NCBI GenBank assembly: GCA_023257515.1
Contig: JALRCA010000189.1
Coordinates: 1 to 40,790 of the forward strand
DNA length: 40,790 nucleotides
DNA from: Aeromicrobium sp.
GTDB lineage: Bacteria; Actinomycetota; Actinomycetes; Propionibacteriales; Nocardioidaceae
Direction: 5' to 3'
The position numbers and the translations under genes are program-made. Shown here in pieces: positions 1 through 40,790 of the stretch (position 1 is its first letter; the number at the start of each line of letters is the position of its first letter). Under the pieces are notes generated by a model. That model was not told where the DNA came from. It did not search any database and saw nothing but the letters and a program-made list of their open reading frames with translations.

Positions 1-198
1 CCCGCCGCGCTCGCGGCGTACAACGCGGGCCCGGACAACATGCGGAAGTGGAGAGCCTCGGCCGTCGCCAAGGGCACCGAGCTGCGCGTGCCCGAGGACA
101 TTCCCTTCGAGGAGACGCGCAAGTACGTCACCGACGTGCTCGCCGCCTGGCCGATCTACCGCGAGGCGTACGGCGAACGCCTTGGCCCGGCGGCCTGA
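1..198 (+). CDS. Lytic transglycosylase (SLT domain), 3' end only
   Basis: The gene enters from the left edge in frame 1 and ends with TGA at 196-198, so only the last 65 residues are visible. They contain AAYNAGPDNMRKW, the typical end of the goose-lysozyme-like SLT fold. About 25 residues later comes IPFEETRKYVTDVLAAWPIY, the conserved tail of Slt/MltC-type soluble lytic transglycosylases that cleave peptidoglycan glycan strands with 1,6-anhydro product formation. The catalytic Glu lies upstream, outside the window, and any signal peptide cannot be seen. Family assignment is firm; which paralogue it is cannot be told. Confidence 0.88.
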   Translation, partial: PAALAAYNAGPDNMRKWRASAVAKGTELRVPEDIPFEETRKYVTDVLAAWPIYREAYGERLGPAA

Positions 199-548
199 CG
201 ACGTTCATTCACACGTCGACGCGGACGTCGTGGCTGCGGACCCATTCGTCGAGCCCCGCCATGCGGTCGAGCAGCATCTGCTGGCCCGGCCTGGGGTCGC
301 GGGCCGCCTCGCGCAGGGCGTCGACGTCGGCGAGGCCGCGCAGGTGGTTCCCCCTTCACAGGCTGGTGACTGGGGGTCATCAGACTGCCGCAATGAGTTG
401 CAGCACGCAACTGGATGTCAGGCACCGGGATTCTCGGCTGGGCGAGCGCGTCGCCGACCACCGGAACCTGTCACGAGTCCGTCGTTGCAACCCGTGCATC
501 GCGAGGGACGTCGTGGGTGGTGCGCTGACTACCTGGCGAGCATGGGAA
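199..548. other. Gene-poor stretch between transglycosylase and nhaA
   Basis: About 350 bases without an intact gene. It holds a truncated minus-strand gene tail (209-355), an imperfect hairpin with CCCCC/GGGGG arms (about 351-376), a short perfect inverted repeat AGTTGC-N5-GCAACT (396-412), and the start of a longer hairpin element (522-555) that covers the nhaA stop codon. Composition is less GC-biased than in the neighbouring genes, and reading frames here are shadows. Confidence 0.6.
209..355 (-). pseudogene. Truncated tail of an unrecognised gene
   Basis: Read on the minus strand, 48 codons from 355 to the TGA at 209-211 look like real actinobacterial coding sequence, with G/C at almost every third position. 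They encode NHLRGLADVDALREAARD followed by RPGQQMLLDRMAGLDEWVRS and a short acidic tail. In the same frame, stops occur at 356-358, 377-379 and 380-382, and there is no ATG, GTG or TTG that would give a plausible start. I read this as the C-terminal remnant of a gene whose 5' part has been lost. I do not recognise the family. A frameshift is less likely, because no coding-like sequence continues upstream in another frame. Confidence 0.4.
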
Positions 549-555
549 TCAGCGT
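522..555. repeat. Dispersed hairpin element, copy 1
   Basis: The arms 522-533 and 544-555 pair at 10 of 12 positions (one G-T) around the 10-base loop TGGCGAGCAT. A second copy lies at 10423-10456. The loop and 3' arm match almost exactly between copies, while the 5' arm differs but still pairs. The nhaA stop codon (549-551) lies inside the 3' arm, so for nhaA transcripts the structure could act as a terminator or mRNA 3' stabiliser. See the second copy for the comparison. Confidence 0.55.
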
Positions 556-1766
556 GCCGCGAGGCGTCGGTAGACACGCTCGCGGGCGCGGAGGACCACG
601 GCGGCCAGGAGGGCCGCGAGCAGCGACGCCATGAGGATCGCGACCTTGGCGTGCTCGTCGTGCGGGGTCCCGGCGCCGAAGGCCAGCTCGCTGACGAGCA
701 GCGACACCGTGAACCCGATGCCGGCCAGCAACGACAGGCCCAGCAGGTCCCACCACGAGAGGCCCTCGTCGAGGTCGGCGCGCGTGAACCGTGCGACGAG
801 CCAGGTCGTGCCCATGATGCCGACGCACTTGCCGACGACGAGGCCGAGCAGCACGCCGACGGCCACGCGGTCGGTGGCGGTGTCGAGCAGGCCGCGGCCG
901 CCCTCGATCGCGACGCCGGCGGAGAAGAACGCGAAGACCGGGACGGCGATGGCCGACGAGACGGGTCGGACGAGGTGCTCGAGGTGCTCGGCCAGTCCCG
1001 GACCTTCGCTCCCGTCGCGGCGCAGGGCCGGCACCGTGAATCCGAGCAGCACACCCGCGACCGTGGCGTGGACGCCGGAGGCGTGGACGAGGGCCCAGGC
1101 CGTCACCGCGAGCGGGAGCAGCAGCCAGGGCGAGCGGATGCGCTGCTGGACGAGGGCGCCGAACGCGGCGATCGGGACCAGGGCGAGCAGCAACCACGTC
1201 AGGTCGAGCTGGTCGGTGTAGAAGAACGCGATGACGGTGATCGCGAGCAGGTCGTCGACGATGGCGAGCGTCAGCAGGAACGTGCGCAGCGCTGGGGGCA
1301 GGTGTGACCCGAGGACCGCCAGCACGGCGAGGGCGAACGCGATGTCGGTGGCCGTCGGGACGGCCCAGCCGCGGGTCGCCCCGCCGGCGTTGATCGCGAG
1401 GTAGACGCCCGCCGGCACCGCCATGCCCCCGACCGCGGCCGCGATGGGCACGGCGGCCCGCCGGGGGTCGCGCAGGTCGCCGGCGACGAACTCGCGCTTG
1501 AGCTCGAGCCCGACCGTGAAGAAGAAGATCGCGAGGAGCCCGTCGGCCGCCCACGTGCCGATCGACAGGTCGAGGTGCAGGGTTCCCGGCCCGACGACGG
1601 TGTCCCGGATCGACGCGTACGTGCCGCCGATGTTGGCGGCCACGAGACCGAGCAGTGCGGCACCGATCAGCAGGAACCCGCCGACGGTCTCGCCGCGCAG
1701 CAGGCCGGCCAGGCGCGACGCCTCGGGCCAGCTGCCACGCGAGAACAAGGTGCGGGAGCGGTTCAC
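549..1766 (-). CDS. nhaA: Na+/H+ antiporter NhaA
   Basis: A 405-residue integral membrane protein of the NhaA family, which exchanges cytoplasmic Na+ for external protons to hold internal pH and sodium. Landmarks are the TDIAFA motif at about 140-145 and IVDD at about 169-172, whose two aspartates correspond to the E. coli D163/D164 ion-binding pair. Around a dozen hydrophobic helices span the protein, a typical length. I chose the GTG at 1764-1766 because GGAGG sits 5 bases upstream and the protein then begins [16 protein letters not shown], as in relatives. The GTG at 1790 has no ribosome-binding site. A TAGGAT -10 box (1825-1830) overlaps the stop of the upstream gene and may give nhaA its own promoter, although the three minus-strand genes could also be co-transcribed. 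Confidence 0.96.
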
Positions 1767-1824
1767 GGGAGCCTCCGGGGTCGACGACACGACGCCGACC
1801 AGACTTCCCGGCTCACCTGCTCCG

Positions 1825-1830
1825 ATCCTA
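1825..1830 (-). promoter_or_regulatory. Probable -10 box of nhaA (TAGGAT)
   Basis: TAGGAT on the minus strand is a good actinobacterial -10 hexamer, about 60 bases before the chosen nhaA start. It overlaps the TAG stop codon of the upstream DUF4345 gene. No clear -35 was found. It was identified by eye only. Confidence 0.4.
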
Positions 1831-2265
1831 GCGGGACCGAGCGACGCCCCGAACCCGGACCGGTCTGATCACGCGGGAGTGCCACCACAGCACGACCGGG
1901 ACGACCACGAGCTCGAGCACCGTCGTCGCCCGGAAGACGGGGTGCGGCGGGCCCACGCGCGACCACGAGACGAGCCGGGGGAGCCCACCAGCGGCGGCGA
2001 CGGCGAGCGTGCCACGCGTCGCGGTCGTGCGCTCCTCGGGCCGTCGCAGGGACCACAGCAGGATCGCGCCGGCAGCGAGCCAGAACGTGTTGACGAACCG
2101 GTACTCGCTGTCGACGCTCGCGTTCGCGGGCTCGCCGCCGGGCGCGGCGGCGGGCCCGCCGACGATGCCGGCCGTCCCCGAGCCGATCGAGACGAGTCCG
2201 AGGGCGACCAGCACGCGCAGGAGGATCCGTCGGGACGGTGGGCGTTCCTGCTGGTCCGTGGTCAT
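1828..2265 (-). CDS. DUF4345-type small membrane protein
   Basis: A 145-residue protein with about four hydrophobic segments (roughly residues 14-36, 58-76, 84-97 and 112-130), including [15 protein letters not shown] near the N terminus and [20 protein letters not shown] in the middle. This layout matches the DUF4345 family of four-helix membrane proteins, whose function is unknown. The ATG at 2265 is preceded by AGGAGG and overlaps the stop of the thioesterase gene by 4 bases (ATGA), so the two are translationally coupled. The stop codon TAG overlaps a probable nhaA -10 box. The family call rests on recognition of the pattern, not on a search. Confidence 0.7.
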
Positions 2266-2687
2266 CGTGCCTCCTGGTCGGCGAGCGGTCGTGGTTCCCC
2301 CAGAGCCTCGCGCAGCTGCGGCGGGATGTCGACCGTGCCGGAGCCGTCGGTGGCGAACAGGACGTAGACGATGGTGGCCGTGCACGTGATCTCGCCACGG
2401 CGTCGGAAGGCGACGTCGAGGGCGAAGCTCTTGCCGCCGACGCGGGCCGTCGAGACCAGCACCTCGACGTCGTCGCGGTAGGCCACGCTGCCCCGCCAGT
2501 CGAGCTCGACGTGGGCGACGTGGGCGTCGTAGCCCTGCTCGACCCATTCGCGGTACGGGCGACCGATGTGGGTGAAGTACCCGTCCGCGGCGTCGTCGAC
2601 GTAGGCGAGGTACCACATGTTGAAGAGCACGCCCTGGCTGTCGATCTCGAGGAAGCGGGGGGTGAACGTGTGGACGTAGGGGGGCAT
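2262..2687 (-). CDS. Acyl-CoA thioesterase, 4-hydroxybenzoyl-CoA thioesterase-like hotdog fold
   Basis: A 141-residue single hotdog domain. The segment FLEIDSQGVLFNMWYLAYVDDA (about 12-33) matches the active-site helix of the 4HBT/YbgC family, in which an Asp/Glu near D-x-x-G-x-x-(F/Y)-x-x-Y activates water to hydrolyse acyl-CoA thioesters; here D16 and Q18 hold those positions. The remaining strands (HVELDWRGSVAYRDDVEVLVS and the rest) complete the fold. The true substrate cannot be read from sequence. It is the first gene of a minus-strand pair with the DUF4345 gene (4-base overlap). It appears to be leaderless, with TAGGGT ending 6 bases before the ATG. Confidence 0.85.
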   Translation of the reverse strand: MPPYVHTFTPRFLEIDSQGVLFNMWYLAYVDDAADGYFTHIGRPYREWVEQGYDAHVAHVELDWRGSVAYRDDVEVLVSTARVGGKSFALDVAFRRRGEITCTATIVYVLFATDGSGTVDIPPQLREALGEPRPLADQEAR

Positions 2688-2693
2688 GGCGGG

Positions 2694-2699
2694 ACCCTA
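2694..2699 (-). promoter_or_regulatory. -10 box of a leaderless promoter (thioesterase)
   Basis: TAGGGT on the minus strand lies exactly 6 bases before the ATG at 2687, the spacing expected when transcription starts on the start codon. No ribosome-binding site is present between the box and the start codon. Confidence 0.55.
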
Positions 2700-2768
2700 C
2701 GACGGCACGCTGTCGTCGTGCTGTCGGGAGTGGGCTGTCGCGAGCGGATCGTCGAGAGGACCGGGCGG

Positions 2769-2774
2769 TAGCCT
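2769..2774 (+). promoter_or_regulatory. -10 box of a leaderless promoter (gamma-glutamyltransferase)
   Basis: TAGCCT lies 6 bases before the ATG at 2781, with no ribosome-binding site, so the transcript most likely begins at the start codon. The 93-base divergent region 2688-2780 thus holds two leaderless promoters back to back. Confidence 0.55.
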
Positions 2775-2780
2775 GCTCAG

Positions 2781-4280
2781 ATGCCCGACGTCGCGATCGC
2801 CGCACCCAACGAGGCGGCGGCCGAGGCGGGGGAGCAGGTCGCTCTCGCGGGCGGCAACGCGATCGACTGCGCGCTCGCGGCGAGCCTCGTGACGATGGTC
2901 AACGAGGTCGGCATCGTCTCGCTCAGCTCCGGCGGCTTCATCACGGTGCAACCGCCCGGCGGGAGCGAGCCGATCCGCACGGTCGACGGCTGGATGGACA
3001 TGCCGGGACGCGGAGGCGCCGTCGCCGGACCCGACGCCACCTGGGACGTCCACACCGCGTACGGCGGCGGTGTCGACATCACGATCGGAGCCGGATCCGT
3101 GGCCGCCCACGGCGCGATCGCCGCGTTCGGCGAGACGCACGCCCGGTGGGGCAGCGTGCCGTGGGCCCGGGTCGTCGAGCCCGCCGTCGAGGTCGCCCAC
3201 AGGGGCTTTCGGCTGGGGTCGGCCTCGCGCTACTACCTCGACCACGTGCACGAGTCGATCTTCGGCTGGGACCCCGCCAGCCACGCCGCCGTCCACGATC
3301 CGCGGCCGGAGCTCGACGGGCAGCTCACCACCGACCTGGTCGTCGTGCCGGGGCTCGCCGAGACGCTGGAGCGCCTCGCCCGCCACGGCTGGACCGAGCT
3401 GTACACCGGCGACGTCGGACACGCGGTCAGCGCCGACGTGCTGGAGCGCGGCGGGCTGCTGACGCCCGAGGACCTGGCGGCCTACCGGCCCGTGGTCCGC
3501 GACGCGCTGCCCGTCGCGATCGGGTCCTGGACGCTCGGCACCACCCCGCCGCCGTCGGTCGGCGGCGTGTCGGTGGCGGCGATGCTGCGCCTGCTCGCGC
3601 AGGGCGAGGGTCGCGATCCGGCCTCGGCGCACGAGACCGTGCAGCGGGCCGTCCTCGGACACCGCCTCGACGTGCTCGACCACAGCAGCGACCTGGTGAC
3701 GGACGCCGCCGAGTACCTCGCGTCGCTGCCGGGACCCCTCCCGACGCGCCCCGCCTCGACCGCCCACGTCTCGGCCAGCGACGCCGACGGCGGCTCGTGC
3801 GCGGTGACGGTCTCGTCCGGCTACGGCTCCGGCATGATCGCGCGGGGCACGGGCATCTGGCTCAACAACTGTCTCGGGGAGCAGGAGCTCAACCCGCTCG
3901 GCCTGCACGGCACCGCTCCCGGCACGAGGCTGCTGTCGAACATGGCGCCGACGGTCGCGCGTCACCGCGACGGTGCGAGCGTCGCGATCGGCTCGCCCGG
4001 TGCGGACCGCATCTCGACCGCGGTCGCCCAGGTCCTGGGCGGTCTGCTGCTCTCGGGTCTCGGGCTCCAGGAGGCCGTCGACCGTCCCCGCGTCCACGTC
4101 CATCGTGCCGGTCGCCCGGACGAGGAGGTCAAGCGCGAGGACGCGCCCTCGATGTACTTCGGCGGCGTCGGCGCCACCCTGCGACGACCGCTCGCCGACG
4201 GCACGGTGCACCTCGAGGCCGCGGCCGACCCGCGCCGCGACGGCGCGGTGCGCCTCGTGCGAACCTCTCGTGCGGTGTAG
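2781..4280 (+). CDS. Gamma-glutamyltransferase
   Basis: A 499-residue member of the N-terminal-nucleophile gamma-glutamyltransferase family, which cleaves gamma-glutamyl amides such as glutathione-like thiols and transfers or hydrolyses the glutamyl group. The N-terminal block has EAGEQVALAGGNAIDCALAA (15-34). The autoprocessing and nucleophile threonine is T327 in STAHVSASDADG. The C-terminal small-subunit motifs GTGIWLNNCLGE and GSPGADRIST follow. No signal peptide is visible, and the protein is slightly shorter than the usual 530-580 residues, so a cytoplasmic enzyme is likely. In an actinobacterium, mycothiol or another gamma-glutamyl compound rather than glutathione may be the substrate; that is inference. 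The next gene begins 7 bases downstream. Confidence 0.9.
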   Translation: MPDVAIAAPNEAAAEAGEQVALAGGNAIDCALAASLVTMVNEVGIVSLSSGGFITVQPPGGSEPIRTVDGWMDMPGRGGAVAGPDATWDVHTAYGGGVDITIGAGSVAAHGAIAAFGETHARWGSVPWARVVEPAVEVAHRGFRLGSASRYYLDHVHESIFGWDPASHAAVHDPRPELDGQLTTDLVVVPGLAETLERLARHGWTELYTGDVGHAVSADVLERGGLLTPEDLAAYRPVVRDALPVAIGSWTLGTTPPPSVGGVSVAAMLRLLAQGEGRDPASAHETVQRAVLGHRLDVLDHSSDLVTDAAEYLASLPGPLPTRPASTAHVSASDADGGSCAVTVSSGYGSGMIARGTGIWLNNCLGEQELNPLGLHGTAPGTRLLSNMAPTVARHRDGASVAIGSPGADRISTAVAQVLGGLLLSGLGLQEAVDRPRVHVHRAGRPDEEVKREDAPSMYFGGVGATLRRPLADGTVHLEAAADPRRDGAVRLVRTSRAV

Positions 4281-4287
4281 TGGAGGC

Positions 4288-5340
4288 ATGAACGCCGAGT
4301 CGGCGGCCGGTCCGCGCTCGATCCAGCCCGGTGCCCCGGTCGTCATCGCGCACCGAGGCGTGCCGGGCCACCGCCTCGAGCACACGCGCCCGTCCTACGA
4401 GCTCGCGATCGCGCTCGGTGCGGACTTCATCGAGCCCGACGTCGTCGCGACCCGTGACGGGCACCTGGTCGTGCGGCACGAGAACGAGATCGGTCACACG
4501 ACCGACGTCGCCGACCACCGCGAGTTCGCGGACCGCCGGACGACCAAGATCATCGACGGGGTCGCGTTCAGCGGCTGGTTCACCGAGGACTTCACCCTCG
4601 GCGAGCTCAAGACGCTGCGGGTGCGCGAGCGACTGCCGCAGCTGCGCCCGCAGAACCTGCGGCTCGCGGGCCGCGAGACGATCTGCACGTTCGCCGAGGT
4701 CGTCGAGATCGCCCGCCGGGCCAACGAGTCAGAGCTCGACTACTCCGTCGGCGTGTACGTCGAGACGAAGCACCCCACGTACTTCCGCGGCCTCGGTCTC
4801 GATCTCGACGACCTGCTGCTCGCCGAGCTGACGCGGCTCGGCCTCGACGTCGAGCACCCAGACGTGCCGGTCGTCATCCAGTCGATGGAGACCCAGAACC
4901 TGCGCGGCCTCAGCACCCGCACCGCCGCACCGCTCGTGCAGCTGCTCGATCGTGCGGGTGCGCCCTACGACCTGGTCGCGGCCGGCGATCCTCGTTCGTA
5001 CGCCGACCTCGTCACGACCGTCGGCGTCGCAGAGATCGCGACCTACGCGCAGGGCATCGGACCCAACAAGTCGCTCGTCGTGGGTCGAGACCTGGAGCAC
5101 CGGCTCGTCGGCGAGACCGGTCTCGTCGACCTCGCGCACGAGCACGGTCTCTTCGTGCACGTGTGGACGATGCGCGACGAGAACAACTTCCTGCCGGCCG
5201 ACTTCCGCGAGGGCACGTCGAGGGCGGCGCACGGCGACGCCCGCGGCGAGTACCTGAGGTTCTTCGCGGCGGGCGTCGACGGGGTCTTCTCCGACTTCAC
5301 GCAGTCGGCGGTGGCGGCCCGGGCGGCGTGGCAGGGATGA
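4288..5340 (+). CDS. Glycerophosphodiester phosphodiesterase (GDPD family)
   Basis: A 350-residue GDPD-family TIM-barrel enzyme that hydrolyses glycerophosphodiesters to glycerol 3-phosphate and an alcohol. Catalytic and metal-binding residues are visible: the HRG motif (H22, R23), E49 and D51 in DFIEPDVVATRDGHLVVRHE, and H64. The C-terminal VHVWTMRDEN and GVDGVFSDF segments close the barrel. Its length and long insert after the first motifs resemble the GlpQ type more than the short UgpQ type. No export signal is seen. The ATG at 4288 has GGAGG two bases upstream of it, and the gene follows the transferase by 7 bases, so they probably form an operon. Its last 44 bases overlap the end of the convergent PspC gene. 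Confidence 0.92.
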   Translation: MNAESAAGPRSIQPGAPVVIAHRGVPGHRLEHTRPSYELAIALGADFIEPDVVATRDGHLVVRHENEIGHTTDVADHREFADRRTTKIIDGVAFSGWFTEDFTLGELKTLRVRERLPQLRPQNLRLAGRETICTFAEVVEIARRANESELDYSVGVYVETKHPTYFRGLGLDLDDLLLAELTRLGLDVEHPDVPVVIQSMETQNLRGLSTRTAAPLVQLLDRAGAPYDLVAAGDPRSYADLVTTVGVAEIATYAQGIGPNKSLVVGRDLEHRLVGETGLVDLAHEHGLFVHVWTMRDENNFLPADFREGTSRAAHGDARGEYLRFFAAGVDGVFSDFTQSAVAARAAWQG

Positions 5341-5536
5341 CGGCGTCGTCCTGCGGCACGACGAGCCACATCACGAGGTAGGCGACGGCCACGGACCCGA
5401 AGCCGACCAGGGTCAGCACGAGCACGAGGACACGCACCAGGGTGGGGTCCCAGCCGTAGCGGGCGGCGAGCCCGCCGCAGACTCCGCTGATCCAGCGATC
5501 GCTGCGGCTGCGGGTGAGTCGGGGAGCTGTGGTCAT
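5297..5536 (-). CDS. Small PspC-domain membrane protein
   Basis: A 79-residue protein that is essentially one PspC domain. It has SDRWISGVCGGLAARYGWDPTLVRVLVL (about 12-39), then a hydrophobic segment ending MWLVVP (about 38-62) and a Pro-rich tail. PspC proteins are membrane parts of phage-shock/envelope-stress circuits. It is the last gene of a three-gene minus-strand operon and starts within the stop of the preceding gene (ATGA overlap). Its 3' end runs 44 bases into the convergent GDPD gene, so the two mRNAs are complementary there. Confidence 0.9.
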   Translation of the reverse strand: MTTAPRLTRSRSDRWISGVCGGLAARYGWDPTLVRVLVLVLTLVGFGSVAVAYLVMWLVVPQDDAVIPATPPGPPPPTA

Positions 5537-5718
5537 GACGTCCTCCTGAGGGTCAGGGCGATGCCGGCGACTCCGCCGACGATGAGGATGATGGCTCCGG
5601 CGACGGCGAGCTCGCGAGAGCTTGCGACGTCGCTCTCGCTGACGAACCAGCCGACGGCCGCGAGGACCACGAGGAGGCCGAGCACGAAGCTGCCGGGGCG
5701 GAACGGGTGGCGGCTCAT
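5533..5718 (-). CDS. Small two-helix membrane protein
   Basis: A 61-residue protein with two hydrophobic helices (about 11-25 and 37-55), the second being VAGAIILIVGGVAGIALTLRR, separated by a short polar stretch. It is not recognised as a named family. Its place between two PspC-domain genes, with 4-base overlaps on both sides, makes it part of the same envelope-stress operon. It probably acts in the membrane with its neighbours; that is inferred from position only. Confidence 0.82.
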   Translation of the reverse strand: MSRHPFRPGSFVLGLLVVLAAVGWFVSESDVASSRELAVAGAIILIVGGVAGIALTLRRTS

Positions 5719-6974
5719 CGCTGGACCTCCACCTGTCCGAGGCCGACGCGGACGTCGATGCGGAGCACGTCGGGTCCGGGCTCGCCGACCCGGAGCCGGC
5801 GTTCGTTGCCGCTGGTCCGCTGGCCGAGGACCGCGAGGTCGCCGGCCCGGACGTGGGCCGTCACGTAGGTCTTGACGCCGTCGGGGACGGTGACGCGGGC
5901 GGCGCCGAGACCCTGCTCGACGGTGATGGTGCGCCCCTCGAGCTCGCGGGGGTCCCTGACGCCGCTGAGGTCGATGCGCTGCTCACCGATGCCGAGCGTG
6001 TACGTGGCGTCGACCTGGGCGCTGGACGTCGGGCTGGCGTCCTGCTGGCCCACGCGGACGCTCGGCAGGAGGGTCCCGACGACGAGGACCGCGCCGAGCA
6101 CGAGGGCGATCGGCAGCAGCCACAGGCCGTTGCCGAGCCACGCGCCGGCCAGGATCCCGACGCCGGTCAGCCCGAGTGCCGTGGCGACGTACGTCTGCCA
6201 GGCCACGTCGGACGAGCCGTACAGGTCGACCAGGCCGAGCCCGCCGACGGCCACCGCGATCGCGGCGAGCGTGAGGAGCCCGAGGGCGGGGGACCAGCGC
6301 GGTCGGTCCGGCCGGGGGCGACGCGGTGGGGTGCTCGTGGCCGCGGCACCGGGACCGGACGGCCCGACCGGCGGGGTCGGCATCACGGTGGTGTCGGTCG
6401 CGCCGCCGGCCGACGAGGCGGCGGGGGCGACCGGCTGACCGGGTCCCGCTGCGGTGGCCGCGCGCTGCTCGCGGCGGCGACGCGGCAGGACGCCCACGAC
6501 GTAGTAGATGGCGGCCACGGGCACCGCGATCCAGAAGGCGACCCAGGCCAGCCAGCCGAGGCCCCAGCCGGGACCCCAGCCGCCGTCACCGATCACGCTC
6601 AGCACGGCCACGACCGCGGCGACGCTGAGCCCCACGACGCGCACCTGCTCCTCGCGCTGGTCGAGCCCGAACCACTCCGCGACGATGCTGCGGTCCGAGA
6701 CGTCGGTCGGCAGCAGGAGCCAGCAGGCGGCGTACAGGACGATGCCGGCGCCCCCTACGAAGGTCAGCACGGCGAAAAGGACGCGGACGAGCACGGGGTC
6801 GATGTCGAGGTGCTGCGCGACGCCGCCGGCGACGCCGGCGACCATCTTGTCGTGGGTGCTGCGGCGCACGTCGGTGAGCGTGCGGACCCGCTGGGCGTTC
6901 GGCCCCGGCTGGTCGCCGGGAGGCGGGGGTGGCGCGGACGGACCGGCCGCCGGCTGCTCGTGGGTGTCGTTCAT
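5715..6974 (-). CDS. PspC-domain protein with C-terminal LiaF/toast-rack-like domain
   Basis: A 419-residue protein. The N-terminal region is Pro-rich. A PspC domain follows at about 38-90, with STHDKMVAGVAGGVAQHLDI then an ACWLLLP helix. Next come further hydrophobic helices, a Pro/Ala-rich linker, three more helices, and a soluble C-terminal domain of about 110 residues (YTLGIGEQRIDLSGVRDP onward) rich in beta strands. That last part resembles the toast-rack/DUF2154 domain of LiaF-type proteins, which restrain a cell-wall stress two-component system. The start at 6974 is supported by GGGGG upstream. It heads the operon with the two small genes and is divergent from the kinase/regulator pair, so it is probably both a target of the pair and a modulator of it. 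Confidence 0.9.
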   Translation of the reverse strand: MNDTHEQPAAGPSAPPPPPGDQPGPNAQRVRTLTDVRRSTHDKMVAGVAGGVAQHLDIDPVLVRVLFAVLTFVGGAGIVLYAACWLLLPTDVSDRSIVAEWFGLDQREEQVRVVGLSVAAVVAVLSVIGDGGWGPGWGLGWLAWVAFWIAVPVAAIYYVVGVLPRRRREQRAATAAGPGQPVAPAASSAGGATDTTVMPTPPVGPSGPGAAATSTPPRRPRPDRPRWSPALGLLTLAAIAVAVGGLGLVDLYGSSDVAWQTYVATALGLTGVGILAGAWLGNGLWLLPIALVLGAVLVVGTLLPSVRVGQQDASPTSSAQVDATYTLGIGEQRIDLSGVRDPRELEGRTITVEQGLGAARVTVPDGVKTYVTAHVRAGDLAVLGQRTSGNERRLRVGEPGPDVLRIDVRVGLGQVEVQR

Positions 6975-7017
6975 GCCCCCATCGTGCTGCGCGACGGCCA
7001 CCCGGACCATCGGGATC

Positions 7018-7050
7018 GACCCTGATTCGTCCGGGGGGACCCTCAGGGTC
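7018..7050. promoter_or_regulatory. 33-bp inverted repeat between the PspC operon and the kinase gene
   Basis: GACCCTGA (7018-7025) is the exact reverse complement of TCAGGGTC (7043-7050). An inner palindrome, GACCCTCAGGGTC, occupies 7038-7050. The element lies in the middle of the 131-base divergent promoter region and could be the operator of the response regulator. Caution: the 9-mer CTCAGGGTC also occurs in two unrelated hairpins at 11850-11858 and 36391-36399, so part of this may be a dispersed repeat. Confidence 0.45.
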
Positions 7051-7105
7051 GGGACCCGGCGCGGCACGGTGGCGCGCCTGCGCGCGTGCGTGTGACGATC
7101 GACCC

Positions 7106-8401
7106 GTGACCGACACCGCCGCCGACCCGCAGGGTGCCCCGCCTCGCGTCGGCGGCCTGCGTCGGGCGAGCCGTCCGGTCGACCGCCGGCTCCTCGGTGG
7201 CGTCGCCGTCGGTGTCGCGGAGCACCTCGGGGTGCCGCCGTTGTGGGTGCGCGCCGGGTTCGTCGTCGCGACCTGGTTCAACGGCGCCGGCATCGTGGCG
7301 TACCTGCTGCTGTGGCGCCTGCTGCCGCTGGCGCAGCCGAAGTCCTCGCCGGGCGTCGAGTCCGCGACGCGTCGTGGACTGCGCACGCCCGGCCGGATCG
7401 GCCCGGTCGACGTGCTGCAGACGACGGCCGTCGTCGCCCTCGGCGTCGGCGTCCTCGTGCTGCTCCAGGTGGTCGGCCTGGGGCTCAACGACGGACTGGT
7501 CGTGCCGGCGGTCGTGGCGGTCGTGGGCGTGGCCGTGGTGTGGCGTCAGCTCGACGACGCCTCGCTCAGTCGGTGGATGCGCCAGCGGTCCGGGTGGGCC
7601 CTGGCCAGTCGGGTCGGCGCCGGCGTCGCGCTGGTCGCGATCGCCGGTCTGTACGTCGTCACCCAGGAGCGCGGCTGGAACGCCCTCGTCGACCTGGCGT
7701 CGGCGAGCGTCGTCGCGATCGTCGGCATCGGCCTGCTGCTCGGCCCGTGGATCGTGCGTCTGATGAGCGACCTGGGCGCCGAGCGGCGCGAGCGGATCCG
7801 CAGCCAGGAGCGGGCGGACGTCGCCGCGCACCTGCACGACTCGGTGCTGCAGACGTTGGCGCTGCTGCAGAAGAACGCCGGGGACCAGGCCACGGTGGCG
7901 ACGCTGGCCCGCCGGCAGGAGCGCGAGCTGCGCGCCTGGCTCTACGGCGACGAGGCCGACGAGGCCGACACGTGGGCCGCAGCACTGCGGGCGGTCGCCG
8001 CCGACGTCGAGGAGACCCACCAGGTGCCGGTCGAGGCCGTGGTCGTCGGTGACGTCGCCCTCGACCCGGACGTCGCGGCCCTGGTCCGGGCCGCGCGGGA
8101 GGCAGTCGTCAACGCGGCCAAGCATGCGGGAGTCGACCGCATCGACGTGTACGGCGAGACCGACGGGCGCACCGTCGAGGTGTTCGTGCGCGACCGCGGG
8201 ATCGGTTTCGACCCCGGCGACGTGCCCGAGGACCGCATGGGCGTCCGCGGCTCGATCGTCGACCGCGTGGAGCGTCACGGCGGCACCGCCTCGATCCGCA
8301 GCAGCGCGGGTCAGGGCACGGAGGTCGCGCTGCGCATGCCCGTGCGCACCGACCCGACCACGAGTATCGACCACACGAGCGAGGGGGAGGACCCCACATG
8401 A
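7106..8401 (+). CDS. PspC-fused sensor histidine kinase (NarL/LiaS class)
   Basis: A 431-residue sensor kinase. A PspC domain occupies about 23-74 (RRLLGGVAVGVAEHLGVPPL and so on), followed by four more hydrophobic helices up to about 222. A HisKA_3 dimerisation helix has the phospho-accepting histidine in HLHDSVLQT (H244). The HATPase domain has the N box REAVVNAAKHAG (N336) and the G box DRGIGFD (363-369). No long extracellular sensor loop exists, so it senses the membrane itself or other PspC proteins. The GTG at 7106 was chosen because the PspC domain follows at the usual distance. A weak GACGAT box lies 6 bases upstream, suggesting a leaderless start. It overlaps the regulator gene by 4 bases. 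Confidence 0.92.
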   Translation: MTDTAADPQGAPPRVGGLRRASRPVDRRLLGGVAVGVAEHLGVPPLWVRAGFVVATWFNGAGIVAYLLLWRLLPLAQPKSSPGVESATRRGLRTPGRIGPVDVLQTTAVVALGVGVLVLLQVVGLGLNDGLVVPAVVAVVGVAVVWRQLDDASLSRWMRQRSGWALASRVGAGVALVAIAGLYVVTQERGWNALVDLASASVVAIVGIGLLLGPWIVRLMSDLGAERRERIRSQERADVAAHLHDSVLQTLALLQKNAGDQATVATLARRQERELRAWLYGDEADEADTWAAALRAVAADVEETHQVPVEAVVVGDVALDPDVAALVRAAREAVVNAAKHAGVDRIDVYGETDGRTVEVFVRDRGIGFDPGDVPEDRMGVRGSIVDRVERHGGTASIRSSAGQGTEVALRMPVRTDPTTSIDHTSEGEDPT

Positions 8402-9063
8402 CCGACCGACTCCCCACGCCAGGCCGCCTGCGTGTCGCGATCGTCGACGACCACGCCATGTTCCGCACCGGCGTGCGCACCGAGCTCGAGCGCAGTGGCG
8501 CCGTCGACGTGGTGGGCGAGGCCGAGGACGTCGACTCCGCCATCGAGCTGGTGCGGGCCACGGCGCCCGACGTCGTGCTGCTCGACGTGCACATGCCCGG
8601 CGGTGGCGGTGGCGAGGTCATCCGGCGCTGCGGACCGACGACCAAGTCCACGTTCCTGGCGCTCTCGGTCAGCGACGCGGCCGAGGACGTCATCGGCATC
8701 ATCCGCGCGGGAGCCCGCGGCTACGTCACGAAGAACATCTCCGGCGACGAGCTCGTCGACTCCCTGGCCCGGGTCGCGGCGGGGGACGCCGTGTTCAGCC
8801 CGCGGCTCGCGGGGTTCGTGCTCGACGCCTTCGCCGGGACGATCGAGGTCGCCCAGGTCGACGAGGATCTCGACCGGCTCACCGAGCGCGAGCGCGAGGT
8901 CATGCGGCTCATTGCTCGCGGCTACGCGTACAAGGAGGTGGCACAGGAGCTGTTCATCTCGGTCAAGACGGTCGAGACCCACGTGTCCAGCGTCCTGCGC
9001 AAGCTCCAGCTCTCGAGTCGTCACGAGCTGACCAAGTGGGCCAACGACCGACGGCTCATCTGA
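8398..9063 (+). CDS. NarL/LuxR-family response regulator
   Basis: A 221-residue two-domain regulator. The receiver domain has acidic residues D17/D18, phospho-acceptor D63 in VVLLDVHMPGGGG, and the conserved Lys in GYVTKN. The C-terminal LuxR helix-turn-helix (about 154-215) contains LTEREREVMRLIARGYAYKEV and the recognition helix SVKTVETHVSSVLRKL. It is translationally coupled to the PspC-kinase gene (ATGA overlap, GGGGGAGG ribosome site). It probably controls the divergent PspC operon and its own operon through the inverted repeat at 7018-7050; this is inference. Confidence 0.95.
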   Translation: MTDRLPTPGRLRVAIVDDHAMFRTGVRTELERSGAVDVVGEAEDVDSAIELVRATAPDVVLLDVHMPGGGGGEVIRRCGPTTKSTFLALSVSDAAEDVIGIIRAGARGYVTKNISGDELVDSLARVAAGDAVFSPRLAGFVLDAFAGTIEVAQVDEDLDRLTEREREVMRLIARGYAYKEVAQELFISVKTVETHVSSVLRKLQLSSRHELTKWANDRRLI

Positions 9064-9080
9064 CCCTTGCCCCTCGCGAG

Positions 9081-9497
9081 TCAGGGGTGGAGGGCGAGCC
9101 CCTTCGTCGCCTTGTCGACCCCGTTGCGCGGACCGTGCACGGCGAGGCCCACGAGGTCGAGCTCGGCACGCGGCACGGCGCGGACGGCCGCGCGGTTGGC
9201 CTCGTCGTGGTCGGTGGTGAACATCTCACGGGTGTAGACGGCGACGGCGTGGTTGCGGTCGACCGCCTTCGCATGGGCGGTGCGGAGCTGCTCCAGCGAT
9301 CCCTGCAGCACGACGACCGGCTGGCCGATCAGGGCGAGGTAGGGCGTGCCGTCGGCGTCCTCGTAGGGTTCGCCGACGACCTCCGGTACGGCTGCGGCGA
9401 CGCCACTGGTGAGGAAGGCCGTCACGTTCAGGGCTTGCCAGGGGAGCAGGTCGTCGCGGAGGGCGACGACGATCTTGGTGTCGAATCGTCGGTCCAT
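9081..9497 (-). CDS. DUF2000 family protein
   Basis: A 138-residue protein with the DUF2000 pattern. It begins KIVVALRDDLLPWQALNVTAFLTSG, has PYLALIGQPVVVLQG in the middle, then HAVAVYTREMFTTDHDEANRAAV and LVGLAVHGPRNGVDKATKG near the end. The biochemical role of the family is unknown. The ATG at 9497 is chosen over the upstream in-frame ATG at 9548 because the family starts here and the upstream stretch is not conserved-looking. It is divergent from, and 49 bases away from, an AraC-type regulator gene, which probably controls it. Confidence 0.82.
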   Translation of the reverse strand: MDRRFDTKIVVALRDDLLPWQALNVTAFLTSGVAAAVPEVVGEPYEDADGTPYLALIGQPVVVLQGSLEQLRTAHAKAVDRNHAVAVYTREMFTTDHDEANRAAVRAVPRAELDLVGLAVHGPRNGVDKATKGLALHP

Positions 9498-9534
9498 GTC
9501 CCGAGGATCGCCCGCCGCGGCGCCCGGGGTCTTG

Positions 9535-9540
9535 TACGTT
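9535..9540 (+). promoter_or_regulatory. -10 box of a leaderless promoter (AraC regulator)
   Basis: TACGTT ends 6 bases before the ATG at 9547, and no ribosome-binding site is present between them. Confidence 0.5.
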
Positions 9541-9546
9541 CCTGGC

Positions 9547-10341
9547 ATGGGACCGGCGGAGCACGTGGAGGCCTGGCGCCCCGCCGTCGTGGGGGTCGGC
9601 GAGGTGCTGGTCGCTCACTTCACCGAGCACACCTACCCGGCGCACACGCACGACCAGTGGACGATCCTGCTCGTCGACACCGGCGGTGTCGACTACGCCC
9701 TCGGCCGCGACGACCACCACGCGGGACCGCGCTCGCTGACCGTCCTGCCGCCGCACGTGCCGCACGACGGACGGGCCGCACGGGCCGAGGGGTTCGACAA
9801 GCGCGTCGTGTACGTCGACGACCGGTGGCTGGCCGACGACCTGGTCCCGCACGCGGTCCGCGATCCCCTGGTGGTCGACGAGGCCGTGCGAGGCGACGTC
9901 GGCCGGTTGCACGCGGCGCTCGGGCGAGGGGGTGACGAGCTCGAGGCGGAGTCGCGCACAGCGCTCGTGACGGAGTCGATCGCCGCAGCCCTCCGTCGGG
10001 CCGAGCCGGTGCAGGAACGCCACGCGCCGCGGGTCGCCCGGGTCGCGCGGGAGCGTCTCGACGCCCACCTGCTCGAGCCGCCGAGCCTCGTGACCCTGGC
10101 CGACGACCTCGGGGTCCATCCCACGCACGTCGTCCGGGCTTTCACCCGCGAGCACGGGCTCCCGCCGCACCGCTACGTCACCGGTCGTCGTGTCGACCGG
10201 GCCCGGCGGCTGCTGCTCGAGGGGATGCCCCTCGCCGACGTCGCGGCCGCGACCGGGTTCTACGACCAGGCGCACCTGACCCGCCACTTCCGCCGCGTGC
10301 TCGGCGTGACGCCGGGCGTGTTCGCGCGGCACGTGGCGTAG
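9547..10341 (+). CDS. AraC-family transcriptional regulator
   Basis: A 264-residue regulator with an N-terminal cupin-type sensing domain. HTHDQWTILLVDTGGVDYAL is at about 34-53, with PHVPHDGRA ending the barrel. The C-terminal double helix-turn-helix of the AraC family is at about 165-260 (LADDLGVHPTHVVRAFTREHG; DVAAATGFYDQAHLTRHFRRVLGVTPG). Such proteins bind DNA as activators in response to a small ligand. It is divergent from the DUF2000 gene over 49 bases, a pairing that suggests local control. A hairpin 6 bases after the stop could end its transcript. Confidence 0.93.
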   Translation: MGPAEHVEAWRPAVVGVGEVLVAHFTEHTYPAHTHDQWTILLVDTGGVDYALGRDDHHAGPRSLTVLPPHVPHDGRAARAEGFDKRVVYVDDRWLADDLVPHAVRDPLVVDEAVRGDVGRLHAALGRGGDELEAESRTALVTESIAAALRRAEPVQERHAPRVARVARERLDAHLLEPPSLVTLADDLGVHPTHVVRAFTREHGLPPHRYVTGRRVDRARRLLLEGMPLADVAAATGFYDQAHLTRHFRRVLGVTPGVFARHVA

Positions 10342-10347
10342 CCGCGG

Positions 10348-10364
10348 CCGGGCACCGAGCCCGG
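10348..10364 (+). terminator. Possible terminator after the AraC gene
   Basis: CCGGGC (10348-10353) and GCCCGG (10359-10364) form a perfect 6-bp stem around ACCGA, 6 bases after the stop codon. There is no U tract, as is usual in actinobacteria. Confidence 0.45.
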
Positions 10365-10422
10365 TTCCTGCTCACGAGGCCCGCTGCGCAACCCGGGCTC
10401 CGAGGGGGGAGCCGTGCTCGGT

Positions 10423-10456
10423 GCGCTGGTTCCCCGGCGAGCCTGGGAATCAGCGC
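10423..10456. repeat. Dispersed hairpin element, copy 2
   Basis: GCGCTGGTTCCC (10423-10434) pairs over all 12 positions (one G-T) with GGGAATCAGCGC (10445-10456) around the loop CGGCGAGCCT. The block GGCGAGC-x-TGGGAATCAGCG-x-GCC is shared with copy 1 (522-555 region) at 22 of 24 positions. The two 5' arms differ in sequence yet keep pairing. The element lies 15 bases beyond the stop of the 59-residue gene, so like copy 1 it follows a minus-strand gene. Confidence 0.6.
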
Positions 10457-10470
10457 GCCCACCGGGACGT

Positions 10471-10650
10471 TCAGACCGCGATGCCCTCGTCGTCGGCCGA
10501 CGCGGTCTCGGCGACCGGCTGCGCCATGCGACGTGTCAGGTCCAGGTGTCGCGTCAAGGCCGCGTGCGGCGCGCCCCGCAACGTGGTGACGCGACCCACG
10601 TGCCGTCCGGACGATCGCCACGCGGTCAGGGCTCGGTACAGCTCGTCCAT
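10471..10650 (-). CDS. Small hypothetical protein (59 aa) downstream of whiB
   Basis: A 59-codon gene from ATG at 10650 to TGA at 10471-10473. The protein begins MDELYRALTAWRSSGRHVGR and ends ADDEGIAV; it is basic in the first half and acidic at the end. GGGAGA lies 6 bases upstream, codon use is GC-rich in third positions, and the gene follows the 92-residue gene by 15 bases, which supports it being real. It has no recognised domain. As the third gene of a whiB-led operon, it may be involved in the same regulation; its function is unknown. Confidence 0.65.
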   Translation of the reverse strand: MDELYRALTAWRSSGRHVGRVTTLRGAPHAALTRHLDLTRRMAQPVAETASADDEGIAV

Positions 10651-10665
10651 CGTGATCTCCCGTGG

Positions 10666-10944
10666 TCAGGCGCTCAGGGGCGCGTCGGGGGTGCCGGCCG
10701 TCGAGAGGTGGACCAGCGTGGCGTCGGTCGTCACCTCGGCGACGGCCAGCTGTGCTGCGCGCACCAGGACGTCGACGTCGGGCGTCTCGACCACGACGTG
10801 GTGGGCGCGACCGTCGCCGTTCGCGAGGGCGGTGGCGTCGCTGCCCAACGCGTGGGCGACGGCGCGGGCCGCGCGGACGGCGGAGAGCTCGTCCGGCACG
10901 CGGAAGATCTGCACGCACCAGAGGGACTCGGCGAGCACGCTCAT
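10666..10944 (-). CDS. Hypothetical protein (92 aa) co-transcribed with whiB
   Basis: A 92-residue soluble protein, MSVLAESLWCVQIFRVPDEL at the start, with alternating strands and helices (FRVPDELSAVRAARAVAHAL; HHVVVETPDVDVLVRAAQLA). The pattern suggests a small alpha/beta fold of ferredoxin or ACT type, but I cannot name it. Its start codon overlaps the stop of the WhiB gene by one base (TGATG) and GGAGG precedes it, so translation is coupled. Confidence 0.8.
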   Translation of the reverse strand: MSVLAESLWCVQIFRVPDELSAVRAARAVAHALGSDATALANGDGRAHHVVVETPDVDVLVRAAQLAVAEVTTDATLVHLSTAGTPDAPLSA

Positions 10945-11237
10945 CACGCGACCTCCGGGCGGGTGAGCGGCGCGTAGGTGGCCTCGCGCTCCTCGCGCGT
11001 CATGCCGCCCCACACGCCGTACGGCTCGCGGACCGACAGGGCGTGCTCACGGCACTGCTGCTTGACCGGGCACCCGGCGCACACCTGCTTGGCGCGCTCC
11101 TCGCGCAGGAGCTTGGCCTGCCCGCGCTCGGCGTCCGGGCTGAAGAAGGCGCTGGACTCCATGCCCACGCACGCGCCCTCGTACTGCCATTCGTAGATCT
11201 CCTGCAGAACCTTCGGCAACCGCGACAAGTTCGCCAT
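10944..11237 (-). CDS. whiB3: WhiB3/WhiD-like iron-sulfur transcription factor
   Basis: A 97-residue WhiB-family protein. The four cluster cysteines are C23, C53, C56 and C62 (C-X29-C-X2-C-X5-C), followed by the GVWGG turn at 74-78 and a basic tail. The region MESSAFFSPDAERGQAKLL, then RAKQVCAGCPV and REPYGVWGGM, matches the M. tuberculosis WhiB3 / Streptomyces WhiD branch rather than WhiB1 or WhiB2. Such proteins carry a [4Fe-4S] cluster sensitive to oxygen and NO and work with the principal sigma factor. The ATG at 11237 has GGTGGAGG upstream. It leads an operon with two small genes and is divergent from a MerR-type gene. Confidence 0.92.
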   Translation of the reverse strand: MANLSRLPKVLQEIYEWQYEGACVGMESSAFFSPDAERGQAKLLREERAKQVCAGCPVKQQCREHALSVREPYGVWGGMTREEREATYAPLTRPEVA

Positions 11238-11371
11238 GATCGTGCCTCCACCCCGAGTCGAGAATCTGAACTGATCTTGTGCACAACCTACGCACGTGTT
11301 GCTCATGGCGCCAAAGCCCTGAACAAGTTTTGTCGAGATCCTGCGAAACTGTTCATCTGCGGGTGCCCAGG

Positions 11372-11399
11372 TTGCGGCGGGTCAAACGCCGCCTACCGT
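11372..11399 (+). promoter_or_regulatory. Possible promoter of the MerR-type gene
   Basis: TTGCGG (11372-11377) and TACCGT (11394-11399) are separated by 16 bases and lie 31 bases before the ATG at 11431. The 193-base divergent region 11238-11430 is less GC-rich than its surroundings, which fits a regulatory role. No classical MerR dyad was found between the boxes. Confidence 0.35.
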
Positions 11400-11430
11400 C
11401 GAGGATGCGGCCGATCCGAGGGAGGCAGCC

Positions 11431-11751
11431 ATGACGGATCACGATCCCGTGGCCTCGGCGTGCGACCAGTTCGGGCACGAGAGCGGACTGGCGTGGAGCA
11501 TCGGGGCGACGGCCGAGGCACTCGAGGTGCCGGCGGCGACGCTGCGGGCATGGGACACGCGCTACGGCATCAGCCCGTCCCACCGCAGCGACGGAGGACA
11601 TCGGCGGTACACGTGCGAGGACATCGACCGTCTGCGTGTCATGCAGCGGTTCCAGGCCCTGGGGGTCCCGACGCGCGAGGCGGCCGAGCAGGCGCGCTCC
11701 TACTCGAGCGAGAAGCTCCACGCCTTCGCCCGCGAGGCGCTCCCGGCCTAG
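11431..11751 (+). CDS. MerR-type helix-turn-helix protein lacking an effector domain
   Basis: A 106-residue protein. A MerR-class winged helix occupies about 22-75 (SIGATAEALEVPAATLRAWD, then the GHRRYTCEDIDRLRVM wing and linker helix). After a second helix, RFQALGVPTREAAEQA, the protein ends, without a dimerisation coiled coil or ligand domain. It may bind DNA in the way short BldC-like proteins do. The ATG has GGGAGG 6 bases upstream. It is divergent from whiB, so the two may influence each other. Confidence 0.85.
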   Translation: MTDHDPVASACDQFGHESGLAWSIGATAEALEVPAATLRAWDTRYGISPSHRSDGGHRRYTCEDIDRLRVMQRFQALGVPTREAAEQARSYSSEKLHAFAREALPA

Positions 11752-11829
11752 ACCGAGGCGACTCGCGCCCGGTTCCGCGGGTCGGTGGCTCGGCCGCTCT
11801 GGGTCCTGGGTGGGGCGCGTTGGGGTTCG

Positions 11830-11858
11830 CCCGTCGACCCTTCGACGGGCTCAGGGTC
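11830..11858. repeat. Dispersed palindromic repeat, possible bidirectional terminator
   Basis: CCCGTCGA (11830-11837) and TCGACGGG (11842-11849) form an 8-bp stem with a 4-base loop. Alternatively GACCCT (11836-11841) pairs with AGGGTC (11853-11858). The core TTCGACGGGCTCAGGGTC resembles short palindromes scattered through many actinobacterial genomes, and a related one lies at 36377-36399. It sits between two convergent genes, where it could stop both transcripts. Confidence 0.6.
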
Positions 11859-11882
11859 CTGGGTGTGAGGGGGGTGCTCGGG

Positions 11883-12092
11883 TCAGCTGGACAGCTTGCG
11901 CAGGGACGACTCCTTGTGAGCCGCCGTGGCGCCGGTCTTCTCCGACTCGACGATCCAGTACGGCTCGTCGTCGGAGGCCTGGAACTTCTGCTTGTCGTGC
12001 TGGAACGGAGCGGTCCGCCTCTCCACGGCCTTGCCCTGCGTGCGGCCCTGGGACGTGCCCCACGAGACCCGGTCACCCTTCGAGATCGCCAT
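11883..12092 (-). CDS. DUF2945 (Tudor-like) small protein
   Basis: A 69-residue protein beginning MAISKGDRVSWGTSQGRTQG, with DEPYWIVESEKTGATAAHK near the end. This is the DUF2945 pattern, described as a Tudor-like or hypervirulence-associated small beta-barrel; its molecular role is unknown. No ribosome-binding site precedes the ATG, but TAGCGT lies 6 bases upstream, so it is probably translated from a leaderless mRNA. It stands 43 bases downstream of the 104-residue gene on the same strand, apparently with its own promoter. Confidence 0.85.
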   Translation of the reverse strand: MAISKGDRVSWGTSQGRTQGKAVERRTAPFQHDKQKFQASDDEPYWIVESEKTGATAAHKESSLRKLSS

Positions 12093-12098
12093 GGTCCG

Positions 12099-12104
12099 AC
12101 GCTA
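12099..12104 (-). promoter_or_regulatory. -10 box of a leaderless promoter (DUF2945 gene)
   Basis: TAGCGT on the minus strand ends 6 bases before the ATG at 12092. Confidence 0.55.
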
Positions 12105-12135
12105 GGCCGGACGGCGCCGAATCGCCTCCTGGGAC

Positions 12136-12450
12136 TCAGAGGTCGAGCGTGTTCACCCAACGGCGGCCCTCGTCGCCGCCCCACGCGTCCCACGCGACCC
12201 GTCCGGGTGAGGGGAAGCCGGGCGTGCCGCGGGTGAACCCGTCCGCCTGCTTGTCGACGTCGTGCCGCGCGAAGTAGGCGCGCATCTTCTTGGCCTGCTC
12301 GGTGCTGAGGGACTCGCCGTCGGCGAGCTGATGAGCGCGCCGACGACCGGTGTCGGTGAAGCCCTGGCCTGCCTTGCCCTGCTCGATCCAGCGGACCGCG
12401 CGCCGGCCGACCTCCTGCACGGACTTCGGGGGAGTGTGTCGCTCGCTCAT
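12136..12450 (-). CDS. Hypothetical protein (104 aa) with a phage-like C-terminal motif
   Basis: A 104-residue basic protein. The C-terminal half has KKMRAYFARHDVDKQADGF and then GFPSPGRVAWDAWGGDEGRRW. A similar signature (an RxMxxYFxRHxVDKQ stretch followed by SxGRxAWxxWGGDxGxxW) is familiar to me from actinobacteriophage and bacterial hypothetical proteins; its function is unknown. The N-terminal half (VQEVGRRAVRWIEQGKAGQG) is charged and helical. GGAGG precedes the ATG, which overlaps the stop of the 90-residue gene by 4 bases. No other phage gene is nearby, so this looks like a resident gene rather than a prophage. Confidence 0.72.
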   Translation of the reverse strand: MSERHTPPKSVQEVGRRAVRWIEQGKAGQGFTDTGRRRAHQLADGESLSTEQAKKMRAYFARHDVDKQADGFTRGTPGFPSPGRVAWDAWGGDEGRRWVNTLDL

Positions 12451-12719
12451 GCCTCCAGCGTGCGGGCGGCTCGGACGTCGTGCACCTCGGGCGCGGACGA
12501 CGGCGCGGAGTGCCGCAGGACGATGCGGGGGTGCGCCCGCAGCACGAGGTGCTCGACGGTCGCGGCGCGGTGCTCGGGGTAGGTCAGGTAGAGGAACGTC
12601 GACTGGGAGTCCCCGTGCAGCCACTGTGCCGGAAGGTCGCACAGCTGGGTCACGAGGACGGCGCCGAGCCGGTCCGCCGCGCTCGAGTCGGTCGGCATCG
12701 AGAACGTCGTCGTGATCAT
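12447..12719 (-). CDS. Hypothetical protein (90 aa)
   Basis: A 90-residue protein starting MITTTFSMPTDSSAADRLGA, with the hydrophobic/aromatic middle LPAQWLHGDSQSTFLYLTYP and HLVLRAHPRIVLRH. No family is recognised. GGAGG-like sequences precede the ATG at 12719, and the stop overlaps the start of the 104-residue gene (ATGA), so the pair is coupled. The gene lies 56 bases after the ferredoxin-like gene on the same strand and may belong to the same transcription unit. Confidence 0.7.
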   Translation of the reverse strand: MITTTFSMPTDSSAADRLGAVLVTQLCDLPAQWLHGDSQSTFLYLTYPEHRAATVEHLVLRAHPRIVLRHSAPSSAPEVHDVRAARTLEA

Positions 12720-12775
12720 CGCGTGCTCCGCCCGTTCCTCCGGTTGTGGAGCAGAACGAGGGAGGGTGGCGAACG

Positions 12776-13687
12776 TCACGGCCCGTCGGGCAGGTCCGCT
12801 GCATGGAGGTCCTCGACGACGTACTCGACGGAGGCCGCGGCCGCAGGAGCCCGACAGGTGAGCACCGCAGGCTCGCGTCGGTGGGCGACCACCCGCGCCT
12901 CCACCACGCGGGGGAGCGGGGCTCGGCACCGCAGCCTGACGGACCAGCGGTGGCCGCGCTCGACCACGACGACCGCTCCCGACTCGACGGCGTCGGCCGG
13001 ACCCGGACCCCAGCGGTGATGGGCGGCGACCTCGACGGCCTGGGCCGCCGGGGCGAGCCTGCTGCTGCCGCGCAGGTGCTCCGGACTGACCGCGCCCTCG
13101 AGGTGTCGTCGGACGACGTGGTCGGCCGACGGGGCGTCGAGACCGCCGTAGAGGGCGCCGTCGGGGAGCACCAGGACATTCGCCGCGAACCGGTCGCCAC
13201 CGACGTGCGTGCACTCCCAGACCGGGACGCCCGCGGAGCCGGCCAGCGCCGCCGCCACCGGGCGACCGCGGACGGCACAGCAGGTGTCGTGCCGGCCGTG
13301 GGCGCACACCAGCACGAGCGGCTCGTCGGACCAGTCGTCGGACGGGGACTCCAGCACGGCGCGCGCGGCGAGCAGGTCCGTCGGCTCGGTCCACGTGCCC
13401 CAGCGGGAACGGCCGCCGACCACGTCGACCACGCCCCACCGCCGGCGCTCCTGGACCCGGCGGCGGCCGGGACGGCGGATCAGGAGCGTGCGTGCACCGG
13501 CGCGCCGGGTGACGGTGACGAGGGCGGCGACGACCTCGGGCTCGAGGCCGTCGGCCTCCAGGGCGTGGAACGGCCAGGGGCCGGGGTGCTCGATGAGCAG
13601 GAACCGGCGAACGTGCAGCGCCGTGCCGGGGCGTGGGTCCTGTCGCGACAGCGCGGCACCTGCGCACAGGGCGTCTACGTCGGCCAC
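12776..13687 (-). CDS. Sucrase/ferredoxin-like protein (thioredoxin-fold ferredoxin)
   Basis: About 303 residues. The family signature is clear: LVLVCAHGRHDTCCAVRGRP, then VWECTHVGGDRFAANVLVLP, the cysteine and histidine motifs of the sucrase/ferredoxin-like family. These are thioredoxin-fold proteins thought to bind a [2Fe-2S] cluster and act in electron transfer. The C-terminal third is a separate strand-rich region. The start is uncertain: I chose GTG at 13687 because it follows the cupin stop by 31 bases and gives a protein of family length; the in-frame ATG further upstream would lie inside the cupin gene. It follows the JmjC gene on the same strand and could supply it, or its partner, with electrons; that is speculation from position. 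Confidence 0.85.
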   Translation of the reverse strand: MADVDALCAGAALSRQDPRPGTALHVRRFLLIEHPGPWPFHALEADGLEPEVVAALVTVTRRAGARTLLIRRPGRRRVQERRRWGVVDVVGGRSRWGTWTEPTDLLAARAVLESPSDDWSDEPLVLVCAHGRHDTCCAVRGRPVAAALAGSAGVPVWECTHVGGDRFAANVLVLPDGALYGGLDAPSADHVVRRHLEGAVSPEHLRGSSRLAPAAQAVEVAAHHRWGPGPADAVESGAVVVVERGHRWSVRLRCRAPLPRVVEARVVAHRREPAVLTCRAPAAAASVEYVVEDLHAADLPDGP

Positions 13688-13718
13688 GTCGAGGATCCTG
13701 CCCGTCCGGCGCGGAACG

Positions 13719-14948
13719 TCACCGAGGGCGGGCGACGACGAGCAACCCTCGTCCGAGCCAGTCCTTGGCCAGGTCGAGCCCGACGCGGTCCGCCTCGACC
13801 TCGTCGCCAGCGAGGAGGCCGGACAGCGTCGCGGTGTCGAGGGACGTCGCGTCGAACGTGCCGACACGGGTGTGTAGCCGGTCGTCGCGGACCGAGGCGC
13901 CGACGTGGTCACGCAGGCGGAGGACGTCGGTCGACGTCAGGTTGCGTGCGGCCCGGAGCTGCGCGAGCGGACCCACCGGCGCGGGCCGCGAGGACGCGCG
14001 GTCCTGGGTGGTGAGCGCCGCGACGATCGTGTCGACGGGCACCGACTCCACGGCCCGCAGCAGTGCTGCCCGGACGAGCTCGGCACGCTCGCGCACATCG
14101 TCGGTCCGGGAGAGGTCGACGCCCAGCGGGAGCGACGCGCGCACCTCGGGGTCCTCGACCAGGGCGGCGAGCGCGGCCGAGCCGAGCTCGGTGGCCACGT
14201 GGTGACCGTGCCACGGGTGGACGCCGAACGTCAGGTGCGTGCTCACGTCGCCCAGCGCCGTGGCGGCGTGGAGGGTGCCGCGTGGCAGGTAGAGGCAGTC
14301 GCCGGGCTCGAGCACCTCGTCGATGAGGGGCTCTGTCCGTGCGGCCGCTGCGACCTCGTCGCGGCGGTCGGTCCACGGCTGGTCGCGCAGCGGCGCCTCG
14401 TGGACGGGCGCGTGGATCCGCCAACGCTTGCGACCGGCGACCTGCAGCACGAACACGTCGTGGACGTCGTAGTGGTCGTCGAACCCGCGCGACTGGGGCG
14501 GCGTGACGTAGGCGTTGACCTGCACCGGGTGGCCGAGGTCAGCGGCGAGCTGCTGCGTGAACGTGGTCACCGGCGCGTACGTGCGGTGCAACGCCTGCAG
14601 CACCAGGGTGGACCCTTCGGCGAACAGTGCGGACAGCTTGGAGTCGTCGAGCTGGTCGGCGATGCCGGCGCCCGTACCGCCGCCGGAGGTGAAGGCGCGG
14701 GCCGCGAGCGTCTCGCCGTCGCGAGCCACGCGCAGGAAGGGCGTCCGCAGCCCGCGGCGCGAGACGAGCTCGTCGACCGCCTCCTCGGAGAACAGGTCGT
14801 CGACGTCGCCGGGCAGCTCGTCGGCCCGGTGCAGCGCCGGGTGGCTTCCCCAGGTGCGGGCCGCGAAGTCCTCGACGTCGGCGACGAGCCGCCCGAGGGC
14901 GGGACGGCCGGCCCGCAGGCCGGCCGTCCCGTGATCGATGACGACCAT
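13719..14948 (-). CDS. JmjC/cupin Fe(II)-2-oxoglutarate oxygenase (ribosomal-oxygenase type)
   Basis: A 409-residue protein with the cupin_4/JmjC core of the RoxA/MINA53/NO66 group, which hydroxylate side chains (Arg, His) of proteins. The metal triad is visible: H159 and D161 in DDHYDVHDVFVLQVAGRKRW, and H227 in LEPGDCLYLPRGTLHAA. The N-terminal NAYVTPPQSRGF leads into the barrel, and a helical C-terminal part of about 150 residues matches the dimerisation/winged-helix region of this group. Its start lies 7 bases after the stop of a 53-residue repeat-peptide gene, and the ferredoxin-like gene follows by 31 bases. The target could be a ribosomal protein, as for RoxA, or the neighbouring peptide. 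The family is secure; the substrate is unknown. Confidence 0.88.
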   Translation of the reverse strand: MVVIDHGTAGLRAGRPALGRLVADVEDFAARTWGSHPALHRADELPGDVDDLFSEEAVDELVSRRGLRTPFLRVARDGETLAARAFTSGGGTGAGIADQLDDSKLSALFAEGSTLVLQALHRTYAPVTTFTQQLAADLGHPVQVNAYVTPPQSRGFDDHYDVHDVFVLQVAGRKRWRIHAPVHEAPLRDQPWTDRRDEVAAAARTEPLIDEVLEPGDCLYLPRGTLHAATALGDVSTHLTFGVHPWHGHHVATELGSAALAALVEDPEVRASLPLGVDLSRTDDVRERAELVRAALLRAVESVPVDTIVAALTTQDRASSRPAPVGPLAQLRAARNLTSTDVLRLRDHVGASVRDDRLHTRVGTFDATSLDTATLSGLLAGDEVEADRVGLDLAKDWLGRGLLVVARPR

Positions 14949-14955
14949 CGAGGTG

Positions 14956-15117
14956 TCAGTCCGCGCTTCCGTCGGCGCCGCCGTCGTGCACGCCCGGGGT
15001 GCCCTCGGCTCCGCCGTCGGCGGGACCCTCGGCGCCACCGTCGGCGCCGCCGTCCTGGACGCCTGGGGTGCCCTCGGCTCCGCCGTCGGCGGGACCTTCG
15101 GGGTTGAGCTCGCTCAT
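14956..15117 (-). CDS. Acidic tandem-repeat peptide (53 aa), possible substrate of the JmjC enzyme
   Basis: A 53-codon gene starting at ATG 15117 with a strong GGAGGA site. After MSELNP come two copies of a 23-residue unit (residues 7-29 and 30-52, then a final D). Each unit contains EGPADGGAEGTPGV, then Q or H, then DGGADG; the copies differ only at Q21/H44 and G28/S51. There is no Cys, Lys, Arg or aromatic residue, and the peptide is strongly acidic with repeated DGGA steps. It has no signal peptide. The stop is 7 bases from the start of the JmjC oxygenase gene on the same strand. Repeated short units beside a protein-hydroxylating enzyme recall multi-core precursor peptides; that role is a hypothesis. 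The longer form from TTG at 15189 lacks a ribosome site. Confidence 0.8.
   Translation of the reverse strand: MSELNPEGPADGGAEGTPGVQDGGADGGAEGPADGGAEGTPGVHDGGADGSAD
14962..15099 (-). repeat. 69-bp tandem duplication within the peptide gene
   Basis: Two adjacent 69-base units, 15031-15099 and 14962-15030, encode the two 23-residue repeats. They are nearly identical in DNA as well as protein, so the duplication is either recent or kept uniform. Confidence 0.8.
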
Positions 15118-15210
15118 CGTGTCCTCCTTCGTCGGGTGCACGGCGTGACCGCCGTGGTCCCACCGTGGCACCGTCGGGCGGACACGCAAGTCGGTCCCAT
15201 CCCTCGAGCA

Positions 15211-15245
15211 CGCCGCCCCGGCCGGGTGACCCGGCCGGGGCGGTG
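15211..15245 (-). terminator. Strong hairpin terminator after the bet transport operon
   Basis: A 16-bp stem (one G-T pair) joins 15211-15226 and 15230-15245 around the 3-base loop TGA, starting about 31 bases after the stop of the binding-protein gene. It is the most stable hairpin noticed in the window and probably ends the five-gene bet operon. It is symmetric and could also block read-through in the other direction. Confidence 0.85.
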
Positions 15246-15275
15246 TGCCCGAGGTGGTGCGTCAGCGACGGACGA

Positions 15276-16238
15276 TCAGGGGAGCCAGGCCTTGATCTTG
15301 TCCTGGTTCGCCTTGATCCACTTGTCGGCGGCCTCGTCGGCGCTCATCTTGTCCTCGGCGATGTACTTCGCGACGAGGTTCTGGTCGTCGTTCGTCCAGG
15401 AGAAGTTCTTGACGACCTTGAAGGCGTCGCTGTCGCTGTCGGCGAACTTCTTGGCGACGAACTTCTTGAGCTTCGTCTCCGGGTAGTCGCACGTGATCTT
15501 CTCGGCATCGGCGTCGCAGCCCGGCGTGTACTTCGGCAGGTCGACCTTGACGAGCTCGACCTCGGACAGGAACCACTGCGGCTCGTAGAAGTAGCCCAGG
15601 AGCGGCTTCTTGTTCTTCTCGGCCTGGCGGAACGCCGTGATGAGCGCGGCCTCGCTGCCGGCGTAGACGACCTTGTAGTCCAGCTTGTTGTTCTTGACGA
15701 GCGCCTCGTCGTTCGTCACGAACGACGGGTCGCCGTCGAGCAGCTGGCCCTTGCCGCCGGACTCCGACGTCTTGAACAGGTCGGCGTACTTGTTGAGGTT
15801 CTTCCAGTCGGTGATGTCGGGGTACTTCTTGGCCATCCACGGCGGCACGAACCAGCCGATCTGCCCCACGTTGCCGTTCTCGCCCAGGTCGACCGCGGTC
15901 GGGTTGGCGGACTTCACGTACTTCTTCTCCAGGTCCGGGTGGCCCCAGTCCTCGATGATGACGTCGACGTCCTTGCCGAAGCCCTGCCAGGCGACCTCCT
16001 CCTTGAGGTTCTTGTAGTCGACCTTGCAGCCGAGCTTCTGCTCGATGACGCGACCGACCACGTGGGCGGAGGCCTCGAAGCCCACCCACGGGTTGATCGC
16101 CATGTTCACGGTCTCCTTGCAGTCGCCGCCTGAGCCGGAGGAGGAGTCGATGTCCCCACCCCCGCAGGCGGACAGCACCAGGGCGGCGCTCGCGGTCAGC
16201 GCGGCCAGCAGGCCCACGCGGCGGACGGAACTCTTCAT
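15276..16238 (-). CDS. Glycine betaine/choline ABC transporter, substrate-binding lipoprotein
   Basis: A 320-residue lipoprotein. The N terminus MKSSVRRVGLLAALTASAAL runs into the lipobox LSAC with C25 as the lipidated cysteine. A short Gly/Ser spacer leads to an OpuAC/ProX-type binding domain. Aromatic residues likely to form the cation-pi cage are seen in NPWVGFEAS, EDWGHPD, GWFVPPWMAKKYPD and GYFYEPQWFL. Such proteins deliver glycine betaine, choline or related quaternary amines to the permease. AGGAGA precedes the ATG. It is the last gene of the bet operon, 16 bases after the permease, and is followed by a strong terminator. Confidence 0.94.
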   Translation of the reverse strand: MKSSVRRVGLLAALTASAALVLSACGGGDIDSSSGSGGDCKETVNMAINPWVGFEASAHVVGRVIEQKLGCKVDYKNLKEEVAWQGFGKDVDVIIEDWGHPDLEKKYVKSANPTAVDLGENGNVGQIGWFVPPWMAKKYPDITDWKNLNKYADLFKTSESGGKGQLLDGDPSFVTNDEALVKNNKLDYKVVYAGSEAALITAFRQAEKNKKPLLGYFYEPQWFLSEVELVKVDLPKYTPGCDADAEKITCDYPETKLKKFVAKKFADSDSDAFKVVKNFSWTNDDQNLVAKYIAEDKMSADEAADKWIKANQDKIKAWLP

Positions 16239-16254
16239 GGTTGTCTCCTCTGGG

Positions 16255-18218
16255 TCACCCGACGACCTGGTTCGTCGGGCTGGTCCGCCGGACCCATCCT
16301 TGGGTCATGCGGTCGAACATGATCGCGAGCGCGGTGATCGCGATGCCTGCTGCCAGGCCCTTGCCGAACAGCTCGGTCTGCGAGAACCCGGCCACCACGA
16401 GGTAGCCGAGCCCGACGCCGCCCACGAGCCCACCGATGACGACGACGGAGAACACGTAGAGCAGGCCCTGGTTGGCCGCGAGCGCCACGCTCGAGCGCGC
16501 CATGGGCAGCTGGACCTTCGTGATGAGCTGCCAGCGGCTCGAGCCCGCCGCGGTCGCGGCCTCGACGGTGGTCGGCGCGACCCCGCGCACGCCGTCGCAC
16601 ACGAGCTTGATGGCGACGGGCGCCGCATAGACGACCGCGGCGACGATCGCCGTGAAGCGTGTCGTGCCGAACAGGGCGAGGGCGGGCACGAGGTAGACAA
16701 AGGGCGGGATGGTCTGGGCCGTGTCGAGGACCGGTCGGACCACGAGGTCGACGCGGTGGTTGTTCGCCATCCAGACGCCGACCACGAGCGCCAGCAGGAT
16801 GGTGATGCTGGCGCCGACGAACGCGGAGGCGAGCGTCACCATCGCCTCGTGCCAGATGCCGACGGCGAGGATGATCGCGACACACGCGACGGACGTGACC
16901 CCCGAGCGCCAGCCGCCCACGAGGGCGCCGATCGCGACGAGCGCACCGGCCGTGAGCCACCACGGCGAGTCGGCGAGGAGCGCCTGGAACGGGTTCAGCA
17001 GGCCGTAGGTGAAGGCCTCGGTGACGGGTCGGGTGACGACCGAGCCGTGGTCGGAGACCCAGTCGGCGACGGCCTGGGCACCGTCGCGCACCGGCGAGCC
17101 GAGGTCGGGGCGCTCGGGGAACGCGGCCAGGTCCAGGTACAGGCGCGAGTAGTACACGGCGACACCAGCGGCGACGGCACCGCCGACCAGGCCGGCACGG
17201 CGTCGTCTCGTCCGGCTCGGGCTCCGCACGAGGCCCGTCCGCTCGCCCGCCTGCGTGGTGACGCGATCGAGCCAGATGGCCATGATCGCGATGAGGACGC
17301 CGGCGGTGAACGCCGTGCCGACGTCGAGCGACTGGAGGGCGGTGATGACCGGGACGCCGAGTCCAGGGGAGTTGATGAACGCCGCGATCGTGACCATCGA
17401 CAGCGCCGCCATGATCGTCTGGTTGACGCCGACCAGGATCGTGCGCCTGGCCATCGGCAGCTGCACGCCGAGCAGTCGCTGACGCGTCGTCGTGCCGACG
17501 GACTCGGATGCCTCGAGCACGCCGGGGTCGACCGAGCGGATGCCCTCGGCCGTGACGCGCACGACCGGCGCGAAGGCGTAGATCGCGGTCACGATGACGG
17601 CGGGTGCCGCCCCGATGCCGAAGGCGAGGGTGATCGGCAGCAGGTAGACGAACGACGGCATGGTCTGGAGCACGTCGAGCACGGGGGTCACGACGGTCGT
17701 GACGCGTGGGCTGATCCCCATCCAGAGGCCGAGCGGGATCCCGAGCACGAGCGTGATGAGCACCGCGAGGAACGTGACCAGCAGCGTGTCGATGCTCTCC
17801 TCCCAGTAGCCGAACGTGCCGAAGGCCCCGAAGACGAGGACGGTCAGCACGCCCCAGCGCCATCCGGCGACGGCCCACACCACGAGCACCGCGATCGCGA
17901 CGACACCGAGCCACCCGACCTCGGGGACGGGTCGGCCCGCCGGCGCGTCGCTGAACCAGCCCTGCAGCGTGCTGACGACCGACCCCAGTGCCGACGAGAG
18001 CCCGTCGAGCACGCGCAGGACCGCGTTGCCACCACGATCGGTGCCCAGGTCCTCGTTGACACCGTTGACCCAGCGCTGGAAGTCCGACAGGTCCGAGCGG
18101 GCGACGGCGAGGGTCTGGCGTCCGTTGAGGACGAACGCGAGGACGATCCAGACGATCGCGACGCCGCCGAGGGCGAGGCCACGCCGGGAGCCGGCCCGGC
18201 CGGCGGCATCGGCGACCG

Positions 18219-18222
<4 letters not shown>
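16255..18222 (-). CDS. Glycine betaine/choline ABC permease, fused double ProW-type domain
   Basis: A 655-residue permease made of two ProW/OpuAB-like membrane domains in one chain (about 110-330 and 430-640). Each carries its own ATPase-coupling EAA loop: [23 protein letters not shown] in the first and [23 protein letters not shown] in the second. Most relatives use two copies of a 280-350 residue subunit, so the fusion replaces a homodimer. The GTG at 18222 overlaps the ATPase stop (GTGA) and has GAGGAGG upstream. An ATG further upstream lies inside the ATPase gene and is rejected. It works with the flanking ATPase and binding protein. Confidence 0.93.
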
Positions 18223-19273
<1,051 letters not shown>

Positions 19274-19277
<4 letters not shown>

Positions 19278-20974
19278 CGTGCCTCCTGGTTCCGGGGGTC
19301 CCCCGGAGGATAGAGCGGATCACCGGCACGGTGTCGGTAGAACGGCACATCTGCCGGGGCGAGGGGGGTCTGTCCCGCGATGAGGTCGGCGGCCTTCTCG
19401 GCCAGCATCATGACGGGCGCGTAGATGTTGCCGTTCGTGATGTACGGCATGGACGACGCGTCGACGACCCGCAGGCCCTCGACGCCGTGCACGCGCATCG
19501 ACGCCGGGTCGAGCACGCTCTCGGCGTCGGTGCCCAGGCGGGCGGTGCACGACGGGTGCAGCGCCGTCTCGGCGTCCTCGGCGACCCAGTCGAGGATCTC
19601 CTGGTCGGTCTCCACCGACGGTCCGGGCGAGAGCTCGCCGGCGTTGAACGGGGCGAACGCGGGCTGGTTCATGATGCGGCGCGCCTCGCGGATCATCTCG
19701 ATCCACTCGCGGCGGTCGTTCTCGGTCGAGAGGTAGTTGAACCGCAGGGCGGGGTGCTCGAACGGGTCGCGTGACTTCAGCGTCACGCTGCCGCGGCAGT
19801 CGGAGTACATCGGGCCGATGTGCACCTGGTAGCCGTGCTCGGCAGCCGGCTGCGAACCGTCGTAGCGGATCGCGATCGGGAGGAAGTGGAACATCAGGTT
19901 GGGGTAGTCGACCTGGTCGTTGCTGCGGATGAACCCGCCGCCCTCGAAGTGGTTCGTGGCGCCGACTCCGCGCCGCAGGAAGAGCCACTCGGCGCCGATC
20001 CGCGGCTTGTGGCGGTGCTTGAGCCAGGGTCCGATCGAGACGGGCTGCTTGCTCGCGTACTGCACGTAGACCTCGAGGTGGTCCTGCAGGTTGCGACCCA
20101 CGCCGGGCAGGTCCGCCACGACGTCGATGCCGAGCTCGCGCAGCTCGTCGGCCGGGCCGATGCCGGCGAGCAGCAGGAGCTGCGGGGTGTTGATCGCGCC
20201 GCCGCACAGGATGACCTCGCCCGCGGTGACCCGGTGATCGCCACGTCCTGCGCGGCGGTAGTCGACGCCCGTGACCCGAGTGCCCTCGGTCACGAGTCCG
20301 GTGACCTGGGCCAAGGTCTCGATCGTCAGGTTCGGTCGCTTCTTGACGGGGTGCAGGTAGGCGCGGGCTGCGCTCAGGCGTCGGCCGCGGTGCACGTTGC
20401 GGTCGAAGGGGGCGAAGCCCTCCTGCCGGTAGCCGTTGACGTCGTCGGTCAGCGGGTGGCCCGCCTCCTGGACGGCCTCGAAGAACGCGCCGAACAGCGG
20501 GCTGGTCGCCGGTCCGCGCTCCATCACGAGCGGGCCGCTGCCGCCGCGCCAGGCGTCGGCGCCCGCGAGGCACGTCTCCATGCGCTTGAAGTACGGCAGG
20601 CAGTGCGCGTAGTCCCAGGACTCCATGCCGGGGTCGGCGCCCCATCGCTCGTAGTCGAGCGGGTTGCCGCGCTGGAAGATCATGCCGTTGATGCTCGACG
20701 ACCCGCCGAGCACCTTGCCGCGCGCGTGGTAGACCCGACGGCCGCCCATGAACGGCTCCGGCTCGGACTCGTACTTCCAGTCGTAGAGCTTGTTGCCGAT
20801 CGGGTACGGCAGTGCGGCCGGCATGTGGATGAACGGGTCGAGCTTGACGTCCGAGCGGCCCGCCTCGAGCACGAGGACGCTCGTCGAGAGGTCGGCGCTG
20901 AGGCGGTTCGCCAGCACGCTGCCGGCGGACCCGCCGCCGACGATGACGTAGTCGTAGGTGTCGCGGCGGGTCAT
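19274..20974 (-). CDS. betA: Choline dehydrogenase (GMC oxidoreductase)
   Basis: A 566-residue flavoenzyme that oxidises choline to betaine aldehyde, and often on to betaine. The FAD dinucleotide motif is [19 protein letters not shown] (7-25). The GMC signatures are [19 protein letters not shown] (about 85-103) and [16 protein letters not shown] (about 250-265). Catalytic residues lie in [10 protein letters not shown] and [16 protein letters not shown] near the C terminus. Length and the C-terminal pattern agree with bacterial BetA rather than with alcohol oxidases. It overlaps betB upstream and the transporter ATPase downstream by 4 bases each, so oxidation and uptake are made from one mRNA. 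Confidence 0.95.
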
Positions 20975-22485
20975 GCGGGGGTGTCCTCGGTCTCGGTGCT
21001 GCTGGCGAACCACGCGGCGGGGGCCGGCGCGATGTTGTGCCACACGTGCTTGGTCTCGCGGTACTCGTCGAGCCCGGCCAGGCCGAGCTCGCGGCCCGTG
21101 CCGGACTGCTTGTAGCCGCCCCACTCGGCCTGCGGGACGTAGGGGTGGAAGTCGTTGATCCACACCGTGCCCATCCGCAGGCGATTCGCGACGCGCTCGG
21201 CTCGCCCACCGTCGCGGGTCCACACGGCGCCGGCCAGGCCGTAGATGGAGTCGTTCGCGATCTCGACGGCCGCGGTCTCGAGCTCGGTGTCGTCGGCTCC
21301 CTCGAACGTCTCGACCGTGAGGACCGGTCCGAAGGACTCGTCGTGCACGACCGACATGCCGCGGCGACAGCCGCCCAGCACGGTCGGCAGGTAGTAGAAG
21401 CCGTTCGCCAGCGCGGGGTCGTCGGGACGGGCGCCGCCGCACAGCAGCTCCGCGCCCTCGGCGAGTCCGGCAGCGACGTAGGCCTCGACCTTGTCGCGGT
21501 GCGCCGCCGAGATGAGCGGGCCCGTCTCGGCGTGCTCGTCGAAGGGTCCGCCGAGGCGGATCAGGCGCGCCCGACGCACGAGCTCGGCCACGAAGTCCTC
21601 GGCGATCGACGCCTCGACGACGAGGCGGGCGCCGGCGGAGCACACCTGCCCCGAGTGCAGGAACACCGCGGTCAGGGCGTTGTCGAGCGCGGCCTCTCGG
21701 TCGGCGTCGGCGAAGACGATGTTGGGGTTCTTGCCGCCGAGCTCGAGCGCGACCTTCTTGACGGTCGCAGCCGCGGCGGCCATGATCCTGCGACCGGTCG
21801 CGAGACCGCCCGTGAACGAGACGAGGTCGACGTCCGGGTGCTCGACGAGGGCGGCCCCGACACCCGCGCCGGCGCCCAGCAGCAGGTTCGCGACGCCGTC
21901 CGGCAGTCCGGCCTCGGCCAGGGTCCGCACGAGCAGCACGGACGTCGAGGGGGACAGCTCGCTCGGCTTGAGCACGAACGTGTTGCCCGCCGCCAGGGCG
22001 GGGGCCACCTTCCACGACGTCTGCAGCAGCGGGTAGTTCCAGGGCGAGATGAGCACGCACACGCCGACGGGCTCGTGGACCACCCGGCTGACCACGTCGG
22101 GCCGACCGGTGTCGACGATGCGGCCGGCCTCGGCCCCGGCGAGCGTCGCGTAGTGACGGAAGACCCCGATGACGTCGTCCATGTCGTACTCGCTCTCGAC
22201 GAGACGCTTGCCCGTGTCCAGGCTCTCGGCCCGCGCGTAGGCCGCCTTGTCCCGCTCGAGCAGGTCGGCGACCCGCAGCAGCAGGGCCGCGCGCTCCTGA
22301 GCGGGCACGGCGCTCCAGCGGCCGTCGTCGAAGGCTCGTCGTGCTGCCTCGACGGCGGGCGCGGCGTCGGCGGGTCCCGCCTCGGACACCGTCGCGACGT
22401 GGCTGCCGTCGGCGGGGCAACGGATCTCGCGGGTGGCGCCGTCCTGGGCGTCACGCCAGCGACCGTCGATGAAGAGCTCCGGCAC
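20971..22485 (-). CDS. betB: Betaine-aldehyde dehydrogenase
   Basis: A 504-residue NAD(P)-dependent aldehyde dehydrogenase producing glycine betaine from betaine aldehyde. Active-site residues are N150 (SPWNYPLLQ), K173 (LKPSE), E248 (LELGGKNPN) and the nucleophile C282 ([12 protein letters not shown]). The C-terminal [18 protein letters not shown] matches the BADH branch. The GTG at 22485 is chosen because AAGGAGGAAC lies directly upstream; the upstream in-frame start at 22536 would include the operator region. First gene of betB-betA-transporter, with its own promoter and the TGTTGC-N27-GCAACA element in the leader. Confidence 0.94.
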
Positions 22486-22494
22486 GTTCCTCCT

Positions 22495-22533
22495 TGTTGC
22501 AGATGGCGAGGCTTCGTGCTGCCTTCCGCAACA
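22495..22533. promoter_or_regulatory. 39-bp inverted repeat operator of the bet operon (TGTTGC-N27-GCAACA)
   Basis: TGTTGC at 22495-22500 and GCAACA at 22528-22533 are exact inverse copies separated by 27 bases. The element fills the betB leader, beginning 2 bases after the -10 box, where a bound protein would block transcription. An element with the same arms and the same 27-base spacer lies in the dimethylglycine oxidase promoter (34342-34380). The IclR regulator encoded just upstream is the obvious candidate to bind it. Confidence 0.6.
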
Positions 22534-22535
22534 CA

Positions 22536-22564
22536 ACGCTCGGCCTGGTGAGCTCGGGCGTCAA
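22536..22564 (-). promoter_or_regulatory. Probable betB promoter
   Basis: On the minus strand, TTGACG (22564-22559) and GAGCGT (22541-22536) are 17 bases apart. The -35 is near perfect and the -10 is weak, as expected for a promoter needing or escaping a regulator. It lies in the 134-base region between the IclR gene and betB. Confidence 0.45.
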
Positions 22565-22619
22565 GCGGCACGCCCGAGGGTTCTCACAGACTTAACACGT
22601 CATCCTGCCCGAGACGGCC

Positions 22620-23402
22620 TCAGCGATGGCCGAGTCGGCGTGATGCCTGCTCCGCGGCGTCCGTCAGTCGCTCGACGGCCGAGGTCACCTTGGCGGCATC
22701 GAAGCGGAAGGTCGGGCCCGAGACCGAGAGCGAGGCCACCACGTCACCGTGCGCGTCGCGCACCGGTGCGGCGACCGCGGTCAGGCCCACCTCCAGCTCG
22801 TCGGCCACCACGGCGTGGCCGACCTCGCGCACGGTCGCCACCTGCTCCAGGAGGACGTCGACGTCGGTGACCGTGGCGGGCGTGTACGCCCTCAGGGGCT
22901 CCCCGACCTCGGCCCGGGCCTGCTCTGGCGTCAGGCCCGACAGCAGGACCTTGCCGTTGGAGGTGGCGTGCAGGGGGAACCACTGCCCGGCGAAGTTGTG
23001 CGCGACCAGCGTGCCCGGTGCCACGAGCTGGTCCAGGTAGAGCGCGCCCGCGTCGTTGAGCACCGAGATGTTGACGGTCTCGCCCGTGTCGGCGGCCAGC
23101 ACGCGCGCGAAGGGCCGGACCTCCTGCACGAGGTCGAGACGGGCCGTGGTCGCCGACGCGAGCCGCAGCAGGCCGAGGCCGAGGCGGTACTTGCCACGGT
23201 CCGCCGCCTGCTCCACCAGTCCGCGTGCCTCCAGCGACGCGACGAGGCGGAAGGCCGTCGACTTGTGCACGCCCAGCGCGGCACCGATCTCGGTGACGCC
23301 GGACTCCCCGCGATCGGCGATCAGCTCCAGGATCTGCAACGCACGGTCCACCGACTGGACAGTGGGCGCGCCGGGCGGGCCGGCGTCCGAGCCGTTGCTC
23401 AT
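22620..23402 (-). CDS. IclR-family transcriptional regulator of the bet operon (first of two)
   Basis: A 260-residue IclR-type regulator. The N-terminal winged helix (about 14-76) has VQSVDRALQILELIADRGES and the recognition helix HKSTAFRLVASLEARGLVE. The C-terminal ligand domain (about 85-255) contains the family motif RAYTPATVTDVD, then VADELEVGLTAVAAPVRDAHG and SLSVSGPTFRF. It lies between betB and the Rieske operon on the same strand. Choline operons are usually run by TetR-type BetI, which is absent here, so this protein probably takes that role. It appears leaderless (TAGCGT 6 bases before ATG), and an inverted repeat with GTTGC/GCAAC arms covers its start, consistent with autoregulation. 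Confidence 0.93.
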   Translation of the reverse strand: MSNGSDAGPPGAPTVQSVDRALQILELIADRGESGVTEIGAALGVHKSTAFRLVASLEARGLVEQAADRGKYRLGLGLLRLASATTARLDLVQEVRPFARVLAADTGETVNISVLNDAGALYLDQLVAPGTLVAHNFAGQWFPLHATSNGKVLLSGLTPEQARAEVGEPLRAYTPATVTDVDVLLEQVATVREVGHAVVADELEVGLTAVAAPVRDAHGDVVASLSVSGPTFRFDAAKVTSAVERLTDAAEQASRRLGHR

Positions 23403-23414
23403 GGCGCAACGCTA
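23393..23414 (-). promoter_or_regulatory. Leaderless -10 box and inverted repeat at the IclR start
   Basis: TAGCGT (23414-23409, minus strand) ends 6 bases before the ATG at 23402. CGTTGC (23393-23398) and GCAACG (23406-23411) form a perfect inverted repeat with a 7-base spacer across the start codon. The arms resemble those of the operators at 22495 and 34342, though with a much shorter spacer. Confidence 0.45.
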
Positions 23415-23486
23415 CGTCACCATGAACAACGTGTCATCCGAGTCCGGAACCTCGCGGGGTCGTCGTCGCGTCGTCGCCGGCCGGGC

Positions 23487-24626
23487 TCAGCGCACGTGCG
23501 AGGCGACCCAGTCGTGGAACAGCGCGATGTGGTGCTCGCTCGGGACCAGGACGCCGCCGTCGGCGTACGCGCGCGAGGACATCGCGGGCTGGCAGCGCTC
23601 GCACGCCTCGAAGTCCTGGCGGTTGACCCGGTCGAACAGCTCCACGGACGCGGACAGGTCGGCGCCGGACGCGACGACCTCGGGCAGGTAGAGCCAGTCG
23701 CACTCCACGACCGTGCGGTCCGGGCCCATCGGGAACATCCGGTGGAAGATCACGTGGTCGGGCACCAGGTTGACGAACACCTGCGGCTTGATCGTGATGG
23801 CGTAGTACTTGCGGTCGCGGTCCGACGTCAGCCCTGGCAGCCGCTCCAGGCCGACCCGTCCGTCGACGGTGAAGCCCTCGATCCCCTCACCGAACGACGC
23901 GCCGTGGTTGACGAAGAACTGCGCGGCGAGCCCGTCGGCGAACTCCGGGAGCACCTCGGTGAGCTCGGGATGGATCGTGGCGCAGTGGTAGCACTCCATG
24001 AAGTTCTCGACGATGAGCTTCCAGTTGGCGGCGACGTCGTACGTGATCCGCCGACCGACCTGCAGCGAGGCGACGTCGTACGCCTCCAGGTTGGACATCG
24101 CGCCGAGTCGGTCCAGGATCTCCTGCTCCACCGTCGTCTCGAACGAGGCGGGCTCCTCGGCCAGGCAGACCCAGACGTAGCCCAGCCACTCGCGCACGTG
24201 CACGCGGCGCAACCCGTACTCCTCGCGCCCCACGTCGGGCATGCTCGTCAGGTTCGGGGCGGCCACGAGTCGACCGTCGAAGTCGTAGGTCCAGGCGTGG
24301 TACGGGCACTGGAACGAACGACGGGCCTGGCCGGACGGCTCGGTGCAGATCTGGGCGCCGCGGTGCCGGCAGACGTTGAAGAACCCGCGCAGCTCGCCGC
24401 GACGGGAGCGGGTCAGCAGGATCGACTCGCGGCCCACCTGGACGGTCCGGAAGGAGCCGGGCTCGGGCAGGTCGCTCGCGTGGACGGCGCAGAACCAGCC
24501 TGCCTCGAAGATGCGCTCGCACTCGGCCGCGAAGACGGCGGGGTCCACGTAGTCGGCGCCGCCCAGGGTGCGCAGCAGGCTCTCGCTGACGCGGGCGCTG
24601 ACGCCGGCGTCGGGGGCTGCGGTCAC
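23487..24626 (-). CDS. Rieske oxygenase, glycine-betaine demethylase type (GbcA-like)
   Basis: A 379-residue terminal oxygenase. The Rieske cluster ligands are C86/H88 (CRHRGAQ) and C107/H110 (CPYHAWTYDFDG). The mononuclear iron ligands are H214 and H219 in VENFMECYHCATIHPEL. The residue expected to bridge the two centres is E211 rather than the Asp of aromatic dioxygenases; Glu at this place marks the quaternary-amine oxygenases (GbcA, stachydrine and carnitine demethylases). The protein would remove one methyl from glycine betaine as formaldehyde, giving dimethylglycine, which the nearby oxidase uses. GTG at 24626 has GAGGAG upstream. It is the last gene of a three-gene operon after its reductase and ferredoxin. 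Confidence 0.88.
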   Translation of the reverse strand: MTAAPDAGVSARVSESLLRTLGGADYVDPAVFAAECERIFEAGWFCAVHASDLPEPGSFRTVQVGRESILLTRSRRGELRGFFNVCRHRGAQICTEPSGQARRSFQCPYHAWTYDFDGRLVAAPNLTSMPDVGREEYGLRRVHVREWLGYVWVCLAEEPASFETTVEQEILDRLGAMSNLEAYDVASLQVGRRITYDVAANWKLIVENFMECYHCATIHPELTEVLPEFADGLAAQFFVNHGASFGEGIEGFTVDGRVGLERLPGLTSDRDRKYYAITIKPQVFVNLVPDHVIFHRMFPMGPDRTVVECDWLYLPEVVASGADLSASVELFDRVNRQDFEACERCQPAMSSRAYADGGVLVPSEHHIALFHDWVASHVR

Positions 24627-24642
24627 GAGGTGCTCCTCGAGG

Positions 24643-25824
24643 TCATGCGGCGACCGGCAGGGCCGAGAGCGACCGCTTCCAGCGGTTGAACAGGCGGGGC
24701 TGACCCATGCCGAGCACCGCGACGGCGTCGTCGCCGCGCCAGTAGACGACCAGCGCGTCGGCGGACTCGGGGTCGCCGGCCTCGACGGTGACGGTCTCGT
24801 GGCCCAGCAGGCGGCCGGCGAACTGCAGCCGGACGCCGTACTGGTCCGACCAGAACGACGGCGCCGGGGCCGGCGGAGCCGTGCTCGTGCCGAGCAGCGT
24901 GTCGACGGCGATCCGGGCGCGGTCGCGGGACTCGGCCCAGTGCTCGACGCGGTGGTGCCGTCCGCGGACGGGGTCGAACCAGGCGGAGCAGTCACCGACC
25001 CCCACGACGCCCGGCGCCGCGGTGGCGCCGCGTGCATCGCACGCGAGACCGTTTTGCAGGTCGAGACCACTGCCGGCGAGCCAGTCGGTGGCCGCCGTCG
25101 CGCCGATGCCGACCACCACCACGTCGGCGTCGACGCGCGACCCGTCGACCAGCCGCACCCCGGTGACCCGGCGACCGGATCCCGTCGCGGCACCTTCGAG
25201 CCGCTCGACCGGGACGCCGCACCGCAGCGTCACGCCGTTGCGGGCATGCAGGGACGCGACGACGGGACCGAGCGGCCCGAGCGGACCGGCGAGGGGGGCG
25301 GGAGCGGCCTCGACGACGGTCACGTCGAGGCCGAGCGCGGCCGCCGTGGAGGCGACCTCGGCGCCGACGAAGCCGGCGCCGACGACGCACACGCGGGCCC
25401 CTGGCAGCAGGTCGGCGCGCAGCGCACGGGCGTCGTCGAGCGTGCGCAGCGTGTGGACGCCCATCAGGTCCGTGGGAAGTCGTCGGGCGAGCGACCCGGT
25501 CGCGACCACGACGGCGTCGCCTCGCACGTGCGTGCCGTCGGCGAGGCTGACGGTGTGCGTGGCCGGGTCCAGGGCCGTGGCCCTCGTCCCGAGGATCCAG
25601 TCGGCGCCGAGGTCCTCGTCGACTCCCTCCAGGGACAGGTCGGCGTCGGTCACGGTGCCGCTGAGGTAGCCCTTGGACAGCGGTGGTCGGTCGTAGGGGC
25701 GGTGCGGCTCCTCGCCGATCATCCGGATCGTCCCGTCGAAGCCGGCGCCACGCAGGGCCCGGGCCGTGGCGTGGCCCGCGAGCGAGGCGCCCACGACGAC
25801 GACGGTCCCCGGCCCGCCGTTCAC
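24643..25824 (-). CDS. FAD-dependent ferredoxin reductase of the Rieske system
   Basis: A 393-residue reductase of the BphA4/putidaredoxin-reductase type. The FAD motif VVVVGASLAGHATARAL is at the N terminus, RPYDRPPLSKGYL at about 42-54, the NADH motif VCVVGAGFVGAEVAS at about 145-159, and the second FAD motif APGVVGVGDCSAWFD at about 271-285. The C-terminal domain (FWSDQYGVRLQFAG) is typical. It passes electrons from NADH to the ferredoxin encoded upstream. It overlaps the ferredoxin gene by 4 bases (GTGA) and ends 16 bases before the oxygenase start. The canonical GbcB partner is a different, fused reductase, so this is a three-component arrangement. Confidence 0.92.
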   Translation of the reverse strand: MNGGPGTVVVVGASLAGHATARALRGAGFDGTIRMIGEEPHRPYDRPPLSKGYLSGTVTDADLSLEGVDEDLGADWILGTRATALDPATHTVSLADGTHVRGDAVVVATGSLARRLPTDLMGVHTLRTLDDARALRADLLPGARVCVVGAGFVGAEVASTAAALGLDVTVVEAAPAPLAGPLGPLGPVVASLHARNGVTLRCGVPVERLEGAATGSGRRVTGVRLVDGSRVDADVVVVGIGATAATDWLAGSGLDLQNGLACDARGATAAPGVVGVGDCSAWFDPVRGRHHRVEHWAESRDRARIAVDTLLGTSTAPPAPAPSFWSDQYGVRLQFAGRLLGHETVTVEAGDPESADALVVYWRGDDAVAVLGMGQPRLFNRWKRSLSALPVAA

Positions 25825-26171
25825 GACGCCCCCAGCGTCACGCCGGGCGGGAGGTGCGGCACGGCCGTGGACAGGGTCACGAAGACCTCGCCGTCACGCA
25901 CCTCGACCTCGTGCGCGCGCACCGGCAGTCGCGCGGGCGGCTCGTCGACGGCGCCCGTGCGGAGGTCGAACGTCGAGGCGTGCAGCGGGCACTCGACGCG
26001 GCAGCCCTCGAGCCAGCCGTCGGCGAGCGAGGCGTCCTGGTGGGTGCACGTGTCGTCGAGGGCGAAGAACTCGTCGTCCTCGGTGCGGAAGACGGCGATC
26101 GGGGGCACCGTGCTGGTGATGCGCAGGCCTTCGCCCGGCACGACGTCGTCCGTCGAGCAGATGCGGATCAT
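25821..26171 (-). CDS. Rieske-type ferredoxin
   Basis: A 116-residue soluble [2Fe-2S] Rieske ferredoxin with ligands C42/H44 (DTCTHQDASL) and C61/H64 (VECPLHASTFDLRTG), the arrangement of BphF/CarAc-type electron carriers. It would shuttle electrons from the reductase encoded next to the oxygenase. GGGAGGG precedes the ATG at 26171. First gene of the operon; the 222-base region upstream is shared with the divergent IclR gene and carries two candidate operators. Confidence 0.94.
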   Translation of the reverse strand: MIRICSTDDVVPGEGLRITSTVPPIAVFRTEDDEFFALDDTCTHQDASLADGWLEGCRVECPLHASTFDLRTGAVDEPPARLPVRAHEVEVRDGEVFVTLSTAVPHLPPGVTLGAS

Positions 26172-26227
26172 GACCCTCCCGCGAGCGAAGTGGCGTGACG
26201 TGTCCGAGCCTGCCGCCGCGGAGGGTT

Positions 26228-26261
26228 GCGGTCAATCGTTTCGGCCCGAATTTTCGACCGC
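26228..26261. promoter_or_regulatory. 34-bp dyad upstream of the Rieske operon
   Basis: GCGGTC (26228-26233) and GACCGC (26256-26261) are inverse copies. A smaller palindrome, TTCGGCCCGAA (26240-26250), has almost the same centre. The nested symmetry 57 bases before the ferredoxin start suggests an operator. The site differs in sequence from the TGTTGC element. Confidence 0.4.
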
Positions 26262-26341
26262 GGAATCGCCGTGTGACATGGCGTTAACGAATGTCCGTAT
26301 GCCCTCTCGTTCCAGGCAGGATCGGCTGCCACGCTCGCTCG

Positions 26342-26382
26342 TATAGTGCCATGATGTGGAAGGCTAATGCCATATCGTGGAA
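26342..26382 (+). promoter_or_regulatory. -10 box and two 15-bp direct repeats before the second IclR gene
   Basis: TATAGT (26342-26347) is a good -10. Overlapping it are TGCCATGATGTGGAA (26347-26361) and TGCCATATCGTGGAA (26368-26382), 21 bases apart, so on the same face of the helix. Each repeat is an imperfect dyad, TKCCA-N5-TGGAA, and TGGAA half-sites are known from E. coli IclR operators. The position over the start of transcription suggests autorepression; the same repeats could act on the divergent Rieske operon. Confidence 0.55.
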
Positions 26383-26393
26383 CACTGGCGCGC

Positions 26394-27143
26394 ATGAGCG
26401 GCACGCAGGCCCTGGACCGCGCCATCCTCGTCCTCGGACTCGTCGTCGAGGCCGAGGACGCCGTGACCCATGCGGAGCTGGTGCAGGAGACGCAGCTGGC
26501 CGCGTCGACCGTGTCACGACTGACCGGGGCGCTCGAGCGCGGTGGCCTCCTCGAGCGGGACCGGTCCGGGGCCTGGCGGGGCGGACCGATGTTCGGTCGT
26601 TACGCCGAGCGCTTCGACCGGGTGGGCGCGCTCGTGGCGATCGCGACACCCGTCCTCGAGGACCTGGCCGAGGCCACCGGCGAGACGATCAACCTGGCGA
26701 CGGCGCGTGGCGACGACATCGTCCACGTCGCACAGATCGACGCCCGCTACGTCGTCGGGGCCGTCAACTGGATCGGCCTGGACGTGCCGGGCCACGCCGC
26801 CGCGCTGGGCAAGGTGCTGTACGCGTGGGGCACCGTCCGGCTGCCGCGCGGCCGCCTCGAGGTCCGCACGGAGCGCACCGTGCGCACGCGTGCAGCACTC
26901 GAGCGCGACCTGGCGAGGGTGCGCGAGCAGGGCCTCGCGGTGACGGCGGGAGAGCTCGAGGACGGTCTCGTGGCCGTCGCCGCACCGGTCCGCGACCCCG
27001 GGGGCCGGGTCGTCGCGGCCCTCGGGGTCTCCGGCCCGGAGTTCCGCATCGGCGATCGCGTCGACGAGCTCGGAGGTCTCGTCGTCGAGCACGCCGACCA
27101 CATCACGCGGGCGCTGCGTCGTCGTTCGCGTCAGTCCTCCTGA
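26394..27143 (+). CDS. IclR-family transcriptional regulator (second of two)
   Basis: A 249-residue IclR-type regulator. The winged helix (about 5-66) has QALDRAILVLGLVVEAEDAV and the recognition helix AASTVSRLTGALERGGLLE. The ligand domain has GETINLATARGDDIVHVAQID, VPGHAAALGKVLYA and DGLVAVAAPVRDPGGRVVAALGVSGPEFR. It stands between the Rieske operon (divergent) and soxG (convergent, last 13 bases overlapping). The ATG at 26394 lacks a good ribosome site; an in-frame ATG at 26367 with GGAAGG is the alternative and would place the second repeat inside the coding region. Likely controls betaine demethylation and/or the sarcosine genes. Confidence 0.92.
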   Translation: MSGTQALDRAILVLGLVVEAEDAVTHAELVQETQLAASTVSRLTGALERGGLLERDRSGAWRGGPMFGRYAERFDRVGALVAIATPVLEDLAEATGETINLATARGDDIVHVAQIDARYVVGAVNWIGLDVPGHAAALGKVLYAWGTVRLPRGRLEVRTERTVRTRAALERDLARVREQGLAVTAGELEDGLVAVAAPVRDPGGRVVAALGVSGPEFRIGDRVDELGGLVVEHADHITRALRRRSRQSS

Positions 27144-27673
27144 TCACCCCACGGCTCCCACGACTCGGCCGCGGCGTCGACGAGCCAGGCGGCCAGGTGT
27201 CGCGCGAACGAGGCCCGGGGATGGATGCGCCAGTCGTCCTGCCCCACCCGGCCGAGGACCACCTGGGCGTGGGCGAGGACACCCTGGACCCCCTGGCCCA
27301 CCGGCACGCGCTCCAGGTCGATGGAGCAGCCGTGCGAGAGCACCAGCAGGGCGTCGGGCCCCGACAGCGCGAACGTCGTGCGGTGGCACGAGACGTCCAC
27401 GACACCTGCCCCGGGCCCCAGGGCCGCGCGCCACGCCGCGGCCCGGGGCGACTCCAGCGCCGGCGCGGCGTCGGGCGTCCCGTCCACGAGCCACCACCCG
27501 GGACCGAGGGGCCAGACGTGCTCGTCGGGGCCGACCGCCGGACGTCCCGTCGGTCCGCGCAGCTCGAGCAGCGTCCGGAACGCCAGCTCGCGCAGGTGCA
27601 GCCGCGGACCGCGGACGTCGAGCGGAGGGTCTCCCAGGGGGCTGCGTCGCAGCGCCAGGACGTCAGCCGTCAC
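27131..27673 (-). CDS. soxG: Sarcosine oxidase gamma subunit
   Basis: A 180-residue SoxG, the small subunit that packs against the folate-binding part of the alpha subunit in heterotetrameric sarcosine oxidase. Recognisable segments are RTLLELRG near the N terminus, WPLGPGWWLVDG at about 54-65, GAGVVDVSCHRTTFALSGPDALLVLSHGC at about 88-116, and the terminal ASFARHLAAWLVDAA. GTG at 27673 is preceded by GAAGGAG and overlaps the soxA end by 11 bases. Last gene of the five-gene operon; its final 13 bases overlap the convergent IclR gene. Confidence 0.9.
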   Translation of the reverse strand: MTADVLALRRSPLGDPPLDVRGPRLHLRELAFRTLLELRGPTGRPAVGPDEHVWPLGPGWWLVDGTPDAAPALESPRAAAWRAALGPGAGVVDVSCHRTTFALSGPDALLVLSHGCSIDLERVPVGQGVQGVLAHAQVVLGRVGQDDWRIHPRASFARHLAAWLVDAAAESWEPWGDQED

Positions 27674-30404
27674 GGCGGGCTCCTTCGGGGTCGTAGGGCA
27701 CCGGGTCGACGACCCGCACGCGCACCGGCACGAGGGAGTCGACCGCGTCGAGCTCCTCGCCGTGGCGCGTGCGCCCGGACTCGAGCAGGGCGAGCGCGAA
27801 CGGCGACCCGACGGTGACCGAGTCGTAGGCCGACGTGACGTGACCCAGCATCGGCACGGGCAGGTCGGTCAGGTCGGCGCCGGCCGCCACGAGCTGGGCG
27901 CCCTCGACGATCGCCGAGGACCCGTCGGTCGGCACGAGACCCACGAGCTGACGCCGGTCCGGCCGCACGGCGTCGGCGCGCTGCAACGACCGCGCGCCGA
28001 CGAAGTCCGCGCCCTCGCGCACCTTGCGGGGCGAGATCGCCCAACCCATGCCGAGATCGCCCGGCGTCACGGTGCCGTCGGTGTCCTGCCCGACGATGGG
28101 GAAGCCCTTCTCGGCCCGTAGCACGTGCATGGTCTCCGTCCCGTAGGCCGTGATGCCGAAGGGCTCACCGGCACGTCGCACCGCGTCCCAGAGGGCGGCG
28201 CCGTACCAGGCCGGCACGTCGATCTCGTAGGCCAGCTCGCCGGAGAACGAGATCCGCATGACCCGGGCCGGCAGGGTGCCGACGACGGCGTCGCGCCACT
28301 GCATGAAGCCGAACGCCTCGTTCGAGACGTCCAGGTCCGGCGCGAGCGCCGCGAGCACGTCGCGCGACCGTGGACCGGCCACGGCCACGACGGCCCACTG
28401 GTCGGTCACCGACGTGAACGCGACGTCGAGCTCGGGCCACTCCGTCATGGCCCACTCCTCGAGCGAGTCGAGGACGGCTGCGGCGTTGCCGGTCGTGGTC
28501 GTCACGAGCCACTCGTCCTCGCCGATCCGTGCGACCGTGCCGTCGTCGACGACCATGCCGTCGGGGCCGCACATGACGCCGTAGCGGATCGATCCGACCT
28601 TCAGGGTCGAGAACAGGCCCGTGTAGACCCGGTCGAGGAAGCGGCCCACGTCGGCGCCACGGCACACGATCTTGCCCAGGGTCGAGGCGTCCATCATGCC
28701 GACGCCCGTTCGCACCGCGGCGCACTCGCGGCGCACGGAGGCCGCCAGGTCCTCGCCCTGGTGGGGCACGTACCACGGTCGTCGCCACTGCCCGACGTCC
28801 TCGAAGGGGACACCGTCCGCGACGTGCCGGTCGTGGATCGCCGTGACGCGGACGGGGTCCGACAACGCGTCGCGGTCGCGCCCCGCCAGCAGGGCGAACG
28901 AGACCGGTGCGTACGGCGGACGGTAGGTCGTCGTGCCGACCTCGCCCACCGGCCGGGCCAGGACCTGCGCGAGGACACCCACGGTCAGCACGCCGAAGCC
29001 CCGGCCCTGGTCGGCAGCGGTGCCGATCGTCGTGTACCGCTTGACGTGCTCGACGCTCGTGAGACCGGCGCCGTGGGCGCGTCGCAGGTCGGCCAGGGTC
29101 GCGTCGCGCTGCGGGTCCAGGAACACGCGCTCGGCCTCCTGGGAGTCGACGTCCCCGACGAACCACGCCGCCGGAGGGAGCTCGTCGTCGCGCAGCCCGC
29201 CGGCCGCGGCGCCGACGACGCGCACCGGGTGGGCGGCGTCCGGCGGTGGGACGTCCGGCACGAACCCGGCGACGTCGTCGGACCAGCGCGTCCGCCCGCC
29301 CGCCTGGCTGAAGAGCATCACGGCGGGGTTGAGCCCGCCGCTGACGGCCAGCAGGTCGACGTCGTGCGTGACGATCGTGCCGTCGTGCCGCACGTGGACG
29401 CGGGCCAGCGCACCGTCGGGTCCGGCGTCCGTGCCGCGGACCTCGGCACCGGTGCGCACCGTGACGCCGTGCGTCGCGAGCTCGGCAGCCAGACCGGGCG
29501 CCACCTCGTCGCGGACGTCCAGGACGGCGACCAGCTCCACCCCGGCGGCAGCGAGGTCGAGCGCGGCGCGCAGCCCGCCGTCGTGAGCGGTCCAGACCAC
29601 GGCCCGCTCCCCAGGCAGCACGCCGAACCGCCGGACGTACTGCGCCGCGGCCCCGGCCAGCACGACGCCCGGCCGGTCGTTGTCGGGGAACACGAGGGGA
29701 CGCTCGTGGGCCCCGGTCGCGACGACGACCTCGGCGGCCCGCACGTGCCACAGCCGGCGCCGAGCCACGTGCGCGGGCGCGTCCGGCCGGTGGTCGGTGC
29801 GACGTTCGACGGCAACCGCCTGGCCGTGGTCGTACAAGCCCACCACCGTGGTGCGCGGGAGGACCCGGACGTTCGGCAGGGTCTCGAGCCGGGCCACCTG
29901 CTCGTCCAGGTCGGGCCCCAGCGCACCCACCGACCAGCCGCCGAGCGAGACCTGGTCGTCGGCCAGGACGACCCGGCCGCCGTCCCGGGCGGCCTCCAGT
30001 GCTGCGTCGACGCCGGCGGCACCCCCGCCGACGACGAGGACCTCGGCGTGCGTCCAGCGGTGGTCGTAGCGGGTGTCGTCCTCGCCGAGCGGCAAGCGGC
30101 CACGCCCGGCGAGACGCTGCACCGCCAGGCCATCGTGCACCTCGAGCTCGGTCGCGCGCACCATCGGCTCGCCGGGACCCGAGACCACCTGCACGAACGC
30201 GTTCGGCTCCTCGGCGCCGAGGCCGACGACTCCCCGAGGGCGACCCGTGTACGTGCCCGCTGCCACCTGGCGGCGTCCCGCGGCCAGCAGGGCCGAGGCG
30301 AGGGTGTCGCCCGCGTACGCCGCCACCGGATCGCCGTCGACGAGCACGGTGACGGGTCGGTCACGGTCCACGAGGTCGCCGCCGTGCGGCAGCCTTCGGC
30401 TCAT
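27663..30404 (-). CDS. soxA: Sarcosine oxidase alpha subunit
   Basis: A 913-residue SoxA. An N-terminal ferredoxin-like domain without cluster cysteines (about 15-100) carries VTVLVDGDPVAAYAGDTLASALLAAG. A dinucleotide-binding domain follows (VLVVGGGAAGVDAALEAA, GGG at 126-128), which holds the non-covalent NAD. The C-terminal third (from about 540) is a GcvT-like folate-binding domain (YKIxxFS-type region GVGMMDASTLGKIVCRG; RISFSGELAYEIDVPAWYG; ITAYGTETMHVLRAEKGFPIVGQDTDG). The complex oxidises sarcosine to glycine, giving hydrogen peroxide and methylene-tetrahydrofolate. The ATG overlaps the soxD stop by 4 bases. Confidence 0.95.
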   Translation of the reverse strand: MSRRLPHGGDLVDRDRPVTVLVDGDPVAAYAGDTLASALLAAGRRQVAAGTYTGRPRGVVGLGAEEPNAFVQVVSGPGEPMVRATELEVHDGLAVQRLAGRGRLPLGEDDTRYDHRWTHAEVLVVGGGAAGVDAALEAARDGGRVVLADDQVSLGGWSVGALGPDLDEQVARLETLPNVRVLPRTTVVGLYDHGQAVAVERRTDHRPDAPAHVARRRLWHVRAAEVVVATGAHERPLVFPDNDRPGVVLAGAAAQYVRRFGVLPGERAVVWTAHDGGLRAALDLAAAGVELVAVLDVRDEVAPGLAAELATHGVTVRTGAEVRGTDAGPDGALARVHVRHDGTIVTHDVDLLAVSGGLNPAVMLFSQAGGRTRWSDDVAGFVPDVPPPDAAHPVRVVGAAAGGLRDDELPPAAWFVGDVDSQEAERVFLDPQRDATLADLRRAHGAGLTSVEHVKRYTTIGTAADQGRGFGVLTVGVLAQVLARPVGEVGTTTYRPPYAPVSFALLAGRDRDALSDPVRVTAIHDRHVADGVPFEDVGQWRRPWYVPHQGEDLAASVRRECAAVRTGVGMMDASTLGKIVCRGADVGRFLDRVYTGLFSTLKVGSIRYGVMCGPDGMVVDDGTVARIGEDEWLVTTTTGNAAAVLDSLEEWAMTEWPELDVAFTSVTDQWAVVAVAGPRSRDVLAALAPDLDVSNEAFGFMQWRDAVVGTLPARVMRISFSGELAYEIDVPAWYGAALWDAVRRAGEPFGITAYGTETMHVLRAEKGFPIVGQDTDGTVTPGDLGMGWAISPRKVREGADFVGARSLQRADAVRPDRRQLVGLVPTDGSSAIVEGAQLVAAGADLTDLPVPMLGHVTSAYDSVTVGSPFALALLESGRTRHGEELDAVDSLVPVRVRVVDPVPYDPEGARRDG

Positions 30405-30649
30405 GCCGGCGACTCGATCTCGTGGGTCACCGTGTGCCGCCGCAGCACGAACCACTGCCGGCACCCCGCGCGGTGGACCCACCGCTCGGTGGACCAGCCG
30501 CGCGGGTTGTCGCGGACGAAGAGGTACTCGGCCCAGGCCCGGTCGTCCAGGTCGCCGGGCCTGGCCGGGTACGCGACACCTGCCTGTCCGCCGTAACCGA
30601 ACTCGGTCTCGTCGCGAGGCCCGCAGTGCGGGCAGGGGAGGGACATCAT
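30401..30649 (-). CDS. soxD: Sarcosine oxidase delta subunit
   Basis: An 82-residue zinc protein. C6, C9, H59 and C63 (CPHCG ... VHRAGC) are exactly the zinc ligands known from the Corynebacterium enzyme. The body EFGYGGQAGVAYPARPGDLDDRAWAEYLFVRDNPRG is the family signature. It braces the alpha and beta subunits. Two adjacent ATG codons (30649, 30646) are possible; the difference is one residue. The gene begins 12 bases after soxB and overlaps soxA. Confidence 0.95.
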   Translation of the reverse strand: MMSLPCPHCGPRDETEFGYGGQAGVAYPARPGDLDDRAWAEYLFVRDNPRGWSTERWVHRAGCRQWFVLRRHTVTHEIESPA

Positions 30650-30661
30650 GGGCGGGCCTCC

Positions 30662-31888
30662 TCAGTGGGCCACGGCGGCGGCGCCGTGCTCGTCGATGAG
30701 TCGACCGGTGCGGAACCGGTCGAGGGCGAACGGCTCGGCCAGCGGGTGCGGCCGGCCATGGGCGATCGTGTCGGCGTAGACGGCGCCGAGGCCGGGCGTG
30801 GCCTTGAATCCGCCCGTGCCCCAGCCGCAGTTGACGAAGGCGTTGGCATAGGGCGGCAGGTGACCCACGACGGGGGAGGCGTCCGGTGTCACGTCGACGA
30901 TGCCGGCCCAGGTGCGCAGCACGTGGGCGCGCGCGAAGACCGGGAACAGCTCGACCGCGGCCGCCATCTGCTCCTCGACCACGTGGATCGAGCCGCGCTG
31001 CCCGTAGCCGACGTACGGGTCGACCCCGGCGCCCATGACGAGCTCGCCCTTGTGCGCCTGGCTGACGTAGACGTGCACGGCGTTCGACATCACGACCGTG
31101 TCGAGCACCGGTTCGAGCAGCTCGGACACGAGCGCCTGCAGCGGATGGCTCTGCACCGGGAGCCGCACCCCCAGCCGTTCGGCGAGCACCGCGGAGTGCC
31201 CCGCGGCTGCGAGCGCGAGGGTGCCGCAGGCGATGCGTCCGCGTGACGTGCGGATCGCGGTCACCACGTCGCCGTCGGTCTCGAAGTCCTCGACGACGCA
31301 GTTCTGCACGATGTCGACGCCGAGAGCATGCGCGGCGCGGGCGAACCCCCAGGCCACGTAGTCGTGCTTCGCGATGCCGGCGCGCGGCTGGTAGGTGGCT
31401 CCCAGGACGCGATGGCGTGGTCGGTCGGTGACGTCGAGGATCGGCACGAGCTTGCCGACCTCGGCGGCGTCGAGCCACTGCGCGTCGATGCCGTTCAGCT
31501 GGTTGGCGTTGACGCGTCGCCGGCTCTCGCGGACGTCGCCGAGCGAGTGCGCGAGGTTCAGGACACCGCGCTGGCTGAACAGCACCGGGGTCTCGAGCTC
31601 GTCCTCCAGTCCCTCCCACAGCCTCAGCGAGTGCTCGTAGATCCCGGCGCTCTCGTCCCACAGGTAGTTGGAACGGATGATCGTGGTGTTGCGGGCCATG
31701 TTGCCGCCGGCGAGCCAGCCCTTCTCCAGCACGGCGACGTTGGTGATTCCGTGGTGCCGTGCCAGGTAGTAGGCCGTGGCCAGGCCGTGGCCCCCGCCCC
31801 CGACGACCACGACGTCGTAGGCGCCGCGTGGCTCGCGGTCCTGCCACAGGAACTCGGGATGCTCCGGGAGCCGCTCGCTGGTCCGCAC
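30662..31888 (-). CDS. soxB: Sarcosine oxidase beta subunit
   Basis: A 408-residue flavoprotein that oxidises sarcosine at its FAD site and carries the covalently bound FMN that passes electrons to oxygen. The start [20 protein letters not shown] leads to the FAD motif [20 protein letters not shown] (24-43). The covalent-flavin region [16 protein letters not shown] lies near residue 165-180. The C-terminal [14 protein letters not shown] binds the FAD edge. GTG at 31888 is 2 bases after the stop of dimethylglycine oxidase and gives the family length; the much longer upstream open frame is the shadow of that gene. Confidence 0.94.
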
Positions 31889-31890
31889 GG

Positions 31891-34323
31891 TCAGCCCCGA
31901 AGTCGCGTCATGGCGGGGTCGAACAGGGGCTCGGCGGTCACGACGTAGGGCACCCGGCGCTCGAACGAGCCGACCTCGACCGCGGTGCCGACGTCCGAGA
32001 GCCCCGCCGGCACCCAGGCGTACGCGATCGCGCAGCCGACCGTGTGGCCCCATGCCGCACTGGTGACGTAGCCGACCGGCCGGCCGCCGGCGTGGACCGG
32101 TTCGCCGCCGACGAGGACGGCCGAGGGGTCGGGAGAGGTCAGGCACACGAGCCTGCGGACCGGGGTGTCCGGGTCGAGGGCGGCCAGGGCGTCGCGTCCC
32201 ACGAAGTCGCCCTTGCCCATGCGCACGGCGAATCCGAGGCCCGCCTCGTAGGGCGTGTGGTCCCACGTCATGTCCGCGCCGAAGGCGCGGTAGCCCTTCT
32301 CGAGCCGCAGCGAGCTGAACGCTCCGCGTCCGCCGGCGACGACCCCGTGGTCCTGGCCGGCTCGCCAGAGCGTGTCCCACAGCCGAGAGCCGAGGTCGGC
32401 GGTGGTGTACAGCTCCCAGCCGAGCTCGCCGACGTAGGACAGCCGCAGCGCCGTGACGGGCACCGGCCCGACGTGGGCCTTCATGCCACGGAAGTAGCGC
32501 AGCGCGTCGGGGCCGAAGTCGTCGCGGGACACGCTCTGCACGAGGTCGCGTGCCGCGGGGCCCCACACCCCGATGCAGCACGTGCCGGCGGTGACGTCGT
32601 GCACGAACACGTCGGCAGGAGCGAGGGCGCGGAACCGGTGCAGGTCGAGCGGCCCGTTGGCGCCTACCTGGTAGCGGTCGGCGGCGAGCCGGGCGACGGT
32701 CACGTCGCTGAGGATCCGCCCCCGCTCGTCGAGCACCAGGCAGTACGTGACCGAGCCGACGGACGTGTCGACGTCGCCCGTCACGAGTCGTTGCAGGAAC
32801 GCCGTGGCCCCCCGGCCGACGACCTCGAGGCGGGTCAGCGCCGTCATGTCGTACATCGCGACCCGCTCGCGCGTCACCTGGGCCTCCGCGCCCACGACCG
32901 GCGACCAGTAGCGTGCCGCCCACGGGCCCGGGACGGCGATGTCGCGCCCCTCCAGCTCGACGGCGTTCGCCTCGTACCACTGCGGGCGCTCCCACCCCGA
33001 GGCCTCGAGCATGACCGCTCCGAGCGCCTGCTGCTGGTGGTGGAACGGCGGGAGTCGCAGGGGTCGCGGCGACTCCATCGGCTCGAGCGGGTGCAGCAGG
33101 TCGTACACCTCGACGAAGTTCTGCTGGTTGCGCTCCAGGACGTACTCGGGCGCGAGCTGGTGCGGCCAGAACCGGTTCAGGTCGGCCTCGTGCAGGTCGA
33201 TCGACGGCGCGCCGTCCACGATCCACTCGGCGACGGCGCGGCCCACCCCCGCCGAGTGCGTCACCCAGACGGCCTCGGCGAACCAGAAGCCGTCCAGACC
33301 CGGGTGCTCACCCACCAGCGGCGCCCCGTCGGTCGTGAAGGAGAAGATGCCGTTGATGCCGGCCTCGACGTCCGCGTCCCGGAGCGCGGGCAGCAGTGAC
33401 TGGCTCTCCTTCCAGGCTGCGGCGAAGTCGTCCGGCGTGAAGGGGTGCACGCTCGGCATCGACTCGCCCTCGCCCCACCGCGCGACGTCCGCGACGTCGA
33501 CCGGGATCGGCCGGTGGCCGTACCAGCCGATGACCTGGCGCTCGTGGTCGTCGCGGAAGTACAGGTCGGCGCCCTGGTGGCGCAGGATCGGTCGCACCAG
33601 CTCGACGTCCTGTCCGCGTTGCGGCGCCAGCGGCGTCGTGCTCGCGAGCTGGTGCTCCAGGGGCGTGAGGGGCAGGTCCAGCCCGGTCATCGCCGCGACC
33701 CGCTGGCCCCACAGGCCGGCGCAGCACACGACGACGTCAGCCGGCAGGTCGCCCGCGCTGGTGCGCACCCCGGTGACGCGCCCGTCCAGCGTCAGGACGT
33801 CGAGCACCTCGGTGTGCGGCAGCAGCGTCGCGCCGTGCCGCTCCGCCCGCCGGGTCTGCGCGGCGACGGCACGGACGGCCTTCGCGAGTCCGTCGCTCGG
33901 CACGTGCAGGCCGCCCACGACCTGCTCGACGTCGAGCAGGTCGTGCAGCTCCAGGCACCGCTCGGGGTCGACGACGTGGGCCTCGATCCCGGCGGCGTGC
34001 AGCCACCCGGCCCGTCGGTGCAGGTCGGCGAGCCGCTCGGGGGTGGTCGCGACCTCCAACCCACCCACCGGCAGGAAGCACGGGGCGCCCTCGTCGTCGA
34101 GGGACCCCAGCTTCTCGACGGTGTACCGCGCGAGCTCGGTCATCATCCGCGAGGCGTTCGTCTGGTAGACGAGGCCGGGCGCGTGCGAGCTGGAGCCGCC
34201 GGTGGCGGGCAGCGGACCCGCGTCCACCACCGTGACGTCGTCCCAGCCCCGTTGGGTCAGCTCGTCGGCGACGGCGGCGCCCACGACGCCGGCGCCGATC
34301 ACGACGACGGTTCGACCGCTCAC
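31891..34323 (-). CDS. Dimethylglycine oxidase (FAD oxidase plus folate-binding GcvT domains)
   Basis: An 810-residue protein with the architecture and end-to-end sequence of Arthrobacter dimethylglycine oxidase. It has an N-terminal DAO-type FAD domain (GAGVVG at 10-15; [15 protein letters not shown] near 42-56, holding the histidine likely to bind FAD), a middle linker, and a C-terminal GcvT-type domain ([22 protein letters not shown]-like [45 protein letters not shown]) ending DPAMTRLRG. It converts dimethylglycine to sarcosine, hydrogen peroxide and, with folate, methylene-tetrahydrofolate. The GTG at 34323 is preferred because GGAGG is 8 bases upstream; the GTG at 34332 abuts it. First gene of the operon with soxBDAG. 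Confidence 0.94.
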
Positions 34324-34341
34324 CGTGGCCACCTCCTCGAG

Positions 34342-34380
34342 TGTTGCGCTATGCGCGAATCATGCGCTGCATGTGCAACA
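34342..34380. promoter_or_regulatory. 39-bp inverted repeat operator of the dimethylglycine/sarcosine operon
   Basis: TGTTGC (34342-34347) and GCAACA (34375-34380) are separated by 27 bases, identical in arms and spacing to the element at 22495-22533. It starts directly after the -10 box (34386-34381 on the minus strand) and covers the leader. The inner part also has a repeated ATGCGC (34351-34356, 34362-34367), which the bet copy lacks. Confidence 0.62.
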
Positions 34381-34410
34381 ACAGTAGGAGCGTGCGCGGC
34401 GCCGTGGCAA
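34381..34410 (-). promoter_or_regulatory. Probable promoter of the dimethylglycine oxidase operon
   Basis: Minus-strand TTGCCA (34410-34405) and TACTGT (34386-34381) are 18 bases apart, about 60 bases before the start codon. The match to both hexamers is good. Confidence 0.55.
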
Positions 34411-34434
34411 GGGTCGTGTGTGACGTTCGTGTGA

Positions 34435-34463
34435 ACGGTCCACCCGCTCCGCCGGTGGACCGT
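34435..34463 (-). terminator. Hairpin terminator after the ABC exporter operon
   Basis: ACGGTCCACC (34435-34444) and GGTGGACCGT (34454-34463) form a perfect 10-bp stem with a 9-base loop, 16 bases beyond the permease stop. It insulates the oxidase promoter from read-through. Confidence 0.75.
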
Positions 34464-34479
34464 CCCCACGCCTGCCGGA

Positions 34480-35304
34480 CTACCTGATCTCCGCGCGCAG
34501 CAGGGCCCAGAGACCGAGTGCGGTCGGCACCACGAGCCAGAACAGGCCGGTCACGCCGAGCTGCGTCCACTCGGTGCCCGACAGCGCGTCGTCGAACAGC
34601 TTCGTCTGCGCGTAGTTGAAGTCCACCCACGGCTGCAGGTCCTTGAACCAGTCCTGGAAGGCGGCGAGGGCCATCGCCAGGGTGGGCAGCACGAACGAGA
34701 ACACGAAGTAGCCGACGATCGCGCCGGGCGAGCTGCGCAGGAGAACGCCGAGCATGAAGCCGACGGCCATGCCGAGCACCTGGGCGAGCACGATCCGCGC
34801 CAGGCCGGCCGTGCTGGTGTCCCAGACGACGTCCACCCCGCGCAGCGACGCGCCGAGGACCGTGCCGAGCGCGCCGATGCCCATCGCGACGACCATCGAG
34901 ACGACGCCCACGAGGAGCGCACCGGTCGCCTTCGCGGCGATCGTGCGGCTCCGGCGTGGGACGAGGGTGAACGTGCTGAGCCCCGTCCGCTGGCTCCACT
35001 CGCTCGTGACCGACAAGATCGCGACGATCGGCAGCAGGACCGCCATCGGGACGCCGATCGCCGTCGCGAACGACTCGAACCCCAGCACGTCGTCGGGCGC
35101 CCACACGATCGTCGCGACGGTCGCCAGCACGGCGGCGATGCCGATGCTCGCGAGCAGCCAGAAGCCGGCCCGGGTGTCGAAGCTCTTGCGCAGCTCCATC
35201 CGCACGATGCGGCCGAACGGGATGGGTGGCGGGTCGGCGATCCCGACCTCGGCCCGCAGGGGGTGGGTCGTCGTCGGCGGTGCCGACTCGGTCAGGGCGC
35301 TCAT
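34480..35304 (-). CDS. ABC-2 type transporter permease
   Basis: A 274-residue membrane protein with six hydrophobic segments, the first after RIVRMELRKSFDTRAGFWLLAS (about 32-53), a start common to ABC-2 permeases. Others include IGVPMAVLLPIVAILSV, LLVGVVSMVVAMGIGALGTVL and GYFVFSFVLPTLAMALAAF. With the ATPase encoded directly upstream (4-base overlap) it forms an exporter of unknown substrate, of the kind often linked to drug or lipid export. The TAG stop at 34480 is followed by a hairpin terminator. Confidence 0.9.
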   Translation of the reverse strand: MSALTESAPPTTTHPLRAEVGIADPPPIPFGRIVRMELRKSFDTRAGFWLLASIGIAAVLATVATIVWAPDDVLGFESFATAIGVPMAVLLPIVAILSVTSEWSQRTGLSTFTLVPRRSRTIAAKATGALLVGVVSMVVAMGIGALGTVLGASLRGVDVVWDTSTAGLARIVLAQVLGMAVGFMLGVLLRSSPGAIVGYFVFSFVLPTLAMALAAFQDWFKDLQPWVDFNYAQTKLFDDALSGTEWTQLGVTGLFWLVVPTALGLWALLRAEIR

Positions 35305-36308
35305 GCTGCGGCTCCTTCGGGGCTGGTGGTGACGGTGTCTCGTGGGGTCTGCTCTCGTTGGGTCTGTTCTCGTTGCGTCTGCTCTCGTTGGGTCTGGGCG
35401 GTGAGCTCGAGGAACATGTCCTCCAGGCCGGCGCCGTCGGCGGCGCGCAGCTCCGTCAGGTGGAGCGAGGCCCCGAGAGCCACGCGCCCGACCTCGCGCG
35501 CATCGGCGTCGACGGTGAACGAGCCGGCCAGGTCCGCCGAGGTGGTGCCTCCTGCCGCCCGGGGCCCGGCACCCCCGCCGGTGAACGAGAGCCCGGAGGC
35601 ACGGAGGGCGGTCTCGAGGGCGACCGGGTCGGTGGCCCGCACGACGGTGCCGGCCGCAGCGAGCAGCTCGCTCTTGGTGCCCTGCGCCACGATGCGGCCG
35701 TGCCCGATGACGACGAGGTCGTCGGCGACCACCTCGATCTCGTGGAGCAGGTGCGACGAGAGCAGCACGGTCGCGCCCTGGTCGGCGTAGCCGCGCAGCA
35801 GGTCGCGCATCCACCGGATGCCTGCCGGGTCCAGGCCGTTGGCGGGCTCGTCGAGGATCAGGACCTCGGGCCGCCCGAGCAGGGCCGCAGCGATCCCGAG
35901 GCGCTGACGCATGCCGAGGGAGTAGTGCCGGACACGGCGTTCGGACTCCGCTGCGGTCAGGCCCACGAGGTCGAGCAGCTCGTCGACGCGCGAGGCGGGC
36001 AGGCCCATCGTGCCCGCGGCGACCGCCAGGACCTCGCGGCCCGTGCGACCGGCGTGCTGGGCCGACGCGTCCAGGAGCACCCCGACCTGCAGGCCGGGGT
36101 TGGGCAGGTCCCGGAAGCGTCGTCCGCAGACGAGCGCCTCCCCGGACGTGGCCGGCGTGAGACCGGTCATGATGCGCATCGTGGTCGACTTGCCCGCGCC
36201 GTTCGGCCCGAGGAAGCCGGTCACGCGGCCGGGAGCGGCCGTGAAGGTGACGTCGTCGACGGCGGTGAACCGTCCGTACGTCTTCGTGAGGGACTCGATC
36301 GTGATCAT
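35301..36308 (-). CDS. ABC transporter ATPase (DrrA/CcmA-like exporter)
   Basis: A 335-residue ATPase. Walker A is GPNGAGKST (about 34-42), the signature is YSLGMRQRLGIA (with LGMRQ replacing the usual SGGQ, common in this branch), Walker B is VLILDEPANGLDP, and the switch is SSHLLHEIE. The C-terminal extension of about 110 residues ends in an unusual run, TQREQTQREQTQREQTPRD, encoded by three 15-base repeats. It pairs with the ABC-2 permease downstream. The substrate is unknown; no regulator lies next to it. Confidence 0.93.
   Translation of the reverse strand: MITIESLTKTYGRFTAVDDVTFTAAPGRVTGFLGPNGAGKSTTMRIMTGLTPATSGEALVCGRRFRDLPNPGLQVGVLLDASAQHAGRTGREVLAVAAGTMGLPASRVDELLDLVGLTAAESERRVRHYSLGMRQRLGIAAALLGRPEVLILDEPANGLDPAGIRWMRDLLRGYADQGATVLLSSHLLHEIEVVADDLVVIGHGRIVAQGTKSELLAAAGTVVRATDPVALETALRASGLSFTGGGAGPRAAGGTTSADLAGSFTVDADAREVGRVALGASLHLTELRAADGAGLEDMFLELTAQTQREQTQREQTQREQTPRDTVTTSPEGAAA
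35347..35391 (-). repeat. Three 15-bp in-frame tandem repeats
   Basis: Units 35347-35361, 35362-35376 and 35377-35391 (GTCTGCTCTCGTTGG and near copies on the plus strand) encode the TQREQ repeats at the C-terminal tail of the ATPase. Copy number is likely to vary between strains. Confidence 0.8.
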
Positions 36309-36376
36309 GACCGCCAGCCTCGGCGCTCAGGGCGACCCCCGACATCGGGGACGATGCGGGTCCTGACCCTGCCTTC

Positions 36377-36399
36377 GACCCTGAGGCCGGCTCAGGGTC
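36377..36399. repeat. Dispersed palindrome between the ABC operon and zwf
   Basis: GACCCTGAG (36377-36385) and CTCAGGGTC (36391-36399) form a perfect 9-bp stem with loop GCCGG, next to CTTCGAC. It shares the CTTCGAC and GGCTCAGGGTC parts with the element at 11830-11858. It lies in the divergent promoter region, so it is not a terminator for either neighbour. Confidence 0.6.
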
Positions 36400-36434
36400 G
36401 TCCCTCGCGTTCACGCGCAGGCAACGCGGCAGGT

Positions 36435-36440
36435 CTAGCC
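36435..36440 (+). promoter_or_regulatory. Probable -10 box of zwf (TAGCCT)
   Basis: TAGCCT ends 8 bases before the ATG at 36449, so the zwf mRNA would have a leader of at most a base or two. A GAGG lies between them but would be outside or at the very edge of such a transcript. Confidence 0.45.
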
Positions 36441-36448
36441 TGAGGCCC

Positions 36449-37891
36449 ATGAGCGAGCCGCAGCCGCACCTCATCGTCCTGTTCGGCGCGACCGGCGACC
36501 TGGCCCGTCGCAAGCTTCTGCCGGGCATCCTGCACCTGCTCCAGTCGCGCCTCGCCGACGACTTCCGGGTCATCGGCGTCGGGCTCGACGACCTCGACGA
36601 CGACGGCTTCCGGCGGTTCGCCCAGCAGGCCTGCCGTGAGTTCGGTGCCAGGCCCGTCCGCAGCGAGCAGTGGGAGGCCTTCGCTCCCAAGCTCCACTAC
36701 GTCAACGTCGAGGACGGACCGCAGGCACTCGCGACCGAGGCCGCCAAGCTCGAGGCCGAGCTCGGCGGGGAGCCCCGGCGGCTGCACTACCTGAGCGTGC
36801 CGCCCAAGGCGGCGCTCGACGTGGTCCACACCCTCGACGAGGCGGGACTCGTCGACCGCTCGCGCATCATCATGGAGAAGCCGTTCGGCACCGACCTCGC
36901 CTCGGCCCGCGCGCTCAACGCCAGCATCCACGAGGTGTTCGACGAGCAGCAGATCTTCCGGATCGACCACTTCCTGGGCAAGGAGGCGGCGCTCAACATC
37001 CTGGCGTTCCGGTTCGCGAACGGTCTGTTCGAGCCGATCTGGAACCGGACGTTCATCGACCACGTCCAGATCGACGTGCCGGAGACGCTGTCGCTGCAGG
37101 GCCGCTCCGGCTTCTACGAGGGCACCGGCGCGTTCCGCGACATGGTCGTCACCCACCTGTTCCAGATCCTCGCGTTCATGGCGATGGAGCCGCCCACCTC
37201 GCTGGACTCCGACTCGATCAGCGAGGAGAAGAACAAGGTCTTCCGCTCGATGCTGCCGCTCGTGCCGACCGAGGTCGTGCGCGGGCAGTACCAGGGCTAC
37301 CGCGACGAGGACGGTGTCTCGCCCGACTCCGAGACCGAGACGTTCGTGGCACTCAAGGCCGAGATCGACAACTGGCGCTGGGCGGGCGTCCCGTTCTACC
37401 TGCGCACCGGCAAGCGCATGGCCGAGGGTGCGCGCATCATCTCGATCGCGTTCCGGGAGCCGCCCAAGTCGATGTTCCCGCAGGGCTCGGGGGTCGGCCT
37501 GGCGGGGCCCGACCACCTGACCTTCGACCTGGCCGACTCCTCCAAGCTGTCGCTCTCGTTCTACGGCAAGCGGCCGGGCCCCGGCATGCGGCTCGACAAG
37601 CTGTCGCTGCAGTTCGCGATGCAGGAGACCGAGCGCGCCGGCGACGTGCTCGAGGCGTACGAGCGGCTCATCCTCGATGCGATGAAGGGCGAGCGGACGC
37701 TCTTCACGACGGCCGAGGGCATCGAGCGGCTGTGGGAGATCTCGCAGCCGCTGCTCGACGACCCGCCGCCGGTGCGCGTCTACCAGCCGAGCACGTGGGG
37801 ACCGAACTCCGTGCACCAGCTGATCGCGCCGCGCGCCTGGCGGCTGCCGTTCGAGCGGACCTGGCGCAACCCGAACCCGACGGGCGCCTGA
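36449..37891 (+). CDS. zwf: Glucose-6-phosphate dehydrogenase
   Basis: A 480-residue enzyme of the oxidative pentose phosphate pathway, making NADPH and 6-phosphogluconolactone. The nucleotide motif is GATGDLARRKLLPG (13-26), followed by EKPFG (143-147). The active-site signature RIDHFLGKE is at 171-179, with the catalytic histidine in it. The C-terminal domain includes WRWAGVPFYLRTGKRM, which binds substrate and structural NADP. Here zwf stands alone, without tal, tkt or opcA next to it, so it may be a second copy; that cannot be judged from this window. Confidence 0.96.
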   Translation: MSEPQPHLIVLFGATGDLARRKLLPGILHLLQSRLADDFRVIGVGLDDLDDDGFRRFAQQACREFGARPVRSEQWEAFAPKLHYVNVEDGPQALATEAAKLEAELGGEPRRLHYLSVPPKAALDVVHTLDEAGLVDRSRIIMEKPFGTDLASARALNASIHEVFDEQQIFRIDHFLGKEAALNILAFRFANGLFEPIWNRTFIDHVQIDVPETLSLQGRSGFYEGTGAFRDMVVTHLFQILAFMAMEPPTSLDSDSISEEKNKVFRSMLPLVPTEVVRGQYQGYRDEDGVSPDSETETFVALKAEIDNWRWAGVPFYLRTGKRMAEGARIISIAFREPPKSMFPQGSGVGLAGPDHLTFDLADSSKLSLSFYGKRPGPGMRLDKLSLQFAMQETERAGDVLEAYERLILDAMKGERTLFTTAEGIERLWEISQPLLDDPPPVRVYQPSTWGPNSVHQLIAPRAWRLPFERTWRNPNPTGA

Positions 37892-38181
37892 GGGACGACC
37901 TCGTCGGGCTCCCGCGTGAACAGCGCGTGAACTCTCGGGCAGCACCGGGTGCCGCGACGCGCCCTCCCGCCGTCTCCACGGCGACCTCCGGTCCCGCGGT
38001 ACCGGGTCGGATCCGGGTCGGTGCGCGACGCAACTTCCGGCATCGGCATCAGACGTGCGTCACGTCACGCGACGGTTGGCCTGCCATCGCGCCCACACCT
38101 GCCTAGCGTCGACCCACGGGGCCCCGGTCCCGGTCCGTCGCCCCCACTCGGGAGGGGCGACCCGACCACAGGAGTAGTGCC
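37892..38181. other. Intergenic region upstream of the SulP-carbonic anhydrase gene
   Basis: 290 bases without a credible gene. It contains a repeated GCGTGAAC close to the zwf end, and a TAGCGT box (38104-38109) about 72 bases before the next start that could be a -10. The ribosome site AGGAG lies 8 bases before the ATG at 38182. No strong terminator was seen after zwf. Confidence 0.5.
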
Positions 38182-40410
38182 ATGCACCTGTCCCACCAGA
38201 GCGACACCAGTCCACCGGGATCCGGCCTCGGCGCGTGGTGGCGCCGGGACGCGCGGTTCGACGTGACCGCGTCGCTCGTCGTGTTCCTCGTCGCCGTGCC
38301 GTTGTCGCTCGGCATCGCCGCCGCCTCGGGGGCGCCGGTCGCCGCCGGGCTCATCGCCGCCGTCGTCGGCGGCATCGTCGCCGGCCTCCTCGGAGGCGCC
38401 CCGCTGCAGGTCAGCGGTCCTGCCGCCGGTCTCGTCGTCGTGGTCGCCGAGACGGTCGACCGCTTCGGCTGGCGCACGACGTGCCTCATCACCGCGGCCG
38501 CGGGCGTCCTGCAGGTCGTGCTGGGCGTGAGCCGGGTCGGCCGGTACGCGCTCGCGATCTCGCCCACCGTGGTGCGCGCGATGCTCGCGGGGATCGGTCT
38601 GTCGATCCTGCTCGGCCAGCTCAACGTCGCGCTCGGCAGCACCTCCGAGCCGTCGGCGTGGAGGAACGTGACGGCCTACGCGGGGAACCTCGGCTCGCTG
38701 CAGCCGCACGCCCTCGGCGCCGCAGCGCTCGTGATCCTCACCCTCGTGCTGTGGCCGCGGCTCCCGGACCGGGTGCGCGTCGTGCCCGGACCGCTCGTGG
38801 CCGTCGTGGGTGCGACCCTCGTGGCCTTTGCCTGGCTGCCCGACGCCCCACGCGTCGACCTCGGTGGGTCGCTCCTGTCGCAGATCGGCCTGCCGGAGCT
38901 GCCGGACACCTCGATGCTGGCCTTCCTCGGCGCCGTCCTCACGATCACGATCATCGCGAGCGTCGAGAGCCTCCTGTCGGCCGTGGCGGTCGACAAGCTG
39001 CACGGCAGCACGCGCTCGGACCTCGACCGCGAGCTCCTCGGCCAGGGCGCGGCGAACTCGCTGTCGGGGCTGCTCGGTGGACTGCCCGTCACGGGCGTCA
39101 TCGTCCGCAGTGCCACCAACGTGGCCTCGGGCGCGCGCACGCGTGGGTCGGCGGTCCTGCACGGCCTGTGGGTCCTGGTGTTCGCGGTGCTGCTCGGCGG
39201 CCTCGTCGAGCAGATCCCGCTCGCGGCGCTCGCCGGCCTGCTCATCGTCATGGGCTTCCAGCTGGTCAAGCCCTCCGACATGCGCGACGCCCATGCCCGC
39301 GGAGAGCTCTGGATCTACGTCGTGACGATCGTCGGCGTCCTCGCGCTCAATCTCGTGGAGGGCGTCATGATCGGTCTCGTCGGCGCGCTCGCGGTCATCT
39401 TGTGGCGGGTCGCGACGGTGCACGCGGTGGCCGAGCGTCGCGGACACGCGCCCGACGGTCGCGAGCTGTGGTGCGTCGACGTGCGGGGGACCCTCAGCTT
39501 TCTCTCGACGCCGAAGCTCGTGCGCGCCCTCAACCAGGTCCCGCTCGGTCAGGTGGTCGAGGTCGACCTGCTCGTGGACTACGTCGACGCGGCGACCGAG
39601 GAGCAGCTCGCGCTCTGGCAGAACCGCTACGAGGTCGCCGGCGGCACGGTCGAGGTCGAACGTCCGACGCCGGCGGCCGAGGTGTCCTCCGCGCCCGCGA
39701 AGGTCGTCCCGCGCACCGACCGCCAGTGGAAGCCGTGGTCGACCTGGCAGGCCGCCCAGCCGCGCAACCGGCTGGGAGCCACACGGCTGCTCGCGACGGG
39801 CATCCGCGAGTACCACCGACGGGCGACCGACGAGCTGCTGCCGGTCTACGAGGACCTCGACGGCGGGCAGGCGCCCGACGCGTTCTTCCTCAGCTGTGTC
39901 GACTCGCGGGTCGTGCCCAACCTGCTGACCAGCAGCGGACCCGGTGACCTGTTCACGGTGCGCACGATGGGCAACCTCGTGCCGGGCGGCGACGACGCCT
40001 CGGTGAGTGCGCCGCTGCGGTTCGCGCTGGACTCGCTCGAGGTGCCGACGATCGTGGTGTGCGGTCACTCCGGGTGCGGGGCGATGAGCGCTGCGCTCGA
40101 GGTCGACACCGCGGCGTCGGACCCGGTCGCGCGATGGATGCGGCACGCCCAGCCGTCGCTCGACGCCTGGCGCGCCGGTCACCCGGTGGGCCGGTCGGCC
40201 GCGGCCGAGGGACTCTCCGAGGCCGACCAGCTCTCGCAGGTCAACGTCGCGGTGGCCCTGGACCGGCTGGCGACCGAGGCGGGTGACGCCGACGTCGACC
40301 TGATCGGGCTGTGGCTGCGGGTCGCCGACGGGACGATGTGGATGCTGCAGGGCGATCGGTTCGTCCCGCTCACCGACGCCGAGCTCACGGCGCTCGCGCC
40401 GCCGCGCTGA
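38182..40410 (+). CDS. SulP-family anion transporter fused to beta-carbonic anhydrase
   Basis: A 742-residue fusion. Residues about 25-410 form a SulP membrane domain (RFDVTASLVVFLVAVPLSLG, QVSGPAAGLVVVVAE, ASVESLLSAVAVDKLHGSTR, LAGLLIVMGFQL). Residues about 427-493 form a STAS-like domain. Residues about 527-740 form a beta-carbonic anhydrase whose zinc ligands are C572 and D574 in SCVDSRVVP and H629 and C632 in CGHSGCGAM, with R576 completing the Asp-Arg dyad. The natural reading is bicarbonate uptake or CO2/bicarbonate exchange, coupled to interconversion at the inner face. AGGAG precedes the ATG, and a strong hairpin follows the stop. Confidence 0.93.
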   Translation: MHLSHQSDTSPPGSGLGAWWRRDARFDVTASLVVFLVAVPLSLGIAAASGAPVAAGLIAAVVGGIVAGLLGGAPLQVSGPAAGLVVVVAETVDRFGWRTTCLITAAAGVLQVVLGVSRVGRYALAISPTVVRAMLAGIGLSILLGQLNVALGSTSEPSAWRNVTAYAGNLGSLQPHALGAAALVILTLVLWPRLPDRVRVVPGPLVAVVGATLVAFAWLPDAPRVDLGGSLLSQIGLPELPDTSMLAFLGAVLTITIIASVESLLSAVAVDKLHGSTRSDLDRELLGQGAANSLSGLLGGLPVTGVIVRSATNVASGARTRGSAVLHGLWVLVFAVLLGGLVEQIPLAALAGLLIVMGFQLVKPSDMRDAHARGELWIYVVTIVGVLALNLVEGVMIGLVGALAVILWRVATVHAVAERRGHAPDGRELWCVDVRGTLSFLSTPKLVRALNQVPLGQVVEVDLLVDYVDAATEEQLALWQNRYEVAGGTVEVERPTPAAEVSSAPAKVVPRTDRQWKPWSTWQAAQPRNRLGATRLLATGIREYHRRATDELLPVYEDLDGGQAPDAFFLSCVDSRVVPNLLTSSGPGDLFTVRTMGNLVPGGDDASVSAPLRFALDSLEVPTIVVCGHSGCGAMSAALEVDTAASDPVARWMRHAQPSLDAWRAGHPVGRSAAAEGLSEADQLSQVNVAVALDRLATEAGDADVDLIGLWLRVADGTMWMLQGDRFVPLTDAELTALAPPR

Positions 40411-40415
40411 GGTGT

Positions 40416-40453
40416 CGGCCGTCGGTCCCGGACGTGGTCGGGGCCGACGGCCG
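40416..40453 (+). terminator. Hairpin terminator after the SulP-carbonic anhydrase gene
   Basis: A 14-bp stem (one G-T pair) joins 40416-40429 and 40440-40453 around a 10-base loop, starting 5 bases after the stop. It lies between convergent genes and may serve both. Confidence 0.8.
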
Positions 40454-40479
40454 GTCAGCGCCTCGAGCCGGTCCGGTCC

Positions 40480-40790
40480 TCATGGGGTCCAGTGCTCGTC
40501 GACGAGCCTCACGGCCTCGTCGCGCGACAGACCGGAGCGGCGCAGCGTCTCGACGTACGTGCGGGCGGCCGCCCGGGCGTCGGCGTCGTCGAGCCGGCTC
40601 GAGCGCACGAACGTCCCGCGACGGCCCTGGGTCTCGATCAGGCCGTCGGCCTCGAGCTCGCGGTAGACCCGGGCGGCGGTGTTGACCGCCACGTGCAGGT
40701 CGGCGGCGAGCTGTCGGACCGTCGGGAGGCGGTGCCCGGGTGCGAGGGCGCCGTCCGCGACGGCTGCCGCGATCTGACGACGCACCTGCT
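40480..40790 (-). CDS. GntR-family regulator (YtrA-like), 5' end beyond the window
   Basis: At least 102 residues are visible and the frame stays open to the right edge. The GntR winged helix is nearly complete (QVRRQIAAAVADGALAPGHR, LPTVRQLAADLHVAVNTAAR, VYRELEADGLIETQGRRGTFV). The short helical tail of about 35 residues, rather than a FadR or UTRA ligand domain, places it in the YtrA-like group that often controls ABC exporters. The GTG at 40785 could in principle be the start, but relatives have about 20 residues (LYEQ-type segment) before it, so the gene most likely begins outside. Confidence 0.88.
   Translation of the reverse strand, partial: QVRRQIAAAVADGALAPGHRLPTVRQLAADLHVAVNTAARVYRELEADGLIETQGRRGTFVRSSRLDDADARAAARTYVETLRRSGLSRDEAVRLVDEHWTP

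Follow-up and report, generated by a model that had tools for sequence, protein, structure and literature searches.

The window, which is the whole 40,790-nucleotide stretch of DNA analyzed here (contig JALRCA010000189.1 of an Aeromicrobium sp.), carries three closely spaced genes on the minus strand, in the order 53-residue acidic peptide, 7 nt, JmjC_2 oxygenase, 31 nt, Suc_Fer-like protein. The features discussed are the following.

14956..15117, minus strand: ORF of a 53-aa acidic peptide with two 23-aa DGGA-type units, the proposed substrate (precursor)
15123..15128, minus strand: Shine-Dalgarno sequence AGGAGG before the peptide ATG
13719..14948, minus strand: JmjC_2/ROX-type 2-oxoglutarate oxygenase, 409 aa, ATG at 14948 (from PF08007, conserved residues and a structure model)
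12776..13687, minus strand: Suc_Fer-like protein, 303 aa, the proposed accessory redox protein (from PF06999, conserved residues and a model)
12447-12717, minus strand: 90-aa ORF directly after the Suc_Fer gene

Re-reading of the sequence and its ORFs bore out the coordinates and content that had been given for 12776..15117 by an earlier reading of the DNA letters (the sequence-only reading), including the 7-base and 31-base spacings and the ribosome site, AGGAGG at 15128-15123. The 90-aa ORF gave no match in a Pfam profile search and was rejected as an operon member because no homolog was found among the compared loci; it may be strain-specific. Near the operon are a gene for a WhiB-family regulator (82.9 bits; 10944-11306, minus strand) and, divergent to it, one for a MerR-family regulator (59.3 bits; 11431-11751, plus strand). 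Upstream, at 15276-22536 on the minus strand, a choline/glycine-betaine set was recognized by eye from the ORF translations, consisting of a substrate-binding lipoprotein, permease, ATPase, choline dehydrogenase and betaine aldehyde dehydrogenase.

The window peptide consists of MSELNP, which is all that precedes the repeats, followed by the units EGPADGGAEGTPGVQDGGADGGA and EGPADGGAEGTPGVHDGGADGSA and a final D. The near-identity of the two 23-residue units that had been claimed was found to extend to 21 of 23 residues and 62 of 69 nucleotides, with five synonymous and two nonsynonymous codon differences, and the peptide indeed lacks Cys, Lys, Arg, Phe, Tyr and Trp. No match was obtained for the window peptide with Pfam and NCBIfam models, for seven further peptides (two of the DGGA type and five of other types) with NCBIfam, or for five peptides (one of the DGGA type and four others) with Pfam. 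Public annotation sometimes names such peptides 'BatC'.

The oxygenase matched PF08007 (JmjC_2) with 98.8 bits (cut-off 22), and the intact H-x-D...H iron triad noticed earlier corresponds to H159, D161 and H227. These residues and K174, which we take from family knowledge to be the probable 2-oxoglutarate ligand, are conserved at 99-100% in the close, mid-distance and far sets of homologs described below; R68, R122 and Q118 are invariant in the close and mid-distance sets, and R73 reaches 95% in the far set. The AF2 model (pLDDT 92.7) was closest to human NO66 (E 6e-23, TMq 0.65), then to MINA53 and then to RoxA/YcfD, and the enzyme shares its sequence family, fold and HxD...H triad with this ROX family. 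The ROX members act on ribosomal proteins, according to the titles of their PDB entries, whereas the window oxygenase has a linked acidic peptide gene; we know of no linked peptide gene for the known ROX members. A further difference is that Q118 and R122, as read by eye from an alignment with NO66, face Leu and Ala, respectively, and an Arg opposite the Ala of NO66 would fit an acidic substrate.

The conservation of the peptide–oxygenase linkage was evaluated in loci found by the enzyme sequence alone, with linkage scored as an upstream same-strand ORF containing at least four D[GSAN][GS][AST] motifs. The loci came from an oxygenase-only scan of named actinobacteria, of which the best 80 of 88 confirmed loci were kept (Nocardioides, Streptomyces, Arthrobacter, Microlunatus, Brevibacterium, Kocuria and others are among the matches listed), and from a survey of 394 genomes of the host class, in which 129 genomes had an oxygenase match at E 1e-10 and 265 had none. 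From this survey, 130 of 150 places were compared; the remaining 20 were G014, G097, the weakest matches and a number of second matches. In the close set, which comprises 142 loci with an enzyme above 185 bits relative to that of the window (itself included), a DGGA-repeat ORF was found just upstream of the enzyme in 136, compared to 0 on the opposite strand, where lowering the threshold to two motifs gave 1, and 1 downstream. Of the six exceptions, L002 is cut by a contig end, L039 has a short upstream stretch with one motif, and L141 and L142 have Asp-rich peptides of other sequence. The remaining two, L097 and L099 (one genus code), combine a close enzyme with a non-repeat acidic peptide and have neither a DGGA ORF nor a Suc_Fer match, and they count against the explanation preferred below.

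An association was also found at the level of whole genomes: among 62 genomes whose enzyme match was close (E below about 1e-60), 37 had at least three one-strand matches to DGGAD[GSR][GA]A, compared to 8 of the 332 others (Fisher p 1.3e-27; counts tallied by hand). The value of 37 is a low count because the pattern misses DGSA/DGTA-type repeats, and in none of the 8 pattern-positive genomes without a close enzyme does a single place hold three matches. The sequence-only reading had turned on whether repeat peptides adjoin this enzyme clade in other genomes, and the 136 of 142 loci, with controls of 0 and 1, together with the genome-level association, answer that they do. A plasmid set searched with the enzyme at 1e-30 gave no match, and in PHROGs the enzyme has matches to four families, all of unknown function.

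A start could be called for 133 of the 136 DGGA peptides, the starts being computed guesses. These peptides are 53-179 aa long (median 87), with a net charge of -10 to -32 and 4 to 21 motifs each; their Asp residues are most often spaced by 4, all 133 contain Asp, Gly and Ala, and a DDDI-like leader form is present in 24. An SD-like site precedes 117 of them, and k-mer counts upstream of the peptides gave a few enriched words, such as CTCCGGTTGC-like ones. When successive recognized units inside one peptide were compared codon by codon (2486 comparisons, 55 loci), 745 differences were synonymous and 79 nonsynonymous, indicating that the peptide is under purifying selection at the protein level. 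Because the repeat number varies, the short ORF might be taken for a slippage artefact in GC-rich DNA, with the repeat being untranslated or attenuator-like, but the excess of synonymous differences, the SD-like sites and the fixed strand and place of the ORF in 136 of 142 loci make this very improbable.

The mid-distance set, with enzymes at about E 1e-34 to 1e-53, consists of 12 loci of the host class and 19 from other classes, the latter obtained in a second survey in which the enzyme was matched in 42 of 296 genomes, 29 of them outside the host class and 19 of these compared. In all 31 loci, an acidic, mostly Asp-rich peptide lies upstream of the enzyme, with cores such as ..DGTDGDATDGTDGDAG.., ..DADASDADAADAD.., ..DTDTTDSTDTD.. 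or two PTEDDENLDAPGEHSQDTGDE units. These peptides were first chosen by Asp content and then re-scored with controls by a fixed rule, which takes the ORF of 40-200 aa with an SD-like site and the highest Asp share in its C-terminal half. By this rule the C-terminal half of the best ORF was at least 20% Asp in 29 of 31 loci and at least 12% in 30 of 31, and 12% was reached in 0 of 31 on the opposite strand, downstream or further upstream. The best ORF of L235 reaches 12%, and the peptide of L240 was missed by the rule and seen by eye when the SD demand was dropped. The leader pattern [LVI]x[DE][DENSAQ][DEQ][IM]x[TRS] (about LxDDDIxT) was present in 29 of the 31 peptides; when the same N-termini were shuffled 200 times, the average number of peptides with the pattern was 0.02 and the highest was 1. 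As far as can be judged from these patterns, the mid-distance peptides have a shared leader followed by a changing, Asp-rich core.

The third gene of the operon is conserved as well. The Suc_Fer-like protein of the window matched PF06999 with 72.8 bits (cut-off 34.9), and such genes were sought on the same strand within 1500 nt downstream of the enzyme. Where a close locus offered 900 nt of sequence or more, a Suc_Fer gene was present in 119 of 139; for mid-distance loci the required length was 600 nt, and 26 of 29 had the gene. The 20 of 139 close loci without a Suc_Fer match count against the preferred explanation. C8, C128, C136, C137, H161 and C278 are the invariant residues, of which C128, C136, C137 and H161 are invariant in 31 aligned rows. 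The model (pLDDT 93.3) contains a thioredoxin-like [2Fe-2S] ferredoxin domain, and its best PDB match is the weakly similar thioredoxin-like [2Fe-2S] ferredoxin of Aquifex (E 2e-3, TM by target 0.70); compared to such ferredoxins, the invariant C128, C136, C137 and H161 suggest mixed Cys/His ligands. Taken together, the comparisons indicate that the genes for peptide, oxygenase and ferredoxin-like protein stay together far more consistently than chance would allow, and that the three appear to form a conserved unit in several actinobacterial classes.

The type of peptide follows the enzyme tree. In a tree of 167 enzyme rows, five peptide types required 4 changes, which is the minimum, and with the unlabelled rows treated as a sixth group there were 13 changes relative to a shuffled mean of 82.4. 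This was a quick tree, with long branches among the rows labelled 'none', a label that wrongly covers L229, L240 and probably L206 and L210, and near-copies help the clustering, so that the agreement appears supportive rather than independent proof of co-inheritance.

These results bear on whether the enzyme could be a ribosomal oxygenase such as RoxA, NO66 or MINA53, with the peptide a separate small protein that shares its operon. Membership in the JmjC_2 family, the best matches in both sequence and fold, which are NO66, MINA53 and RoxA/YcfD, and the presence of one JmjC_2 match in the window genome (88% complete) are what would be expected of such an enzyme. However, the peptide–enzyme linkage persists across classes though the cores change, and the 265 of 394 class genomes that have no match at E 1e-10 are unlike what a housekeeping modifier would give; we consider this explanation quite unlikely. 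Because the association of the three genes is so far above chance, the peptide is very probably the partner of the oxygenase, and because this unit is accompanied by protein-level selection and co-inheritance with the enzyme, it is most likely the substrate.

The enzymes of the far tier (E about 1e-18 to 1e-33) also have short peptides of several types beside them. In the EVEVEDLAEVTSRDITAGGDSDGTDSSSDFI type, all 20 loci have an S9 prolyl-oligopeptidase homolog upstream in the same orientation, and 6 of the 20 have a gene for an FhuF_C-like protein on the downstream side of the enzyme, the available sequence often being short; the FhuF_C-like protein of L211 scored 27.2 bits (cut-off 20.5), and with 21.1 bits it did not reach the 63.85 bits that the NCBIfam FhuF model requires. 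In 13 loci of the PSDGGGTGRSDTND type, a gene for an aldo/keto-reductase-like protein (PF00248, 26.3 bits on part of one) starts no more than 90 nt after the enzyme stop, and in the DPDGSDG type Suc_Fer is on the other strand in L214. Fifteen far homologs have no recognized peptide and count against the preferred explanation. One of these, L191, has a 91-aa ORF ending in WDWDGTDGYFVTDPDPTDAAWHPA about 250 nt upstream of the enzyme, which is possibly another peptide type.

Another explanation is that the peptide serves as an acidic partner, a regulator or a chaperone, binding to the oxygenase or to Suc_Fer through its charge. This would suit the strongly negative net charge of the 133 DGGA peptides, their low complexity and the variation of the core between branches, but substrates typically show a leader, a changing core and multiplied repeats, and in the far branches members of the enzyme family are accompanied by short peptides of leader-core-like form, one type being next to a peptidase gene in all 20 of its loci. 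We consider such a role unlikely.

If the peptide is the substrate, the composition of the cores bears on which residue is modified. The sequence-only reading had proposed Asp, His or Gln, or Pro. In the 31 mid-distance C-terminal halves, Asp makes up at least 13% everywhere, Gly can be as low as 2%, and every other residue is missing from at least one; His is absent from 28, Pro from 24, Gln from 21, and all three from 17. In the repeat regions of the 133 DGGA peptides, His is missing from 20, Gln from 83 and Pro from 13. Therefore, His, Gln and Pro were rejected as the general target, being absent from many peptides of both sets, and Asp is abundant throughout. A substrate modified at another residue or by other chemistry (the His of HDGG, Pro, Thr/Ser, cleavage or desaturation) would accord with the hydroxylation of His by NO66 and MINA53 (PDB titles) and with the His present in 113 of 133 DGGA peptides, but given the many cores that lack His, and the many mid-distance halves that lack Pro, it seems improbable. 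Asp alone is abundant in every core and is therefore, by composition, the likeliest modified residue, its hydroxylation being the simplest chemistry to propose, although another core position may be used instead; the nearest solved relatives, which act on His or Arg of ribosomal proteins and not on Asp (entry titles), count against this reading.

We consider it reasonably probable, therefore, that these genes constitute a single three-gene operon for a RiPP-like peptide that is hydroxylated on Asp by the oxygenase. The oxygenase would bind the peptide through the leader or the acidic repeats and, with Fe(II), 2-oxoglutarate and O2, would hydroxylate Asp side chains, most simply at C-beta. The reaction would be repeated along the core, the repeats multiplying the sites per molecule, and the [2Fe-2S] Suc_Fer protein would keep the enzyme iron reduced or act on the modified, metal-loaded peptide. 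In the branch of the window the product probably stays inside the cell, because no linked protease or exporter was seen; within the limits of the window, the earlier remark on the lack of both near the operon holds for this branch. Elsewhere, there are the prolyl oligopeptidase homolog of the EVEVEDLAEVTSRDITAGGDSDGTDSSSDFI type and, in one locus, an ABC transporter with an S9 peptidase.

Metal ligands consisting of beta-hydroxy-Asp are known from non-ribosomal siderophores, and poly-(beta-hydroxyaspartate) peptides made by the ribosome would be a gene-encoded counterpart. The [2Fe-2S] partner and the FhuF_C-like protein of a far branch make metal binding by beta-hydroxy-Asp attractive, and a tentative, rather doubtful extension is that such peptides, found across the phylum, bind Fe(III) or Ca2+, with a ROX-type oxygenase making them and a [2Fe-2S] reductase serving them, which within that reading would be Suc_Fer here and the FhuF_C-like protein in the far branch. 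The likeness to FhuF-type siderophore-iron reductases is confined to that far type, and an FhuF_C-like gene is absent from the window. A DtxR/IdeR-type iron box, sought as one consensus in the 250 nt upstream of 131 peptides, was matched no better than in shuffled DNA, as judged by the best mismatch counts; iron-box regulation was rejected on this basis, and the result counts against simple iron regulation.

Cinnamycin-type lanthipeptides undergo Asp hydroxylation by 2OG/Fe-type tailoring, and biphenomycin-type clusters carry JmjC enzymes. As in RiPPs with such tailoring, a small precursor gene was found beside the oxygenase, conserved in 136 of 142 close loci, and the peptides of the mid-distance branches appear to have a leader and a core. 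In contrast to such RiPPs, the oxygenase is the only evident peptide-modifying enzyme here, the branch of the window has no linked protease or exporter, and its core is a long Asp/Gly/Ala repeat. Peptide-modifying dioxygenases were reportedly treated by Iyer et al. in 2010, who might mention the pairing. In the parts of the open-access literature consulted, no description of the peptide–oxygenase pairing was recognized; passages of PMC13118837 mention a cupin-containing Streptomyces cluster and no peptide.

The wide recurrence of the peptide–oxygenase pairing among actinobacteria suggests a so far undescribed kind of peptide that is made by the ribosome and then modified by an enzyme. One carrier of the gene set is Streptomyces albidoflavus NRRL B-1271 (L066). 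If the suggestion is true, widespread soil genera, among them Streptomyces, Arthrobacter and Nocardioides, and other actinobacterial classes, would possess a peptide-modifying system whose peptides, among those profiled, match no Pfam or NCBIfam model, and the ROX enzymes would extend from ribosomal proteins to the repetitive modification of a dedicated acidic peptide. A testable question is whether the oxygenase introduces many +16 Da steps on Asp.

Further observations were made in individual loci. In L216, at 7116-13267 (L151 is the same place), a JmjC_2 enzyme, the ABC transporter, the S9 peptidase and a Cys-containing peptide (MAETKTLKMDEIQVET...CDPDPSDDCWIVCNPNYCY) occur together in what looks like a separate export-type RiPP cluster. 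In L213, a weak APH-type phosphotransferase (30.3 bits) is encoded at 9291-10127 on the plus strand, near a JmjC_2/short-peptide pair, and a similar 284-aa protein of L212 gave tblastn matches in 11 loci, its own included.
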